DNA of 64,000 nt from an uncultured Eubacteriales bacterium. Lineage in GTDB: Bacteria; Bacillota; Clostridia; Lachnospirales; Lachnospiraceae. The notes under the pieces are model-generated. The model made no database searches, was not told the DNA's origin, and saw nothing but the letters and a program-made list of their open reading frames with translations. How positions within the stretch are numbered: position 1 is the first letter of the stretch; the number at the start of each line of letters is the position of its first letter. Below, piece after piece: positions 1 to 64,000 of this stretch. The position numbers were made by a program, and so were the translations under genes. Location: the NCBI GenBank assembly GCA_951800645.1, contig CATOIK010000004.1:62001-126000 (forward strand), read 5' to 3'.

Positions 1-1454
1 TTGCCTACTTCTTCCTTGTCTCCGGTCAGCATAACCAGGTTTCTTACTCCCTGAGCCTTTAATCCGGCCAGGGCCGACTGCACATCCTGGCGTACCGTAT
101 CTGCAATGACGATAGCGCCCAGATAGCCGCTTTCATCCGCCAGATACAGAGTGGTTCCTGCATTCTTTATATTCTCCTCTACGGTTACATTCCGGCTTGC
201 CATCAGCTTCTGATTGCCGATGTAAAGATCCCGCCAGGTTCCGTCAAACAGCACCTTAGCATGGACGCCGTGACCGGAGATTTCCTCTGTGTCCTGAATC
301 CGGGCCGAATCAATTTCTTTCCCAAATGCCTCTTTCACAGACAGCGCAATGGGATGATTAGAATGATATTCTCCCAAAGCAGCCAGCTCCAGAAGGGCTT
401 GCCGTTCTCCGTGAACCGGAAGCACCTCCGTCACCTGGAATTTTCCGGTAGTCAGGGTTCCAGTCTTGTCAAATACTACTGTTTCAAGCTGCCCCATCGC
501 CTCCAGATAGTTGCTGCCCTTCATTAAAATGCCATACTTGGATGCCGCTCCCAGACCTCCAAAGAAGCTTAAAGGAACAGAGATAACCAGCGCACAGGGG
601 CAGGATACCACCAGAAAGCTGCAGGCCCGGTAGACCCAGGTGCTCCAGGACGCATCCGGTAAAAAGGCCGCAGCCTCTGCAGGAATTATCATGCCAAGCA
701 CAGGCGGCACAATGGCTAAAACCAGAGCCAGAACCACCACAATAGGCGTATAAACTCTTGCAAACCGGGTAATAAAATTCTCTGCCTTCGCCTTTCTGGA
801 GCTGGCATTCTCCACCAGTTCCAGAATCTTTGCCACTGTAGAATCGTCAAACAGCCGGGTGGTTTCCACCTCTAAAACACCGCTTAAATTGATGGAACCG
901 CTGACAATAGAATCCCCTTCTCCTATTTCCACCGGCATGGACTCACCGGTCAAAGCCTTGGTATCCAGACTGGATTTTCCCTTCCGAACGATACCGTCAA
1001 GAGGCACCTTTTCGCCAGGGCGGATTACAATGGTATCGCCCATATTTACCTCATAGGGATCCACCTGCCGCTCTACGCCGTCCTCCAAAAGATTGGCATA
1101 TTCCGGATTTATATCCATCAAATGGGTGATGGACCGGCGGGATTTATTGACTGCGTAGTTGTTGAACAGTTCTCCCACCTGATAAAACAGCATGACTGCA
1201 ACAGCCTCCTCTAAAGAGCCTACAATAATTGCCCCTAAAGTTGCCACCGTCATCAGGAAATTCTCATCAAACACCTGGCCGTTTTTGATGTTGCGGACTG
1301 CCTTTAAAGGAATATCATATCCTGCTGTCAGATAGGCAACCATAAAGGGAATACAGGCCAGACCGCTTCGCTTTTCCAGCGCCATTGCCGTCACAAAAAA
1401 CACTGCGCTGACAATCAGCCGTACCGTCATCCGTTTTTGTTTTTTCGTCATCAT
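1..1454 (-). CDS. Zn/Cd/Pb-type heavy-metal P1B ATPase (partial, C-terminal end outside window)
   Basis: Membrane pump that exports divalent soft metals using ATP. I read this frame from the raw sequence because the ORF is open at the window edge. The start MMTKKQKR lies behind GGGAG. The visible part carries the actuator motif LTGES, the membrane metal site SCPCALVISVP, which is typical of the Zn/Cd (ZntA/CadA) rather than the copper branch, and the phosphorylation motif DKTGTLT with Asp at about residue 329. There is no N-terminal metal-binding domain; a separate HMA gene just upstream supplies one. It is the last gene of an arsR-HMA-ATPase operon. The P and N domains continue beyond base 1. 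The family call is solid; the exact metal is inferred. Confidence 0.9.
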   Translation of the reverse strand, partial: MMTKKQKRMTVRLIVSAVFFVTAMALEKRSGLACIPFMVAYLTAGYDIPLKAVRNIKNGQVFDENFLMTVATLGAIIVGSLEEAVAVMLFYQVGELFNNYAVNKSRRSITHLMDINPEYANLLEDGVERQVDPYEVNMGDTIVIRPGEKVPLDGIVRKGKSSLDTKALTGESMPVEIGEGDSIVSGSINLSGVLEVETTRLFDDSTVAKILELVENASSRKAKAENFITRFARVYTPIVVVLALVLAIVPPVLGMIIPAEAAAFLPDASWSTWVYRACSFLVVSCPCALVISVPLSFFGGLGAASKYGILMKGSNYLEAMGQLETVVFDKTGTLTTGKFQVTEVLPVHGERQALLELAALGEYHSNHPIALSVKEAFGKEIDSARIQDTEEISGHGVHAKVLFDGTWRDLYIGNQKLMASRNVTVEENIKNAGTTLYLADESGYLGAIVIADTVRQDVQSALAGLKAQGVRNLVMLTGDKEEVG

Positions 1455-1479
1455 ATCATCTCACTCCCGGTTCATGGAC

Positions 1480-1704
1480 TTACCGCAAAACCTTAAACTC
1501 TGCCTCCGGCTCTACCTTTTCCGCAATTTTTCTGGCTTCCTCTACCAGCTCATCTGCTCGGCCGTCTTCCACTTCCATAGTCATCCGCTGAGTCATAAAG
1601 CTTAAGGAAACCTCTTTTACACCATCTAATTTTCTTACTCCCTCCTCAATTTTGGCAGCACAGTTTGCACAGCAAAGTCCTTCTAATTTGATAATCTTCT
1701 TCAT
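1480..1704 (-). CDS. Free-standing HMA heavy-metal-associated domain protein
   Basis: 74-residue cytosolic protein consisting of one ferredoxin-like HMA domain. The metal-binding loop GLCCANCAAK lies near residues 9-18, with the double-Cys CCxxC form seen beside Zn/Cd ATPases. It sits between the ArsR-type regulator and the ATPase and very probably replaces the N-terminal metal-binding domain that the ATPase lacks, acting as a detached metal-transfer domain. The start follows an AGAGG ribosome site. Direct delivery to the pump is inferred from position only. Confidence 0.85.
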   Translation of the reverse strand: MKKIIKLEGLCCANCAAKIEEGVRKLDGVKEVSLSFMTQRMTMEVEDGRADELVEEARKIAEKVEPEAEFKVLR

Positions 1705-1732
1705 GGTTTTATCCTCTCCCTTTCTATTATTT

Positions 1733-2119
1733 TTACTCCCCTATGTGTTCCATTCCCTGATTTAAAATGGTCTGAATATGGCCATCTGCCAGGCTGTAAA
1801 ATACGGTTTTCCCTTCCCGCCGGAAGTTTACCAGCCGCATCTGCTTTAAAATCCGAAGCTGATGGGAAATAGCCGACTGTCCCATCTGCAAAAGCGTGGC
1901 AATGTCGCACACGCACATTTCAGACTGACTTAATACATACAGAATCTTGATACGGGTCGAGTCCCCAAACACCTTAAAAAACTCCGACAGATCCAGAAGC
2001 TGCTGCTCATCCGGCATTACCTGCTCTACCTTGCTCACAATCTCATTATGAACATGCATAAACTCACAGGTGCCTTCGTCCACCTCCAGCTCAATCTGCC
2101 GTCTTTGCTCCTCGGTCAT
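1733..2119 (-). CDS. ArsR/SmtB-family metal-responsive repressor (CadC/CzrA-like)
   Basis: 128-residue winged-helix repressor. I chose the start MTEEQRRQ (12 residues inside the ORF-track start) because AGGGAGGAATTCT precedes it, and because the longer start would lie inside the operator. It has the alpha-3 metal site EMCVCD of the CadC type and an alpha-5 pattern DxH...HxxE near the C-terminus (DGH...EHIGE), so it may carry both a Cys-rich and a Zn-type site. The recognition helix is around SAISHQLRILKQM. It is first in the efflux operon and downstream of a 12-2-12 palindrome that overlaps the promoter, which implies autoregulation: metal binding should release the DNA and induce the pump. 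Confidence 0.9.
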   Translation of the reverse strand: MTEEQRRQIELEVDEGTCEFMHVHNEIVSKVEQVMPDEQQLLDLSEFFKVFGDSTRIKILYVLSQSEMCVCDIATLLQMGQSAISHQLRILKQMRLVNFRREGKTVFYSLADGHIQTILNQGMEHIGE

Positions 2120-2134
2120 AGAATTCCTCCCTCC

Positions 2135-2160
2135 AACATATGAACATCTATTCATATGTT
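2135..2160. promoter_or_regulatory. 12-2-12 inverted repeat, ArsR/SmtB-type operator
   Basis: AACATATGAACA, a TC spacer, then TATTCATATGTT: two 12-base arms with one mismatch. This is the classic operator geometry of SmtB/CadC/CzrA repressors. It lies between the -10 box and the start codon of the arsR-like gene, so the bound repressor would block the start of transcription. Confidence 0.85.
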
Positions 2161-2161
2161 T

Positions 2162-2189
2162 ATATTATCATATTCTTGTGAAATGTCAA
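2162..2189 (-). promoter_or_regulatory. Sigma-A-like promoter of the metal efflux operon
   Basis: On the minus strand TTGACA (2184-2189) is followed after 16 bases by TAATAT (2162-2167). The 12-2-12 operator begins a few bases downstream. Confidence 0.75.
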
Positions 2190-2239
2190 CTGATTAAATA
2201 AAATTTTATAAATTTGATAGGAAATTCCTATCAAAAAAC

Positions 2240-2362
2240 AAAGAGTCCGGTTCACCGGACTCTCGCGCCGGAGCGCGTCTGCGTCAGCAGACATTTTCCT
2301 TAAGCGCGAAGTACGCATCCCGCGGAGCGTTTTTGTTTCATAGGGAGAACTTTCCTATGAAA
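2240..2362 (-). repeat. 123-bp interspersed repeat, copy A
   Basis: Nearly identical to copies B, C and D, in the same orientation. Read on the minus strand it holds, in order, a 9-bp stem (TTTCATAGG/CCTATGAAA), a GC-rich middle, GTCTGC-TGAC-GCAGAC, GCGC-TCCG-GCGC, and a 9-bp terminator-like hairpin (GAGTCCGGT-GA-ACCGGACTC) running into a T tract. This copy sits downstream of murQ, directly after the diverged copy A', and before the divergently placed metal-efflux promoter. Confidence 0.9.
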
Positions 2363-2364
2363 TG

Positions 2365-2387
2365 AAAAAGAGTTCGCCGAAGCGAAC
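2365..2387 (-). terminator. Rho-independent terminator of the mur operon
   Basis: Minus-strand GTTCGC-TTCG-GCGAAC stem with a UUCG-type tetraloop followed by CTCTTTTT. It forms the 3' end of the diverged repeat copy A'. Confidence 0.7.
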
Positions 2388-2457
2388 CCTTTTGTCGGAG
2401 CGCAGTTGCGCAAGCAACCATGTTTCTTAAGCGCAGAGTGCTCATCCTGCAGAACTG
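2367..2457 (-). repeat. Diverged copy A' of the 123-bp repeat
   Basis: Aligns with the 3' two thirds of the repeat (minus-strand sense): GGATGAGCACTCTGCGC, then CTTAAGAAACATG, a GTTGC-TTGC-GCAAC stem, CGCTCCGACA, and a GTTCGC-TTCG-GCGAAC terminal hairpin plus T tract. Stem sequences differ from the four close copies but pairing is kept. It starts just after the murQ stop codon and probably acts as the terminator of the mur operon. Confidence 0.7.
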
Positions 2458-2470
2458 TAAATCCCTCACG

Positions 2471-3367
2471 CTACTCCACGCACTTTCTGATAAATCCTTT
2501 CTCTCTGTGAAGCCTTGCATCCGCTTCTTCCCTGGATACTCCCATCAAAATCATAACGATAGCTGTTTTAATAGACATTCCTGCTTCTTTTAAAGCTGCA
2601 ACTGCCACCGCTTCTGAACACTCCGTACTATCCATGATAATGCGTTTTGCCCGATCCTCAAGTTTACGATTCGTCGCTTTCATGTCAACCATATAATTCC
2701 CATAAACCTTCCCGATGTGTATCATAGAAACGGTTGAAATCATATTGAGAATCAACTTCTGACAAGTACCCGCTTTTAAGCGAGTAGAACCAGTCAAAAC
2801 CTCAGGCCCCGCATCCACTTCTATCGCTACATCTGCATAAGCGGATAGAACAGCCTGTTTATTGCAGGAAAGGCTCACGCAAACAGCCCCCACCTCTTTT
2901 GCATATTTCAAGGCGCCAATACAGTAGGGCGTCCTACCGGATGCTGCAATCGCAATCACAACATCCTTTTCGTTCGTACCTACCTCTTTTAAATCACTTC
3001 TGGCCAATTCCTCGGAATCTTCTGCCCCCTCTTTTGCCTGTACAAATGCCGAACTTCCGCCTGCCATAACAGCAATCACTTCATTTGTTGTAGAAAAAGT
3101 AGGCGTACACTCTACCGCGTCCATAACCCCCATGCGTCCACTGGTTCCGGCACCTGCATAAATCAGCCTGCCGCCAATTTCCAAGGCATGCACAACATAT
3201 TTAACAACCGCTTCTATCTCAGGAATCGCTTCCCGGACAGATCCAATGACATTTGCATCCTCCTGATTCATTAAAATGAGTAATTCACGGATACTCATTT
3301 TATCCATATCTGCTGATCTTGGATTGCGCATCTCTGTGTTCAGATGCGCTAACTGTTCCTCACACAT
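2471..3367 (-). CDS. murQ: N-acetylmuramic acid 6-phosphate etherase
   Basis: Cytosolic etherase that cleaves the lactyl ether of MurNAc-6-phosphate, giving GlcNAc-6-phosphate and D-lactate, in recovery of peptidoglycan sugars. 298 residues, the usual family length. The SIS-fold sugar-phosphate motif AGAGTSGRMGVMD is followed by ECTPTFS with the catalytic Glu, and TRLKAGTCQK lies later. I start it at MCEEQLAH because GGGTGGAG lies 5 bases upstream; the ORF-track start 33 bases earlier has no such site and overlaps murR. It is the last gene of the mur operon, after murP and murR. Confidence 0.95.
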   Translation of the reverse strand: MCEEQLAHLNTEMRNPRSADMDKMSIRELLILMNQEDANVIGSVREAIPEIEAVVKYVVHALEIGGRLIYAGAGTSGRMGVMDAVECTPTFSTTNEVIAVMAGGSSAFVQAKEGAEDSEELARSDLKEVGTNEKDVVIAIAASGRTPYCIGALKYAKEVGAVCVSLSCNKQAVLSAYADVAIEVDAGPEVLTGSTRLKAGTCQKLILNMISTVSMIHIGKVYGNYMVDMKATNRKLEDRAKRIIMDSTECSEAVAVAALKEAGMSIKTAIVMILMGVSREEADARLHREKGFIRKCVE

Positions 3368-3386
3368 TTTTGCTCCACCCTTTCGT

Positions 3387-4238
3387 TTATTTGTCTTCAT
3401 TATGATCGCCTTTAGGCATATAAGTCTTCTTGACCTGAATGGTTGTCTCTTCGTAGTGCTGATTCAGATACATGGTATAAAGAATATCCACAACATTTAA
3501 CTGCGATATACGGGAAGACATCGCGCCACTTCGGATCAAGAACTCCGAGGCAGCCACATAGAGATTATAGTCTGCAAGCCTCGCCAGCTGTGAATCTGCA
3601 AATCTGGTAATTGCAATGAGTGTTGCTCCTTTAGCCTTTATCGTCTTTGCACATGTAATCATTTCTTCTGTAAGGCCGGAATAGCTGATAATAATACCGA
3701 GGTCGTCTTTGCTCAAATTTTTTGCATATAATAGCTGCAGATGCCAATCCTCTCCCAAATAGCAGCACTTGTTAATACGCAGAAATTTCATATACGCATC
3801 TCTGGCTACCAGATAAGAAGACCCCATGCCAAAAAGGGCAATACACTTACTTTTATCCAATAATTCTACACATTGCTGTAAAACCTGCTCATCCAGAAGC
3901 TTTCTGGTTTTTTCCAATGAGACAATATTTTTATATGTTACTTTCGTAATAATTTCTTCTAAAGTATCTGTCTTTTGTATATCTTCTTCCAGTTCGGTTT
4001 CCTTTCTAACTGCCAACTCAGCTGTCAAGGATTTTTGAAACTCGCGATACCCCGAAAAGTCCATTTTCTTACAAAGACGAATAACCGTAGCAGGTGAAGA
4101 AAATGAGGCTGCTGCCAGTTGATGAATATTACAGGCAACAGCCTCCTCTGGCTGTTCCAAGACAAAACGAACCACCAGTCGCTCTGCGTTACTTGCCTTT
4201 GCTTCGTATTCTTGAAAGCGAACAAGCACACTTTTCAT
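3387..4238 (-). CDS. murR: RpiR-family transcriptional regulator, MurR-like
   Basis: 283-residue regulator with an N-terminal HTH_6 helix-turn-helix (about residues 1-77, SPATVIRLCKKMDFSGYREF) and a C-terminal SIS sugar-phosphate-binding domain (about 120-260, GMGSSYLVARDAYMKF). In characterised systems MurR senses MurNAc-6-phosphate. Here it lies between murP (6 bases upstream) and murQ, so it is probably the local regulator. A candidate operator of the RpiR half-site type, ATGAAA-N5-TTTCAT, lies upstream of the operon promoter. Confidence 0.85.
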   Translation of the reverse strand: MKSVLVRFQEYEAKASNAERLVVRFVLEQPEEAVACNIHQLAAASFSSPATVIRLCKKMDFSGYREFQKSLTAELAVRKETELEEDIQKTDTLEEIITKVTYKNIVSLEKTRKLLDEQVLQQCVELLDKSKCIALFGMGSSYLVARDAYMKFLRINKCCYLGEDWHLQLLYAKNLSKDDLGIIISYSGLTEEMITCAKTIKAKGATLIAITRFADSQLARLADYNLYVAASEFLIRSGAMSSRISQLNVVDILYTMYLNQHYEETTIQVKKTYMPKGDHNEDK

Positions 4239-4244
4239 AAAATA

Positions 4245-5576
4245 CTATTCCTCCGGATCTGTAAACCCAAGCAGCATCGCAAAGAAAAATCCCGCTGCAT
4301 AGGAAATTGCCACACCAATGAGATATTTAATCGGACTTGTTGTAATCAAAGACAGCTGAAGTCCAGACAACTCCGGAATCTTAGCTGCAACCTTCATAAT
4401 TGCCATTGCACTGCCGCCAACGGCGCCGCCCAGGCAGGATGCTAAAAACGGTTTTCCAAGAGGAATGGTAACCCCCCACATCAATGGCTCGCCAATACCA
4501 AGCATACCAACAGGAAGGGCATTTTTGCAGACTTTTTTCAGCCGTTTATTTTTTGTCTTCAGATATATATAGAAAGCAGCTCCTACCTGTCCGGCACCTG
4601 CCATACAGGTAACCGGAAGCAGATAGGTCACACCAAAATCTGCAATCAGCTGGGCATTAACGGCAATCAGTCCGTGATGCATACCTGTCATAACAAGCGG
4701 TAAATAAACCAGCGTTGCCAATCCTGCAAGTGCAGGTACATTGTAGATAATATAATGCACGAAACCGCCAACAGCGTCAGATATAAATCCTGCCAGAGGC
4801 TGAAATACAATAAGTCCTGCAAAAGTCATTACGAAAATAGTAATCAGCGGAGTCAAAAAAGTGTCCAATATCTCTGGAATTACCTTACGAATTGCTCTCT
4901 CCAATTTCGCGCCCAGCGCCGCAACGATCAAAACAGAGATAACGCCGCCGCGCCCTGCAGCACACTCAATTCCCAGCACATGTATTCCGGTGATAGCTCC
5001 AGCATTCAAGATAGAAGCTAAAATTGCGCCCAGAATCGGAGAACCGCCAAATTCTCTTGCTGTATTATAGCCCACAATAATCGGCAGAATTGTAAATACA
5101 GAATATGCGATCGCTGATAAAATCTTACCAAAGTCTGTCTCTTGCAAACCCGGAAAAAATACATATCCCGCCTCATAAATAGCTACCATCAGACCACAGG
5201 CGATAAATGCAGGAATAATTGGTACAAACACATGTGCAACCTGCTTTAACCCCCGTTTAAATGGAGTATTGTTCTTCTCCTTATTGGCCTGCTTCAAAAG
5301 CTCTGCTTCTTCTACCTCTTCACTCTTAATACCAGTCATATCAGAGATCGTGTTTGCAATTCTTGCTGATTTTCCAGGGCCTACAACCAGCTGAACACTG
5401 TTACCCTCTACCACAACCCCCATTACCTCGTCCAATTTTCCAAGGGCTTCCTGATTACACTTTTTCACATCTGCCACCGTCATTCTAACGCGGGTATAGC
5501 AATTCTGGATCGATTTCAGATTTTCTTTTCCGCCAATAAATCCAACAATTTCCGGAGCTATATTTTGGTTACTCAT
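4245..5576 (-). CDS. murP: PTS sugar transporter EIIBC, N-acetylmuramic acid-specific (MurP-like)
   Basis: 443-residue membrane permease of the glucose/sucrose PTS superfamily. It imports and phosphorylates its sugar. The N-terminal EIIB domain (about residues 1-85) has the phospho-Cys motif NCYTRVR at about residue 26. The rest is EIIC with about ten hydrophobic segments. No EIIA domain is fused, so a shared EIIA-Glc must donate phosphate. Specificity for MurNAc is inferred from co-transcription with murR and murQ. A good AGGAGG ribosome site precedes MSNQNIAPE. Confidence 0.88.
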   Translation of the reverse strand: MSNQNIAPEIVGFIGGKENLKSIQNCYTRVRMTVADVKKCNQEALGKLDEVMGVVVEGNSVQLVVGPGKSARIANTISDMTGIKSEEVEEAELLKQANKEKNNTPFKRGLKQVAHVFVPIIPAFIACGLMVAIYEAGYVFFPGLQETDFGKILSAIAYSVFTILPIIVGYNTAREFGGSPILGAILASILNAGAITGIHVLGIECAAGRGGVISVLIVAALGAKLERAIRKVIPEILDTFLTPLITIFVMTFAGLIVFQPLAGFISDAVGGFVHYIIYNVPALAGLATLVYLPLVMTGMHHGLIAVNAQLIADFGVTYLLPVTCMAGAGQVGAAFYIYLKTKNKRLKKVCKNALPVGMLGIGEPLMWGVTIPLGKPFLASCLGGAVGGSAMAIMKVAAKIPELSGLQLSLITTSPIKYLIGVAISYAAGFFFAMLLGFTDPEE

Positions 5577-5597
5577 ATTGCTTACCTCCTACATTCT

Positions 5598-6536
5598 CTA
5601 AATTTGCTTCTCGTACCGTGTAAAAGTACGGAATACTTCCAACCCATGGCGTTCATAATATCTTCGCCCCGGATCATCCGTGGTTACAAAATACATTCTG
5701 TAAATCCCTTTCTTGCACATCTCTGCACATTGAACTTCCAGAAGAATTCCACCGATTCCTGCATTTCTTTCCTTTTTTCCAATTCCAATCGGGCCGAACC
5801 GCATGGGATTGCCGTCAATAGCACGCATACAGAATCCACAAATGTTTCCTTCTCTGTTCAATACCAGTTGAATGACATCCTCTGCAGTTTCATTTTGCAT
5901 AGCAATTAACGCATTTCTTTTCCAGCCTCCGCCAAATTCTCTCCGAAGAAACTCCAGCAATTCCAGCGTATACGAATAGTTGAAGGCAATAAAACGATAC
6001 CCCTTTTCTTCTGCCTCCCTCTTTTTCTGCTGCGTTTCTTCTGAAAGTCTGTATCCATGAAGATTTTTTCCCATAGAATAGTGTTGGTCCTGCGCCAGAT
6101 AACCATGCTTTTTAAAGAACTCAACTGCCTGCAGATAGTTCACAGAATCCACACCTGGAAAGAAATAATTTGGAGAATATGCTCCCAGTGTAAGACTCTT
6201 ACAACCTCGCCTCTGAAGTTCTGCCTCACAGATGTTTAAAAGTTTCCCTCCTATTCCTTGACGCCAGTATGCCGGATCTACGAACAACACATTGATCCAT
6301 CCGCGCTCTGGCTCTAATCCCCGCTCCAGGTAAGGGAATTTACGCTTTGTTCCATAGATAAAGCCTAAAATCCGGTCATTTTCCTCGGCAACCCAGCTTA
6401 ATTCCACATCAAAATTTTCATCTAGGATTGCCTGTCTTCGGAACCTTCTCACATCAATCGTATCAACCACACAAGAACGGTTCCACAATTCTACAACCTT
6501 TTCTTCGTCTTCCTGCATGTAGTGTCGAATTTCCAT
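5598..6536 (-). CDS. Tandem GNAT-family N-acetyltransferase
   Basis: 312-residue protein with two GNAT folds. The first covers about residues 1-155 (acetyl-CoA loop near WRQGIGGKLL) and the second about 180-312 (loop near NAGIGGILL). I start it at MEIRHYMQ because AGGAGGGG lies 5 bases upstream, instead of the GTG two codons earlier. It is the first gene behind the mur operon promoter and 21 bases from murP. The substrate is unknown; acetylation of an amino sugar or small peptide from wall turnover would suit the context, but that is inference. Confidence 0.8.
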   Translation of the reverse strand: MEIRHYMQEDEEKVVELWNRSCVVDTIDVRRFRRQAILDENFDVELSWVAEENDRILGFIYGTKRKFPYLERGLEPERGWINVLFVDPAYWRQGIGGKLLNICEAELQRRGCKSLTLGAYSPNYFFPGVDSVNYLQAVEFFKKHGYLAQDQHYSMGKNLHGYRLSEETQQKKREAEEKGYRFIAFNYSYTLELLEFLRREFGGGWKRNALIAMQNETAEDVIQLVLNREGNICGFCMRAIDGNPMRFGPIGIGKKERNAGIGGILLEVQCAEMCKKGIYRMYFVTTDDPGRRYYERHGLEVFRTFTRYEKQI

Positions 6537-6582
6537 GCACACCCCTCCTTCTCATCTTTTTTGCCGGCTTGATGATAATTTC

Positions 6583-6610
6583 ATTATAGGGCGCGAAATG
6601 TTTTTGTCAA
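6583..6610 (-). promoter_or_regulatory. Promoter of the GNAT-murP-murR-murQ operon
   Basis: Minus-strand TTGACA (6605-6610), a 16-base spacer and TATAAT (6583-6588): both hexamers match consensus. The leader to the first start codon is short. Confidence 0.85.
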
Positions 6611-6625
6611 TATTTTATGTATTAT

Positions 6626-6642
6626 ATGAAATATTTTTTCAT
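6626..6642. promoter_or_regulatory. Candidate MurR (RpiR-type) operator
   Basis: ATGAAA-TATTT-TTTCAT, a perfect 6-5-6 inverted repeat about 16 bases upstream of the -35 box. It is similar to RpiR-family operators built on TGAAA/TTTCA half sites. The position upstream of -35 leaves activation or looping open. It could also be chance in AT-rich DNA. Confidence 0.4.
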
Positions 6643-6952
6643 TCTTTGGATATTTTATGCATATATGCAACTATATTCTGACTATTTTTCAATATTGGTG
6701 ATTTTTATGATTTTATCTCCATGCGTTACCGTTACAGTCAATGCTATCGGCCGGGCTATAAATGTAAGGAAAAGCAAAGCTTAACAACATAACCTCCACT
6801 GTAAAAATTGTACATCCTTCATCAAGTCACAAAAGAAATCGGGTCAAGAAGAACTCCTGCCGCTTTTCCCAAAAGAAATCCGCAAAACAAGCCGATTCTC
6901 AGCTGGCATAAAAACATATACGGAACGGAAATAGGACCCAATTTCCTAGAAT
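6643..6952. other. Gene-poor spacer upstream of the mur operon, possible gene relic
   Basis: About 310 bases without a convincing gene. The first half is AT-rich. On the minus strand 6822-6940 stays open and reads like a membrane-protein tail (VPYMFLCQLRIGLFCGFLLG), fused in the ORF track to repeat-derived sequence. It has no start or ribosome site of its own, so it may be a decayed gene end. Confidence 0.3.
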
Positions 6953-7075
6953 AAAGAGTCCGGTTCACCGGACTCTCGCGCCGGAGCGCGTCTGCGTCAG
7001 CAGACATTTTCCTTAAGCGCGAAGTACGCATCCCGCGGAACATTTTTGTTTCATAGGGCGAACTTTCCTATGAAA
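6953..7075 (-). repeat. 123-bp interspersed repeat, copy B
   Basis: Same length and orientation as copies A, C and D, with a few substitutions (CGCGGAACATTT instead of CGCGGAGCGTTT). In minus-strand sense its 5' end overlaps the poly-T tail of the rpsI terminator. Confidence 0.9.
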
Positions 7076-7106
7076 AAAACTCCCCAGAACTAAAGTCCTG
7101 GGGAGT
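7073..7106 (-). terminator. Rho-independent terminator of rplM-rpsI
   Basis: Minus-strand ACTCCCCAG/CTGGGGAGT 9-bp stem followed by TTTTTTT, 35 bases after the rpsI stop. The T tract merges directly into repeat copy B. Confidence 0.9.
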
Positions 7107-7140
7107 TGTAAACTGTATTGAATTGTCCTGAGACAAGAGA

Positions 7141-7530
7141 TTATCTCTTTGAGAACTGAGGTGCTCTACGGGCTGCCTTGAGACCGTATTTCTTTCTCTC
7201 TTTCATTCTCGGATCTCTGGTCAGGTAGCCAGCCTTCTTCAGAACCGGTCTGTAGTCAGCGTCTGCCTGTAAGAGCGCTCTGGAGATGCCGTGACGGATT
7301 GCACCAGCCTGTCCGCTGAAGCCGCCGCCGCGAACATTTACCATAACATCGAACTTGTCGGTGGTCTCAGTAGCAACCAGCGGCTGACGAACAACCAGCT
7401 TTAAGGTTTCCAGACCCAGATACTCGTCAATGTCTCTTTTATTGATGGTGATTTTACCGGTACCGGGTACCAGGTATACTCTTGCGATAGATTTTTTTCT
7501 TCTGCCTGTTCCGTAATATTTATTTGCCAT
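7141..7530 (-). CDS. rpsI: 30S ribosomal protein S9 (uS9)
   Basis: 129 residues, the usual length. It opens with [14 protein letters not shown] and ends with the basic tail RRAPQFSKR that reaches the ribosomal P site. Second gene of the rplM-rpsI operon, 27 bases after rplM, and followed by a strong terminator. A strong AAAGGAGG site precedes the start. Confidence 0.98.
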
Positions 7531-7557
7531 GATAACTTCCTCCTTTCAGACCTTTCA

Positions 7558-7992
7558 TTAAAATTTGATTTCCAGAGCTTCCGGCTTCTGAGCTGCGTGC
7601 TCATGCTCTGGACCTGCATATACATGCAGCTTGGTCATCATGCTTCTGCCTAAAGGTCCTTTGGGAAGCATACCCTTAACAGCCAGCTCAACTACGCGCT
7701 CCGGCTTCTTAGCCAGCATCTCGCGCAGGGTGGTCTCTTTCATACCGCCAACATATTCAGAATGGCTGTAGTAGATCTTCTGATCCAGCTTCTTGCCGCT
7801 TACTTTTATTTTCTCTGCGTTTACGATGATCACATAATCACCGCAATCCATGTGAGGGGTGAAAATCGGTTTGTTCTTACCTCTTAAAACTTTTGCTACT
7901 TCTGAAGCCAATCGTCCTAATGTATATCCGGTAGCATCAACTACATACCATTTTCTTTCAATCGTCGCTGGACTAGCCATAAAACTCTTCAT
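7558..7992 (-). CDS. rplM: 50S ribosomal protein L13 (uL13)
   Basis: 144 residues, full length. It has the typical opening [18 protein letters not shown] and the motif [12 protein letters not shown]13 is an early large-subunit assembly protein that binds 23S rRNA. First gene of its operon, with its own promoter and a structured leader that may mediate feedback control. Confidence 0.98.
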
Positions 7993-8039
7993 TGGTCAAC
8001 CTCCTGTTTCATTCCATGATCCATAATCAACTTTATAGT

Positions 8040-8075
8040 AAAATGCCTACTCCGGGGCTTTGGCTTAAGCATTTT
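8040..8075 (-). promoter_or_regulatory. Candidate L13-type leader hairpin upstream of rplM
   Basis: Minus-strand AAAATGC...GCATTTT closes a 22-base internal segment rich in GCC/GGC between the promoter and the rplM start. Autoregulatory L13 leader RNAs are known upstream of rplM in low-GC Gram-positives. Position and size fit, but I could not run the covariance model. Confidence 0.5.
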
Positions 8076-8096
8076 CACCTAGCGTCACAGTTATAC

Positions 8097-8125
8097 ATTA
8101 TATCCCACACTTTCAAGCGTGTCAA
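8097..8125 (-). promoter_or_regulatory. Promoter of rplM-rpsI
   Basis: Minus-strand TTGACA (8120-8125), 17-base spacer, TATAAT (8097-8102): a full-consensus sigma-A promoter. Confidence 0.9.
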
Positions 8126-8163
8126 GCATTTTCTCCCAGTGTTTTCAAGGTTTCTCTCCATTT

Positions 8164-8844
8164 TCAAGACTTTTCATCCGCCAGGATGCCGCCGCGGCCT
8201 GTATAGGCCGGAACAAATCTATAAAGCAGTTGGGAAATCTGCCGGATAAAGAATCCGGAGATATGGCCTACGATGAACGCCGCAATAATGGTGCCTTCCC
8301 GTACGCCCCAGATTTCTCCCTTTACCAGCAGCGATACAATTATGGCAGATACGACCATTCCCAGGTCAAAGGCCACCTTTACACAGCCGAAGTGCCAGCC
8401 CTTCAAGCCGGCTATCGTGCGCACTACACCCTCTGCCGGCAGAATCAGCACATTGGGAATAACCTCCAGGGCGATGCCCAGACCCAGAAAACCGCATCCC
8501 AAAAGCAGCACTGCAATCTGTTCCAGATAAGAAAACAGCTCCCAGCCAGAAAATGCGAATACCCAAATATCAATGAACGCAGAAAACAGAAGCGTTGCCG
8601 GAATCTGGAGAAACTGAATCTTCTGGAAATTCTTTCCCTGCAGCAGCATCTGAATCAAAAACATACTGCAGTTGACTGCCATAACAAAGACGCCCAGGCT
8701 ATAGGGGAAAATATAGCTCAGTACATAAGACAGACTGGTAATCGGCGATGTGCCCAGCCCCGCTTTTGTGATCAGGCCGATTCCCAAAGCCGAGACAATC
8801 ACCCCCAATGCAAATAATCCGTAACGCTTTGCCGCATTATTCAT
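8164..8844 (-). CDS. YczE/YyaS/YitT-type integral membrane protein
   Basis: 226-residue polytopic membrane protein of the COG2364 (YczE) type. The opening RYGLFALGVIVSALGIGL and the segment TKAGLGTSPI near residues 25-45 are characteristic, and about five hydrophobic segments follow. The start MNNAAKR is chosen because GGAGG lies 8 bases upstream. Function is unknown; the best-known member affects surfactin production in Bacillus by an unclear route. A TATAAT-like -10 box lies at 8888-8893, so it is likely transcribed on its own. It separates truA from rplM, which are usually adjacent. Confidence 0.75.
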   Translation of the reverse strand: MNNAAKRYGLFALGVIVSALGIGLITKAGLGTSPITSLSYVLSYIFPYSLGVFVMAVNCSMFLIQMLLQGKNFQKIQFLQIPATLLFSAFIDIWVFAFSGWELFSYLEQIAVLLLGCGFLGLGIALEVIPNVLILPAEGVVRTIAGLKGWHFGCVKVAFDLGMVVSAIIVSLLVKGEIWGVREGTIIAAFIVGHISGFFIRQISQLLYRFVPAYTGRGGILADEKS

Positions 8845-8992
8845 TTTTATGTCCTCCGCTTTCTGCAATTCTATCTAAATAATTTTTATTATACCTAATC
8901 ATTTTTGTTTATGATACCATAATTTTACATGCCCCTGCAATGGGCATTCCTCCAGAACTTGCCTGCTATTTTCGGCAATATAAACAAAAATA

Positions 8993-9061
8993 GGGATGCT
9001 GGAAAATTCAGGCGTGAACATTTCTGTATCCATGTTCCCACGCTGTTTTTTCCAGCATCCC
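8993..9061 (-). terminator. Long terminator hairpin after truA
   Basis: Outer stem GGGATGCTGGAAAA pairs with TTTTCCAGCATCCC and encloses a second stem (GTGAACAT/ATGTTCCCAC, imperfect). On the minus strand it is followed by TATTTTTG. It probably ends the ecfA1-ecfA2-ecfT-truA transcript. Confidence 0.75.
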
Positions 9062-9070
9062 TTCTGACAA

Positions 9071-10186
9071 TCAAACACCTGAACCGCTGTCTACTGCGCA
9101 GTACCAGACCAGGCCAGCAATTTCTTCCGGAGAAAGCCCCCGGCTCTGAAGCCGCTCTGAAATTTCCGGTTTGCATCCCGGATTTTTTTTCGTTTCCTCC
9201 AGCACATAGTACCTATACCGGTCTCCTGCCTTAAGCCGTCCCGGTTTTCCTTCCAGATCTGCCACAAAAACCTTTCTGGCGCCGTTCTGGAACTGATGAT
9301 GAATATTGCGCCGCAGCACTCCTTCCCATTCAGCGTCTTCACAACGCTGTATCAAAAAACAGGAGCTTCTCTCCGATGCAATCTCCGCCTGATAAATCTC
9401 ATACTCCCAGTGGCGGTTGGCCCTGCAGCGCCAGGCGGCCAGTTCTGTTTCATACTCCATGCTGGCTAAGGTCAGGCCTCTGGCTAATGCCGTCCGTCCC
9501 GCCTGCCGCCGGTCTCTGGCCTCCAAAATTTCTTCCATATGCTCCGGCGGATAAGCTCCCGTGCCAACCTCCATTAAGGTTCCCACAACAATCCGCACCA
9601 TATTATAAAGGAATCCGCTTCCGCTGATACGAACCACAATCATATCATGAGGCTCCCGCTCCACTGTCAGGCTGTAGATGGTCCGCACTGTCTCCTCTGC
9701 CTGACTTCTGGATGTACAGAAGCTTTTGAAATCATGCTCCCCAATCAGATACCGGGCCGCCTGCTGCATCTTTTCCACATCCAGAGGAAAATAACAGAAA
9801 TGTGAATACAGCCGTTCCAGCGGCATGGCAATTTTCCGGTTTAAGATGCGGTATTCGTAAGTCTTGATGCAGTTGGCCTTCCTGGGATGCCAAGTAAGAG
9901 GCACCTCCTGCGAGCACTGAACCCGAATATCCTCCGGCAGTCTTTGATTTAAAGCAACACAAATCTTGTCTGCTGGCATCCGGTTTTCCGTATCAAACAC
10001 TGCCACATTTCCCCTGGCATGAACCCCGGAGTCTGTGCGGCTGGCGCCGATTACAGCAATTTCTTCTTTTAACAACTCCGACAGATGCCGATTCAACTCT
10101 TCCTCAATCGTCACTCCGTTAGGCTGTAGCTGCCATCCGCGGTAATTGGTGCCGTCGTAGGCCACCACCAGCTTTACCCGCTTCAT
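9071..10186 (-). CDS. truA: tRNA pseudouridine(38-40) synthase TruA with a C-terminal extension
   Basis: Makes pseudouridine in the tRNA anticodon arm. Residues 1-246 are a complete TruA with the catalytic Asp52 in ASRTDSGVHARG and the conserved GSGFLYNMVRI. The ORF runs on to 371 residues, whereas family members are usually near 245-270. The extra 125 residues (about 247-371) show no repeat or motif I recognise; they have a charged segment RRNIHHQFQNGARKVFV and KPEISERLQSRGLSPEEIA. Its start overlaps the ecfT stop by 4 bases (ATGA), so the two are translationally coupled. Confidence 0.93.
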   Translation of the reverse strand: MKRVKLVVAYDGTNYRGWQLQPNGVTIEEELNRHLSELLKEEIAVIGASRTDSGVHARGNVAVFDTENRMPADKICVALNQRLPEDIRVQCSQEVPLTWHPRKANCIKTYEYRILNRKIAMPLERLYSHFCYFPLDVEKMQQAARYLIGEHDFKSFCTSRSQAEETVRTIYSLTVEREPHDMIVVRISGSGFLYNMVRIVVGTLMEVGTGAYPPEHMEEILEARDRRQAGRTALARGLTLASMEYETELAAWRCRANRHWEYEIYQAEIASERSSCFLIQRCEDAEWEGVLRRNIHHQFQNGARKVFVADLEGKPGRLKAGDRYRYYVLEETKKNPGCKPEISERLQSRGLSPEEIAGLVWYCAVDSGSGV

Positions 10187-10983
10187 AGCACTGCCCTCAC
10201 TGCCAGAACTGCTGCAAAATAAACAGCGTAAACCAGATAACCGATTCGGTCCTGTCTCGCATATTTAAGAGGCTTCATTTTCGTCCGCCCTACTCCACCG
10301 TGATAGCAGCGGGCCTCCATAGCCATAGCCAGATCCGTTGCCCGCCGGAAAGCAGAAATAAACAGCGGCACCAAAAGAGGCACCATACTCTTTGCCTTCT
10401 GAATCAGATTGCCTGTCTCAAAATCAGCTCCCCTGGCCATCTGGGCCTTCATGATTTTGTCCGTTTCCTCCACCAGAATAGGAATGAACCGCAATGCAAT
10501 GGACATCATCATGGAAACCTCATGGACCGGAACACCCACTTTATTTAAAAATCCTAGGCTTTTTTCCAAACCGTCTGTCAGCTCATTCGGCGTCGTAGTC
10601 AAGGTCATCACCGAAGAACCAATCACCAGATAAATCAGCCGCAAGGCCATAAAACCAGCTATTTTAAGGCCTTCCCAGGTCAGCTTCAGAAACCCAAGCT
10701 GAAACAGCACCGTCCCCGGCGTCAAAAACATATTAAAACTGACGCTGATTAACAGAATTACCACAATGGCCTTTAATCCCCGTACAATGAAGGAAACAGG
10801 CACATGAGAGAGGCGGATTACCACTGCCAGAAACAGGGTTGCCACTGCATAGGCCGCCAGATTGTCTGCCAGAAACAAAGACACAATAAACACCAGCGTG
10901 CCAAACAGCTTTGTCCGGGGATCCAGCCGGTGAATCACCGAATCCACCGGGTAATATTGTCCTAAAGTAATATCTCGTATCAT
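10183..10983 (-). CDS. ecfT: ECF transporter transmembrane protein EcfT
   Basis: 266-residue membrane scaffold that joins two ATPases to exchangeable substrate-binding S components for vitamin uptake. The coupling-helix motifs are visible as MARGADF at about residue 182 and MEARCYHGG near 222. About five to six membrane segments. It follows ecfA2 and overlaps truA. No S component is encoded nearby, so this is a shared group II module. Confidence 0.95.
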   Translation of the reverse strand: MIRDITLGQYYPVDSVIHRLDPRTKLFGTLVFIVSLFLADNLAAYAVATLFLAVVIRLSHVPVSFIVRGLKAIVVILLISVSFNMFLTPGTVLFQLGFLKLTWEGLKIAGFMALRLIYLVIGSSVMTLTTTPNELTDGLEKSLGFLNKVGVPVHEVSMMMSIALRFIPILVEETDKIMKAQMARGADFETGNLIQKAKSMVPLLVPLFISAFRRATDLAMAMEARCYHGGVGRTKMKPLKYARQDRIGYLVYAVYFAAVLAVRAVL

Positions 10984-11029
10984 TTCGTTACGCTCTTCTT
11001 TCTATAGAGAATGCAGCCATATCCTGTCA

Positions 11030-11875
11030 TCAGCCCAGCAGCCTCAAAATTTCATCTCTGGCTTCCTCCACCGTTGTAATATCCTCCGCAATGGGAACCC
11101 CATGGCGGCGTAAATCCTGCACAATGTAGGTAATCTGCGGAGCCGCCAGCCCAATGGCCTCCAGCTCCCTGTAATGAGAAAATACCTCTTTGGGCGGCCC
11201 GTCAAACAGCTTCTCGCCCCGGTTCATGACCAGAAGGCGGTCTGCATACCGGGCCACATCCTCCATACTGTGAGACACCAGGATGATAGTCAGGCGTTTT
11301 TCTTTATGAAGGGCTGAAATCTCATCCAGAATCTCATCCCGCCCTTTTGGGTCCAACCCGGCCGTAGGCTCGTCCAGAATCAATACCTCCGGCTGCATAG
11401 CCAGTACGCCCGCAATGGCTACCCGGCGCTTCTGGCCGCCGGACAACTCAAAGGGAGACTGCTGCCAAAACCGTTCATCCAGTCCCACCTGGATAAGCGC
11501 CTCTCTGGCCCTCTGCTCCACTTCCGCTTTCGACAGTCCCTGATTTTTCGGTCCAAAGCATACATCAGAGAACACATCTACCTCAAACAACTGATGCTCC
11601 GGATACTGGAATACCAGTCCCACCTTGCTGCGAAGCCCCCGCATATCATAACCGTCCTGGTAAATATTTTCATTATTATAATAGAGGGCGCCGCTTTCCG
11701 CCCGCAAAAGTCCGTTCAGATGCTGAATCAGAGTGGACTTTCCAGAACCGGTGTGACCAATCAGCCCGATAAACTCTCCATCCTGAATCTGAAAGCTGAC
11801 ATCCTTTAAGGCATACTGCTCATAAACTGTGCCCGCCCCATACAGGTAATTCAAATGCTCTGCTCTGATTGCCAT
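11030..11875 (-). CDS. ecfA2: ECF transporter ATPase EcfA2
   Basis: 281-residue ABC ATPase. Walker A GHTGSGKST at residues 40-48, signature LSGGQKRRVAIAG, Walker B VLILDEPTAGLDP and switch His in VSHSMED. It pairs with EcfA1 as the asymmetric ATPase of the vitamin importer. The gene starts one base after the ecfA1 stop codon. Confidence 0.95.
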   Translation of the reverse strand: MAIRAEHLNYLYGAGTVYEQYALKDVSFQIQDGEFIGLIGHTGSGKSTLIQHLNGLLRAESGALYYNNENIYQDGYDMRGLRSKVGLVFQYPEHQLFEVDVFSDVCFGPKNQGLSKAEVEQRAREALIQVGLDERFWQQSPFELSGGQKRRVAIAGVLAMQPEVLILDEPTAGLDPKGRDEILDEISALHKEKRLTIILVSHSMEDVARYADRLLVMNRGEKLFDGPPKEVFSHYRELEAIGLAAPQITYIVQDLRRHGVPIAEDITTVEEARDEILRLLG

Positions 11876-11876
11876 C

Positions 11877-12767
11877 TCACTCCACCTCCAGACTTACCTG
11901 CTCCGGAAACTTTTCTTTCATTAAAGGAAGCAAGGCCCCCATCAGTTCCTCCATAGTCAGAATGCCGTCCGGTAAAGGAAGGCCAGCCTGCTTTAACTCC
12001 CAGGCCAGCTCCGTCACCTGAGGTACATCCAGCCGGTAGGTTTTCAGCTCCTTTACCCTGGAAAATACCTGCCTGGGGGTTCCGTCCATCACCAGATGAC
12101 CGTCGTCCATAACAATGACCCGGTCTGCGTCAATCACTTCTTCCATGTAATGGGTAATCAGAAGCACCGTTATGCCCTCTTTCCGGTTCAGGTCATGAAG
12201 TGTAGCGATGACCTCCCGTCTGCCGGTAGGGTCCAGCATAGCTGTAGGCTCGTCCAGAATGATGCACTCCGGCCTCATAGCCATCACCCCGGCAATGGCT
12301 ACCCGCTGCTTCTGGCCGCCGGACAGCTTGTTGGGAGATTTCAGCCGATAAGCAGTCATCCCAACCGCCTCCAGGCTTTCATCTACCCGCCGCCAGATTT
12401 CGTCTGTAGGAACGCCCAGATTCTCCGGGCCAAATCCCACATCCTCCTCCACAATGTTTCCGATAATCTGGTTGTCCGGATTCTGAAACACCATGCCTGC
12501 CGTTTTCCGGATGTCCCAGATGCAGCTGTCGTCACGAGTATCCATGCCGGAAATCCACACGGTTCCATCAGTCGGCAGAAGAATGCCGTTTAACTGTTTG
12601 GCAAAGGTAGACTTTCCGGAGCCGTTGTGGCCCAGAATTGCCACAAAATCCCCTTTCTGGATGTCCAGGGTCAGCTCGTCAATCGCCCGGCTGACCTCCT
12701 CCACCTGGTCCGCCTCATCCCTGCGGACATAGTCGTATATCAATCTGGAAGCCTTGATGATTCCCAT
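11877..12767 (-). CDS. ecfA1: ECF transporter ATPase EcfA1
   Basis: 296-residue ABC ATPase. Walker A GHNGSGKST at residues 46-54, signature LSGGQKQRVAIAG, Walker B CIILDEPTAMLDP and switch His in ITHYMEE. First gene of ecfA1-ecfA2-ecfT-truA. AAAGGA precedes the start, and a consensus promoter lies just upstream, so here the module no longer depends on read-through from rplQ. Confidence 0.95.
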   Translation of the reverse strand: MGIIKASRLIYDYVRRDEADQVEEVSRAIDELTLDIQKGDFVAILGHNGSGKSTFAKQLNGILLPTDGTVWISGMDTRDDSCIWDIRKTAGMVFQNPDNQIIGNIVEEDVGFGPENLGVPTDEIWRRVDESLEAVGMTAYRLKSPNKLSGGQKQRVAIAGVMAMRPECIILDEPTAMLDPTGRREVIATLHDLNRKEGITVLLITHYMEEVIDADRVIVMDDGHLVMDGTPRQVFSRVKELKTYRLDVPQVTELAWELKQAGLPLPDGILTMEELMGALLPLMKEKFPEQVSLEVE

Positions 12768-12818
12768 ACTCTGCGGTCCTTTCTGATAATGCCTTTCACA
12801 TTTCTTATGCGTTCCTCA

Positions 12819-12847
12819 ATTTTAAGCGAAATCCGGGAAACAGTCAA
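12819..12847 (-). promoter_or_regulatory. Promoter of ecfA1-ecfA2-ecfT-truA
   Basis: Minus-strand TTGACT (12842-12847), 17-base spacer, TAAAAT (12819-12824). Confidence 0.8.
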
Positions 12848-12931
12848 GTATAACAAGTTTCTCTTTTCCATGGCCTATACATCCTCAATCATTTTCTTTC
12901 TATTCGTTTTTAATAAATTGGCTGCTGGAAT

Positions 12932-14425
<1,494 letters not shown>

Positions 14426-14574
14426 CTATCTCCTTATAATTTTTTCTATACTTCAATAAAATTTAGCCCTGTTTTGTCCTTCACTGACGCTATAATCAGA
14501 CTGGATTCTACAGGATCAATAAAGTTCTTATCCATGGATATTCCCTTCTCCTCTGTTTCCATTTTTACTTTAAA

Positions 14575-14697
14575 AAAGAGTCCGGTTCACCGGACTCTCG
14601 CGCCGGAGCGCGTCTGCATCAGCAGACATTTTCCTTAAGCGCGAAGTGCGCATCCCGCGGAGCGTTTTTGTTTCATAGGGCGAACTTTCCTATGAAA
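14575..14697 (-). repeat. 123-bp interspersed repeat, copy C (in the glpK leader)
   Basis: Same length and orientation as the other copies. In minus-strand sense the loop of the GTCTGC/GCAGAC stem reads TGAT instead of TGAC. It lies between the attenuator-like hairpin and glpK, inside the predicted glpK transcript leader, and ends in the terminator-like GAGTCCGGT/ACCGGACTC hairpin plus TTTTTT. Confidence 0.9.
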
Positions 14698-14702
14698 GAA
14701 CC

Positions 14703-14753
14703 AAAAGAGAGCACGGCATAAAACAACATTTCTGTTGCAAATGCAATGCTCTC
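14703..14753 (-). terminator. Attenuator-like hairpin in the glpK leader
   Basis: Minus-strand GAGAGCA...TGCTCTC stem with a nested CAACA/TGTTG stem, followed by TTTTGG, about 40 bases after a promoter and 280 bases before glpK. Clostridial and Bacillus glycerol genes are often controlled by GlpP antitermination at such leader terminators. No glpP is in the window, so this role is inferred. Confidence 0.5.
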
Positions 14754-14793
14754 CTCTCAGCATTTCTCTATTCAATTACTTTTTACTGGCTAT

Positions 14794-14822
14794 ATTATAT
14801 CACAACTAGAACTCTGCCGCAA
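14794..14822 (-). promoter_or_regulatory. Candidate promoter for glpK (long leader)
   Basis: Minus-strand TTGCGG (14817-14822), 17-base spacer, TATAAT (14794-14799). Confidence 0.6.
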
Positions 14823-14862
14823 CAATTTTTCCTATCTTCCAGCGCTCCGTGCTTCCCTTATC

Positions 14863-14891
14863 TTGCAAAGTATTCTTCTGTATAGTAAAAT
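14863..14891 (+). promoter_or_regulatory. Promoter for the TM1266-like gene
   Basis: Plus-strand TTGCAA (14863-14868), 17-base spacer, TAAAAT (14886-14891), about 40 bases before the start codon at 14933. Confidence 0.65.
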
Positions 14892-14932
14892 CTATATCAG
14901 GTTTAAATTTCTGTTTAAGGAAAGGAGTCCCT

Positions 14933-15193
14933 ATGGAAGCTGCAGAAACAAGAATCGCCCTGGTAGGCATCGTAGTGGAAAGTCCGGAGTCTGTAGAACT
15001 TTTAAACGAAATTCTCCACGACTACCGCCAATACATTATCGGACGGATGGGCATCCCTTACCGTGAAAAACAAATCAGCGTCATCAGCATTGCCTTAGAC
15101 GCCCCGCAGCCGGTTATTTCTGCTTTAGCCGGGAAGATTGGACGGCTGGATGGGGTCAGCTCTAAGACTGTGTATTCTGGGGTACGAGGGTAA
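14933..15193 (+). CDS. TM1266-type iron-only hydrogenase system regulator (ACT/NikR-like)
   Basis: 86-residue small protein. I place the start at MEAAETRIALVGIVVE, directly after AAAGGAG; the longer ORF-track start lacks a ribosome site. The body VESPESVELLNE, YIIGRMGIPYREK and DAPQPVISALAGKIG matches my memory of the TM1266 family, a putative regulator found with [FeFe]-hydrogenase maturation genes. No hydEFG or hydrogenase genes are in this window, so here it is an orphan. It is one of only two plus-strand genes I accept. It ends 10 bases before the convergent wall-binding gene. Confidence 0.8.
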   Translation: MEAAETRIALVGIVVESPESVELLNEILHDYRQYIIGRMGIPYREKQISVISIALDAPQPVISALAGKIGRLDGVSSKTVYSGVRG

Positions 15194-15203
15194 AATAGAT
15201 ATA

Positions 15204-16466
15204 CTATCTTACCCAAACCCCCTGCTCATTCACATAGAAAGTATCAATCCAGGTATTCACTGCCTTGTGACCGCTGCCGGGATAGAAGTAATACCAGCTT
15301 CCTGCCACTTCCATCCAGCCTTCTGCCATGGCGCCGCTTGAAGTAAAGTAATAGGTTTTTCCATTTACATCAGCCCAGCGGTCTTTCAGCATACATCCCA
15401 AAAATGCATCCTGAGTAGGATTCATATAGTACCATTTCTGGTTCCAAAGCACCCATCCGGTCACCATAGCGCCGCTGTCATTTAAGTAATAGGTCTGGTT
15501 GTTCATATTCTGCCAGCCAGTTACCATCCGGCCGTCATCCCGGAACAGATACCACAGGCCTCCTACCTGCGCCCAGCCGTTCCTGTGATAGGAACCGTCC
15601 GGATAATAATAATACCAGCTATTGCTGATATACTGCCAGCCTACCCTGGTGTTGCCGCTGGAACCGCCGGAAGGACCGCCGCTGGCAATGCTGTTATTCT
15701 GACCGCTGCCGTCAGACACATCTTCCTCTGCCAGGTAAATCTCTTCGGACTCTACCCATTCACTGCTTTCACCGTAATCATCCTGCTTATTGGTTTTGGC
15801 GATAGTACGCACCCGGAAGGTGTAGGTTCCCTTCTTCGTCATGTAGGGATAAAAATTATAGCTGTGGGATGTGGTCTCTGCAGAGTGAACCTTGGTGGAC
15901 CCCCGCCGAAGCACCACTTCGTAGCGGCCTGTGCCGCCTTCCTCCGGCGCCTCCCAGCGGGCAGTACCCCTGGCGTTATCCTTCCAGTAAGCATCCTCCG
16001 GCGGAGCAAAGGTTCCTTCAATGGCCCGTACCCGCAGCCGCACAATCAGATTTCCGTCTTTCTTACTGGTGCTGACATAGCTTCCGGAACGAACACTTAC
16101 ATTACTGGAACGGTAAGTGCCTTTAAACGCATACTCATCCTCATCCGCAGGAGTCAGCGTTACCTGCATCTCCGGCGTATCCCCCACATTCATAATTCTG
16201 GAAGTGGAAGTTTTCCACTCTGCGTCGGAAATATAATACCGGTCAGAGGAGGTAGTCACACAAATATCCCCATCTGAAACATTTCCACTATTTCCGGCAG
16301 CATCTATGCTAATATCCGGCAGTGTGCTGCCTGCTTCTAATTTGGAATCAATCCGAATGGATACACTGGAGATAGCTTTCTCCGCCGCCTGGCTCACCAT
16401 TACCCCGGCTGCGCTTAACACTCCGGCCAATACCAACGCCCATAACTGTCTATACCTTACCTTCAT
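15204..16466 (-). CDS. Secreted cell-wall-binding-repeat protein
   Basis: 420 residues from MKVRYRQLWA, chosen because AGAGGGG lies just upstream. Residues 1-30 are a signal peptide ending near VSQAAEKA. The middle (about 30-240) has no clear enzyme motif but contains a fibronectin-III-like stretch (ARWEAPEEGGTGRYEVVLRRG). A Ser/Gly-rich linker (about 255-275) leads to five or six C-terminal CW-binding/choline-binding-type repeats (GWQYISNSWYYYYPDG, GWQNMNNQTYYLNDSG). It probably sits non-covalently on the cell surface. The ligand is unknown, and choline is not proven. Confidence 0.8.
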   Translation of the reverse strand: MKVRYRQLWALVLAGVLSAAGVMVSQAAEKAISSVSIRIDSKLEAGSTLPDISIDAAGNSGNVSDGDICVTTSSDRYYISDAEWKTSTSRIMNVGDTPEMQVTLTPADEDEYAFKGTYRSSNVSVRSGSYVSTSKKDGNLIVRLRVRAIEGTFAPPEDAYWKDNARGTARWEAPEEGGTGRYEVVLRRGSTKVHSAETTSHSYNFYPYMTKKGTYTFRVRTIAKTNKQDDYGESSEWVESEEIYLAEEDVSDGSGQNNSIASGGPSGGSSGNTRVGWQYISNSWYYYYPDGSYHRNGWAQVGGLWYLFRDDGRMVTGWQNMNNQTYYLNDSGAMVTGWVLWNQKWYYMNPTQDAFLGCMLKDRWADVNGKTYYFTSSGAMAEGWMEVAGSWYYFYPGSGHKAVNTWIDTFYVNEQGVWVR

Positions 16467-16598
16467 AGTAACCCCTCTTTCTATCCTGTACAGTGAAATT
16501 GCACACATTCAACTGATTCTTTGTAATTTCATTATATATTGCCCGGATTACACCGTCAACTTACAATATTCTTACCTTATTTCTACAAAGCTTTGCTG

Positions 16599-16652
16599 AA
16601 AAACGAAAAAAGCAGAAATATGCTGAAAAATTCAACTCAGCATCTTTCTGCT
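16599..16652 (-). terminator. Terminator of the tct operon
   Basis: Minus-strand AGCAGAAA-GATGCTGA...TCAGCATATTTCTGCT stem followed by TTTTTTCGTTTTT, directly after the metallo-hydrolase stop codon. Confidence 0.8.
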
Positions 16653-16661
16653 CTTCTACAT

Positions 16662-17501
16662 TTATTTGTCCATCAATGCTTTAACCTGACGAACACGCTC
16701 CTCAATAAAGTCTGCCCATACAGTCGAATCCAGATAAGGCTGGTTTGCATGGCTGTAGGTTCCTGCCCTGTCTGTAATCTCAATCTGATTGGGATGACTG
16801 GGAAGGGCAATGTCTACAGGGATGGCTTTCATCTTTTCCGCATCTGCCAGGAACCGCTCCCGAAGCGCCGGGGTCAGATACCTGCTGGCAGCATAATACC
16901 CATCATTCATGGTATTGGCCCCAACGCCGCCGTGCATCGCTATCTTATACTCCGCTCCGGTAACCGGATTGGTTTCTGTCCAGAAAAAGCTGGTGCAGCC
17001 AATGGTATGGCCCGGTGTCAGCACGGTGTGAATGGTGATATTTCCCAGAGTAATCGGTTCATCTTCAGAATAATACCGATCTACTGTAAACATCTGAGGA
17101 TGAGAATCCGGATCCAACACCACCGTTTCCTCCGGACACTGCTCCATAAATTCTGTATCCTCTTTGGACATATAAAGTTCTGCCCCTGTCAGCTCCTTCA
17201 TGGCTCGTGCTCCGCCGCAGTGGTCAAAATGGGCATGGCTGATCAGGATTTTTTTGATGTCTTTCGGGCTGTAGCCTAAGCTGGTAATAGAATTCACCAG
17301 CAGATACAGGCTTTCCGGAATTGCCGTATCAATCAGGATCAAGCCGTCTCCTGTATCAATCAGATAACACCCTACCCAGGTCTGTCCTGCTACATACCAG
17401 GTCTGAGGAGATACCTGAAAAGGTTCTATCGCCAGAGTCCAGGGGTTATAGGCGAGAGTCGCCACCGGATCTTTCGTAGCTGGAATACAACGAAAACTCA
17501 T
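16662..17501 (-). CDS. MBL-fold metallo-hydrolase
   Basis: 279 residues from MSFRCIPATK. The start sits one base after the tctA stop, with AAGGAGAGAGG inside the end of tctA, so the genes are translationally coupled. The zinc motif HAHFDH is at residues 89-94; further ligand candidates are the His in TPGHTIG and the His in MHGG. The layout resembles the class B3/lactonase-like branch. No signal peptide is visible. Being last in a tricarboxylate-transporter operon suggests it hydrolyses the imported compound, such as an ester or lactone, but the substrate is unknown. Confidence 0.85.
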   Translation of the reverse strand: MSFRCIPATKDPVATLAYNPWTLAIEPFQVSPQTWYVAGQTWVGCYLIDTGDGLILIDTAIPESLYLLVNSITSLGYSPKDIKKILISHAHFDHCGGARAMKELTGAELYMSKEDTEFMEQCPEETVVLDPDSHPQMFTVDRYYSEDEPITLGNITIHTVLTPGHTIGCTSFFWTETNPVTGAEYKIAMHGGVGANTMNDGYYAASRYLTPALRERFLADAEKMKAIPVDIALPSHPNQIEITDRAGTYSHANQPYLDSTVWADFIEERVRQVKALMDK

Positions 17502-17502
17502 C

Positions 17503-19008
17503 TTATCCTCTCTCCTTTCCAATAGTTCCCTTTAACCTCTGAAGGATTGCACGAATAATCGGTGAAAATATGCAGATAAGTGCAATTACCATCAGCACAC
17601 CAGATACCGGACGGGTAAAGAAGCTGGTCCAGGTTCCACTGTACTGGAAGGCCTTCAGCATATTCTTTTCCAGGGTGGGGCCCAGGATAAAGGCCAAAAT
17701 CAAGGGAGAGGTCGGCAGTCCGCCAAAGTGCATAGCCACACCAACTGCACAAAACGCCATCATCATACCGCATTTATACAGGTTTCCGGAATCTACATAA
17801 GCAGACGCCAGGCAGATTACCAGCAGAGCCGGATACATGTAAACACTGGGTACTTTCAGAATATAGGGGAACCACCGTTTGCCCAGCGCCTGCATCAGCA
17901 GAACAATCGCTGCTACTGCCATAACCGTAGTAAACATCAGATAAACCACATCACCACTGTTGGCAAATACCATGGGGCCCATCTCTAAACCGTGAATAGT
18001 CAAAGCACCAATCAAAAGGGCTGTAGTGGAGTCTCCCGGGATTCCAAGGGCTGCCATAGGAATCATAGCGCCGCCAATCGCAGCATTATTTGCTACCTCC
18101 GGAGCCCAGATACCGCCGGCTGCTCCATTTCCGTACTCTTCTGGATGCTTTGACGCATTTTTAGCAGAAGAATACGCTACCAGGTTGGAAAGGCCAGAGC
18201 CCATACCCGGTAAAAATCCAATTCCAAGTCCAATCAGGAATGAGCGGATAATATTGCCCATTTCTTCCTTGAAATCCTGAATTCCAAGGCCGAAGCCCTT
18301 CAAACCTTTTCCATCCACCTCCGGCGCCGGGCTGAATCCCTTTCCGAAGGTTACCAGAATATGGCTCACTGCAAAAATACCGGTCAACACTACAATCATG
18401 CCAAGGCCGCTCAGCAGATACATATTTCCAAAAGTAAACCGCAGTTCTGCGTCAATGGGGGAATATCCTACACAGGCAAATAAAAGCCCGATACAGCTGG
18501 AAGCCAGTCCTTTAAACATATTGCCTTTGGAAATAGCCAGTACCATGGTCATTGCCACCAGGCAAAGAGCCGCGTACTCCCATGCTCCCATAGCAAAGGC
18601 AAAATCCGCTACCTTCTCTGCCAGCAGCATAGCTGCCAGGGCGCTGAAGAAGGTGCCTGTAAAGGATGCAGTCATACCGATAGCCAGCGCCTTGGACGCC
18701 TGACCTTTCTGAGCCATGGGATGTCCGTCCCAGCAGGTAGCTACTGCAGAAGCAGAGCCAGGGATACCTAAAAGTACGGAGCCGATAAATGCACCGGAAC
18801 ATCCGCCAATCCAAAGAGACAGCAGAAAGATTATTGCCGTTGCATGATCCATCGTATAAGTCAGCGGCATAAACAGCATGACTGCCATGGTTCCGGACAA
18901 TCCGGGAATTGCTCCGAATACAATTCCCACAAAGGTTCCCACCACCATCAGGATCAAATTCATAGGTATCAGAAATTGAGATACAATGTAAGGAATATAA
19001 CCAATCAT
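17503..19008 (-). CDS. tctA: Tripartite tricarboxylate transporter, large permease subunit TctA
   Basis: 501-residue integral membrane protein with about 11-12 hydrophobic segments. Typical TctA stretches are GIVFGAIPGLSGTMAVMLF near residue 30 and the inverted-repeat counterpart GIGFLPGMGSGLSNLVAY near 260. It works with TctB and the periplasmic/lipoprotein TctC to import carboxylates using the ion gradient. Third gene of tctC-tctB-tctA-MBL, 12 bases after tctB. Confidence 0.95.
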   Translation of the reverse strand: MIGYIPYIVSQFLIPMNLILMVVGTFVGIVFGAIPGLSGTMAVMLFMPLTYTMDHATAIIFLLSLWIGGCSGAFIGSVLLGIPGSASAVATCWDGHPMAQKGQASKALAIGMTASFTGTFFSALAAMLLAEKVADFAFAMGAWEYAALCLVAMTMVLAISKGNMFKGLASSCIGLLFACVGYSPIDAELRFTFGNMYLLSGLGMIVVLTGIFAVSHILVTFGKGFSPAPEVDGKGLKGFGLGIQDFKEEMGNIIRSFLIGLGIGFLPGMGSGLSNLVAYSSAKNASKHPEEYGNGAAGGIWAPEVANNAAIGGAMIPMAALGIPGDSTTALLIGALTIHGLEMGPMVFANSGDVVYLMFTTVMAVAAIVLLMQALGKRWFPYILKVPSVYMYPALLVICLASAYVDSGNLYKCGMMMAFCAVGVAMHFGGLPTSPLILAFILGPTLEKNMLKAFQYSGTWTSFFTRPVSGVLMVIALICIFSPIIRAILQRLKGTIGKERG

Positions 19009-19020
19009 CTGCGTACCTCC

Positions 19021-19491
19021 TTAATCAAACAGCAGTCCGCCCGGCAGGGTCATTCCAAACAGCGGAACATACATGCCGTAGACGATCAGGCTGACTGCTA
19101 CAGAAAACAGGACTCTGGCCCAGGGTTTGGTTGGCAGATTGCTGGCTTTTGAGAAATAAGTAGTCAGCACATACAAAACCACCATGCTGGCAATCACAAA
19201 GCCCACATATTTCATCGCCAGCACATAGCCACAAAGAACAGCAAAGGACACTGCAATACGAATCATGCCGGCTTTGCTCATAAGAGCCTTGCTTTCTTCC
19301 TTCTGCCGGCAGCCGTTTACAAAGGTTCCGGCTCCGCATACTATCAGGCCAAACACAGCGATACCTGGCAATAACTTGGGGCCCGGATACGCCGCTGTAA
19401 AAGGCGTCTCAAACTGACTGATCAAACAGGCAGACACCAATCCGACAAGCACCAGCGCTGCGCCGGTAATCTGATCTTTTTTTGCTTTCAT
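19021..19491 (-). CDS. tctB: Tripartite tricarboxylate transporter, small permease subunit TctB
   Basis: 156 residues with four predicted membrane segments. It opens with KDQITGAALVLVGLVSACLI, and FPxxAYPGPKLLPG-like sequence (TAAYPGPKLLPGIAVFGL) is typical of the family. It lies between tctC and tctA, 24 and 12 bases away. Confidence 0.9.
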   Translation of the reverse strand: MKAKKDQITGAALVLVGLVSACLISQFETPFTAAYPGPKLLPGIAVFGLIVCGAGTFVNGCRQKEESKALMSKAGMIRIAVSFAVLCGYVLAMKYVGFVIASMVVLYVLTTYFSKASNLPTKPWARVLFSVAVSLIVYGMYVPLFGMTLPGGLLFD

Positions 19492-19515
19492 GTTTCGGCA
19501 CGCTCCTTTGTTTTC

Positions 19516-20559
19516 TTATTTCTTCAAGCCAAGTTCTGCACAAACTACATCCAGTTCTTCCTGCTGACCTTTCATGGTTGCCTGGGCTTTTTCATAGGGA
19601 ACGAATTCCATTGCCATACCGGCTCCTTCCAGAATTTCTCTGGTTTTCTCATCCTTTGCTGCAGCGTCAAACATTGCTAAGATTGCCTGAGCAGTAGCAT
19701 CGTCCATTTCCGGATTTGCCAGAAGGTAGAAATATGTACCAAATACACAGTCATATCCCAGTTCCTTAAAGGAGGGAACATCTGGAATGAGGCTGTTTCT
19801 TCCACCCTCCTCTGTTGCAGAGAAACATGCAAGCGCATTTACCTTTCCTGCCTCAATGTACTGTTTCGCCTGGTTTGCATTTACCAGTGCGCACTGAATG
19901 CTGCCGCCTACTAAAGCTGTCAGCTTATCTGTGTCAGAACCAGCCTCTACATATTTCAGTTCAATTCCCAGTTCCTTACACATCATACCTGACATAATAT
20001 GAGCGGAACCGCCGGTCTCTACACCAATCATCATGCTTCCGCCGGCTGCCTTAGCTGCCTCAACAAATCCATCCAGATCTGTTATATCTCCTGTCGGAAC
20101 TACCAGAACATAGCCGCCTTTTTCTACAGGAGTTGCTGCACCGATTACTTTAAATTCCTCATGTCCTACATGATCATAAACGCCGGTAGCGGTCTTAATG
20201 CACATGGTAGTATGGAAAAACAGGAGCTGGCTTCCGTCTGCCTTGCCGTTACGAACAGTTTCCATAGCTACAACGCCGCTTCCATCTGTGTTGTTTACTA
20301 CCGTGGTGTTACTGTCAAAATTGCTGTTGATATAAGCAGTTAATGCCCTGGCTGCCACATCTGTGCCGCCGCCTGCAGATGCCGGAACCTGCATCTCAAT
20401 CTTTTGGGGAAGGGAAGCGGATGCTTCCTGCCCCTCTGCAGCACCCTTGGCTGCTGTTTCCTTCGCTGCCGGCCCGCTGCTGTCTGCAGAACCGCTGCAG
20501 CCAGTCATGGAAAACGCCATCATACCTGCCAGTACCAATGCCAACATTCTTTTCTTCAT
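19516..20559 (-). CDS. tctC: Tripartite tricarboxylate transporter substrate-binding lipoprotein TctC
   Basis: 347 residues from MKKRMLALVLAG, chosen because AGGAG is 9 bases upstream; the alternative ATG three codons earlier overlaps that site. Lipobox MTGC at about residues 18-21, a Ser/Ala/Glu-rich linker, then a Bug-type binding domain from about residue 50 (QVPASAGGGTDVAARAL, GVETGGSAHIMSGMM). It captures a carboxylate outside the membrane and passes it to TctAB. First gene of the operon and divergent from the LysR gene. The ligand cannot be read from sequence. Confidence 0.93.
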   Translation of the reverse strand: MKKRMLALVLAGMMAFSMTGCSGSADSSGPAAKETAAKGAAEGQEASASLPQKIEMQVPASAGGGTDVAARALTAYINSNFDSNTTVVNNTDGSGVVAMETVRNGKADGSQLLFFHTTMCIKTATGVYDHVGHEEFKVIGAATPVEKGGYVLVVPTGDITDLDGFVEAAKAAGGSMMIGVETGGSAHIMSGMMCKELGIELKYVEAGSDTDKLTALVGGSIQCALVNANQAKQYIEAGKVNALACFSATEEGGRNSLIPDVPSFKELGYDCVFGTYFYLLANPEMDDATAQAILAMFDAAAKDEKTREILEGAGMAMEFVPYEKAQATMKGQQEELDVVCAELGLKK

Positions 20560-20631
20560 AACTCTCATCTCCTGAATTTACTATTTATTTTGCTATTTTC
20601 CTTCACGCGCTTGAAGAACTTTGATAAATTT

Positions 20632-20660
20632 ATTATAATCATGATATGGACTTAGTTCAA
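20632..20660 (-). promoter_or_regulatory. Promoter of the tctCBA-MBL operon
   Basis: Minus-strand TTGAAC (20655-20660), 17-base spacer, TATAAT (20632-20637). Confidence 0.8.
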
Positions 20661-20676
20661 CTTATCATTTATAAGT
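20660..20676. promoter_or_regulatory. Candidate LysR-type operator
   Basis: ACTTAT-CATTT-ATAAGT, a perfect 6-5-6 palindrome containing the T-N11-A form of LTTR boxes. It abuts the -35 hexamer of the tct promoter and is flanked by two GGACTTA direct repeats. This is the usual place for a LysR activator site. Confidence 0.6.
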
Positions 20677-20702
20677 ATTGGACTTAATATTTTTAATTTT
20701 TG

Positions 20703-20732
20703 TTGTTAAATTGTGCATTCTTGTCATATAAT
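20703..20732 (+). promoter_or_regulatory. Promoter of the lysR-type gene
   Basis: Plus-strand TTGTTA (20703-20708), 18-base spacer, TATAAT (20727-20732), about 50 bases before the start. Confidence 0.65.
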
Positions 20733-20780
20733 ACGCCCTTTTTTTATTTAAATGTTACATAAAATCAGGAGGAAATTTCT

Positions 20781-21713
20781 ATGGATTTACATCAGATTCA
20801 ATACATTCTGACTATTGCAGAGAAACAGAGTATCAGCAAAGCTGCGGAAAGTCTTTTTATCACTCAGTCTGCCTTAAACCAGCAGCTTTTAAAGCTGGAA
20901 AATGAACTGGGAGTTCCTCTGTTTGAACGGCGGAACCGGTCCATGATTCCTACTGCAGCCGGACAGGTATACCTGGATGCTGCCCAGCAAATGGCAGACC
21001 TGAAACGAAAGACCTATAAAATCATTCAGGATATTGCAAACGAAAACTCTGGAGAAATCCGTCTGGCCTACACACCGGAAGTAGGCGCCCGCATGTTTTC
21101 TGCAGTATATCCTATATTTATCAAAAAATACCCAGATGTTACCTTTCAGATTCACGAAGCCCGTGGAAAAGAAATCAAAAAACTGCTGCTTAATAAAACT
21201 GTAGATCTGGCCCACATAAGCTACTTTGACTTCAGCCGCAGTCCGGATCTGGAATACCTGGACATCGACTCGGAATACATTGTGCTGGGGCTTCCATCCA
21301 GCCATCCGCTGGCCTGCCTGGCTGGTGAAAACAGTCATCAGCACCTCCCTTTAATTGATCTAAACCTGCTGAAAGACGACGCCTTTGTTCTTGCAGACAG
21401 AAGTACGCTGATACGGGACGCTCTGGACTACACATTTTCAAAAGCGGGTTTTTCTCCAAAGATCTTATTTGAGTCTGCCAGTTCCCAGACTCTTATCAAC
21501 ATGGTACAGGCTCAGATTGCACCTGCTTTCTTTCCTCAGTCCTATGTACGCCCGGATCCTTCTATCGTTTACTTTAAAGCAGCCCCCTGTTTTGCCTGGT
21601 GCCGCAGCGTTGCCTTCCGTAAAAACTCCTATTTAAGCAAACCGGAGAAATACTTTATTGCTCTTTCCACCGATTTTATGCGCGGAATTGTGCAAAAAGG
21701 AAAATGGGAATAA
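20781..21713 (+). CDS. LysR-family transcriptional regulator, probable tct operon regulator
   Basis: 310 residues. N-terminal winged HTH (about residues 1-60: MDLHQIQYILTIAEKQSISK, TQSALNQQLLKLENELGVPL) and a C-terminal periplasmic-binding-like effector domain (about 90-300). Divergently transcribed from tctC across a 220-base gap containing a palindromic LTTR box, so it most likely activates the transporter in response to its substrate. AGGAGG precedes the start. Confidence 0.9.
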   Translation: MDLHQIQYILTIAEKQSISKAAESLFITQSALNQQLLKLENELGVPLFERRNRSMIPTAAGQVYLDAAQQMADLKRKTYKIIQDIANENSGEIRLAYTPEVGARMFSAVYPIFIKKYPDVTFQIHEARGKEIKKLLLNKTVDLAHISYFDFSRSPDLEYLDIDSEYIVLGLPSSHPLACLAGENSHQHLPLIDLNLLKDDAFVLADRSTLIRDALDYTFSKAGFSPKILFESASSQTLINMVQAQIAPAFFPQSYVRPDPSIVYFKAAPCFAWCRSVAFRKNSYLSKPEKYFIALSTDFMRGIVQKGKWE

Positions 21714-21739
21714 GGAAATGTCTGCCGCCAGGCACATAA

Positions 21740-21862
21740 AAAGAGTCCGGTTCACCGGACTCTCGCGCCGGAGCGCGTCTGCGTCAGCAGACATTTTCCT
21801 TAAGCGCGAAGTGCGCATCCCGCGGAGCGTTGTTGTTTCATAGGGCGAACTTTCCTATGAAA
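21740..21862 (-). repeat. 123-bp interspersed repeat, copy D
   Basis: Same length and orientation as copies A-C; the only notable change is GTTGTTG for GTTTTTG. In minus-strand sense it begins directly after the poly-T of the rplQ terminator. Confidence 0.9.
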
Positions 21863-21863
21863 C

Positions 21864-21894
21864 AACAAAAAGCCGGTGCATTTCTGCACCGGCT
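21864..21894 (-). terminator. Rho-independent terminator of rplQ and the ribosomal superoperon
   Basis: Minus-strand AGCCGGTGCA-GAAA-TGCACCGGCT, a perfect 10-bp stem with a GNRA-type loop followed by TTTTTGTT, 18 bases after the rplQ stop. It could also work for the convergent LysR gene. Confidence 0.9.
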
Positions 21895-21912
21895 TCTCTT
21901 TATGCCTTATAA

Positions 21913-22449
21913 TTAAACTAACTCTAACAGCACTTCCATAGCGCCGTCGCCCTTACGCTGGCCGATCTTTACGATACGGGTATAACCACCGTTGCGGGAA
22001 ACATACTTCGGAGCAACCTCATCAAAGAGTTTTGCCGGAAGATCTACGGACTTGGTGTTTTTCTTTCTGCCTGCTGCTGCAGCCGGAACCTCTGTTACAT
22101 CGTACAGAACCTTCAGCATCTGACGGCGAGCATGCAGTCTGGACGGGTTGTCCTTCTTAATCTCTTTCTGAACTTCATCATAAACGGTAACCTTCTTGCC
22201 GTTTACTACTTCTTTTACTCTCTTACCGTTTGCATCCTTGCGGGCAACCTTAGCGGTAACGGTAACAGTCTCAAAGTTATCTTTCTCTTTTACAGCCAGT
22301 GCGATCAGACCCTCAGCAACCTTACGGATCTCTTTTGCTCTTGCCTCAGTGGTCTTGATGCTGCCATGATACAGCAGTGCAGTTACCTGGCTGCGGATCA
22401 TTGCTTTTCTCTGACTGGAAGTTCTTCCAAGCTTTCTATAACCTGCCAT
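21913..22449 (-). CDS. rplQ: 50S ribosomal protein L17 (bL17), long form
   Basis: 178 residues against about 115-130 in most bacteria. The start MAGYRKLGRTSSQRKAMIRS and the C-terminus GGYTRIVKIGQRKGDGAMEV are canonical. The extra 50 or so residues lie in the middle (about 70-150), including KVARKDANGKRVKEVVNGKK and an Ala-rich piece PAAAAGRKKNTK. Such insertions are familiar from Lachnospiraceae L17. Last gene of the alpha group, with a 200-base spacer from rpoA. Confidence 0.95.
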   Translation of the reverse strand: MAGYRKLGRTSSQRKAMIRSQVTALLYHGSIKTTEARAKEIRKVAEGLIALAVKEKDNFETVTVTAKVARKDANGKRVKEVVNGKKVTVYDEVQKEIKKDNPSRLHARRQMLKVLYDVTEVPAAAAGRKKNTKSVDLPAKLFDEVAPKYVSRNGGYTRIVKIGQRKGDGAMEVLLELV

Positions 22450-22650
22450 TTTATTTTCCTCCTGAAATTACGGAGTGCGGTCTGCGCTCGTTGGACTTAT
22501 CAGACCACAACACCTGTGTTTATGATACCCACCCCTGCTCGTTGGACTTACGAGGCTGGCACCCTACTAATGTATTGGCTTCCACTGCAAAAAAGGGGGA
22601 AACCCGAACTCCGCTTACGCCCCGTTTGGGCAGCGTTCGCTTCACTCACT
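22450..22650 (-). other. Structured rpoA-rplQ spacer with two same-loop hairpins
   Basis: 201 bases without a gene. The 14-mer TAAGTCCAACGAGC occurs twice on the minus strand (22486-22499 and 22537-22550). One lies in a loop closed by GGTCTG/CAGACC, the other in a loop closed by CTCG/CGAG. GC-rich sequence fills the rest. See findings. Confidence 0.6.
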
Positions 22651-23610
22651 TCACTCCTCACTGGGGTTCAGTTGAAGTCCTAATTCTTTTAACTTTGCCA
22701 ACACTTCCTCTAAGGACTTGCGGCCAAGGTTTCTCACCTTCATCATATCCTCCGGAGTTCTGTTGCACAGCTCCTCCACAGTATTGATGCCGGCGCGCTT
22801 CAGACAGTTGTAAGAACGAACGGACAGTTCCAGCTCGTCAATATTCATCTCAAGCACTTTTTCTTTTTCATTATCTTCCTTCTCTACCATGATCTCAGCA
22901 GTATTGGCAATCTCAGAAAGATTGATGAACAGACTCAAATGCTCGCTTAATACCTTCGCAGCCAGGCTGACAGCCTCATCCGGCGCCAGGGTTCCGTTGG
23001 TGTAAACATCCAAAGTCAGTTTATCGTAATCGGTAACCTGACCAACACGGGTGTTTTCGATTGCCATATTTACGCGCTCAACCGGAGTGTAAATGGAATC
23101 AATCGCAATAACGCCAATCGGCAGTTCGTCGTTTTTGTTCTTGTCTGCGCTTACATATCCGCGGCCCTTAGTGATAGTCAGTTCCATGTAGAACTTGGAA
23201 TCTGCGCCGCCGCTTAAGGTGGCGATCACCTGTTCCGGATTCATGATTTCGATGTCCGGATCAGCCTGGATGTCAGCAGCAGTGATGACGCCTTCACCCT
23301 CAAACTCGATGTAGGCAGTCTTCACTTCATTGCTGTCGCTGTTGTTCTTAATAGATAAGCTCTTGATGTTCATGATGATTTCACTTACATCCTCTTTCAC
23401 TCCGGGGATGGAACTGAACTCATGCAAAACGCCGTCGATTTTCACCTGGCTGACTGCAGCGCCCGGCAGAGAAGATAACATAATTCTTCTCAGGGAGTTG
23501 CCTAACGTGGTGCCGTAGCCTCTCTCCAGCGGTTCAACTACAAACTTGCCATATTTCTTATCATCTGAAATTTCAACAATCTCAATGTTTGGTTTTTCAA
23601 AATCGAACAC
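22651..23610 (-). CDS. rpoA: DNA-directed RNA polymerase subunit alpha
   Basis: 319 residues, full length. The N-terminal assembly domain (about 1-230) contains [20 protein letters not shown]. The C-terminal domain (about 250-319), which binds DNA UP elements and activators, contains [18 protein letters not shown] and [15 protein letters not shown]. Between rpsD and rplQ as in most Firmicutes. Confidence 0.98.
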
Positions 23611-23669
23611 GATTATAGCCCCTCCTTTTTGGGTAATCTATCGAGGGAATTTTAGTACTCGTTTAAGAA

Positions 23670-23739
23670 GTTCTTTTTGCTTTGCTTAAAGAACAGCCTT
23701 CTCACTAAACTCAGTCTTACTTCGTTAAGCGTTCAGCCC
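23670..23739 (-). other. Stop-proximal structured element after rpsD
   Basis: Minus strand, right after the rpsD stop: GCTTAACGAAG, then GAGTTTAGTGAGAAGGCT, then a perfect 7-bp hairpin GTTCTTT...AAAGAAC. It is homologous to the element after rpsM, with a compensated stem. Confidence 0.55.
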
Positions 23740-24333
23740 TTATTTGGAGTACAACTCGACGATAAGCATTTCGTTTACCGGAACATCAATCTCATCTCTG
23801 GTGGGCAGCTCTTTTACAACGCCCTTTAAGTTCTCCTGGTCAACATCCAGCCAAGCCGGAACCAGACGACCTGCAGTGGTCTCCAGAACATCTTTGTATC
23901 TCTGAGAAGATTTAGCCTTCTCTCTCACTTCGATTACATCACCAGCCTTTACCAGGTAGGACGGAATGTTTACACACTTGCCGTTTACCAGGATGTGCTT
24001 GTGGTCAACGATCTGTCTGGTCTCCCGTCTGGTGCGGCCAAATCCCATACGGAAAACCACATTGTCCAGTCTTCTCTCCAGAAGGATCATCATGTTCTCA
24101 CCAGTCTGGCCGTCCATTTTCTCAGCCTTGGTGTAGTAGTTGCGGAACGGCTTCTCTAATACGCCGTAGATGAATTTTGCTTTCTGCTTCTCGCGTAACT
24201 GGAGACCATACTCGCTTACTTTTCTGTTAGCTCTTTTTAATTCTCTGTTTGATTTTTTATCAATTCCTAAATAGATTGGATCCAAACCAAGAGATCTACA
24301 TCTTTTAAGAACAGGAACTCTATCTACTGCCAC
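23740..24333 (-). CDS. rpsD: 30S ribosomal protein S4 (uS4)
   Basis: 197 residues, full length. The start [16 protein letters not shown] and the S4 RNA-binding domain (about 87-150, [38 protein letters not shown]) are clear. A primary 16S rRNA-binding assembly protein; in other bacteria it represses the alpha operon or its own mRNA. Confidence 0.97.
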
Positions 24334-24348
24334 TTTTAGTACCTCCTA

Positions 24349-24750
24349 TCAGACTCTTCTTCTTTTCGGCGGGCGACATCCGTTATGGGGAACCGGAGTC
24401 ACATCCTTAATGCTAGTTACCTCAATACCGCATGCGGAAAGTGCGCGGATTGCTGCTTCACGGCCTGAACCAGGTCCTTTAACCATAACATCTACAGATT
24501 TTAAGCCATGTACTAAAGCTGCTTTGGCAGCAGTCTCTGCAGCCATCTGTGCTGCATATGGAGTAGATTTCCTTGAACCTCTAAATCCCAGACCACCGGC
24601 ACTAGCCCAAGACAATGCATTACCCTGTGCATCGGTCAGAGTAACGATTGTGTTGTTAAAAGAAGACTGAATATGTGCCTGTCCGCGTTCAACGTTTTTC
24701 TTTACACGCTTTTTTGTCACTTTTTTAGTAGTGGACACTTTTTTAGCCAT
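24349..24750 (-). CDS. rpsK: 30S ribosomal protein S11 (uS11)
   Basis: 133 residues, full length. Typical [20 protein letters not shown] and the Arg-rich C-terminus [13 protein letters not shown] at the mRNA exit region of the small subunit. 15 bases upstream of rpsD. Confidence 0.98.
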
Positions 24751-24838
24751 TTTAAACTAACCTACTTTCTTCTAACTTGAATCCTGTTTCCTGTTTTTAA
24801 AACATGCAACGAGATTCGTACATCGTGTGTCTAAAGAT

Positions 24839-24906
24839 GTTCTCCTCTCACAATCTGGAGAACGGCTTTCACACCAAGCTCATAGCATTCGCTAAGTGTT
24901 TAATGC
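24839..24906 (-). other. Stop-proximal structured element after rpsM
   Basis: Minus strand, right after the rpsM stop: GCATT...AATGC stem, CACTTAGCGAA, GAGCTTGGTGTGAAAGCC, then GTTCTCC...GGAGAAC (7-bp perfect stem). It aligns with the element after rpsD. The remaining spacer up to rpsK shows nothing else clear. Confidence 0.55.
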
Positions 24907-25275
24907 CTATTTCTTCTTGTTTGCTACAGTCTTACGAGGACCTTTGCGGGTTCTTGCATTGGTTTTGGTCTTCTGACCACGAACCGGCAGACCTTTTCTG
25001 TGACGGATTCCGCGATAGCAGCCAATCTCCTGCAGTCTCTTGATGTTCATTGCGATTTCTCTGCGCAGATCACCCTCAACTAACTGAGTGTCAGCAATTA
25101 CTGCTGCCAGCTTCTTCACTTCGTCGTCGGTCAGATCCTTGACACGAGTGTCCGGATTTACTCCTGCCTCTGCAAGAATGCGGTTTGCACTTGTTCTACC
25201 AATACCGTAGATGTAAGTCAAGCCGATTTCAACACGCTTTTCTCTTGGTAAATCAACACCAGAAATACGGGCCAT
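24907..25275 (-). CDS. rpsM: 30S ribosomal protein S13 (uS13)
   Basis: 122 residues, full length. [20 protein letters not shown] at the start, helix-hairpin-helix [10 protein letters not shown], and the C-terminal tail [20 protein letters not shown] that contacts the P-site tRNA. Preceded by rpmJ. Confidence 0.98.
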
Positions 25276-25349
25276 TTGTGTAGTACACCTCCTGTAATTT
25301 TTTCAGAACGGAAACTTCCGTTCAAGTAGCGCTCAGCTTGCGCTTCGCT

Positions 25350-25463
25350 TTAACCTTGTCTCTGCTTGTGCTTAGGATTTTCACAGATTACTCTGATACT
25401 GCCTTTGCGTTTGATGATTTTGCATTTTTCGCAAATCGGTTTTACTGATGATCTCACCTTCAT
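25350..25463 (-). CDS. rpmJ: 50S ribosomal protein L36 (bL36), zinc-binding form
   Basis: 37 residues, too short for the ORF track; read directly from the sequence. [20 protein letters not shown] opens the protein, and the Zn ligands are the CxxC of CEKC plus the Cys and His of CENPKH. GAAAGGAG precedes the ATG at 25463. First gene after a consensus promoter, leading rpmJ-rpsM-rpsK-rpsD-rpoA-rplQ. Confidence 0.95.
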
Positions 25464-25619
25464 GGCAATTCTCCTTTCTCCTAATCTCCCTCTCCCCTGG
25501 GCATTTACAACGCTTCGGGGTGTTTCACTTGCATATATCTATATGACACAGATATATTGGTGCATCCGGGTGGAATTTTAGGCAAACTTCACCCAGAATC
25601 TCAACAAAGTCGCCATAGT

Positions 25620-25648
25620 ATTATATCATTGCCTTTTATAATATGCAA
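25620..25648 (-). promoter_or_regulatory. Internal promoter for rpmJ-rpsM-rpsK-rpsD-rpoA-rplQ
   Basis: Minus-strand TTGCAT (25643-25648), 17-base spacer, TATAAT (25620-25625). It gives an approximately 150-base leader before rpmJ and would let the alpha group be expressed apart from the spc group. Confidence 0.8.
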
Positions 25649-25673
25649 GCATTTTTTGTAATTTTTGCTTTTC

Positions 25674-25800
25674 GTCGTGCCATTCGCAATTTGCCTTGCA
25701 AATTACTCATGTCGGACTTGCGTCCTATAAAAATGTTTGTGTTCACGGCCCTTGGTGAGCCAGCTCACCATGTCCGTTCTCACTAACATTTTTGCACGAC
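25674..25800 (-). ncRNA. Candidate multi-branched structured RNA directly after infA
   Basis: 127 bases on the minus strand, starting at the base after the infA stop. The outer stem GTCGTGC/GCACGAC encloses three hairpins: a long one (AAAAATGTT-x-GTG ... CAC-x-AACATTTTT with inner ACGG/CCGT and a tip TGGTGAGC/GCTCACCA), GGAC-GCAA-GTCC, and AATTTGC-AAG-GCAAATT. There is no U tract at its end, so it is not a plain terminator. Function unknown. Confidence 0.55.
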
Positions 25801-26019
25801 TTATTTGTCTCTCCAAATGATTCTTCCTTTTGACAGGTCGTAGGGGGATAACTCAATGGTTACTTTGTCTCCCGGCAGGATCCGGATATAGTTCATACGC
25901 AGTTTTCCGCTGATATGGGCCAGAACCTGGTGGCCGTTTTCTAACTCTACCTGGAACATGGCGTTGGGAAGCTTCTCTACAACAGTTCCTTCAATTTCAA
26001 TCACATCTGCTTTTGACAT
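25801..26019 (-). CDS. infA: Translation initiation factor IF-1
   Basis: 72 residues, exactly the usual size. Single OB fold: [58 protein letters not shown]. Blocks the ribosomal A site during initiation. Its stop codon is immediately followed by a large palindromic element. Confidence 0.98.
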
Positions 26020-26030
26020 GGGTTTACCTC

Positions 26031-26282
26031 CTAAATGCAGTAATGGCTTTTGCAGCTTGCAAGCGCTCTTCGGATGTTTTCATCCGTCAGGGCAGCGGCG
26101 CCTATAACCGGCGTCCTGTCTGCCTGGATATGTTTCTTATTCTTCCGCTTGGGAGCGGCCACTGTCCTGACCTTACCGTCAGCCACAGTCACAAACCGCC
26201 CCAAGTCAGAGAGAATAATATAATACTCATCTTTGTCATGTCCGGCCAGGGATCTGGCCAGGCAGCCTGCCTCACATCTCAT
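26031..26282 (-). CDS. KOW-domain RNA-binding protein (L14e/L6e/L27e-like)
   Basis: 83 residues from [20 protein letters not shown]. This start is 13 bases after the map stop; the ORF-track start would lie deep inside map. One KOW-type beta-barrel segment (about 5-50) with a basic stretch [11 protein letters not shown]. Small KOW proteins between map and infA are common in Clostridia and probably bind rRNA or mRNA; the precise role is unknown. Confidence 0.85.
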
Positions 26283-26295
26283 CTCCCACCGCCTT

Positions 26296-27045
26296 CTACA
26301 GGGAGAGAATCTCAGGCTCGCCCTCCGTAATGAGAATGGTATTCTCATAATGGGCAGACAGGGAACCGTCATCCGTCACTACTGTCCAGTCGTCATCCAT
26401 CCATACCACATCCGGACGGCCTGCATTGATCATAGGTTCAATGGCCAGGGTCATGCCCGGCACCAGCCGGATGCCCTTGCGGTTCTGCGCAAAGTTGGGA
26501 ACCTCCGGATCCTCGTGGAGATGTTGCCCAATCCCATGCCCTACCAGATCCCGGACTACGCCGTAGCCGAAGCTCTCTGCGTAGGCCTGAATAGCAGAGG
26601 ATATGTCATTGAGATGATTGCCAGCTTTTGCGAATTTAATCCCTTCAAAAAAACTTTCCCTGGTAATCTGGATCAGTTTCCCCGCCTCCGGCGTAATCTG
26701 CCCTACCGCATGGGTCCGGGCTGCGTCGGAGTGGTATCCCTTCCAGATCACACCAGCGTCCAGGCTGACAATATCTCCCTCCTGGATAATCCGGTGCTTG
26801 CTGGGGATTCCATGCACCACCTCATCGTTGACCGATACACAGATGGAGGCAGGATAGCCATTGTAGTTTTTAAAGGAAGGGATGCAGCCATGACTGCGGA
26901 TCAGCTTCTCTCCCAGCCGGTCAATGTCCATGGTTGTCATACCCGGCTTAATCGCCTTTCCCAGTTCCTCATGTACGCTTGCCAGAATTTTTCCAGCCTG
27001 GCGCATCAGTTCAATTTCTCTCGCAGATTTAATGGATACTGACAT
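26296..27045 (-). CDS. map: Methionine aminopeptidase, type I
   Basis: 249 residues. Removes the initiator Met from new proteins. Metal ligands are visible in the expected order: Asp in SLDAGVIWKGYHSDAART (two Asp), His in GHGIGQHLHEDP, Glu in IEPMINAG and Glu in NTILITEGEPE. Between adk (3-base gap) and the KOW protein, the usual spc-operon position. Confidence 0.97.
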   Translation of the reverse strand: MSVSIKSAREIELMRQAGKILASVHEELGKAIKPGMTTMDIDRLGEKLIRSHGCIPSFKNYNGYPASICVSVNDEVVHGIPSKHRIIQEGDIVSLDAGVIWKGYHSDAARTHAVGQITPEAGKLIQITRESFFEGIKFAKAGNHLNDISSAIQAYAESFGYGVVRDLVGHGIGQHLHEDPEVPNFAQNRKGIRLVPGMTLAIEPMINAGRPDVVWMDDDWTVVTDDGSLSAHYENTILITEGEPEILSL

Positions 27046-27048
27046 AAT

Positions 27049-27693
27049 TTACACTCCCAGAATATTCACGATGTCTTTAAACACCTCGTTCAGATCCTGG
27101 GTGCCGTCTACGGTATGCAGGATCCCTTCATTCTTGTAGTAGTCGATCAGCGGCTGGGTCTGGTCGTGGTACACAGTAAGCCGTTTCTGAACTGTCTCCG
27201 GCTTATCATCGTCACGCAGCACCAGTTCCTGGCCGCACGCATCGCAGATTCCCTCCACCTTTGTGGAGTTGAAAACGATATGATAAGTAGCGCCGCAGCC
27301 TAAGCAGGCTCTCCGGCCGCCCATCCGGGTTACGATGGCCTCGTCAGGAACATCCACATCGATGGCGTAGTCCATCTTCTCCCCCCGCTCCTTTAAGGAA
27401 GCTGTCAGGCTCTCTGCCTGGGGAATGGTTCTGGGAAAGCCGTCCAGCACATAGCCGTTTTCACAGTCAGCCTGGCTGATCCGATCCAAAAGCATCCCGA
27501 TGGTCACTTCATCCGGCACTAGCTGGCCCTGATCCATATAGGATTTGGCCTTCATGCCCAGCTCCGTGCCGCCCTTTATGTTGGCGCGGAAAATATCTCC
27601 GGTGGAAATATGGGGAATTCCGTACTTTTCGGCAATCTTTTTAGCCTGAGTACCTTTTCCTGCCCCTGGTGCACCTAACATGATAATCTTCAT
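27049..27693 (-). CDS. adk: Adenylate kinase, zinc-type long form
   Basis: 214 residues. Converts ATP plus AMP to two ADP. P-loop [10 protein letters not shown] at residues 7-16, AMP-site [11 protein letters not shown], and a LID domain with four Cys (CLGCGATY ... CDACGQ), the structural zinc site of Gram-positive enzymes. Follows secY after a spacer with a hairpin. Confidence 0.97.
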
Positions 27694-27756
27694 ATCGTCT
27701 CATCCTCCTTTTATAAATACATTTTAATTGTTTCCCTTACCCGCAAAATACCTCTA

Positions 27757-27800
27757 AAAATGAAAATAAGCTGCTGCCCATTATACGCGCAGCAGCTTAT
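27757..27800 (-). terminator. Hairpin terminator/attenuator between secY and adk
   Basis: Minus-strand ATAAGCTGCTGC/GCAGCAGCTTAT, a 12-bp stem with an 11-base loop followed by TTTCATTTTT. It starts 8 bases after the secY stop. As adk has no obvious promoter, it is probably a partial terminator that lowers expression of adk, map and infA relative to the ribosomal genes. Confidence 0.65.
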
Positions 27801-27808
27801 CTTTATGC

Positions 27809-29125
27809 TTAATCAGCCAGGAATCCCTTGTAGTTCCGAACAACCATCTGAGACTCAATGGACTTGATGGTTTCCAGGGTAACACTGACAATAATGATCA
27901 GGGATGTACCCAGGAAGGACAGCTGCCCTACGGAAAACAGTCCGGAAATCATAATCGGGATGATGCTGACGATAATCAGGCCAACCGCCCCGATAAATAC
28001 AAGGTAGTTTAAAATCTTATCCAGATACTCAGAAGTCGGCTTGCCAGGACGGATACCCGGAATAAATCCGCCGGACTTCTTCATATTATTGGCAACCTCC
28101 AGGGGATTGAAGGTGATAGAGGTGTAGAAATATGCGAAAAGCACAATCAGCACCAGGTAAATCACCAGACCGATGGAGTACCACGGCATCTCAGGACGGA
28201 ACCAGGAAGAAGAATTCAGCGCCATCAGGATATGACCTCCGACAGTGCTGTAATCTACCGGGAAGAACTGAGAAATAACTACCGGGAAAGACATAATGGA
28301 GGAAGCGAAGATTACCGGGATAACTCCAGCAGTATTGACCTTCAGCGGAATGTGGGAGGACTGACCACCCACCAGCTTTCTGCCAACCATTTTCTTGGAA
28401 TACTGTACCGGAATCCGGCGCTCGCCATCCTGCAGCAGCACAACAAATGCAACCATCGCTACCAGCACAGCCAGAATCAGGATTGCGATGGTAACTGTGG
28501 CGCCAATGTTCTTGCCGCTTAAGAAAACATTGTAAATGGTGTTTACATCTGTGGGAAGGGAAGACACAATGTTGAACAGCAGGACGATGGAAATACCATT
28601 GCCTACGCCGTTCTCTGTGATACGCTCGCCAATCCACATCAGGAATGCACTTCCTGCAGTCATGGTAGCAACTGCAACCAGTACGCTCCATACACTATAC
28701 TCAACCAGCAGACCCTGGCCTCCGAAGCCTACTGCCATGGCAGCAGACTCGATCAGAGCCAGACCTACAGTCAGGTATCTGGTATACTCTGCAATTTTCT
28801 TTCTTCCATCTTCACCCTCTCGCTGCATCTCTTCCAGCTTCGGAATTGCGATAGTCAGAAGCTGCATGATAATGGAGGATGTGATGTAGGGGGTAATACT
28901 AAGAGCCAGTACGGACATGGAGGAGAAAGATCCGCCAGTCATGGCATTGAAAAAGCCAAAGGCGTTATTTTCCTGGCTTGCAAAAAAGTTTGCAAAGAAG
29001 TCAGTCTTTACGCCCGGTACCGGAATCTCAGACCCGATCCGAATCACCACCAGCATCAGGAAGGTGAAGATCAGTTTTTTTCTGATCTCCTTAACCTTCC
29101 ATGCATTTCGGAGTGTTCTCAACAT
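27809..29125 (-). CDS. secY: Protein translocase subunit SecY
   Basis: 438 residues, ten membrane segments, the channel of the Sec translocon. Typical pieces: IPVPGVKTDFF near residue 35, GGSFSSMSVLALSITPYITS (plug/TM2 region), and the ribosome-contact loops. Starts 1 base after the rplO stop codon, as usual in the spc operon. Confidence 0.97.
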   Translation of the reverse strand: MLRTLRNAWKVKEIRKKLIFTFLMLVVIRIGSEIPVPGVKTDFFANFFASQENNAFGFFNAMTGGSFSSMSVLALSITPYITSSIIMQLLTIAIPKLEEMQREGEDGRKKIAEYTRYLTVGLALIESAAMAVGFGGQGLLVEYSVWSVLVAVATMTAGSAFLMWIGERITENGVGNGISIVLLFNIVSSLPTDVNTIYNVFLSGKNIGATVTIAILILAVLVAMVAFVVLLQDGERRIPVQYSKKMVGRKLVGGQSSHIPLKVNTAGVIPVIFASSIMSFPVVISQFFPVDYSTVGGHILMALNSSSWFRPEMPWYSIGLVIYLVLIVLFAYFYTSITFNPLEVANNMKKSGGFIPGIRPGKPTSEYLDKILNYLVFIGAVGLIIVSIIPIMISGLFSVGQLSFLGTSLIIIVSVTLETIKSIESQMVVRNYKGFLAD

Positions 29126-29126
29126 A

Positions 29127-29567
29127 TTAGATCACCTCGCAGGTTCCACCTAAAGCCTCAATTTTTGCTTTTGCACCCTCGCTGAATGCATCAACTTTTA
29201 CGGTCAGCTTTTTGGTTAATTCACCATTACCCAGGAGCTTAACGCCATCTCTCGGATTTTTAACGATACCGCACTCCATCAGAGTCTCAACGGTTACCAC
29301 TGCATCGTTGTCAAAACGCTCTAAAGCGCTTACATTGATACCAACGATGTGCTTCGTATTACGGTTGGTAAAGCCTCTCTTGGGAATTCGTCTGTATAAC
29401 GGCATCTGACCGCCCTCGAAACCAGGTCTGGTTGCGCCGGAACGCGCCTTCTGACCCTTGTGGCCCTTACCGGCAGTTTTTCCATTGCCTGAACCGTGAC
29501 CACGGCCTCTTCTGAAATTATCACTGTGCTTAGAACCTGCAGCAGGCTGTAAATTGGATAAATCCAT
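29127..29567 (-). CDS. rplO: 50S ribosomal protein L15 (uL15)
   Basis: 146 residues from [13 protein letters not shown]; the ORF-track start 22 codons earlier lies in rpmD. Gly/Arg-rich N-terminus [20 protein letters not shown] and a globular C-terminal half with [17 protein letters not shown]. Preceded by AAGGAGGTG. Confidence 0.97.
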
Positions 29568-29593
29568 TTCGTTGCACCTCCTTACTTCGATTA

Positions 29594-29776
29594 TTAGATT
29601 TCTTCTACTTTTACAAGATGTTTTACATGCCAAATCATGCCTCTTACGGCCTCATTGTCCGGAAGCTCAACAGTCTTATTAAGCTTTCTCAGACCCAGAG
29701 CTTCACAGGTTGCTCTGTGCTTCGGAACAGCGCCGATAGGAGATTTCACTAATGTTACTTTTAACTTCTCTGCCAT
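29594..29776 (-). CDS. rpmD: 50S ribosomal protein L30 (uL30)
   Basis: 60 residues, the normal bacterial size: [20 protein letters not shown] followed by [20 protein letters not shown]. 13 bases after rpsE. Confidence 0.97.
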
Positions 29777-29789
29777 TTCATTGCCCTCC

Positions 29790-30299
29790 TTAGCCTAAGA
29801 TTTCTTCTACGGATTTACCGCGAAGCTTTGCATACTCCTCCGGAGTCTTGATCTGGGTCAGACCGTTCAGTACAGCAAGTACAACATTGGTCTTATTGTT
29901 GGAACCCAGAGATTTTGCACGGATGTTCTTGATGCCTGCCAGCTCCAGTACGGAACGGGCCGGGCCGCCGGCGATGATACCAGTACCTTCCGGAGCTTTC
30001 TTAAGAAGTACAGAAGAACTGCCGAACTTAGCGATAATATCGTGAGGAATGCTCTTGTTCTCGTCTACCGGAATCTCTACCAGATTCTTGGTAGCTGCCT
30101 CTTTACCTTTGCGGATTGCCTCCGGAACCTCGCCTGCCTTACCAAGACCTACGCCAACATGGCCGTTGCCGTCGCCTACTACTACCAGAGCAGAGAATCT
30201 CATGGTACGACCACCCTTTACGGTCTTGGATACACGCTTGATTGCTACTACATTGTCGTTTAACTCAAACTGATTTGGGTCAATAATTGTGCGCTTCAT
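29790..30299 (-). CDS. rpsE: 30S ribosomal protein S5 (uS5)
   Basis: 169 residues, full length. Double-stranded RNA-binding-like N-terminal domain ([39 protein letters not shown]) and C-terminal domain [19 protein letters not shown]. Acts in decoding accuracy at the mRNA entry channel. Confidence 0.98.
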
Positions 30300-30315
30300 G
30301 CCGTTCTCCTCTCTA

Positions 30316-30684
30316 CTAGAATTTCAGACCAGCTTCTCTAGCTGCGTCTGCAAGTGCCTGAACCTTGCCCTGGTAAATGAAACCGCCGCGGTCAAATACA
30401 ACTTCCTCGATTCCCTTCTCCAGTGCTCTCTTAGCGATCAGAGTGCCAACATAAGCTGCTGCAGCAGTGTCATTGGTGTGCTCTAACTCTGCCTTTGCTG
30501 CTTTCTCAACAGTAGATGCTGCTACCAGAGTATTGCCGACTGAATCGTCAATAATCTGAGCATACATATGATTATTACTTCTGAACACAGCCAGACGCGG
30601 TCTCTCTGCAGTACCTGCAAAGCGGTTACGCAGTCTTTCGTGCTTCTTTACGCGAACTTCGCTTCTTGATTTCTTGCTAACCAT
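30316..30684 (-). CDS. rplR: 50S ribosomal protein L18 (uL18)
   Basis: 122 residues. Basic N-terminus [20 protein letters not shown] and C-terminus [20 protein letters not shown]. Binds 5S rRNA with L5. Normal spc position between rplF and rpsE. Confidence 0.98.
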
Positions 30685-30701
30685 TTCTGCATCCTCCTTA
30701 A

Positions 30702-31244
30702 TTATTTCTTACCAGTCTTACCAACTTTGCGTCTGATAGTCTCATCAGCATACTTAATACCTTTGCCCTTGTACGGCTCAGGTCTTCTCTTGTCTCTGAT
30801 TTCAGCAGCATACTGGCCAACCTTCTCTTTATCGATACCTTTAACGGTGATCTTGTTCTGACCCTCCAGAACAGTCTCAACGCCTTCCGGATCTTCCATC
30901 TCTACCGGATGGGAGTAGCCCAGGTTCAGGGTTAATTTCTTACCCTGCTTGGATGCTCTGTAACCTACGCCGTTAACCTCAAGAACCTTCTCATAGCCGT
31001 TAGTTACACCGACAACCATGTTGTTGATCAGGGTTCTGGTCAGACCGTGAAGGGATTTCATCTTCTTTAAGTCATTGGGTCTGGTTACTACAATGTGGCC
31101 ATCCTCTTCCTTGATGTCCATCTCAATGGGAAGCTCTCTCTCAAGAGTACCCTTCGGACCTTTTACAGTCACTTTATTGTTATCTGCAATCGTTACAGTT
31201 ACACCTGCCGGGATTGCGATTGGCATTCTTCCGATTCGTGACAT
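30702..31244 (-). CDS. rplF: 50S ribosomal protein L6 (uL6)
   Basis: 180 residues, full length, two L6 folds. [19 protein letters not shown] at the start and [20 protein letters not shown] near the C-terminus. Supports the GTPase-associated centre. Unusually far (112 bases) from rpsH. Confidence 0.98.
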
Positions 31245-31356
31245 GCCTGTTACCTCCTACTTAAATTTTCGGAAAACACATATGCGTGTTTTCTGTTTTC
31301 AGCCTCTCTTAAAATTATATCAGAAAGCACTTGCGCACTTATTAAGCGCTTAATGC
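31245..31356 (-). other. Hairpin-rich rpsH-rplF spacer
   Basis: Minus strand: directly after the rpsH stop comes GCATTAAGCGCTTAATAAGTGC, akin to the post-rpsM element. Then a TATAAT-like string (no good -35), and a perfect GAAAACAC-GCATAT-GTGTTTTC hairpin shortly before rplF. Confidence 0.5.
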
Positions 31357-31758
31357 CTACCAAACAAATGCCAGAATTTCTCCGCCTACGCCCAACTGAC
31401 GAGCTTCCTTATCGGTAATCACGCCCTGGTTGGTGGAAATGATAGCGGTACCCAGGCCGCCCAGAACCTTCGGCAGATCTTCCTTGTTTGCGTATACACG
31501 CAGACCCGGCTTGGAAATTCTCTTGATGCCGCTGATAACCTTCTCGTTCTTGTCAGCGCCATATTTTAAGGTAATGCGGATGGTCTTGAATGCGCCATCC
31601 TCTACGATGTCATACTTCTGAACATAACCCTCTTTTACCAGAATGTCAGCAATAGCCAGCTTCATTCTGGAAGACGGTACATCTACTGTATCATGTTTTG
31701 CAGTGTTGGCGTTACGGATTCTTGTAAGCATATCTGCAATCGGATCACTCATAGTCAT
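31357..31758 (-). CDS. rpsH: 30S ribosomal protein S8 (uS8)
   Basis: 133 residues, full length. [20 protein letters not shown] at the start, and [20 protein letters not shown] near the end, forming the conserved 16S-binding face. In E. coli S8 represses the spc operon by binding near L5; no such test is possible here. Confidence 0.98.
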
Positions 31759-32037
31759 GATAGATATTCCTCCTTAATTGTTGTGGTGGTTTCCTGTTTG
31801 GACCTTGTCCACAGGAGCTGAGGCATCTTAAAAACCTGCGGTTTTCTCGATGTCGCTTGGCTTCCGAAAATGGTGCAATCAGGATAGTTCCCGCTGCACC
31901 GTTGGAAGCGGCGCTTTTGCGCCGGGAACCGTCCTGCGATTCCCATGAGATCTGCCAAGTGAGATTTCGCTCCTGCAAACAGGGCGTAATCTCCTTCATC
32001 AGCTTTCACTTCCAACTCCCTGGCTTAGTGCTGAACC
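31759..32037 (-). other. Unusually long rpsN-rpsH spacer
   Basis: 279 bases where most Firmicutes have under 50. It contains a GGCGC-AAAA-GCGCC hairpin. A minus-strand frame (31755-32015, TTG start) stays open for 86 codons and opens with EVKADEGDYALFAGAKSH, but it resembles no protein I know and runs into rpsH. I do not call it a gene. Confidence 0.4.
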
Positions 32038-32223
32038 TTACCAGCTTGCTTTCTTCACACCAGGGATCTGTCCCTTGTATGCTAATTCTCTGAAGCAGAT
32101 ACGGCAAATGCCATATTTTCTTAAATATGCATGCGGGCGTCCGCAGATTCTGCAGCGATTGTACTCTCTGGTGGAGAACTTCGCCGGACGCTGCTGCTTA
32201 ATCTTCATAGAAGTCTTTGCCAT
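32038..32223 (-). CDS. rpsZ: 30S ribosomal protein S14, zinc-binding type Z (uS14)
   Basis: 61 residues, the short zinc form. Two CxxC pairs in [11 protein letters not shown] and [10 protein letters not shown] bind zinc. The fixed C-terminus IPGVKKASW is typical. Between rplE and the long rpsH spacer. Confidence 0.97.
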
Positions 32224-32238
32224 GGATCTTTCCTCCTG

Positions 32239-32778
32239 TTATTTTGCAAACGGCATGTTAAATAATGTCAACAGTTCACGAGCTTCTTCGTCAGTCTTTG
32301 CAGTAGTAACGAAGATGATGTCCATACCTCTTACCTTGTCTACCTTATCGTACTCGATCTCCGGGAAGATTAACTGCTCTTTGATGCCCAGAGCGTAGTT
32401 GCCGCGGCCATCAAATGCGTTAGGGTTCACACCGCGGAAGTCACGCACGCGGGGAAGTGCCAGGTTGATCAGACGATCAGCAAACTCATACATCTTCTCG
32501 CCGCGCAGGGTAACCTTACATCCGATCGGCATACCTTCTCTGATCTTGAAGTTTGCAACAGACTTTTTAGCTTTGGTAGTCACTGCCTTCTGGCCGGTGA
32601 TCAGCTCTAAGTCTCTAACTGCAGAGTCCAGAACCTTAGCGTTCTCTTTTGCTTCACCAACGCCCATGTTAATAACGATCTTATCTAACTTCGGGACTTC
32701 CATGATGTTCTTATATCCAAATTTCTTCATCAGAGCTTCAACCATCTCGCTCTGATACTGCTCTTTTAATCTAGCCAA
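32239..32778 (-). CDS. rplE: 50S ribosomal protein L5 (uL5)
   Basis: 179 residues, full length. [19 protein letters not shown] near residue 28 and [20 protein letters not shown] near 130. Binds 5S rRNA and the P-site tRNA elbow. Confidence 0.98.
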
Positions 32779-32800
32779 CTCTCGTTCCTCCTCTCTGCAA

Positions 32801-33100
32801 TTAGTCGATTACTTTACCGGTTGCCTTAGCAACACGGACTTTCTTGCCATCCTTCACTTCAAAGCCAACACGGGTTGCCTTACCGTCAACCACCAGCATA
32901 ACATTGGAAATGTCCATAGCAGCTTCCTGATGGATGATGCCGCCCTGGGGATTGCCTGCGCTGGGCTTAGAGTGCTTGGTAACCATGTTGCAGCCCTCAA
33001 CGGTAATCTTGCCGTCTTTTACCTGCAGCACCTTACCGGTTTTATCTTTATCTTTACCTGCGATAACCTTTACCAGATCATCTTTCTTAATTTTCTGCAC
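32801..33100 (-). CDS. rplX: 50S ribosomal protein L24 (uL24)
   Basis: 99 residues, KOW fold. [20 protein letters not shown] at the start and [16 protein letters not shown] in the middle. An early assembly initiator of the large subunit. Confidence 0.98.
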
Positions 33101-33114
33101 AGTCGGGCACCTCC

Positions 33115-33483
33115 TTACAGTACTTCCGGAGCCAGAGATACGATCTTCATAAACTGCTTCTCGCGTAACTCTCTTGCTACCGGCCCAAAGATACGAGTTC
33201 CTCTGGGGGTCTTGTCGTCTTTGATGATAACTGCTGCGTTCTCATCGAATTTGATGTAAGAACCGTCTTTACGACGTGCGCCTTTAACGGAACGCACAAC
33301 TACGGCCTTAACCACATCGCCCTTCTTTACAACGCCGCCTGGTGTTGCATCTTTAACGGAAGCAACGATGACATCACCGATATTTGCATATCTTCTGGTA
33401 GAGCCGCCCATAACGCGGATGCACAGTAACTCCTTTGCACCGGTGTTATCAGCAACTTTCAGTCTTGTCTCCTGCTGAATCAT
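33115..33483 (-). CDS. rplN: 50S ribosomal protein L14 (uL14)
   Basis: 122 residues, full length. [20 protein letters not shown] at the start, [20 protein letters not shown] in the centre. Contacts 16S rRNA in intersubunit bridges. Preceded by a 107-base hairpin-rich spacer. Confidence 0.98.
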
Positions 33484-33511
33484 GCCTGATACTCCTTCCT
33501 TATTCGCTTAA

Positions 33512-33584
33512 TTCTCGCTCATTTACGAGAACCGCTAACTCCGCTGCGCTTCATTTGCGCAGCCAAACGATATACTGTATCGTT
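33512..33584 (-). other. Three tandem hairpins in the rpsQ-rplN spacer
   Basis: Minus strand, in order: AACGATA-CAGTA-TATCGTT, CTGCGC-AAATGAA-GCGCAG, TTCTCG-TAAATGAG-CGAGAA. All three stems are perfect and no U tract follows any of them, so they are not ordinary terminators. Confidence 0.6.
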
Positions 33585-33590
33585 TCTTAA

Positions 33591-33851
33591 TTATCTAGCC
33601 TTCTCGATAATCTCAACCAGTCTCCATCTCTTATCTTTAGACAGCGGTCTGGTCTCCATAACTTTTACGGTATCACCCTTGCCGCACTCGTTGTTCTCAT
33701 CGTGTGCTTTTAATTTAACAGTCTTCTTAACGATCTTACCGTATAAAGGATGCTTAACGTGGTCTTCGATTGCAACTACGATGGTCTTATCCATCTTGTC
33801 GCTTACAACTTTACCAACGCGGGTTTTTCTTAAATTTCTCTCCACGGTCAT
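33591..33851 (-). CDS. rpsQ: 30S ribosomal protein S17 (uS17)
   Basis: 86 residues, OB fold. [20 protein letters not shown] at the start and [20 protein letters not shown] near the end. Primary 16S rRNA-binding protein. Confidence 0.98.
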
Positions 33852-33864
33852 GTCTGCTCCTCTC

Positions 33865-34080
33865 CTATGCCAGCTTAGACTTCTCAGTAATAACAGTCTG
33901 AATTCTGGCGATATTCTTGCGAACCTCTTTGATTCTGCTGGTATTATCTAACTGATTGGTTGCATTCTGGAATCTCAAATTGAAAAGTTCCTTCTTTGCA
34001 GCTACTAATTCTGCGTTCAGCTCTGAAGCTGATTTTGCCTTTAAGCTTTCTACGTATTTATTAGTTTTCACTGTTATCAC
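33865..34080 (-). CDS. rpmC: 50S ribosomal protein L29 (uL29)
   Basis: 71 residues. Two long helices with the signature [20 protein letters not shown]. Lies at the polypeptide exit. Its start overlaps the end of rplP by 20 bases. Confidence 0.95.
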
Positions 34081-34498
34081 CGCCTTCTAAATCTGCCTTA
34101 GCAACGATCTTGCACTTGCAGGGTAACTTGTGCATAGCCAGACGCAATGCCTCGCGTGCGGTCTCTTCCGGAACGCCAGCGATCTCGAACATTACTCTGC
34201 CCGGTTTAACAACTGCAACCCAGTACTCCAGAGCACCTTTACCGGAACCCATACGAGTCTCAGCCGGTTTTGCAGTTACTGGTTTGTCCGGGAAAATCTT
34301 AATCCAGACTTTACCGCCACGCTTAATGTAACGGGTCATAGCCACACGGGCTGCCTCGATCTGGTTGGACTTGATCCAGCACGGCTCAGCGGCCACCAGG
34401 CCGAACTCACCATAGTTAATTTTATTTCCTCTTAAAGCTTTACCGGTCATGGTTCCGCGGAACTGTTTACGGCGCTTTACTCTCTTAGGCATTAACAT
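34061..34498 (-). CDS. rplP: 50S ribosomal protein L16 (uL16)
   Basis: 145 residues. [19 protein letters not shown] at the start, [20 protein letters not shown] near the C-terminus. Organises the A-site region of the large subunit. Overlaps rpsC by one base. Confidence 0.97.
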
Positions 34499-35154
34499 TA
34501 TTTATCGCTCCCTTCCTTTTTTCCCTTAGTAGGAAGAACTTCGCCCTTGTAGATCCAAACCTTAACGCCCAGCTTGCCGTAGGTGGTATCTGCCTCAGCG
34601 AAACCATAGTCAATATCTGCTCTTAATGTCTGTAACGGAATAGTACCCTCGCTGTAGAACTCGGTACGGGCAATATCTGCACCGCCAAGACGGCCGCCTA
34701 CAGCAGTCTTGATACCTTTAACGCCAGCCTTCATGGAACGGCCCATGGTAGACTTCATAGCGCGGCGGAAGGATACACGGTTTTCCAACTGCTGAGCAAT
34801 GCTCTCAGCTACTAACTGTGCGTCCCGATCCGGTCTCTTGATCTCTTTGATGTCGATAAATACTTTCTTATCGGTCAGCTTCTGAACCTCGCCTTTCAGC
34901 TTCTCGATCTCTGCGCCGCCTTTACCGATTACAAAGCCCGGCTTTGCGGTGAAGATGATGATCTTAACACGATCAGACGCTCTCTCGATCTCGATTTTGG
35001 AGATTCCTGCGCTGTACAGTCTCTTCTTTAAGAAGGTACGGATGTTGTAATCCTCTACCAGGCAATCAGCGAAGTTGCCTTCAGCATACCATTTGGAATC
35101 CCAGTCTTTAATAACACCGACTCTTAAGCCGTGTGGATTAACTTTCTGTCCCAT
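34498..35154 (-). CDS. rpsC: 30S ribosomal protein S3 (uS3)
   Basis: 218 residues, full length. [20 protein letters not shown] at the start, KH domain with [18 protein letters not shown], and C-terminal domain with [20 protein letters not shown]. Forms part of the mRNA entry pore and helicase. Confidence 0.98.
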
Positions 35155-35163
35155 ATTTGCCTC

Positions 35164-35550
35164 CTATCTCTCATTAAGCACGATGGTGATGTGGCTGTTT
35201 CTCTTCTCGATTCTGTAAGCCCGGCCCTGTGCTCTCGGTTTTACTCTCTTCATGGTCGGCGCCTTGTTAGCGTAGCACTCCTCTACATACAGGTTAGCCG
35301 GATCCATGTTATTGTTGTTCTCAGCGTTTGCGATAGCTGATTCAAGTAATTTCTTAATTAAAGAAGAAGCATATCTGGGATTGTAGGTTACAATACCAAG
35401 TGCGGTCTGCACATCTTTGCCTCTGATGGCATCTAATACGAAGCATGCCTTCTGAACAGATACCCGTGCATAAGACAACTTAGCGCTCGGTCTGGTGTCC
35501 TTCTGGGCATTTCTCTCTCTCTTAATCTGACTTCTATGTCCTTTAGCCAT
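35164..35550 (-). CDS. rplV: 50S ribosomal protein L22 (uL22)
   Basis: 128 residues. Core RVSVQKACFVLDAIRGKDVQ and the exit-tunnel hairpin followed by MKRVKPRAQGRAYRIEKRNS. Lines the nascent chain tunnel. Confidence 0.98.
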   Translation of the reverse strand: MAKGHRSQIKRERNAQKDTRPSAKLSYARVSVQKACFVLDAIRGKDVQTALGIVTYNPRYASSLIKKLLESAIANAENNNNMDPANLYVEECYANKAPTMKRVKPRAQGRAYRIEKRNSHITIVLNER

Positions 35551-35579
35551 TGCTAATAACCTCCTTTCAATCCTGACGA

Positions 35580-35858
35580 TTATCGTTTGGATTTCTTCTC
35601 GTCTTTTCCATGTCCTCTGTAAGTTCTGGTAGCTACGAACTCACCCAGTTTGTGGCCAACCATATCCTCAGTAACATATACCGGAACATGCTTTCTGCCA
35701 TCATGAACTGCGATTGTATGTCCAACCATCTGCGGGAAGATTGTGGAACGGCGGGACCAGGTCTTGATTACCTGATGCTGTCCTGCTGCGTTCATTGCGT
35801 CAACCTTTTTCAGTAAGTGCGCATCTGCAAATGGTCCTTTTTTTAATGAGCGTGCCAT
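35580..35858 (-). CDS. rpsS: 30S ribosomal protein S19 (uS19)
   Basis: 92 residues, full length. [20 protein letters not shown] at the start and [20 protein letters not shown] near the end. In the small-subunit head next to S13. Confidence 0.98.
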
Positions 35859-35876
35859 AGGTTTAAATCCTCCTTA

Positions 35877-36722
35877 TTATTTAATGGTCTTTCCGTCGCG
35901 TCTTCTTACAATCAGCTTATTGGACTGTTTGTTTTTCTTTCTGGTCTTCAGTCCCAGAGCAGGCTTGCCCCAAGGAGTAGACGGACCCGGACGGCCGATA
36001 CCGGTCTTACCTTCACCACCACCGTGGGGATGGTCATTCGGGTTCATAACGGAACCGCGAACTGTCGGACGGATACCCATGTGACGCTTTCTACCAGCCT
36101 TACCGATGTTGATCAGGTTGTGGTCGCCGTTGCCAACTACACCGATGGTAGCGCGGCAGATAATCGGAACCATTCTCATCTCGCCGGAAGGAAGTCTTAA
36201 GGTTGCATATTTACCTTCTTTAGCCATTAACTGAGCAGCGTTGCCAGCGGAACGAACCAGCTGACCGCCCTTGCCCGGATACAGCTCAATGTTGTGAATC
36301 TGCGCACCAACCGGAATGTTAGCCAGCGGTAAGCAGTTACCCACCTTAGCCTCTGCATGCTCACCACTCATAACCTTCATGCCGTTGGTTAAGCCTGCCG
36401 GAGCCAGGATGTAGGACTTCTCGCCGTCTGCGTAGCAGATTAAAGCGATGTTAGCAGTTCTGTTGGGATCGTACTCGATACCGATAACAGTTGCCGGAAT
36501 GCCGTCCTTTGCATTTCTCTTAAAGTCGATGATTCTGTATTTTCTTCTGGAACCGCCGCCACGGTGTCTCACAGTGATCTTACCCTGGTTGTTACGGCCA
36601 GCGTTCTTCTTTAAAGAAGTAACCAGAGACTTCTCCGGGGTGGACTTAGTGATCTCACTGAAGTCAGAACCGGTCATGTGTCTTCTGGAAGGTGTATATG
36701 GGGTATATGTTTTAATTCCCAT
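35877..36722 (-). CDS. rplB: 50S ribosomal protein L2 (uL2)
   Basis: 281 residues, full length. Central RNA-binding core (about 60-200) and the peptidyl-transferase-near loop [20 protein letters not shown]. One of the proteins closest to the catalytic centre. Confidence 0.98.
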
Positions 36723-36956
36723 GATTCAAACTCCTTTCAATTCCGTACACGACTTATTTCAGCATTTTGCAACGCCTCCGCGTGTATCTCTTTATCACAG
36801 CGCGATATAGGTGTTATTTGTCATCCCGCTGTATAGCTTCATTTTTCATCATCCGCTCAACTAAGCTCAACCTTCGCCTTCGGTTCGGTTTCACCAAGTT
36901 CCGGGATGGGCTTTTACACTAAACTCGCACACTGCGTGCTCATTAAGTGCGGAACC
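36723..36956 (-). other. Long structured rplW-rplB spacer
   Basis: 234 bases without a gene where Firmicutes usually have about 20-40. Minus strand from the rplW stop: GCACTTAATGAGCACGC, then GAGTTTAGTGTAAAAGCCC, similar to the post-rpsD and post-rpsM elements, with a GTTCCG...CGGAAC closure. The downstream half has short GC-rich palindromes but no clear motif. Confidence 0.5.
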
Positions 36957-37256
36957 TTACAGACCTGCGAAGATTTCGATCTCTTTGCTGTCCTCGGTCA
37001 ACTGAACGATTGCCTTCTTGGTAGCTGCGGTCTTACCAAAGGTCATGCCGCGTCTCTTGTTCTTGCCGTCCATGTTCATGGTGTTTACACTTTTCACTTT
37101 GGTTCCCGGAAACATTTTCTCAACTGCTTCTTTGATCATGCTCTTGTTAGCCTCGGTGTGAACCAGGAAAGTGTATTTCTTCTCTGCCATAGCATTCATG
37201 CTCTTCTCGGTAACTACCGGTTTGAGGATGACATCGTAGTACTGAATGTTTGCCAT
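36957..37256 (-). CDS. rplW: 50S ribosomal protein L23 (uL23)
   Basis: 99 residues. [20 protein letters not shown] at the start and [20 protein letters not shown] in the loop. Sits at the tunnel exit and docks trigger factor and SRP. Its first base overlaps the last base of rplD. Confidence 0.98.
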
Positions 37257-37876
37257 TATGCGTACACCTCCTCGATATTTGCAACAGCGGTCTTGGTAGC
37301 CACTACCGTGTTGTATTTCAGAATGTCATATACATTGATGGTATTGACATAAGCGGTCTTTACAGTCGGGATGTTCTTAGCGGACTTAACAACATTGTCG
37401 CTGTCCTCGCCAACCACTACCAGAGCCTTCTGAACCTTTAAGTTGTTCAGTACATTCTGGAACTTCTTGGTCTTGATCTCGTCTAACTTTAACTCATCCA
37501 CAACGATGAACTTGTTTTCCTGAACGCGGCTGGTCAGAGCAGACTTCAGAGCAGCTCTCTTTTCCTTCTTGTTCAGGGTGATAGTGTAATCTCTGGGGGT
37601 CGGAGCGAATACTACGCCGCCGCCGGTCCACTGAGGAGCTCTGGTTGAACCCTGACGAGCATGTCCGGTTCCTTTCTGTCTCCACGGTTTTCTTCCGCCG
37701 CCGGATACCTCAGAACGGGTTTTTGCTTTCTGGGTGCCCTGACGCTTATTAGCAAGCTGTGCAACTACTGCCATGTGTACCAGATGCTCATTGACCTCTA
37801 CACCGAATACAGCGTCGTTTAAATCCATCTTGCCAACTTCATTGCCTTCCATATTGTAAACAGATACATTTGCCAT
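37256..37876 (-). CDS. rplD: 50S ribosomal protein L4 (uL4)
   Basis: 206 residues, full length. The tunnel loop [20 protein letters not shown] is intact. In gammaproteobacteria L4 also represses the S10 operon by binding its leader; this window has a structured S10 leader, but the binder is not known. Confidence 0.98.
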
Positions 37877-37907
37877 TTAAGTGTTCCTCCTTTCTCGTCA
37901 AAGCCGA

Positions 37908-38537
37908 TTAGGCTTTCACTGTTTCTTTGATCGTTACTAAAGATTTCTTCGGTCCCGGAACAGCGCCCTTTACCAGAAGCAGGTTGTTTTCAACATCAAC
38001 CTTAACGATCTCAAGGTTCTGTACGGTTACCTGTTTGCTGCCCATGTGACCCGGCATCTTTTTGCCCTTGAATACCTTGCTGGGGTCGGAACATGCACCG
38101 TTGGAACCAGCGTGACGATGGTACTTAGAACCGTGAGCCATCGGTCCGCGGGACTGGCCATGTCTCTTGATGGCGCCCTGGAAACCTTTACCCTTGGAAA
38201 CAGCAGTTGCATCGATCTTGTCGCCTGCAGCGAAGATGTCTGCCTTGATTTCGTCCTTTACAGAGTAGTCCTCTGCATTGTCGAAACGGAACTCTCTAAC
38301 AAATCTCTTGTAAGCGACACCTGCTTTGTCGAAGTGTCCCTTTAACGGTTTGTTAACTAATTTTTCTCTCTTGTCAACAAAGCCAACCTGTACGGCCTTG
38401 TAGCCATCGTTCTCCTCAGTCTTAACCTGGGTTACCACGCAGGGACCAGCCTGAAGAACGGTTACCGGAACTAATACACCGTCTTCATTGAAGATCTGGG
38501 TCATTCCGACTTTAGTAGCTAAGATAGCTTTCTTCAT
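37908..38537 (-). CDS. rplC: 50S ribosomal protein L3 (uL3)
   Basis: 209 residues, full length. [20 protein letters not shown] at the start and the loop [20 protein letters not shown] that reaches the peptidyl-transferase centre. Confidence 0.98.
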
Positions 38538-38587
38538 TTCTTTTCCTCCTTACAGCGGATTACCGTAACCGGCAATCATACTAAAGC

Positions 38588-38905
38588 TTATTTCTGTTTC
38601 ATTTTGATGTCGATATACACACCAGCCGGCATTTCCAACTTAGACAGAGCGTCTACCGTCTTCTGGCTCGGAGTGGTAATATCGATAAGTCTTTTGTGAG
38701 TTCTCTGCTCGAACTGCTCTCTGGAATCTTTGTACTTGTGAACTGCACGCAGAATCGTTACTACCTCTTTCTTGGTGGGTAACGGTACCGGACCGCTCAC
38801 CTGAGCTCCCGTCTTCTTTACGGTCTCGATGATTTTTCCAGCAGACTGATCAACCAACTGATGATCATAAGCCTTCAATGTGATTCTCATTACTTGACTT
38901 GCCAT
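38588..38905 (-). CDS. rpsJ: 30S ribosomal protein S10 (uS10)
   Basis: 105 residues from [15 protein letters not shown]; the ORF-track start 20 codons earlier lacks a ribosome site, whereas AAAGGAGGCGAC precedes this one. [20 protein letters not shown] and [20 protein letters not shown] are typical. S10 also serves as NusE in antitermination complexes. First gene of the S10 operon here; the str group does not lie next to it. Confidence 0.97.
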
Positions 38906-39135
38906 AAAAAAAGTCGCCTCCTTTTCGCACTTTTGGGTTAAGTACGACAAGCGGTGACTGTACACATCTCCGTGTGTGTCATAGCAGACTCACACTGCGT
39001 TACTGCATTTACCTTCGTTCCTACAGCTGTTAAATTGGTACAGTGACTTGTCGTCAGTTTCCTAACTTGACATTCGCTCCACGGAAAACCTGCCATTTGG
39101 CAGCAACCTCACGCTTCACAGCTATCATGTCACAG
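38906..39135 (-). promoter_or_regulatory. Structured leader of the S10 operon
   Basis: About 230 bases from the predicted start to rpsJ. A long-range stem pairs GTACAGTGACTTGTCGT (39038-39054) with ACGACAAG-CGG-TGACTGTAC (38945-38964): 8 perfect pairs plus 8 of 9, enclosing about 73 bases. A CTGCCA/TGGCAG hairpin lies further 5'. This suits an autoregulatory leader, but the ligand is unknown. Confidence 0.6.
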
Positions 39136-39142
39136 CTTTTCT

Positions 39143-39171
39143 AATATATCATGGATTCCAAAGAAATGCAA
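39143..39171 (-). promoter_or_regulatory. Promoter of the S10 operon
   Basis: Minus-strand TTGCAT (39166-39171), 17-base spacer, TATATT (39143-39148). Confidence 0.75.
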
Positions 39172-39207
39172 GTGTTTTTTTTATTTTTCTTGTGCGGCCA
39201 GATAGAG

Positions 39208-39244
39208 ACAGGACGCAGCAGTTTTTCTTCCTGCTGCGCCCTGT
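39208..39244 (-). terminator. Terminator after the 39.3-kb wall-binding gene
   Basis: Minus-strand CAGGGCGCAGCAG-GAAGAAAAA-CTGCTGCGTCCTG hairpin between the gene's stop and the S10 promoter. The U tract on the minus side is weak (TCTCTATCT). Confidence 0.6.
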
Positions 39245-39294
39245 TTCTTCCTATTATAGTGCTTCTTTTTATATGGCTTCTTTTCAGCCAGTGC

Positions 39295-40662
39295 TTAATC
39301 CCAGTAATCCCAGTCCGGCTCAATCGGAGCGTTGTAGGTTCTGTCATCTGCACTCTCCCCATCCTCCTCTAAGAGGATGCCGCTGCTATTGACCTTGTAC
39401 TTAATGCCGTCACTGTCCTTTACAGTGGTGTTCCGGGCAATCCGTCCGGAAGAATTTACTACATAATTATTACTGCCAATGGTAATCACCTCATACCGGG
39501 TGCCGGACTCTGCCTTCTGCAGACGGCCCATATAATATAAGTAATTATCATGTACGCCGGTGTAGCCCCGTCCGGTATTTGTAAAATAATACTGTCTGGT
39601 CTCTCCACTATCGTCAATGTAGAATTTGCCCTTCAGCATACTGCTCTGTTCTCTGGTTCCGAAGTAGTAGGAGGTGTAGGTTTCTTCATTGCTTCCAATG
39701 TAAACCTTCTGCAGTCCATACACCGGTACACCGTTGTTTCCAAACAGATAAGTATTTCCGCCGATTTTCTCCAAATCCTTGGTAGAGGCAGTACCCTTGT
39801 CCGGCCCAACTTTCGGGATCCCCTTGTTGTTAAAGTAGAACCACTCTACATCATTCTCATACTGACTCTGAAGGTCCTCCGGCGGCTCTGTGGAATACCA
39901 TCCGGTACGAACCTGTCCATTTTCATTTACAAAGCGGTAATCCTCGATGTTATCCGAATCAGTTCCATTTACGCATACCCAACCGGTCTGCATGGCGCCG
40001 TCCTCTGCCAGGCAGTAATAAACGCCGTTGATGCGCTTCTGCTTAAAGTTATCATCGTCATCATTCGGAACTACCTTCTTGCCGTTGGTGCCGAAGTAGA
40101 ACCAGTAACGGCCATCATCGTCCGAGGTGTCAAAGGGGCCGTTTTGCTCCTCCTCATGGTAATCCTCATTCGGGCGATACAGCTTCTGCCAGCCGGTCTG
40201 CATAACGCCAGATTCATCACAGTAGTACATGTCGTCCAAAATCCAGCCAGTCTGCATGACACCGTTGCTGTCAAAGTAGTACCAGGAACCGTTAATCTGC
40301 TCCCACCGCTCCTTGATACATTTTCCGGTGCTGTTAAAGTAATACCAGTCATAGCCGGAGGGGTTGTCTGCATTTGTTACCTGCAGCCATTTTCCCGCCA
40401 CCATAATGCCGTTGGCGTCCACATAGTAGTCGTCTCCGTCTACCCAGGTGTCTACTGCCATGACGCCATTTCCGTTTATATATCTCCACAGACCGTCATT
40501 TCCCTGCTGCCATACATTGTACTGGCGGTTTCCGGCTGCATTATAATATGCCCAGTTGTTTCCTTCCTGCACCCAGCCTGCCGCTGCCATTGCCGTAATT
40601 CCGGCTGTGCCAAGGCTCATGACTGCTGTCAGGACAAGGACTGCCCAACCATGTTTTTTCAT
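39295..40662 (-). CDS. Secreted cell-wall-binding-repeat protein
   Basis: 455 residues. Signal peptide 1-27 (MKKHGWAVLVLTAVMS ... AMAAA). Nearly the whole mature protein consists of CW-binding/glucan-binding-type repeats with aromatic-Gly cores such as GVMAVDTWVDGDDYYVDANG, GSWYYFDSNGVMQTGW and GWYSTEPPEDLQ, roughly 10-12 units, some degenerate. No catalytic domain is seen. Probably a surface or matrix protein. An Asp/Glu-rich tail ends in DWDYWD. It stands alone between the S10 operon and the accessory region. Confidence 0.8.
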   Translation of the reverse strand: MKKHGWAVLVLTAVMSLGTAGITAMAAAGWVQEGNNWAYYNAAGNRQYNVWQQGNDGLWRYINGNGVMAVDTWVDGDDYYVDANGIMVAGKWLQVTNADNPSGYDWYYFNSTGKCIKERWEQINGSWYYFDSNGVMQTGWILDDMYYCDESGVMQTGWQKLYRPNEDYHEEEQNGPFDTSDDDGRYWFYFGTNGKKVVPNDDDDNFKQKRINGVYYCLAEDGAMQTGWVCVNGTDSDNIEDYRFVNENGQVRTGWYSTEPPEDLQSQYENDVEWFYFNNKGIPKVGPDKGTASTKDLEKIGGNTYLFGNNGVPVYGLQKVYIGSNEETYTSYYFGTREQSSMLKGKFYIDDSGETRQYYFTNTGRGYTGVHDNYLYYMGRLQKAESGTRYEVITIGSNNYVVNSSGRIARNTTVKDSDGIKYKVNSSGILLEEDGESADDRTYNAPIEPDWDYWD

Positions 40663-41038
40663 AGTAACATGCTCCTTTACCTCATTCCGTAGTATATCTA
40701 TCTTTCATTTTATCAAGATATAGTCAATATGTTCTAGATACAAAAACTCCACTTTGATTTAAAACTAGAAAAGATAGGAACTATTCACTTATTTTATAAT
40801 AATCGGAAATTATAAAAAATGCAATACCTTACCGCTGCCTTTTTACAATTTCAAGGAAATGTGCCATATGTAAATAACTACCGCTTCTTGCCAGCCTAAC
40901 AACCTAGAGCCCGGATTCTATAATATATCTTCTGGCATATCTCGCTTTAAAAGCTTATCCGAGGATATTCTAAGCAACCTTTTTCAACTCACTTGCCATC
41001 AGTATCAATCTCCTCTTTTTGTTTTCGAACTTCCTCAA
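40663..41038. other. AT-rich spacer at the edge of the accessory region
   Basis: 376 bases. No gene of normal size. On the minus strand, just after the recombinase stop, are two mini-frames: MIEEVRKQKEEIDTDGK (overlapping the stop by two bases) and MASELKKVA (40970-40999, behind GAGGAG). They look like the truncated start of further element genes. The rest is AT-rich. A junction of the mobile element may lie here, but I see no verified attachment repeat. Confidence 0.4.
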
Positions 41039-42541
41039 TCATAAATTCCACTCTATCTGCATATGATCATTACCAAACAAACTTATTTTACGAATATAAG
41101 CTCTGGCGACCATGCGTTTATCTTCAAAACTCAGTTTTGAAAAATCAAGCATAGGGATTTTCATCTGGCATTCCCGGTTAATTTCTGCTTCTATTTCGGC
41201 TTTCTCCATAGCTCGTTTTTCTATTTCCTGATTTAAAATTTTTAATGTTGTTTTACTCATATCACCAGTTCCAATAATATGAAGAAAATTCCCCAGTTCT
41301 TCCTCCAACTTAATTAGTCGAAGCTGTTTTTGAGGATCGATAGCAAAAGATTCCGTACCTATGATTGCTGCTATTGATTCATTTCTTTTGTTTTCTTCAA
41401 TAATTTTAATAAGCTGCTCTTCAACCAAATTCTCAAGCATATTATAATCATAATGGCAGGCTTTCCCTTTACTACAATTTCCTTCTCTTTTTTGAGAACA
41501 GTATGCGTACTTATGAACTACTCCAGTTTTCTTACTTTTGTATTGAGAACCAGTAAGGCTATACCCGCAAAATCCACATTTACACAAGCCTAGAAGCCAA
41601 GATATTTTTCCAGTTCCTCTACGCCGGTCGTGCTTTTTTCGCTTTGCTTTTTCTTGACACCCTATCCACACTTTTGAATCAATATACCCTTCCCATACAG
41701 CAACAGATGCCCTTATGTCCCCGCCCTGCTTTTTAACAAGCAAGCATCCATGCTCTCCGGTCCACAATTCCGGCTGTGAAGTAATAATATATCCCTTCTC
41801 TTTGAAGTATTGATATAAGGTCAAATCTGCCCGCACCGGTGCAGTATTTTGTATGCGTCTCGACACCATCATTGCACTCCATCTTTTTCCTCTCGCAGTC
41901 AAAATATTATTCTGATTAAGAGTATCTCTTATCGTTCCAAGAGAAGAATTTTCTTCATAATAGTATGTATTCATTATGTAAATATTGATTTGCATATCTC
42001 CGTTTGCTTTTACTGATGATATTGAATGTCCAAACGCTTCCTGCTCTTTTATATTATTAAACCCATATGGTGCCGGCCCCGAGACCCAATACCCACGCTT
42101 AACACGAGCTTCCACATTATCCAAAATTCTGGCTGATATATTCTGTCGCTCTAATCTGGCTATAATTGCCAAAGAGGACATCATATACTCTCCCATAGGT
42201 GTCGTTGTATCAAACGGTTCCGTAGCAGATGTAAACCCCACATGATAACGCTGAAAGAAATCAATAAGGCCAAAAAACTCGTACATGGACATCCTGGACA
42301 AACGATCCAAGCGATATACAACAATCTTGTTAATGACTCCTCTCTCCACATCCCGGAACAGGCGCTGTAACTCCGGACGCTTCATGGTGCTTCCCGACCA
42401 TCCCGGATCACTATAATATCGAATCTCATTGCTACACAAGGGCTTGGCTATATCAAACTGTGTCTGGATAGATAAACTATCCTCTTTTTCGACAGACTGT
42501 CTGGCATAAATAGCATCATATTTTTTCACCTCAGCTATCAT
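41039..42541 (-). CDS. Large serine recombinase (site-specific integrase/resolvase family)
   Basis: About 500 residues. N-terminal resolvase catalytic domain with the nucleophile Ser in YARQSVEKEDSLS (about residue 16) and the Arg cluster YRLDRLSRM. A recombinase domain follows (about 170-300), then a zinc ribbon with CKCGFCGYSL ... YCSQKREGNC and a coiled-coil tail near 410-450. Such enzymes integrate and excise clostridial conjugative elements. I start it at the ATG (MIAEVKKYD); a GTG four codons earlier is also possible. It overlaps the small upstream ORF. Confidence 0.92.
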   Translation of the reverse strand: MIAEVKKYDAIYARQSVEKEDSLSIQTQFDIAKPLCSNEIRYYSDPGWSGSTMKRPELQRLFRDVERGVINKIVVYRLDRLSRMSMYEFFGLIDFFQRYHVGFTSATEPFDTTTPMGEYMMSSLAIIARLERQNISARILDNVEARVKRGYWVSGPAPYGFNNIKEQEAFGHSISSVKANGDMQINIYIMNTYYYEENSSLGTIRDTLNQNNILTARGKRWSAMMVSRRIQNTAPVRADLTLYQYFKEKGYIITSQPELWTGEHGCLLVKKQGGDIRASVAVWEGYIDSKVWIGCQEKAKRKKHDRRRGTGKISWLLGLCKCGFCGYSLTGSQYKSKKTGVVHKYAYCSQKREGNCSKGKACHYDYNMLENLVEEQLIKIIEENKRNESIAAIIGTESFAIDPQKQLRLIKLEEELGNFLHIIGTGDMSKTTLKILNQEIEKRAMEKAEIEAEINRECQMKIPMLDFSKLSFEDKRMVARAYIRKISLFGNDHMQIEWNL

Positions 42542-42686
42542 CAATTTTCTCACTCTTCTTCTTTTGTTTTTCTTCTAACTTTCTTTTATTATATAATTTA
42601 ATAGACAGGTGTGCATTAAGTTCCTGTATAACACGCTTACGGGCCTCCAGCTCATCATAATGTGGATAAATATGCTCTATTTTCAA
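42531..42686 (-). CDS. Small basic protein upstream of the recombinase
   Basis: 51 residues, absent from the ORF track because it uses TTG, 6 bases after GGGGG. MKIEHIYPHYDELEARKRVI starts it, and the C-terminal third is Lys/Glu-rich (KRKLEEKQKKKSEK). It overlaps the recombinase start by 11 bases. Small ORFs of this kind often precede serine recombinases in clostridial elements. No function can be assigned; the start codon choice is the main doubt. Confidence 0.55.
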   Translation of the reverse strand: MKIEHIYPHYDELEARKRVIQELNAHLSIKLYNKRKLEEKQKKKSEKIDDS

Positions 42687-42815
42687 GGTTTTCCCCCGCT
42701 TTCAATCGTTCATTCTTACCCATTTTGCAGCATTTTTCTTCTAAAAATAAACCAGCGAAAAACATTGTTTGTAATAGTTTCATTTCTTCAACAAATAAGA
42801 ATATTACATCCAAAT

Positions 42816-42852
42816 AAAAAGCAACCATCAGTAATAACCGACTGATGATTGC
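42816..42852 (-). terminator. Terminator after the broken HipA-like gene
   Basis: Minus-strand GCAATCATCAGT...ACTGATGGTTGC, a 12-position stem with one G-U wobble, followed by TTTTTATTT. It ends the accessory operon upstream of the recombinase. Confidence 0.8.
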
Positions 42853-42861
42853 TTGATGAAA

Positions 42862-43284
42862 TCATGTAAATATTGTTAGGGTTCCGGTTCTTATCTCTGT
42901 GTACTCTGTTTTAAAGAAATACCTTGATGTTCCATAGCCGCCCTCAGAACTATCAATGCAAGTATTCTTTAGTTCCCCAAATGCCATAAGGCGAGTATTG
43001 TAATCTGTGAAATCTTTACATGCAACAACCAGTTTTTCTTTACCGTTAATACAGTATGTGCCCAGTAAAGTTTGCTGCGCATCTATCCCCAGCATTTCAT
43101 AAATATGACATGCGATATACTCAGAAAGTCTACTGTTTCAATATGACATATCCGGAACATTCAGAGCTGAGGGAGGAAACTTGAGCATGTAGTGACTCCC
43201 TTTATAGATGATACTGATTTTCCCACCATTGGAACCTGCATAAGCTCTAAATGGATCTATTTCACATTTTGTAAAGTCAATCAT
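42862..43284 (-). pseudogene. Remnant of a HipA/CtkA-like kinase gene
   Basis: Starts well (AAAGGAGGTTGTT then MIDFTKCEIDPFRAYAGSNG) but hits an in-frame TGA at codon 49 (43138-43140), then continues open in the same frame (NSRLSEYIACHIYEMLGIDA) to 42862. The text resembles the N-terminal third of HipA-like/CtkA kinases as I recall them. The kinase core is missing and the last 20 residues look out of register. So it carries both a nonsense mutation and a 3' deletion or frameshift. Confidence 0.7.
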
Positions 43285-43299
43285 AACAACCTCCTTTTC

Positions 43300-43503
43300 T
43301 CATATACCCAAATATTTCTTCCTCAAATACTTAGCCTGTTCCTCCGTAATTTCATCAGAATAAAATGCCGAATTGATAGAGCCCCAAACCTCATCCAGCA
43401 AACAGTCCAGCACACTGGAATTTGTCTTTATGCCTTCCACCAATGCATCGATGTCATCTTGAAGATATTTAGGCAAATCTACCTCCAAGTAGCTTTTATC
43501 CAT
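43300..43503 (-). CDS. Small acidic protein, partner of a HipA-like module
   Basis: 67 residues with a strong AGGAGG site. MDKSYLEVDLPKYLQDDIDA at the start and SDEITEEQAKYLRKKYLGI at the end; acidic and predicted all-helical. Small proteins of this look sit beside HipA-like kinase and DUF3990-type genes in gut Firmicutes. It lies 15 bases upstream of the broken kinase gene, so it may be an orphaned antitoxin-like partner. Function not established. Confidence 0.6.
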   Translation of the reverse strand: MDKSYLEVDLPKYLQDDIDALVEGIKTNSSVLDCLLDEVWGSINSAFYSDEITEEQAKYLRKKYLGI

Positions 43504-43535
43504 GGCTGTATCCTCCTACTGTTTACAATGATTCT

Positions 43536-44351
43536 TCAAATTTCTGGTTCTTCGTGTCTCACTTTCATAGTCAAATTTTTTGACACTTTTCTTAAATCAG
43601 GAATCACATTCATATAGCGATTTAATTGATGTTTTAAAACATTCAAACCTCTGGATTCGGAACTCTCGGACAGTACTTCCTTTAATTTAGGATAATTCAG
43701 CTTCAAACCGAAACCTGCCGCATAGGCCTGCATTTCGAGATTGGCGGCAAATGGCTGTCCTGTAACCTTCTCAAGATTTTCTTCCAAATCATCCGAATCA
43801 AACCGGTTCCAATCACTAAGCAACGCATTTCCGTTGTCAAAAATAGGCGCCGTTCTGCATAATCCTCTTTCTGCATCAACTACGATACCCAAATTGTTAA
43901 AATGTCGGTCTGTATTCAAAGTCAGCATGTCCAATGTCAAGATTTTGGATAAATAATCTGTACAGTCAACATTCGTATACTCTTTTACCAACTCAATCGT
44001 AAATTTAATTCTATCTGGTATCGTATCGATAGTCCGTATTCGATCTGTCAGATTGCCTCCCTCATAAATTTCATAAATACGCTGAAAACTCAAAAAACTC
44101 TCTCCGGATTCTATAAAGTTCTTAGACCTGCAACCTGGACGGCCATTGATACAGCATTCTTCATATCGCACAAAATCAGTCACATTGGAACATTCCAGTA
44201 CTTTTGATATAAGAGATTCTGCAAGTCCTTCGTATCCTATATTATTGACTTTATACCAATAACCTTTATCATAATACTTCGGTTGGGTTCCCTTACTACT
44301 CCCTTGAACCATTACCAGGGCTTCCGGACTCAATACATAATTTTCTTTCAT
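43536..44351 (-). CDS. HipA-like kinase-fold protein
   Basis: 271 residues, cytosolic. The HipA-type catalytic loop appears as LNTDRHFNNLG (about residues 148-158) and the metal-binding motif as PIFDNGNAL (about 170-178). The N-terminal ATP-binding part is short and I cannot point to a clear P-loop, so activity is not certain. Its start overlaps the upstream small gene by 4 bases (ATGA), a typical toxin-antitoxin arrangement. A growth-regulating or defence role within the element is inference. Confidence 0.65.
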   Translation of the reverse strand: MKENYVLSPEALVMVQGSSKGTQPKYYDKGYWYKVNNIGYEGLAESLISKVLECSNVTDFVRYEECCINGRPGCRSKNFIESGESFLSFQRIYEIYEGGNLTDRIRTIDTIPDRIKFTIELVKEYTNVDCTDYLSKILTLDMLTLNTDRHFNNLGIVVDAERGLCRTAPIFDNGNALLSDWNRFDSDDLEENLEKVTGQPFAANLEMQAYAAGFGLKLNYPKLKEVLSESSESRGLNVLKHQLNRYMNVIPDLRKVSKNLTMKVRHEEPEI

Positions 44352-44686
44352 CGAACTCTCACCTCCTGCCAGGTCAGGGTTTCACCTGGAAATCTAATCC
44401 AGTAGGTATCTTCATAGGTAATCCCATGAGTTATTTTTGCCCACTCCCATGGATTATTATCTTTCATATCTGCCTGAGTCAGAATTTTCTTAAGATCTGC
44501 CCGGCCATCTTCATAACAACGGCCTTTCAGGAATTGATACACTCGCTCCATATCCAATTTTGTACCGCTAAAAGGCTGCAAAATGGAATCTGGAATCAAT
44601 TTCTCAATGTCCACTTTTTTCTTATCATCCGATATTTTTACATTTGCTACCGGTTGATCCATACACATTACTGTGAACTCTATCAT
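44348..44686 (-). CDS. Small protein coupled to the HipA-like kinase gene
   Basis: 112 residues from MIEFTVMCMDQP, chosen over the longer ORF because AGGGGTGAAAGC precedes this ATG. It contains DSILQPFSGTKLDMERVYQF and a C-terminal TYEDTYWIRFPGETLTWQEV. No helix-turn-helix is evident. It is translationally coupled to the kinase-like gene, and its Phe-Ser-Gly and LKGRCYEDGRA stretches recall the N-terminal lobe of HipA, so the pair may be a split HipA. Function inferred from linkage only. Confidence 0.6.
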   Translation of the reverse strand: MIEFTVMCMDQPVANVKISDDKKKVDIEKLIPDSILQPFSGTKLDMERVYQFLKGRCYEDGRADLKKILTQADMKDNNPWEWAKITHGITYEDTYWIRFPGETLTWQEVRVR

Positions 44687-44794
44687 GCTTTCACCCCTAT
44701 CACTGCTTGGGTTTATTTTAACATCATTCCCGGAGTATGGCAACTTTAACATCATCAGTCGATTATTCAATTTTCAATGTGCTAAAAATACATG

Positions 44795-46336
44795 CTACGG
44801 CTCGCAATCACATCCTATTGCAGAATGCCGCACTTTTCCTTTTTCAGCGGCTTTATCCTTAATATAGCTTGACACGGAATCAATCTCTGCAGGATTCAGC
44901 CACTTTTCCGCTCCTTCCGGAACCTTCACACATCCCTTGCTGTTCAATTCAAAAAACTTTCCAGCTGCCTGCATAGACTTCACTTTACCTCTAAGTTCTG
45001 GAGCTAACTCTCTGTATCGCACATTTTCTTCTGCCGGTCCTGGCATTACAATCTGCGCAATCTGTTCGGCCACCATCTTCACATCCGGATGCTGTCCCAT
45101 CAGGACATCCAGATTATCTACTGAAGAAATCCCCTGCTGAGTAATTGTAAACATAGCAAACCGTTTTGATTCAATCTCCGGGAAATGAAATCCCAGTGTG
45201 CAAACTTCTCTTTGATTTTGAGCTTCTGTAAATTTCTTTATAGCCTCCTCCGGCGATGAATGATATGTAATTTTATCTCCCAATGTAAAAAACTCTAATC
45301 GCCCAAGAGATTCTGCACCTTTTTCCTGATTATTGCTTTGCTGTATTGCCTTATTTTCATCTTGAACAGCCTTATCTTTCATTTCAAAAGATAGGTGATT
45401 ATTCTTCTCTGCTTCAGCAAGAGGCAGCAATTCGGCGTGATATTCTAGGTAGTCCGCTGCCCGCTCTGCCTCTCGAATCGCCCTAATCAATACATCCGGC
45501 TGCTTTTTTATTCCCTGTATCCAAGCCTGAACATATGCCGCATGATTATCAATATGGTACTGAGTCTGCTCTATTGGAAGATGGATTCCCATAAATACAG
45601 AGCCAAGTTCTGCTACAAGTTCCTCATATGCATACGCTTGTGAACCAAATGTATTATCCAATGGACGATTTAAGCGATTTGCCGCAGCTGTTGCGTGGGT
45701 CAGCTCATGCAATGCTGTAACATTATATTCATACTCTGAAACAAACGCCTGTTGCTCCGGAAGATGAATTCTATCCTCTGCCGGACTGTAAAAAGCATAT
45801 TTCCCACCATCATTTAAAATCTCCACTCTCATACTTGCTGATATTTTTGCAACGATGTCATTTAATGGCGGAATCGGATTTGATGATAAATCTGGAAGCG
45901 GTTCCAAACCGTCGATAAATTTCCCATTGAACACAGTATAATACCGGGGATAAATGTTAATGTCTAAATCAACATCCGGGGTCTGCGCCCGTAACTGTCT
46001 ATATTCCCCCCATGTAATAAACTTTTTTTCTTTTTCATCAAAAGGCATCCAATACTCTATCTTTTCCCCTTTTGCGCCTTTCTGCAGTTTCCAGCCCTTA
46101 TCCTGAATCTGCTTAAATGTAGCCCATCTGGAATCTGTGTAGCCTTTTTTCTGAGCCATCATATACAGATAAAGCTGATTGATTCCTCTGTAGGTGTTTC
46201 CTGTCAATGCATTAGATTGTATCACTGAAACAGTATTCCAACCACACTTCCAATCCAATGATTGTTTCTCAAGAGACTCAACAAACGCATCTGCCACATC
46301 CTGCCGGTACTCTTTAACTTTCGGATTCATCCTCAT
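44795..46336 (-). CDS. ArdC-like antirestriction protein with zincin-type metallopeptidase motif
   Basis: 513 residues. N-terminal ssDNA-binding ArdC-N/DUF1738-type domain (about 1-125: FVESLEKQSLDWKCGWNTVS, NALTGNTYRGINQLYLYMM). A zincin-like domain follows with HELTH at residues 210-214 and a downstream YAYEELVAELG Glu. The C-terminal 200 residues contain a LPD-type domain often found in element proteins. Such proteins accompany conjugative elements and may protect entering ssDNA. GGAGGGAG precedes the start, which overlaps a 30-residue leader ORF. Confidence 0.85.
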   Translation of the reverse strand: MRMNPKVKEYRQDVADAFVESLEKQSLDWKCGWNTVSVIQSNALTGNTYRGINQLYLYMMAQKKGYTDSRWATFKQIQDKGWKLQKGAKGEKIEYWMPFDEKEKKFITWGEYRQLRAQTPDVDLDINIYPRYYTVFNGKFIDGLEPLPDLSSNPIPPLNDIVAKISASMRVEILNDGGKYAFYSPAEDRIHLPEQQAFVSEYEYNVTALHELTHATAAANRLNRPLDNTFGSQAYAYEELVAELGSVFMGIHLPIEQTQYHIDNHAAYVQAWIQGIKKQPDVLIRAIREAERAADYLEYHAELLPLAEAEKNNHLSFEMKDKAVQDENKAIQQSNNQEKGAESLGRLEFFTLGDKITYHSSPEEAIKKFTEAQNQREVCTLGFHFPEIESKRFAMFTITQQGISSVDNLDVLMGQHPDVKMVAEQIAQIVMPGPAEENVRYRELAPELRGKVKSMQAAGKFFELNSKGCVKVPEGAEKWLNPAEIDSVSSYIKDKAAEKGKVRHSAIGCDCEP

Positions 46337-46406
46337 AGCTGTCTCCCTCCATCAGTTCTTCTTCTGAAATAGTGTCGGTATCAATAAAAATAATGGTTCC
46401 TTCCAT
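46314..46406 (-). CDS. 30-residue acidic leader ORF overlapping the ArdC-like gene
   Basis: MEGTIIFIDTDTISEEELME... starts behind a perfect GGAGG six bases upstream and ends 23 bases inside the ArdC-like gene in another frame. It is too short for the ORF track. It could be a small element protein or a translational coupler. The strong ribosome site is the only real support. Confidence 0.5.
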   Translation of the reverse strand: MEGTIIFIDTDTISEEELMEGDSYEDESES

Positions 46407-46441
46407 GATTTTTCCTCCAAATTAAATATGAAAAAACTACT

Positions 46442-46504
46442 GAATATTGATTAACCGATAGCTTCTCATATTACAATAGGCCATTTTTCGGTTAATCAAT
46501 ATTC
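46442..46504. repeat. 17-bp perfect inverted repeat
   Basis: GAATATTGATTAACCGA (46442-46458) and TCGGTTAATCAATATTC (46488-46504), separated by 29 bases. It lies between the small membrane protein gene and the ArdC-like gene. There is no T tract, so it is unlikely to be a simple terminator. Confidence 0.8.
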
Positions 46505-46528
46505 TATTTCCAAGGTTCACACTTCACA

Positions 46529-46840
46529 TCAAATTCCCAGATACAGCATCAGCTGTTCCCTTGCCATCTGGTAAATTTCAAACAATTCTGCCCGTGGTTC
46601 CGGATATACCAGCGCAACAATTCCAATAAATGCAAAGATGATAAGCAATATGGCTGCACAAATCCTGATTAAACCGGCTAATACTTTAACCGTAAACTTA
46701 AAAGTGTTTGATTTTTCAACTACTACAACTTCTTTGTCCGGCGCTATATCATACTTTTCTTTTAAACTTTCCTGTTTCTCCTCAAAGGAACGCTCTTCTA
46801 TGACTTTTTGCTTTAAATTAGGCTTATACTTTCCGGCCAT
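46529..46840 (-). CDS. Small single-pass membrane protein
   Basis: 103 residues: a charged cytosolic N-terminal 45 residues (KQKVIEERSFEEKQESLKEK), one membrane segment about 52-77 (VLAGLIRICAAILLIIFAFI) and a short tail. The start overlaps the end of the adhesin ORF by 17 bases, so it is co-transcribed. I recognise no family; it is probably an accessory component of the element's surface or conjugation machinery. Confidence 0.65.
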   Translation of the reverse strand: MAGKYKPNLKQKVIEERSFEEKQESLKEKYDIAPDKEVVVVEKSNTFKFTVKVLAGLIRICAAILLIIFAFIGIVALVYPEPRAELFEIYQMAREQLMLYLGI

Positions 46841-47789
46841 CAGATGCCACCTCCTTTTTCTTATTTCTGGACAGAATGTAAAGAATCAATGCGACCAAAA
46901 GCAGTAACATCAGCAGTGCAATAACAGATGCCAAAATCTTATTTTGCATAATCCAGTCCAACAAAGACTCCCAAAGGCTCTTTTTACCAGCATTATCTGA
47001 ATCTTCTCCTGATTCCAATTCGGGCTCTGTAATTTCCGGGACAACCGATGCTTCTAGAACATATTTAGCGTGTATTTCTTTTGCGCTGAATGCTTCTATG
47101 CTCACAAGCCCCTCATATCTGGCTGTAACCGTAGCAACCATTTTACGACCAGTCGCCATAGCCTGGCGATATACGATGCCTTCTGTCTCCCATGGCTCTG
47201 ATGTCCATTCCACAGCATCAATTACATATGCTTCGGGGTTAAGTCCCATATAATCCAACAGAGCATCTTCATATCCTTCAAATGGATTTTCCTCTACATT
47301 TGGAATTAGCTCATTGCCCATGGCGTAATAATCCGCATCCGAATCTTCTACGATTACTGGGAAATAGAAGTCATTTTCCCATCGGTAATCCGTGTATTCA
47401 TAATCCTTCAGGGGAACAGTCTTGATTACGACCGCCCCTGAATTATCATTTAACACTTCCACTTCTGCCTGAGCTGGGATCTGGTCAGCTGCCTCCACAT
47501 CCTCATAGGTAATTATGTCCGATGCAGTTATCATCTGTTCCGGCAGCTCCACTTCAACTACTTCATAGTTTTCAAGCCGATAGCTCTGTCCATCTTGCTC
47601 TATGTATTCCTCAGGAATATGATTTTCTGGGTCATCTGAAAATGGCGCTGATATGGAGGTAATCGTCTCTGGCCCGGTTCGTGCTATTTCCGTTTCTGCA
47701 GCTTTACTCTGAAATGCAAATGCAAACAGAAAGAAAATTGTCAGAAGTATTCCTGTCAATACGAGATATGACCAGCGTTTCTTAGTAAT
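46824..47789 (-). CDS. Possible separate membrane protein inside the 3' end of the adhesin ORF
   Basis: In frame with the adhesin. AAGGAGGGG lies 8 bases before an ATT codon, followed by TKKRWSYLVLTGILLTIFFL, a signal peptide ending near QSKAAE. The remaining 290 residues form an acidic extracellular part and a C-terminal membrane helix (ILASVIALLMLLLLVALILY) with a basic tail. This has the look of an independent gene whose start codon is ATT, or an ATG changed to ATT, read through because the upstream stop was lost. About 321 residues if initiated there. Confidence 0.5.
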   Translation of the reverse strand: MTKKRWSYLVLTGILLTIFFLFAFAFQSKAAETEIARTGPETITSISAPFSDDPENHIPEEYIEQDGQSYRLENYEVVEVELPEQMITASDIITYEDVEAADQIPAQAEVEVLNDNSGAVVIKTVPLKDYEYTDYRWENDFYFPVIVEDSDADYYAMGNELIPNVEENPFEGYEDALLDYMGLNPEAYVIDAVEWTSEPWETEGIVYRQAMATGRKMVATVTARYEGLVSIEAFSAKEIHAKYVLEASVVPEITEPELESGEDSDNAGKKSLWESLLDWIMQNKILASVIALLMLLLLVALILYILSRNKKKEVASDGRKV

Positions 47790-50700
47790 ATTTCCGTCCC
47801 CTCCTTGTCCCTCTAATTTTTCCTTTTTCCACAGCACAAGCAGCAGCCATGCTGCAGCCATGAAGATAAGTGCATGCACAACCCACGAAATAGAAGACCA
47901 ATCCCCTGTGCGAGGCAATCCTGGAATAATTACTCCGTTCAGTCCGAATGCACTAAATCCTCGACCGCTGAGCCGATGGGTATAAGAGGCATGTACTTTA
48001 CCAATCTTGATAGGTTGCTTAAAGTTATAAATAACAGTTGTTCCGCTTACGCTTCCATCTGGATGTACCGTCAATTCATAAATCGTGTCATCCAACTTGT
48101 AACCGTCCGGTGCCTGCATCTCCTGAACATGGTAAACTCCTGTTCTGTCCGGAGCAAAATTTAGAATACCATTTTCATCCGTCCTTCCGGTTGCAACATA
48201 TCCGGTATCGTTCCAGATTTTAAATACGGCCCCAGAAAGTGGATTCTTATACTCTCCATCCAACTTCGTCAGTATGATGTCGGGTGCTTTCACATTCCGG
48301 ATACTCTTGATCTGGCTTTCCAAGCGTCCGTTTACTATCTTGAAGCTATATAATTCTGGATTTATCAGGTACCCTTCCGGAGCTTTCACTTCGCGGAATG
48401 TATAGCTGCCATCCGCAGGAAGTTCTATTTTTATCATACCGGCATCATCCGATATAGCTGTCGTATAAAGCGAACCATCCGAATCATAAAATTCAAAAGT
48501 AGCTCCCGGCAGATAGATTCCATCTTCTGACATTTTCCGGAATGTAATGTAGGATGTAGAAGGAATATCACCTCCCAGCTTTTTATTTTTAGCCGTTAAT
48601 ACCAATGTTTCTGCGCCACGAGGAACTTTAAACTCTAAATCCGCCATTCGGTTGTAGCCTGCAGGCGCTTTCACCTCGTGCAGATAATACACCTTATCGG
48701 CTATCAGTTTTCCTGTTACCTGATGAGACTCCGTCATCGATGTCCACGAATCATAAATCACACCATATTCATCAAGAATCTGGAATTCAGCACCCACCAG
48801 TGGTTTTCCTGTTGCTTCACTGACTTTAAGGATTTCAATCTGTGTTTCTGCATTTTTCATCTGAACTTTATCAATGCTGCCATCCAGGCTTACCTTAAAC
48901 TTCACTTCAAGCGCATAGGAAAAACCATCTGCAGGACGCCGCTCAACAAGGATATATTCCTCCCCTGCACTCAAAACTCCAACTATTTCTTTCGGCTTAT
49001 CCGTAGATACCCAGGAAACTACTTCTTTTCCATCTTTATCCAGGATTGCCATGTGGTTGCCTGGCTGCTCTCTCTCGCCGGTAATATCCGTTTTTGAAAC
49101 AATTACATGCGTAGGCTTATCAACCATAACCACAATATCGTTTCCACCGTCCTTACTAATCGTGAAAGGCATATCTTCCGCATAGGCGTATCCCGAAGCC
49201 GGGGTTACTTCGTGAAGATAATACTTCTGTCCCGCAATAAGTTGGCAAAGAATCTTCACAAAGTCCGTTTGAGATTCAAAAATCAGTTCCTGTCCTTTGG
49301 CAAAGTCTTCTGTCGTATTGGCTGCTGTCGCGGGGGATTTATCCTCATTTAAGATTTGTAGCATGGCTCCTTTTATGGGTTCCGCATTAGAACCGGTTGC
49401 TATCGCTACTTTCCTTACTTCTAATTTCGTTTCCTCATCACGCATCTGAATTTTGTCAATGCTGCCATCCAAACTCACTTTGAATTTAATCTCCTTCGCA
49501 TAGGCAAATCCGTCTGCTGGCCGCCGCTCAACAAGGGTATATTCCTCTCCTGCCTTTAAAACTCCAACGATTTCTTTCGGTTTATCTGTGGAAATCCAGC
49601 TTAAAATCACATCTCCAGCCTTATCACAGAGTTCCATTTCACAGCCTGGAACTTCCTCCTCACCGGTAATCTCTGCTTTGGACGCCTGAATATAAGTCGG
49701 TTTGTTCACCATGACAATAGCGTCCACCGTTCCATCTTGATTTACCGTAAATGGTATATCTGCAGCATAAGAGTACCCGTCTACCGGCTGTTTCTCCCGG
49801 AGAATATAGGTTTCTCCCGGAGTAAGGACGCCCTCTAACTGATGCGGTTTATCTGTTGATACCCATGATGCAATTTCATTACCTGCTTTATCCAGTATAG
49901 CCATGTGGTTTCCCGGCTGTTCTGCATTGTTCGTAATATCCTGCTTGGAAATAATAACCTTCGTCTTTCGATCTGACGCAATAATATGCTCTATCGACGC
50001 CATATCATTCAGTTCTATCTGCAGCTTATTACTCTCCAATACAGTTCCATCTGTATAAGCAGTCGTTTCTGTAAGCAGATAGCTCTTGCCCTTTTTGAAC
50101 AACTCCCGCTCCGATGTGTCTGGCAGCCAGCGTGTAAATACCGCACAGCTTCCAGCCCCTTCAGGAACTGTCCCGGTTGTTCCCCAGGCTGTTACCTCTC
50201 TGCCATCCGCTTCCCGGATTACTTCGTAGTGGATTCCTTTATACAGGCCCGGATCGATTGTAATATACTCATTACCTGCAAGAGTAACCGTATCTCCGCT
50301 CTTTATTGTTCCTGTACGGCTTCCATCAAATGCATACCGGCCCTTCAATTCCTTACCTGCAGCTGAGTATAGACGAATCGTAAAGCGGCTTGTCTCATCT
50401 GCATAAAGTCGTTTTCCGGAACCGGTCAACTCATTATGGATTGTAAGCCGATCTTCTTGAAGAACCGGCACCGTTTTTGTGGCAGCAACGGTACCGCCGT
50501 TATGCTTCAGAACTGCCGTAACGGAAGCTTCCTGTCCGGACGCCTCAGTCATAAATGAAAGAGTCCGGCTCTCCAGAGGTTTCACTGATCTTTCGGTAAA
50601 AGTAATATGATTCCCTTCACATACTCCGGTTCCTGGATCAAGCACAGTAGTATTTTCATCCGTTCGGATTGTCAGATTCATATCACAAGTAATATTTGCA

Positions 50701-53700
50701 GTATTAACAATCGTAACCGTGTTCCATACAGCCTGCGTCGGGTCAAGCGCATCTCCCGGCTTTCCATTATGATTTCGCATTGTAATCCTTGGATTCTCGG
50801 GTGATACATTATTTTTGATAATTTGTTCCGGTACATTTTCACTGGGCCGGAAAGATGCAATTTCTATTCCATCTGCATATGCCAGGGAAAGTGTGACATT
50901 TTCCGTCTTCCTTCCTGGAACCCGAAAGGTTCCGTCTTCTGCAAAATCAATAATCCGTGTGGTTCTGGCTGTCACAGCTTCCGTCCCATCAGAATATAAA
51001 GTTCGTTCTGTAATGGTATAAGCTGCTCCATCCTGCAGACCGTCAAACTCGTGAAGCACATAGTCGTCTTCGCTCGCCGTCCAGACAGCAATCACCGTTC
51101 CTTCCGCATCCGTCACGGTATTTGTCACTTTTACGGCATATCTGCCTTTCAATGTCACGGATTGGATTGAATCCATATCTTTGCTATCTGTATCCACATG
51201 CTCGGTTCCGGATGTAATATAAGATACTGTAATCGTATTTAACCGATTGCTAATATTAACAATCCTCCGTCCGTCTGCTGACAATGTGAACATGACCGGT
51301 TTCATCAGATTGTAACCTGCGGGAGCCTGCAACTCCTTCAGCAGATAACTGCGACCTGCAATCAGCCCTTCCAACACATGAGCGGTCTCATCCTGCCTGG
51401 TTGTCCAGGCCTCCACTGGATTCGCTTCATCATAAACCAAATTATCTTCTTCATCTCGACCAGTAATCTCATATACGGCCAGCTTTGCTCCGGCTACAAA
51501 AGTACTATTACTGTTATCATCGCCCAGTGCATCAAAATCTTTCTTACTGATAGATACTCTTGTTTTTTCGTCGGTTACCACTATGGATTCTTCTGCAGAT
51601 TCTCCCCAGGCATAGGATACTCCCTGCTTATCCGGAGCAAACTGCCATTTAAAAATCTGGGTATTGACAGAAAATCCATCCGGCGGCGTCACTTCACGCA
51701 GCTTATACCAATAAGGTTGTATGCTTCCATCCTTCTGAATTTCTCCTATAGGAAGACCGCTTACCTTAACTTTCCCTGTCTGACTGCTTACACTGCGCGT
51801 CAGCACCGGTGTCCGCATATCATTCTGACAATACGCTGTCAACTCAAAAACGGCTCTGGAAAGCTGCGTACCTTCCTTATCAGTTTTGACAATCTCAACG
51901 GTTCCTTCCACCGGTACATCCGTTACCCGGATTATACGGATTTCGTCCTCTTGCCGATATTCAATCCGAACCGGCTCAAAGGTTGTATAATAGCCTGGAC
52001 TGTGAAGCTCTGCCAAATAGTAAATCCCGCTGTCCAGCCGCTTAATCGTATGTGGCTTCAGATCGCCCTGGACATATCCATCCGGAATCCTGTTATTGAT
52101 GAAATCCCGCTCTGTATATACACCATCCTGACCGGTTATCCAATCGGTTTCCAGGTATTCCGGTGCCTGAACAAATTCCCCGGCACCATCAGCACGATAC
52201 AGCCCCAGATGAGCACCTGTCAACTCTCCCTTTCGGTCTTTCACCTCTTTGGATATGATAAGCTGGCCTTCCTGATTCTCTACATGGTAACGCTGCACAT
52301 CTACAGTATCTATAACCGTCAATACCATATCTTCTGCCTTTGCATAGCCCTTAGGCGCAAGCGTTTCCACCAGAACATATTTTGCGCCGGATGGCAGATA
52401 ATTCAGACGGCGTCTTCCTTCTAATGTCTGATAAGAATTTGCATATCTGTTTACTTCCGGAAGCTGCCGATAATCAAACTGATACTCGAATGTGAAATCT
52501 CGTCCTGTTTTTCTCCCTGTTTCTCCATACACTGTGATACGAATGTCGTGTTCATCCGATGTTCGATACAGCACTACTGCAGAGGTTGGGAAAATGCTTT
52601 CTGCCCCGCCGGACATGGAAGAACCCAAGATTTCCGCTGATACAAATTCAGCTGTCCGTATCTGTCCATTGGATTCCCAGGATACGCTGGTTCCAGCCTG
52701 AACGCCGTAATTACGGTACATCTCCTCAAATGCCGGGATAAAACCTTCATAATCCTCTCTATCTCCACTCACCCAGGAATCCACTGCCTTACTTTTATAA
52801 TACTGCGGCTTCCCATCACGATAGATAACTGCTCCATTCTCGTCCAGCTGTGCCTCATACAAGGTAAACTCTGCTCCGGCCAGTAGTTTTTTCTCCGCAT
52901 CCTCCAGATAGTATTTCTCCACTTCCACCTTGGTATGATCATCATACATAACGAAATTTTGAACATCAGGTGTATTACAAATTTCCACCTCAACCGGTTC
53001 ACTGGCTATAAATCCTGATGGTACTTTCAATTCTTCCAGCACATATAACCCTTCCGGAAGTCCCTCTAAGTAGAGCGGAGAACCACCGGTTGTCCAGTTT
53101 GCCGTCAACACCTCCGGAGTTCCTGCACGATTATTAGTGGACAAATATCTTATCGGTTTCTCATCTTTCTTTTTCAGATAATACCCCTGAGGATAAGTAA
53201 CTGTATCCGATGTATAAACCTTTTCAGCTGCATACAAGGCAATTTCAGCGCCGGGCAGACTGCCAAAACTATAAGTCCCCATTCCTTCTGTTGTGCTGCC
53301 AATCACTTTTGGATGCCCGAAAATCGCCATCTGATTCATGTCCAGAACATCAACCGTGTATTTTTCCACTCCGTCAACCTTATCAATGACTTCTTTAATG
53401 GTTTTATCCACCATTGTCACATTCTGAGACTTGGCCGTCTCCAAAACAGAGATGCCGGTTGGCATGCCTTTCAAATATCCATCCGGAGCTTTTAATTCTT
53501 CCATGATGTAATATCCTGCAGGCAAACGCTTCAGAATATCTGCCTGGCCGTCTGTCTTCTGATCATGGAACGGATCGTTTGGCGTCTTGTCAGAAGTCAC
53601 CCAGGTATTTTCCAGAATATAGCCCTCTCCCAAACGATGATACAGCTTCTTCCGGCTCTGTTCCTGAACCGTATCATCTCCGTCATACAGTTCTTCATGC

Positions 53701-56700
53701 ATATTGATACGATAAGCCGCATGATTGTATTCTTCCAGGTTATCACTATCCTGCTGACGGACAAAATCACCGTTCCGGTCATACAAATCCGTGCTCTTGT
53801 CATAGGTTTCTTCACTGCGCTGATAGTATTTCGGTAAACCATGGCTATCGTATACCGGATTCATCTGCTTTTCAAAGTGTCCATTATTGTCATCCATCAG
53901 AACTTCATCATTCATATTCTGGCCTGCCTGGTTTGTATTGACGCTGGTTTCCTTATGACTTTCCTCACCGGTCTCTGACTTCCAGGTACCAGTTATATAG
54001 CCGGATTCTGTATGCTCATAAGATGGCCGATCTTCTGCAGGGATGTCCTGGCCAGAATTATTTGAAACATCCAGCGTGATGTCCTCTCTGTATCCTTCCT
54101 GATTCTCGCCAACCGTTGCAATGCGGGATGTGGTAATTTTATCTCTGGCGATAATATTTCCATGTTCATCTCTACGGATATTTACTGCCCAGACAAGGAT
54201 CTGTTCCTTTCCATCTGATGTCAGCTCCAACACATAAGCCATACCAGTATAGGGATCTACCAGCGCATCACGGTTTCCGTCCCGGTCTAGATGATATACA
54301 AGCGTTCCTTCTCCAACTTCCAGAACCTTATCCTTTGCAGAATAACGAATCTTCGTGAAATCTCCGCCCACAAATTCCAGATACGGCGTTCCGCCTTTAA
54401 ATGCGAAAATAGAATATTCACTATCCGTCTTATTAAAATTGTGTTTATCTGACTCAATCTGCTCCAGCGGTATCCTCTTGTAATTTCGGTCATATCCGTA
54501 AAGAATCTTCTGACCGTCTACTATTTCAGTAACAGTTACTGCCAGGCTATCCAAGTCATAATAGAGAATGTCTGTATCTGGGCGCTGGATTGTTTCTGCT
54601 CTCCAGATATTTCCCTCTGCTTCAACAACTTCTTCTTTATCATTGACACCTGCTGGGTACTTCACTTCATAGAGATTACCATTTTCGTCTCGTTCCTGAA
54701 CAAACTCAACTTTTTCACCGGCGTATCCTTCTTTTACATACATCCTGGTTACATTATTCGTAAGATTCCGCTCAATAACCAGACCTTCATAAGCAAGATC
54801 CTCCGTGTCTCCCGATGGATTAAGAGCAATCGCATCAAACAAGGTCACCGTTGCACCAACTACATAGCGGTTTACATCGTCTGCAGTCTCCAGTTTTTGT
54901 GTAATATAGCCGTATCCGGCAAAGTTTCTGCCTTCATAGACAAGTTCCACTTGCTCGCCTGCAGCTTTCCGACTGGAAAGATACTCCAAAATTCCTTTTT
55001 TCCAGGCATATCCCAGATAATTGCCATTCTCATAGGCATATACCAAAGTTGGGTCATTCCCAATCTCAACCAGCTTTCCATCCACACGGCCGCTTACTTT
55101 GTATGTCACTGTTTTATCGTCCGTAGTATTAGCCGTATCCGCACTGGATTCCTTCACTTTTTCTACCCGCAGCTTAATTGGGTAGTTCTCCACATTCACA
55201 CTTGCCACATTAACAACATCCTGCGGTTTTGTCGCATTCGCAGTCTGGTCATCCGATGGATACTCATAGATTGCAGCCACAACCCTCTCATCTTTGTTGC
55301 CTTCTTTATAATAAGCAACCTGATCAGAATATACTTCTAATGCAATCGGCTTACTTCTGGCATAACCGGCAGGCGGCTTTACCTCAGCAATAACATAGGC
55401 TCCCGCACCAAGCGGCTGCGGTGTTTCCAGATAGCCCACCGTCTGGTCTGCATAAACAAGGGATTTGTTCTTATCCTCGTCTTTCATAAGCCCATCACGG
55501 ACCGTCGTGTAAGATTTCATTGCTACGGTGTGGTTGCCCTTCGCATCTCCAAGATAAATCTGCTCAGCCTCTTCACAGATGGGTGTTCCTGCAGGAACAA
55601 TGCCGGTATAAAGATCCCCCAGTTCAACCTCCTTTCCGGTAATCCGGTCAATCCAGCTTGCACGGCGCTTTATAGGTCGAATATCTGTTGCGCCCATAGC
55701 CGTCAAAAATTCCTTTGTACCGCTTATCAAAGTAGCTTCCTCGTAGAACAGCACCTCTCCAGTTCCATCCGGACGCTCATCCCTCTGGGCCGCATAGATG
55801 TTGAAAATAGCGCCGTCATGCAGGATGTTCTCATGGGTTTCTGAATCCAGCTTTTCTATACGGAGTCTGGCTGTAAAGAACCGGTTCCGAAGCTTTGTAT
55901 AAGCGTAGCCCTTGTAGGAGCTTTCTCCGTTTGCCTGCAGTCTTGTTTCCCTTTCTTCTGTTGCTGCATTTTCAGGCGCTGCAATGCTCCAAGGAACAAG
56001 CATTGGCGCATATTTTCCCTCGTAAGCGATTGCTGCTCCCTGCATGGTCACAACCTGATCTTTAAACACTCTGCCCGGCTGATTTTCTTCCGTTACCGGC
56101 CCGCCTGGGAATGGCACATTGTCTGCAGTTCCTTTATTTTCTGCGACAGAGCTGTAGCGATAATACTTAGCAACCTTTCCTCTGCCGCTTAAGCCTTCAG
56201 TGAGATAATAAGGTACATCTGCCGTGGTACGGTCATCCTGGAGATTATAGTAGTTCTTGCAGGGTTTGAACTCGCTTTGCGTAAGTGCAAAGTAATCTCC
56301 CATTCCTGTTCCGGTTACACCGTTTCGGATGGAGTCTATATCCATGCCGTACTTATAGACCTCAAAATCACCCTCAGCGTTTCTTCCCTTGATCAGATGA
56401 AGGGCTTCTTCGTTGAAACGGATCTTATACCGCCGCTCCTGCTCATTTTGAGCCATGGATGAGGAATAGTTATAATAGTCATTTGTTATCTCCGGCGACT
56501 GCTGGGAGCCTTCATAGCTGGCGTAAACAGACGGCAGGAACACTTCCTTCGGTTTATCCATCTGGTAATGACGATTCTTAAAATCCTCAAGGCCAGCATA
56601 CTTTGGCTGCTGTTCCACCACCACATAGGTACCGTAGGGCAGCCTTGCGGATGTACCGTAATAATAACCCTCGCTGGTATTGTCTGCAGTTCCATGAAGG

Positions 56701-59700
56701 GTGTCGGCAGAAAGGGTCGTAAGGTCGTTATCTCTGCCTCCATTTTCTTCGCTGTCCCATGCCACTGCATAGATTTCATCCAGATCATAAGCAAAGAATG
56801 GCTTCAAATAATTCTCGGACTTGATGATCGCTGCCCGCAGCGCCTCATCATAAAGCTCGTCAGAATAGTTTACCGTTCCGTCAGCATCCTCTGTTTCTGC
56901 ATTATTTTCCAGAACCGGGCGCACCAGCTTCTTGATCTCATCGTCCAAATACCAGTCAATGGCAAACTGGCGCACCATGTCGGAAACCCTGGCATTCTCT
57001 ATGGCATTATCATTTCGGTTTGCCTGGTTTCCAATGGGCTTCCAGGAAGTATAAGTGGGAGCTGCCTCATCCCACTTATCGTTGTTTGCCACGGCGATTC
57101 CATCAAAGAACTTATCATAGTTCAACGCTTCAATCGTTCTGGCCTTTTCTCCGTCCTCCATCTCAATGAGGACGGTTTCAAGAACAGAGGTATATCCGGC
57201 ATTCTGATCTTCGTTGATCAGGCCGTCCTGATAGCTGTAAAGTGTGCCGTTTGCAATGATTGCATCGCGAGAATCCTTGTATAACGGTGCAATCTTATGA
57301 GGTACCCTGGTATAAATCTTGTTTACAAGAGCCGGAAAAGCAGCATTGACCTTCAACGGATCCACTTCTTTGCCTGTCCGGTCAAGCCATACAACATTTC
57401 CATCATTATCCCGGTACAGGCCTTCCAGATTTGACTTCAGATAAGTCTTAAAACGGAAGTTATCCATTTTTAATGCCTCAGCCTTTGTGCCAAGAAGGCC
57501 GCCGAAGGTCTCCGTAAACCAGTCCTTGTGGACATCTCCGTAGGAATTGGTATTGTTGTAGGAGGTGTCATGGATGGTCTTTGTGACTTTGATCTCTTGT
57601 GTAATGGCCCGCTCTTTTACCGGATTTGGGGCCTCATGGGTATTTCCGTCTTCCACAAGATTGTGGTTGCCGTTATAAATCAGCCGCTGGTTTTTGATAA
57701 AGGAAGCGTCCTTATCAAAACCGGCCGCCGTATGCACGCCTGTACCGGCCCCCTGGATCCGCACCAGGTACTCGGATACCTTAACAGAATCTCCTGCCTG
57801 GTATCCCCACACATTGTTGTCCCCGATTTTTTCTATGTCGGCTGCTGTAAGGGTTTTGCTTCCATCCGGCAATGCGATGGTAAAGCCGGAGGTTTTTTCT
57901 CCGGAAAGGTCTGCATCCTTCGCTCCTGCATGGAGAATGTACTGTTTGGAAACCTCATCGTAGTAGACATAGGTACTGCCTGTCGGATCTTTTACCTCCT
58001 CTCTGGAACCTACCACAGCTACCTTGGAGGAAGAAACATCTGTCTGCTCCACTACCTGGTCTTCATAAATGGTCTCGTAAACCCTGCGGCGCACTGGCTC
58101 ATGTCCTGCCCAGCTGCCGTTTCCGTCCTGATACCAGTAATCATAGATTACCTCGCCGGTGCTGTACTTTAAATACTCGGTTCCGGGCCGGTAGGTATAC
58201 GCATTCTGAGGCATACCGTTTTCATCAATGGTAAAGTCCGGTCTTAGATAAATCTGATATTTTCCGGAATTTCCCGGCAAGGCGTTGGCCACGATGCTCT
58301 CGCCGCTGTACTCTCGCATCACATAGCGATTGGTTGCCTCGCTTAGTTTAAAGAGATAGGCGTTTGTAATCTCACCAGCATCATTCTTTCGATAAAGCAG
58401 GGCTTTCTTTGGATTCATACCGGCCGCAATGCAGACTGTGGTGTTAGAACCATCCATGGTGATCCCCTGCAGGCTACCGTAGGTATAGACCTCTTTAGAC
58501 ACAAAGTAATTAAGAATCGCATCAATAAGAGACTTATTGGTCGTCACACCATCTATGTTAATGGTAAACTCCGGCATACCGTACCGCTCCCCTTCCGGTT
58601 CGTCAAAAACGGAATGATCAGGAGTGGAATAACCGTCCTTATAAGGTGTATCCACGCCAATCTGGCGAAGCATCTGTTCTAATTCATACTTCACATAGCG
58701 CAGGTTTTCATCATCGTCAGTGAAACTGCTAAGGTAAGCTGCCGCATCTTCGGGCGCTGCACTGTCGTAGGTAATGGTCTCTGCCTCATAACCGATTCCG
58801 CTATAAAGTACCGGAAAGTCCTTCTCTGCATCAGGATTTAAAATCTGGTTTCCATCTTTATCCCGCTTGGATATGGTATTGTCCTTTGCCGTCTCATAAA
58901 GCGGTTCTTCCGTGGCATATACCCACTGGCCGCCTACCGGAACCTGCACCGTAACGCTGCTGGTTTTCACATTATCAAAATAGAAGTCCGCTCCCTCCGG
59001 AATTCCGTCAAACACTACATCAAAACCGTTTACCGCCCCATTGGAGCGGATTTCCACAGAAAGCAGATTTTCCCGGTTTCCGTAAGCCTCATTTGCCTCC
59101 GGGAAAGTCACTGCATGCATCAGCTTCTGCTCAATCCAGGCAGTTCCCACCGGATAAGATTTGGAATCCTGGGTTTCTCCGTAGTCATTCCGGTTTTCGT
59201 CTGTGGCATTCGTTATCTCCATATTTTTTCCGGTGATGGAAAGCTCATAACCTTCGGACCGGGTCAGCTCCTTGATATAATAGCTTCCAAGAATCAGAGG
59301 GCGTCCAATCCAGCAGTCTCCGTTGACGGTCACATTGTCCCGATATATCCGGCCGGTTTCCTCATCCTCATACTCCTTGCGATAACCGTCCATGTCATAC
59401 AGGTTTTTAGGATACGCTTTTCCAGTGTACTCTATCTGGCCGGTCTTATAGTGATAGATGCTGTGAGGCTTCTCCGTAATGGTAAGAAACGATGCGTCTC
59501 CATTCTTATCGGTTGTGGCTACTGCCACCAGGTCATTGGCATCAAAGACAATGCCGGTGCCTTGTTTCACAGAGCCGTCTGGGTTCCGCTGGGTATCTGG
59601 GCCATAGATGGGGTCTGCGGCAAATAGGCCATAAACAGCGCCTTCCAAAGCAGCGTCTCCCTGAGTATCGCCGTAGGCGTCATATTCTTTTGTTTCTCCT

Positions 59701-62207
59701 GCAGCAAGCTCCATGTCCTTTTTGTTGATGTGGATCTGACCGGGAACACGGTGGTCATACACAATCCAGGAATGAAGCATCTTGTCGGCTGGGCCTGGAT
59801 CTACGGCAGGCTGGCTGTCGCCGATGGGGGAATCCAGGTCAATATATCCGCCGCCATCTTCGGAAGTAACCGCAAACTGGTTCTCTCCTTTGTCCGCTCT
59901 GTCAGAGGGTTTGGCTGCACGGAACAATGCTGCAGGCTTTTTCTTGTCTTCCGTATTGGACGGAGTGGCTCTGTAGGAATTGCTTGGGGTTGCAGTAAGG
60001 GTCTGTCCTTTATCTGTCGCTGTATTGGATGGACTAGCAGAATCAATGTTATTCTGGCCAGTTCCCTGGCTATTGTCCCCATCAATCTTCAGATCATTTT
60101 CCAGGACTTCTTCATCCAGAGCCGGGTCATAAACCTCGTCATACTCTGCCACTACATTTATGGCGATACTTTCCCCGGAAGCCAGGGATTCCGGAAGGCC
60201 AATAAACCGGCGCAGAGCCTGGACGGCTTTGTCGCCAAAACTTAAATCATAGTCTTCCGTCAGGTACGGACTGCCGGCGGAAGACTCAGAATCCGTAGCT
60301 GCTCTCCGCTTTATGGGCTGGCCGGATATGGTGTTGATGAGATGGGCAGCGCCGGCCGCTCCCGCTTCTTCTCCTTCCTCATCTTCCTTGCCGTCCCCGG
60401 ATAACTGATCTCTGGCATAACCTTCCACGATGATGTCCTCATTGCTGCACTTCGTCCATTCGTAAGACTTTCCTGCCTCGGAAGATGCAGTGGTAATGAT
60501 CTCAATCGGCACATCATCCGGATGGCCGTTCTGACCGTGGATGATGTACCCGTTTCTGGCTTCTACCTCCCGGAAGGTATAGGAATAGCGTAGGTTAATG
60601 AAGTTTTCATAGGCGCTGTCTCTGGCCTGCCTACATCCGGATTTTTCAAATGCCTGGGCCTCACTGGCCGCCTTTGTACCGCCTACAATCCAATGATGAT
60701 GGGTACCGCTGCTTTTTCTGGCAGCGGTATCACATTCCTTTACGGCAGCTCTCCATTCCTCCATTAAAGCCTCGTACTCTGCCATGGCGTCCTCATAATC
60801 GGCCTGTGCATCCGGGTCATCCCCCGCAGGCGGATCCGGCTCCGGCGGCTCCGGATGGCCATTACAATAAGTATGCCGAAAATCATAGTAACGCTGGTCG
60901 GAATGGGAAATGCAGCCATTCTCGTCCGTCTTCATATCATCCTCAAAAATCAGCCAGTTTTTCCATGTGGTGGGTGCCTCCCGCATATTCGCCTCTGCCA
61001 AAGCCCCGCCGGTTTCATCGTCTCCAAGTTCCGTCTGATCCGGAAATGCCTCCAATACCTGCCAGATAGCATTTTGCAGAGGATAGCCAGTTTCGTAGTC
61101 CTTTTTCGTCAGCTCCACATGGTAGTTGCTTTCAAAGGTTTCTGAATGCTGATAAATCTTTACATCAATTCCCTCTCCGCCGTTTAAATGTCCGTTGTCT
61201 TCGCCGGTGTCCGGCAATATGGGCTGTCCGGATGTTTTTCCAGTTGTAATATAGAATACCGGATAGCTTTCTTCTACATGGCCTTTTACCCTGGCAAGCT
61301 GCTGTGCGCCGGGCCAGGGGGAGCCATCCGCTTTGCTGGCTTTGAAATACTCAATCCGTCCGGATACTTCCAATACCTTGAAGATAGCAGGATTATAGGT
61401 GACTTTTATAATTGTTGGCGGATGCTTGTCCGTTTCTCCAACAGCCGGAGGAAGACCGGTATCTGCCTCCAGCCACTGAAGAAAAATTCCGGTGGTTCCT
61501 TCCACTACCTGAGGTTCATATCTTTTTCCGTTATACTCATAGGGAAGCGCCTGGAAATCGCAGTATTCTTTAAAATACTCCCAGTCCTTTACTCCAGCTT
61601 TTTCAAATAATTTTTCTTTGCTGATCACGCCGGGGCTTTCCAGAAGTTTGTACATGGGAAGTGCTGTCTCCGGGGTTTTGTGTACCATAACCGTATCCAA
61701 CACTTCCTTGGCAGACTTGGCTCCTTCCGGGACATTGTCCAGCATGGCGAATTCATTGATTTTCTGGTTTACCCAGGCGTTTTCACCTTCTTTCCAGGCT
61801 ACTTTTTTGGCTTCATCTCTTGAAATAGACCGAGGAAAATGCCTTTGGATAATAGTCCAATCCCCATCATAACTTCCAAATGCTCCTATATAAGCCCAGA
61901 AAAGCTTTTTCTGTTCCAAAGTTCCTTTCGCGTAGTCTACATCTGCGTTAATCTTGGAATAATCCATCTGGCTGTTTGCCGCTGCGCCATGATTCAGGCA
62001 GAGAAACCAGCTATCGCTCCCCTCTCCTTCTACTCTCCCTTTCAAATAGGGACTTCCCGGCGTACCGGAATTTACAAAAGCAAGGCCAAACCCATAGGCT
62101 GTCAGATTACCTGGAAGATAGGGCAGCATGGACATGTTTAACATAATCCCAGCCAGGGCTGCCGCTACTATTCGTTCCCCTTTTCCTTTAAAAATAGTTT
62201 TCCTCAT
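46824..62207 (-). CDS. Giant SpaA/Cna-B-domain surface adhesin (apparent fusion with a downstream membrane protein)
   Basis: One frame of 5127 residues. Signal peptide about 1-38. A thioester-type N-terminal domain follows (Cys in WFLCLNHGA, candidate Gln in TGIFLQWLEAD). Then comes a Pro/Glu linker, a Ser/Thr-rich stretch (ATPSNSYRATPSNTEDKKK) and a long stalk of SpaA/Cna-B isopeptide domains; at least 15 E-box-like motifs of the form KAPDGY/RPADGF can be counted. At about residue 4762 lies GLPRTGDW, then a membrane helix and KKEK: a complete sortase signal. The frame continues about 350 residues with a second signal-like helix and a C-terminal membrane segment. Sortase genes are not in the window. 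Probably an adhesin of a conjugative element. Confidence 0.85.
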   Translation of the reverse strand: MRKTIFKGKGERIVAAALAGIMLNMSMLPYLPGNLTAYGFGLAFVNSGTPGSPYLKGRVEGEGSDSWFLCLNHGAAANSQMDYSKINADVDYAKGTLEQKKLFWAYIGAFGSYDGDWTIIQRHFPRSISRDEAKKVAWKEGENAWVNQKINEFAMLDNVPEGAKSAKEVLDTVMVHKTPETALPMYKLLESPGVISKEKLFEKAGVKDWEYFKEYCDFQALPYEYNGKRYEPQVVEGTTGIFLQWLEADTGLPPAVGETDKHPPTIIKVTYNPAIFKVLEVSGRIEYFKASKADGSPWPGAQQLARVKGHVEESYPVFYITTGKTSGQPILPDTGEDNGHLNGGEGIDVKIYQHSETFESNYHVELTKKDYETGYPLQNAIWQVLEAFPDQTELGDDETGGALAEANMREAPTTWKNWLIFEDDMKTDENGCISHSDQRYYDFRHTYCNGHPEPPEPDPPAGDDPDAQADYEDAMAEYEALMEEWRAAVKECDTAARKSSGTHHHWIVGGTKAASEAQAFEKSGCRQARDSAYENFINLRYSYTFREVEARNGYIIHGQNGHPDDVPIEIITTASSEAGKSYEWTKCSNEDIIVEGYARDQLSGDGKEDEEGEEAGAAGAAHLINTISGQPIKRRAATDSESSAGSPYLTEDYDLSFGDKAVQALRRFIGLPESLASGESIAINVVAEYDEVYDPALDEEVLENDLKIDGDNSQGTGQNNIDSASPSNTATDKGQTLTATPSNSYRATPSNTEDKKKPAALFRAAKPSDRADKGENQFAVTSEDGGGYIDLDSPIGDSQPAVDPGPADKMLHSWIVYDHRVPGQIHINKKDMELAAGETKEYDAYGDTQGDAALEGAVYGLFAADPIYGPDTQRNPDGSVKQGTGIVFDANDLVAVATTDKNGDASFLTITEKPHSIYHYKTGQIEYTGKAYPKNLYDMDGYRKEYEDEETGRIYRDNVTVNGDCWIGRPLILGSYYIKELTRSEGYELSITGKNMEITNATDENRNDYGETQDSKSYPVGTAWIEQKLMHAVTFPEANEAYGNRENLLSVEIRSNGAVNGFDVVFDGIPEGADFYFDNVKTSSVTVQVPVGGQWVYATEEPLYETAKDNTISKRDKDGNQILNPDAEKDFPVLYSGIGYEAETITYDSAAPEDAAAYLSSFTDDDENLRYVKYELEQMLRQIGVDTPYKDGYSTPDHSVFDEPEGERYGMPEFTINIDGVTTNKSLIDAILNYFVSKEVYTYGSLQGITMDGSNTTVCIAAGMNPKKALLYRKNDAGEITNAYLFKLSEATNRYVMREYSGESIVANALPGNSGKYQIYLRPDFTIDENGMPQNAYTYRPGTEYLKYSTGEVIYDYWYQDGNGSWAGHEPVRRRVYETIYEDQVVEQTDVSSSKVAVVGSREEVKDPTGSTYVYYDEVSKQYILHAGAKDADLSGEKTSGFTIALPDGSKTLTAADIEKIGDNNVWGYQAGDSVKVSEYLVRIQGAGTGVHTAAGFDKDASFIKNQRLIYNGNHNLVEDGNTHEAPNPVKERAITQEIKVTKTIHDTSYNNTNSYGDVHKDWFTETFGGLLGTKAEALKMDNFRFKTYLKSNLEGLYRDNDGNVVWLDRTGKEVDPLKVNAAFPALVNKIYTRVPHKIAPLYKDSRDAIIANGTLYSYQDGLINEDQNAGYTSVLETVLIEMEDGEKARTIEALNYDKFFDGIAVANNDKWDEAAPTYTSWKPIGNQANRNDNAIENARVSDMVRQFAIDWYLDDEIKKLVRPVLENNAETEDADGTVNYSDELYDEALRAAIIKSENYLKPFFAYDLDEIYAVAWDSEENGGRDNDLTTLSADTLHGTADNTSEGYYYGTSARLPYGTYVVVEQQPKYAGLEDFKNRHYQMDKPKEVFLPSVYASYEGSQQSPEITNDYYNYSSSMAQNEQERRYKIRFNEEALHLIKGRNAEGDFEVYKYGMDIDSIRNGVTGTGMGDYFALTQSEFKPCKNYYNLQDDRTTADVPYYLTEGLSGRGKVAKYYRYSSVAENKGTADNVPFPGGPVTEENQPGRVFKDQVVTMQGAAIAYEGKYAPMLVPWSIAAPENAATEERETRLQANGESSYKGYAYTKLRNRFFTARLRIEKLDSETHENILHDGAIFNIYAAQRDERPDGTGEVLFYEEATLISGTKEFLTAMGATDIRPIKRRASWIDRITGKEVELGDLYTGIVPAGTPICEEAEQIYLGDAKGNHTVAMKSYTTVRDGLMKDEDKNKSLVYADQTVGYLETPQPLGAGAYVIAEVKPPAGYARSKPIALEVYSDQVAYYKEGNKDERVVAAIYEYPSDDQTANATKPQDVVNVASVNVENYPIKLRVEKVKESSADTANTTDDKTVTYKVSGRVDGKLVEIGNDPTLVYAYENGNYLGYAWKKGILEYLSSRKAAGEQVELVYEGRNFAGYGYITQKLETADDVNRYVVGATVTLFDAIALNPSGDTEDLAYEGLVIERNLTNNVTRMYVKEGYAGEKVEFVQERDENGNLYEVKYPAGVNDKEEVVEAEGNIWRAETIQRPDTDILYYDLDSLAVTVTEIVDGQKILYGYDRNYKRIPLEQIESDKHNFNKTDSEYSIFAFKGGTPYLEFVGGDFTKIRYSAKDKVLEVGEGTLVYHLDRDGNRDALVDPYTGMAYVLELTSDGKEQILVWAVNIRRDEHGNIIARDKITTSRIATVGENQEGYREDITLDVSNNSGQDIPAEDRPSYEHTESGYITGTWKSETGEESHKETSVNTNQAGQNMNDEVLMDDNNGHFEKQMNPVYDSHGLPKYYQRSEETYDKSTDLYDRNGDFVRQQDSDNLEEYNHAAYRINMHEELYDGDDTVQEQSRKKLYHRLGEGYILENTWVTSDKTPNDPFHDQKTDGQADILKRLPAGYYIMEELKAPDGYLKGMPTGISVLETAKSQNVTMVDKTIKEVIDKVDGVEKYTVDVLDMNQMAIFGHPKVIGSTTEGMGTYSFGSLPGAEIALYAAEKVYTSDTVTYPQGYYLKKKDEKPIRYLSTNNRAGTPEVLTANWTTGGSPLYLEGLPEGLYVLEELKVPSGFIASEPVEVEICNTPDVQNFVMYDDHTKVEVEKYYLEDAEKKLLAGAEFTLYEAQLDENGAVIYRDGKPQYYKSKAVDSWVSGDREDYEGFIPAFEEMYRNYGVQAGTSVSWESNGQIRTAEFVSAEILGSSMSGGAESIFPTSAVVLYRTSDEHDIRITVYGETGRKTGRDFTFEYQFDYRQLPEVNRYANSYQTLEGRRRLNYLPSGAKYVLVETLAPKGYAKAEDMVLTVIDTVDVQRYHVENQEGQLIISKEVKDRKGELTGAHLGLYRADGAGEFVQAPEYLETDWITGQDGVYTERDFINNRIPDGYVQGDLKPHTIKRLDSGIYYLAELHSPGYYTTFEPVRIEYRQEDEIRIIRVTDVPVEGTVEIVKTDKEGTQLSRAVFELTAYCQNDMRTPVLTRSVSSQTGKVKVSGLPIGEIQKDGSIQPYWYKLREVTPPDGFSVNTQIFKWQFAPDKQGVSYAWGESAEESIVVTDEKTRVSISKKDFDALGDDNSNSTFVAGAKLAVYEITGRDEEDNLVYDEANPVEAWTTRQDETAHVLEGLIAGRSYLLKELQAPAGYNLMKPVMFTLSADGRRIVNISNRLNTITVSYITSGTEHVDTDSKDMDSIQSVTLKGRYAVKVTNTVTDAEGTVIAVWTASEDDYVLHEFDGLQDGAAYTITERTLYSDGTEAVTARTTRIIDFAEDGTFRVPGRKTENVTLSLAYADGIEIASFRPSENVPEQIIKNNVSPENPRITMRNHNGKPGDALDPTQAVWNTVTIVNTANITCDMNLTIRTDENTTVLDPGTGVCEGNHITFTERSVKPLESRTLSFMTEASGQEASVTAVLKHNGGTVAATKTVPVLQEDRLTIHNELTGSGKRLYADETSRFTIRLYSAAGKELKGRYAFDGSRTGTIKSGDTVTLAGNEYITIDPGLYKGIHYEVIREADGREVTAWGTTGTVPEGAGSCAVFTRWLPDTSERELFKKGKSYLLTETTAYTDGTVLESNKLQIELNDMASIEHIIASDRKTKVIISKQDITNNAEQPGNHMAILDKAGNEIASWVSTDKPHQLEGVLTPGETYILREKQPVDGYSYAADIPFTVNQDGTVDAIVMVNKPTYIQASKAEITGEEEVPGCEMELCDKAGDVILSWISTDKPKEIVGVLKAGEEYTLVERRPADGFAYAKEIKFKVSLDGSIDKIQMRDEETKLEVRKVAIATGSNAEPIKGAMLQILNEDKSPATAANTTEDFAKGQELIFESQTDFVKILCQLIAGQKYYLHEVTPASGYAYAEDMPFTISKDGGNDIVVMVDKPTHVIVSKTDITGEREQPGNHMAILDKDGKEVVSWVSTDKPKEIVGVLSAGEEYILVERRPADGFSYALEVKFKVSLDGSIDKVQMKNAETQIEILKVSEATGKPLVGAEFQILDEYGVIYDSWTSMTESHQVTGKLIADKVYYLHEVKAPAGYNRMADLEFKVPRGAETLVLTAKNKKLGGDIPSTSYITFRKMSEDGIYLPGATFEFYDSDGSLYTTAISDDAGMIKIELPADGSYTFREVKAPEGYLINPELYSFKIVNGRLESQIKSIRNVKAPDIILTKLDGEYKNPLSGAVFKIWNDTGYVATGRTDENGILNFAPDRTGVYHVQEMQAPDGYKLDDTIYELTVHPDGSVSGTTVIYNFKQPIKIGKVHASYTHRLSGRGFSAFGLNGVIIPGLPRTGDWSSISWVVHALIFMAAAWLLLVLWKKEKLEGQGGDGNITKKRWSYLVLTGILLTIFFLFAFAFQSKAAETEIARTGPETITSISAPFSDDPENHIPEEYIEQDGQSYRLENYEVVEVELPEQMITASDIITYEDVEAADQIPAQAEVEVLNDNSGAVVIKTVPLKDYEYTDYRWENDFYFPVIVEDSDADYYAMGNELIPNVEENPFEGYEDALLDYMGLNPEAYVIDAVEWTSEPWETEGIVYRQAMATGRKMVATVTARYEGLVSIEAFSAKEIHAKYVLEASVVPEITEPELESGEDSDNAGKKSLWESLLDWIMQNKILASVIALLMLLLLVALILYILSRNKKKEVASDGRKV

Positions 62208-62233
62208 AATATGTTCCCTCTTAAAAAGAAGAA

Positions 62234-62264
62234 ACGACAGCTACCAATTTCTGATAGCTGCCGT
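62234..62264 (-). terminator. Terminator between the transglutaminase-like gene and the adhesin
   Basis: Minus-strand ACGGCAGCTA-TCAGAAATTGG-TAGCTGTCGT stem followed by TTCTTCTTTTT, 26 bases after the stop codon of the 62.3-kb gene. Confidence 0.8.
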
Positions 62265-62289
62265 TTTATTAAGTCTTTTCTTTTTATCT

Positions 62290-63459
62290 TTAATCAAAAT
62301 AGATTGTTACCTTTTTACCACTCAAATGGGCTTTTCCCGGAAACGCTGCCAGAACCTCCTCATTAGTTGGGGTCTGGTATCCGCTTCGTTCACAAAATTC
62401 GGCAATCCCAGAATAATACTCTTTATTAGAACCATACTTTGACTCTTCCCAGTCAAAGACACGGAAGAAACGATCTTTGGTAGTTGGCTCATGCCTAACC
62501 CATACACCGTTGACCCGGTAAATCGGGAAACCATGATTCCCAATAATATCTCCAGAAACTACCAGGTTTACACAATTGGCAAGTAAGCCCGCTGCCGATG
62601 AGTAACCACCACAGTTACATTTTCCATCAACCAAACACCCAATCGCTGTTGATGCATCACCCCAGTCACTTACTGTCTGTCCGAAATCATTTACACTGTA
62701 GGTGGTGTCATCGTAATAGTCTGCCCTTGCAATGCGTTCAGAAATCCTCACGGCTTTTTCAAAATCCGAAGCATTTCTCCAGTCAAAGCTGTTCATAAAA
62801 GCCACTATTTCACTTTTCAAAGCATCTATCCTTCCACGATTGGCATCTGCATACTCTTTTCTACCGGTATCTGAAATACCTGCAAGCTCGGCAACTGCAA
62901 TCAATTCTCTTGGAGGAAAACAACCGCTCAGCGGCAACATGCTATCCATTGCTAAGGCATCCTGCATTATTATTTCTGATGTACCTGTATGATGATACTG
63001 TTCGTTCCAACGATTATCTGAATCCGGATCAATCTCCCATAAGTAATCTGCATCCCATTTCCACATCACTTCGCCATTCGCATTCCTTACAAAATAATCT
63101 TTTAAATGTGCCAGCGGCGCTTCCTCATTTCTCTGAGACATATCCGTAACGGCGGAAGCGCCAACGATCTTCGTCTGCACCACCCCATCCACCACCCACG
63201 CTCCGGAAGCGTCCACCTGGTAGTTATCCGGGGTGGTGGTATTTTGGAGAAGCATACCGTCTTCATTGAAATAGTAGCTCTCTGATACGCCGTCTCCGTT
63301 TCCGTCAATCCAGTGCCAGCCGCCTTTCGCATAAGTGCCGTCATCGTTCTGGTACTTGTAGGAGCCGTCTGCGCCCTGCCAGGTTCCGGCAAAGGCTGTA
63401 GTAGGAAATAACATGGCTGCTGCCATGGATATGGCAATCATTCGTTTCGTTCTTTTCAT
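62290..63459 (-). CDS. Secreted transglutaminase-like protein with N-terminal wall-binding repeats
   Basis: 389 residues. Signal peptide 1-24 (ending TTAFAG). Two or three CW-binding-type repeats at about 25-105 (GGWHWIDGNGDGVSESYYFN). The transglutaminase/cysteine-protease core is at about 230-365, with Cys in GKCNCGGYSSAA, His in IGNHGFPIYRVNGVW and Asp in FRVFDWEES, giving a plausible Cys-His-Asp triad. It could cross-link or cleave surface proteins or wall peptides. Strong AAGGAGGAG ribosome site. Separated from the adhesin by a terminator. Confidence 0.8.
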   Translation of the reverse strand: MKRTKRMIAISMAAAMLFPTTAFAGTWQGADGSYKYQNDDGTYAKGGWHWIDGNGDGVSESYYFNEDGMLLQNTTTPDNYQVDASGAWVVDGVVQTKIVGASAVTDMSQRNEEAPLAHLKDYFVRNANGEVMWKWDADYLWEIDPDSDNRWNEQYHHTGTSEIIMQDALAMDSMLPLSGCFPPRELIAVAELAGISDTGRKEYADANRGRIDALKSEIVAFMNSFDWRNASDFEKAVRISERIARADYYDDTTYSVNDFGQTVSDWGDASTAIGCLVDGKCNCGGYSSAAGLLANCVNLVVSGDIIGNHGFPIYRVNGVWVRHEPTTKDRFFRVFDWEESKYGSNKEYYSGIAEFCERSGYQTPTNEEVLAAFPGKAHLSGKKVTIYFD

Positions 63460-63556
63460 TCTACTCTCCTCCTTAAAAAATAGGGTTTGCTCTTACTTTT
63501 ATAGTTAAGCAGGACTTCCTGACATCGTTTTCTCATTTACACTTTATCATCCATAT

Positions 63557-64000
63557 CTACAATTCCAAATCCTCGCTAAAATTTCTCTGCCGCTGAATTG
63601 TCTGGGGATAAACAAAATCTCTCGCTATGCTATAATATGCCTCCTGTTCCTGCTGAAAGTATGACGCCAGATCCTTCATTTCACCTGTCTGCTGTGCCTT
63701 ATTCAGGACATGATAATACAGAATCTTATTTTTATCCTGGATAATGAAAGGAACCAGGTCATTTTTTATACATTCCTTAAAAAGGAAAATACGGCCTGTC
63801 CGTCCATTGCCATCCTGGAATGGATGAATCCGCTCAAATTCCGAATGGAGCTTTGCCAAATCCAGTATGGTATGGCTGTCTTTTTCGTGATAATCTGCAA
63901 GCATTTTCTTCATTCTTTCCGGTACTTCCTCTGGCAAAGCGGTTTCAATATTAGAAACCATATTCCGCCGGTTTTTATATTCTCCCACCGGGTAGCCGTT
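63557..64000 (-). CDS. Fic-domain protein (partial, N-terminus outside window)
   Basis: The frame is open to the window edge (…NGYPVGEYKNRRNMV), so the ORF-track start is not real. It holds the full Fic core motif HPFQDGNGRTGR and a preceding LAKLHSEFERI helix. Fic enzymes attach AMP or related groups to target proteins, and several act as toxins or in defence. Whether an inhibitory (S/T)xxxE(G/N) helix is present cannot be seen because the N-terminus is missing. The last 45 residues form a helical tail. Confidence 0.9.
   Translation of the reverse strand, partial: NGYPVGEYKNRRNMVSNIETALPEEVPERMKKMLADYHEKDSHTILDLAKLHSEFERIHPFQDGNGRTGRIFLFKECIKNDLVPFIIQDKNKILYYHVLNKAQQTGEMKDLASYFQQEQEAYYSIARDFVYPQTIQRQRNFSEDLEL

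Follow-up and report, generated by a model that had tools for sequence, protein, structure and literature searches.

A cloverleaf element behind infA as a member of an apparently uncatalogued RNA family in Lachnospirales

REP/BIME sequences of enterobacteria are structured intergenic repeats of mobile origin, many of which lie after stop codons or in operons and are transcribed. The element analyzed here, a cloverleaf behind infA of an uncultured Eubacteriales bacterium (Lachnospiraceae; contig CATOIK010000004.1, in which the window, meaning the whole stretch of DNA analyzed, covers 64,000 nucleotides), belongs to a family that shares with them a structured, intergenic character and placement behind stop codons or within operons. 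Compared by eye, the architectures differ: REP units are simple hairpins of ~40 nt, whereas the cloverleaf is ~127 nt long and four-way, with a 65-nt arm and often its own -10 box and leader. ERIC (127 bp) and Correia/NEMIS elements, which belong to proteobacteria, resemble the cloverleaf in being palindromic, intergenic and transcribed with genes. ERIC folds as a single long stem-loop (PMC2267715), whereas the infA copy is multi-branched and has no architecture in common with it; the common length of 127 nt is a coincidence. The bcr1 repeat of the Bacillus cereus group, listed as a structured family (PMC2267715), is by description a similar case of an intergenic firmicute repeat with conserved secondary structure, but of different size. 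The structured RNAs of Rfam 15 likewise have covarying folds, but none matches the cloverleaf: neither the infA copy nor eight other members scored above the gathering threshold of any family. Fremin and Bhatt (2021) described thousands of candidate RNAs without names (PMC8040213), and the cloverleaf family is possibly already among them; in a literature search that covered sources other than the candidate tables of that paper, no report of such an element in Lachnospiraceae was found. The infA copy is a member of a cloverleaf RNA family that is apparently uncatalogued so far.

The initial annotation had placed a large structured element right after the infA stop codon (TAA, 25803-25801), with a 7-bp outer stem, a composite hairpin, a GNRA tetraloop hairpin and a perfect 7-bp hairpin, and folding bore this out, with all four parts recovered, the last as AATTTGC/GCAAATT (Table 1). 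The minus strand from 25800 down to 25674 has a minimum free energy of -55.5 kcal/mol versus a mean of -28.5 for dinucleotide-shuffled sequences (z = -7.28; 0 of 200 shuffles as good). The plus strand, whose energy (-45.8; z = -6.75) is likewise far below the shuffled controls, folds well because inverted repeats do so on both strands; the RNA strand was assigned as minus from the conserved tandem G-A mismatches, which are sensible on that strand alone. The same mismatches amend the earlier account of the last hairpin, whose 7-bp stem stands but is lengthened on the minus strand by tandem G-A (CAU-GA...GA-AUG). The palindromic tip of the composite hairpin, P2, reads TGGTGAGC-TG-GCTCACCA. Of the downstream promoter, which had been called a consensus one, the -10 box (TATAAT, 25625-25620) is perfect, whereas the -35 box (TTGCAT, 25648-25643) agrees with the consensus at 3 of 6 positions; both are conserved across the genus in the infA-rpmJ spacers.

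Table 1. Features at the infA-rpmJ junction, in window coordinates
Feature	Coordinates	Strand	Detail
infA, last gene of the upstream spc-type operon	25801..26019	-	ORF list
Whole cloverleaf element	25674..25800	-	127 nt; base 25800 directly after the infA stop codon
P1 5' strand, GTCGTGC	25794..25800	-	7/7 pairs with 25680-25674; P1 covaries family-wide
P2, 65-nt long hairpin	25729..25793	-	Tip GAGC-UG-GCUC; CAAG 3' of tip
AUA linker	25726..25728	-	Kept in nearly all close members (alignments)
P3, GGAC-GCAA-GUCC	25714..25725	-	GNRA loop; pairs covary
P4, CAU-GA-GUAAUUUGC-AAG-GCAAAUUGC-GA-AUG, tandem G-A	25681..25711	-	R1 match of 75 bits at 25677-25728
P1 3' strand, GCACGAC	25674..25680	-	Covarying pairs with P1 5' strand
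Promoter of the rpmJ-rpsM-rpsK-rpsD-rpoA-rplQ group, TTGCAT-17-TATAAT	25620..25648	-	Sequence; kept in genus spacers

At the DNA level the infA copy is single in its own genome (G000), and a strict sequence pattern run against 299 genomes of the family matched nothing besides this copy; sequence search is therefore blind to the element's relatives. This blindness was overcome by using a gapped pattern of the P4 arm, followed by covariance models of the P3-P4 half (R1) and of the full length (R2, built from eight seeds). The gapped pattern retrieved structured relatives at other sites, between fabG and fabF in G001 and in two other Lachnospiraceae; four of its matches (L071-L074) lacked the cloverleaf fold and were rejected as chance. 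The homologues asked for in the initial annotation were in this way found in many genomes, and many of the genomes searched are MAGs. Neither outcome that the initial annotation had named as speaking against the element, an unremarkable folding energy or a lack of relatives, was seen. With an E-value limit of 0.05, R1 had matches in 96 of the 397 genomes searched from the family; this limit lets in weak matches, some of which may be due to chance. R2, which favours long hairpins and whose E-values are rough, found the element in 20 of the 24 genomes of the genus and, at E < 0.001, in 83 of 392 from the order. When genomes were drawn from the whole class, it also matched five that belong to three families outside the order, and at least one of these matches (L327) shows all parts and sits just after a stop codon. 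The infA copy itself, which is one of the eight seeds, scores 113 bits against R2 (E = 1.9e-21) and carries every defining part: a 7-bp P1, a P2 of ~65 nt, AUA, P3 and P4 with tandem G-A. Further copies in the same genome, which the initial annotation had proposed to look for, appeared by structure but not by DNA search: one more clear copy lies behind spoIVA (G000:C1:150113-150240), and a third is weak. Phage records gave no match to the element and viral contigs no true match.

Across the family, P1 consists of 7 bp (G-N-N-R-T-G-C and its complement). P2 has a nearly free stem sequence with a CUUG-type tip and an asymmetric AAG bulge, and among relatives unrelated in sequence its length is most often exactly 65 nt, by far the commonest value. 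It is followed by AUA, a 4-bp P3 (variants GGGC-GNAN-GCCC, CGGC/GCCG and GCGC/GCGC) and P4, which is broken by tandem G-A and occurs in relatives with the helix variants CAC/GUG, UAU/AUA and AAGC/GCUU. We considered a hammerhead-like interpretation of UGA...GAA in P4 and rejected it, since CAU/AUG is a helix that varies among members (it is CAC/GUG in L091). Pairing was also compared with strands swapped between members: of the 20 outer positions of P2, an average of 14.1 pair with their own strand versus 8.9 after swapping, and P1 at 6.9 of 7 versus 3.9, part of the latter contrast being built in because P1 positions were picked for best pairing. When eight members were aligned with plain MAFFT and the structure was supplied by the analyst, both partners differed in 29 of 49 pairs and paired cells made up 94.4%, with none of 500 shuffles as good. 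For 55 order-level members, both partners change in 48 of 49 pairs, paired cells make up 95.1% and the covariation score is 0.786 (0.171 shuffled; ~0.1 with slid partners), while sliding partners by 1-3 columns lowers the paired cells to 40-46%; these counts favour structure because the alignment was fitted to the model, and alignments A7 and A8 are model-fitted. Template switching in palindromes can produce compensatory changes without selection and so mimic covariation. Since the fold is kept while most of the sequence changes, the element probably works as an RNA, and full-length transcripts would matter because the P1 strands flank P2 to P4 on both sides and covary.

The infA copy belongs to class B, the stationary form. 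P1 is its sole inverted repeat, it has no GTAAC ends, and the longest word that its flanks have in common is 5 nt; the terminal inverted repeats plus target duplication of a MITE were not found in it. In class B as a whole, a 7-mer is common to both flanks in 6 of 111 copies versus 2.4 by chance, and class A ends are absent. The 5' flank carries instead a weak leader consensus of about CACGNNAGCAATGA, directly after which P1 begins, and roughly 20 copies have a TATAAT-like box whose end is ~17 nt before P1; the infA copy has the end of infA in place of both. On the 5' side and sense strand, 42 of the 111 copies have a stop codon no more than 20 nt away, 29 a -10 box, 8 a terminator and 5 a tRNA 3' end, against 17, 6, 1 and 0 on the control side and strand. 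Any such signal was found in 76 of 111 copies versus 22 of 111; the contrast and not the absolute number is the result, because related copies were treated as independent and the simple ORF rule gives false stops on both sides. The upstream gene lies on the opposite strand in 49 of 109 copies of both classes, and the placement is therefore not always a 3' UTR. Members also occur within operons (fabG-fabF, pheS-pheT) and downstream of existing terminators.

These placements bear on whether the element is a cis-acting transcription terminator or insulator between the spc and alpha operons, which we regard as improbable even though it lies between infA and the alpha promoter, many members are located at gene ends, and rpsI-type members hold a plain intrinsic terminator within P2. 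As the initial annotation had noted, no U tract follows the element, yet the last bases of the long hairpin are UUUUUAUA; the U5 of P2 lies only within P2's own stem, and no intrinsic terminator (GC-rich hairpin plus U tract) was called on the minus strand of the infA copy. A plain terminator is further disfavoured by the copies inside operons or behind existing terminators and by the conserved P1 3' strand, P3 and P4, which would be useless if transcription stopped at P2; relatives without the element show no obvious substitute terminator. The location among ribosomal protein genes could also suggest that the element serves ribosomal-protein autoregulation, as leader or riboregulator for the alpha operon or infA, but this is highly implausible: the element lies upstream of the alpha promoter and hence outside the alpha mRNA unless infA transcription reads through, its relatives stand behind unrelated genes (spoIVA, gltD-like, rubrerythrin, ABC transporter, tRNAs), and no Rfam leader matches it.

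Class A, the mobile form, ends in 18-bp inverted repeats (GTAAC...GTTAC), with GTAACAGTTC before P1 and its complement after P1'. In 19 copies the flanking 8 bases match at 7.0 of 8 positions versus 3.15 when shuffled and ~2-3 when slid by 1-3 bases, and 15 of the 19 have an 8-bp target duplication with 7 or 8 matches. Copies occur in both orientations and in high numbers, with 66 end matches in G385 and many copies also in G415 and G012. Class A is a MITE, that is, a non-autonomous DNA transposon. GTAA ends and 8-bp duplications are hallmarks of IS66. MITEs of the IS66 type and class A are alike in both features, but the rest of the ends differs; the IS66 element of G018, for example, ends in GTAAGCGTCAAATAAG, not GTAACAGTTCAGCC. 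Mobilization of class A by an IS66 transposase was unsupported, given this difference beyond GTAA and the absence of an IS66 transposase from G385 and G415.

Several other repeats were seen alongside. Some class A copies (G385:C1:37152-37274 and others) are shortened to 123 bp, having lost P4 and kept P1-P3 and the ends. A different MITE, without a cloverleaf, is present in the genome of the infA copy (G000:C17:18642; ends GTAACAGTTCAGCC...GGCTGGACTGTTAC, 8-bp duplication AAAGATAT), and a palindrome with more than 30 copies on many contigs of G012 (AATTTGCGAAGCAAATT) was set aside as a different repeat. Tandem arrays of the element with a period of ~120-165 nt, some units lacking the P1 5' strand, occur in G159:C7, G153:C53, G326:C3, G274:C7 and G022:C3, and G000:C30:58-566 holds a tandem array of six weak R1 matches, mostly spaced by 82 nt.

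Class B recurs at orthologous sites of several species in seven cases (gene names read from protein sequences, gene calls by simple ORF rules). It stands behind spoIVA in four species of the genus, the source of the infA copy among them, and behind a gltD-like gene in two genera; the further sites are rpsI, rubrerythrin, an ABC transporter, fabG and, within pheST, pheS. The spoIVA copies have diverged gradually from one ancestor, as their P2 identities of 52-82% show. The fold and the length of P2 are kept at P2 identities of 22-46% for fabG, pheS, the gltD-like gene, rubrerythrin, two rpsI pairs and several ABC transporter pairs, which may alternatively reflect separate insertion events behind the same gene. 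At infA itself the element is mostly absent from the spacers of genus relatives. In a tree of the infA flanking genes, G000 falls into one clade with G018, which has kept P1 and P4 and lost most of P2 and P3, with G010, which retains half of P4, and with G004, G014 and G001, which lack the element. With one intact, two broken and three absent copies in this clade, the element came and went at infA and is dispensable there, since sister species have it degraded or absent. No locus-specific function is conserved at this site, and conservation lends no support to a specific spacer or processing role there, as the closest relatives have fragments or nothing.

This history would also suit a purely mobile intergenic repeat, MITE- or REP-like, in which the structure serves transposition (as hairpin DNA or in end recognition), copies behind genes are tolerated and the infA copy is a decaying fossil. 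The inverted ends, target duplications, copy numbers and mixed orientation of class A agree with it, as does the dispensability of the infA copy. We consider it possible but doubtful for the family, because class B lacks such ends and duplications, has a different conserved leader and a strong sense bias, and keeps orthologous placement in several species with the P2 sequence replaced. The initial proposals of a regulatory RNA, a processing site or a MITE-like element hold in part: the family is RNA-like by its covariation, sense placement and -10 boxes, and MITE-like in class A, whereas the infA copy has neither MITE ends nor a target duplication.

Computation has shown the family with its fold and covariation, a sense-strand location after gene ends, tRNAs, terminators or promoters, and relatives of MITE type that carry target duplications. 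The cloverleaf may most parsimoniously be read as a transcribed, mobile-derived RNA. A function as RNA is favoured by the sense placement, the -10 boxes of its own, the whole-length P1 covariation and the strand-specific motifs. Our leading reading of the element behind infA, in which we place even confidence, is a class B member of a cloverleaf RNA family found in Lachnospirales and a few families nearby; it is most likely co-transcribed with infA and forms the 3' end of the spc mRNA. As part of this 3' UTR the RNA would fold into a four-way cloverleaf of P1, a 65-nt P2, P3 and P4 with tandem G-A. The element would have spread partly by transposition, with selection presumably acting on the RNA. 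The 23-bp arm of near-constant length, its bulge and the G-A motif could form a docking module for an RNase or a dsRNA-binding protein, and the compact 3' module, protected or processed, might stay on its carrier transcript or be cut from it. Any effect at infA would concern the 3' end of the spc mRNA, which the element may protect.

More tentatively, class B could be a widespread non-coding RNA of Lachnospirales, expressed from its own promoter, in 3' UTRs or behind tRNAs, that acts in trans with a protein partner and from which the class A MITEs were derived. SINEs arose from cellular RNA genes, and a descent of class A from class B, if true, would be their bacterial counterpart. With 48 of 49 pairs changed on both sides, presence in about one fifth of the sampled genomes of the order and absence from Rfam, the family represents a large unexplained RNA signal in abundant gut bacteria of humans and animals. 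Questions on RNA domestication and 3'-end biology in Clostridia become directly testable through the arm of near-constant length, the tandem G-A and the existence of both a mobile form with inverted ends and a stationary one with leader and promoter.

Two leaders were also noted in the window. The rpmJ 5' leader (25620-25464, minus strand) starts with ATGGCGACTTTGTTGARAT and contains a hairpin with strands that change in step among members of the genus; the leader has no Rfam match and is possibly an alpha-operon leader not listed so far. At 39048-39127, also on the minus strand, lies the already known S10-Clostridia ribosomal leader (Rfam RF03136, 94 bits).
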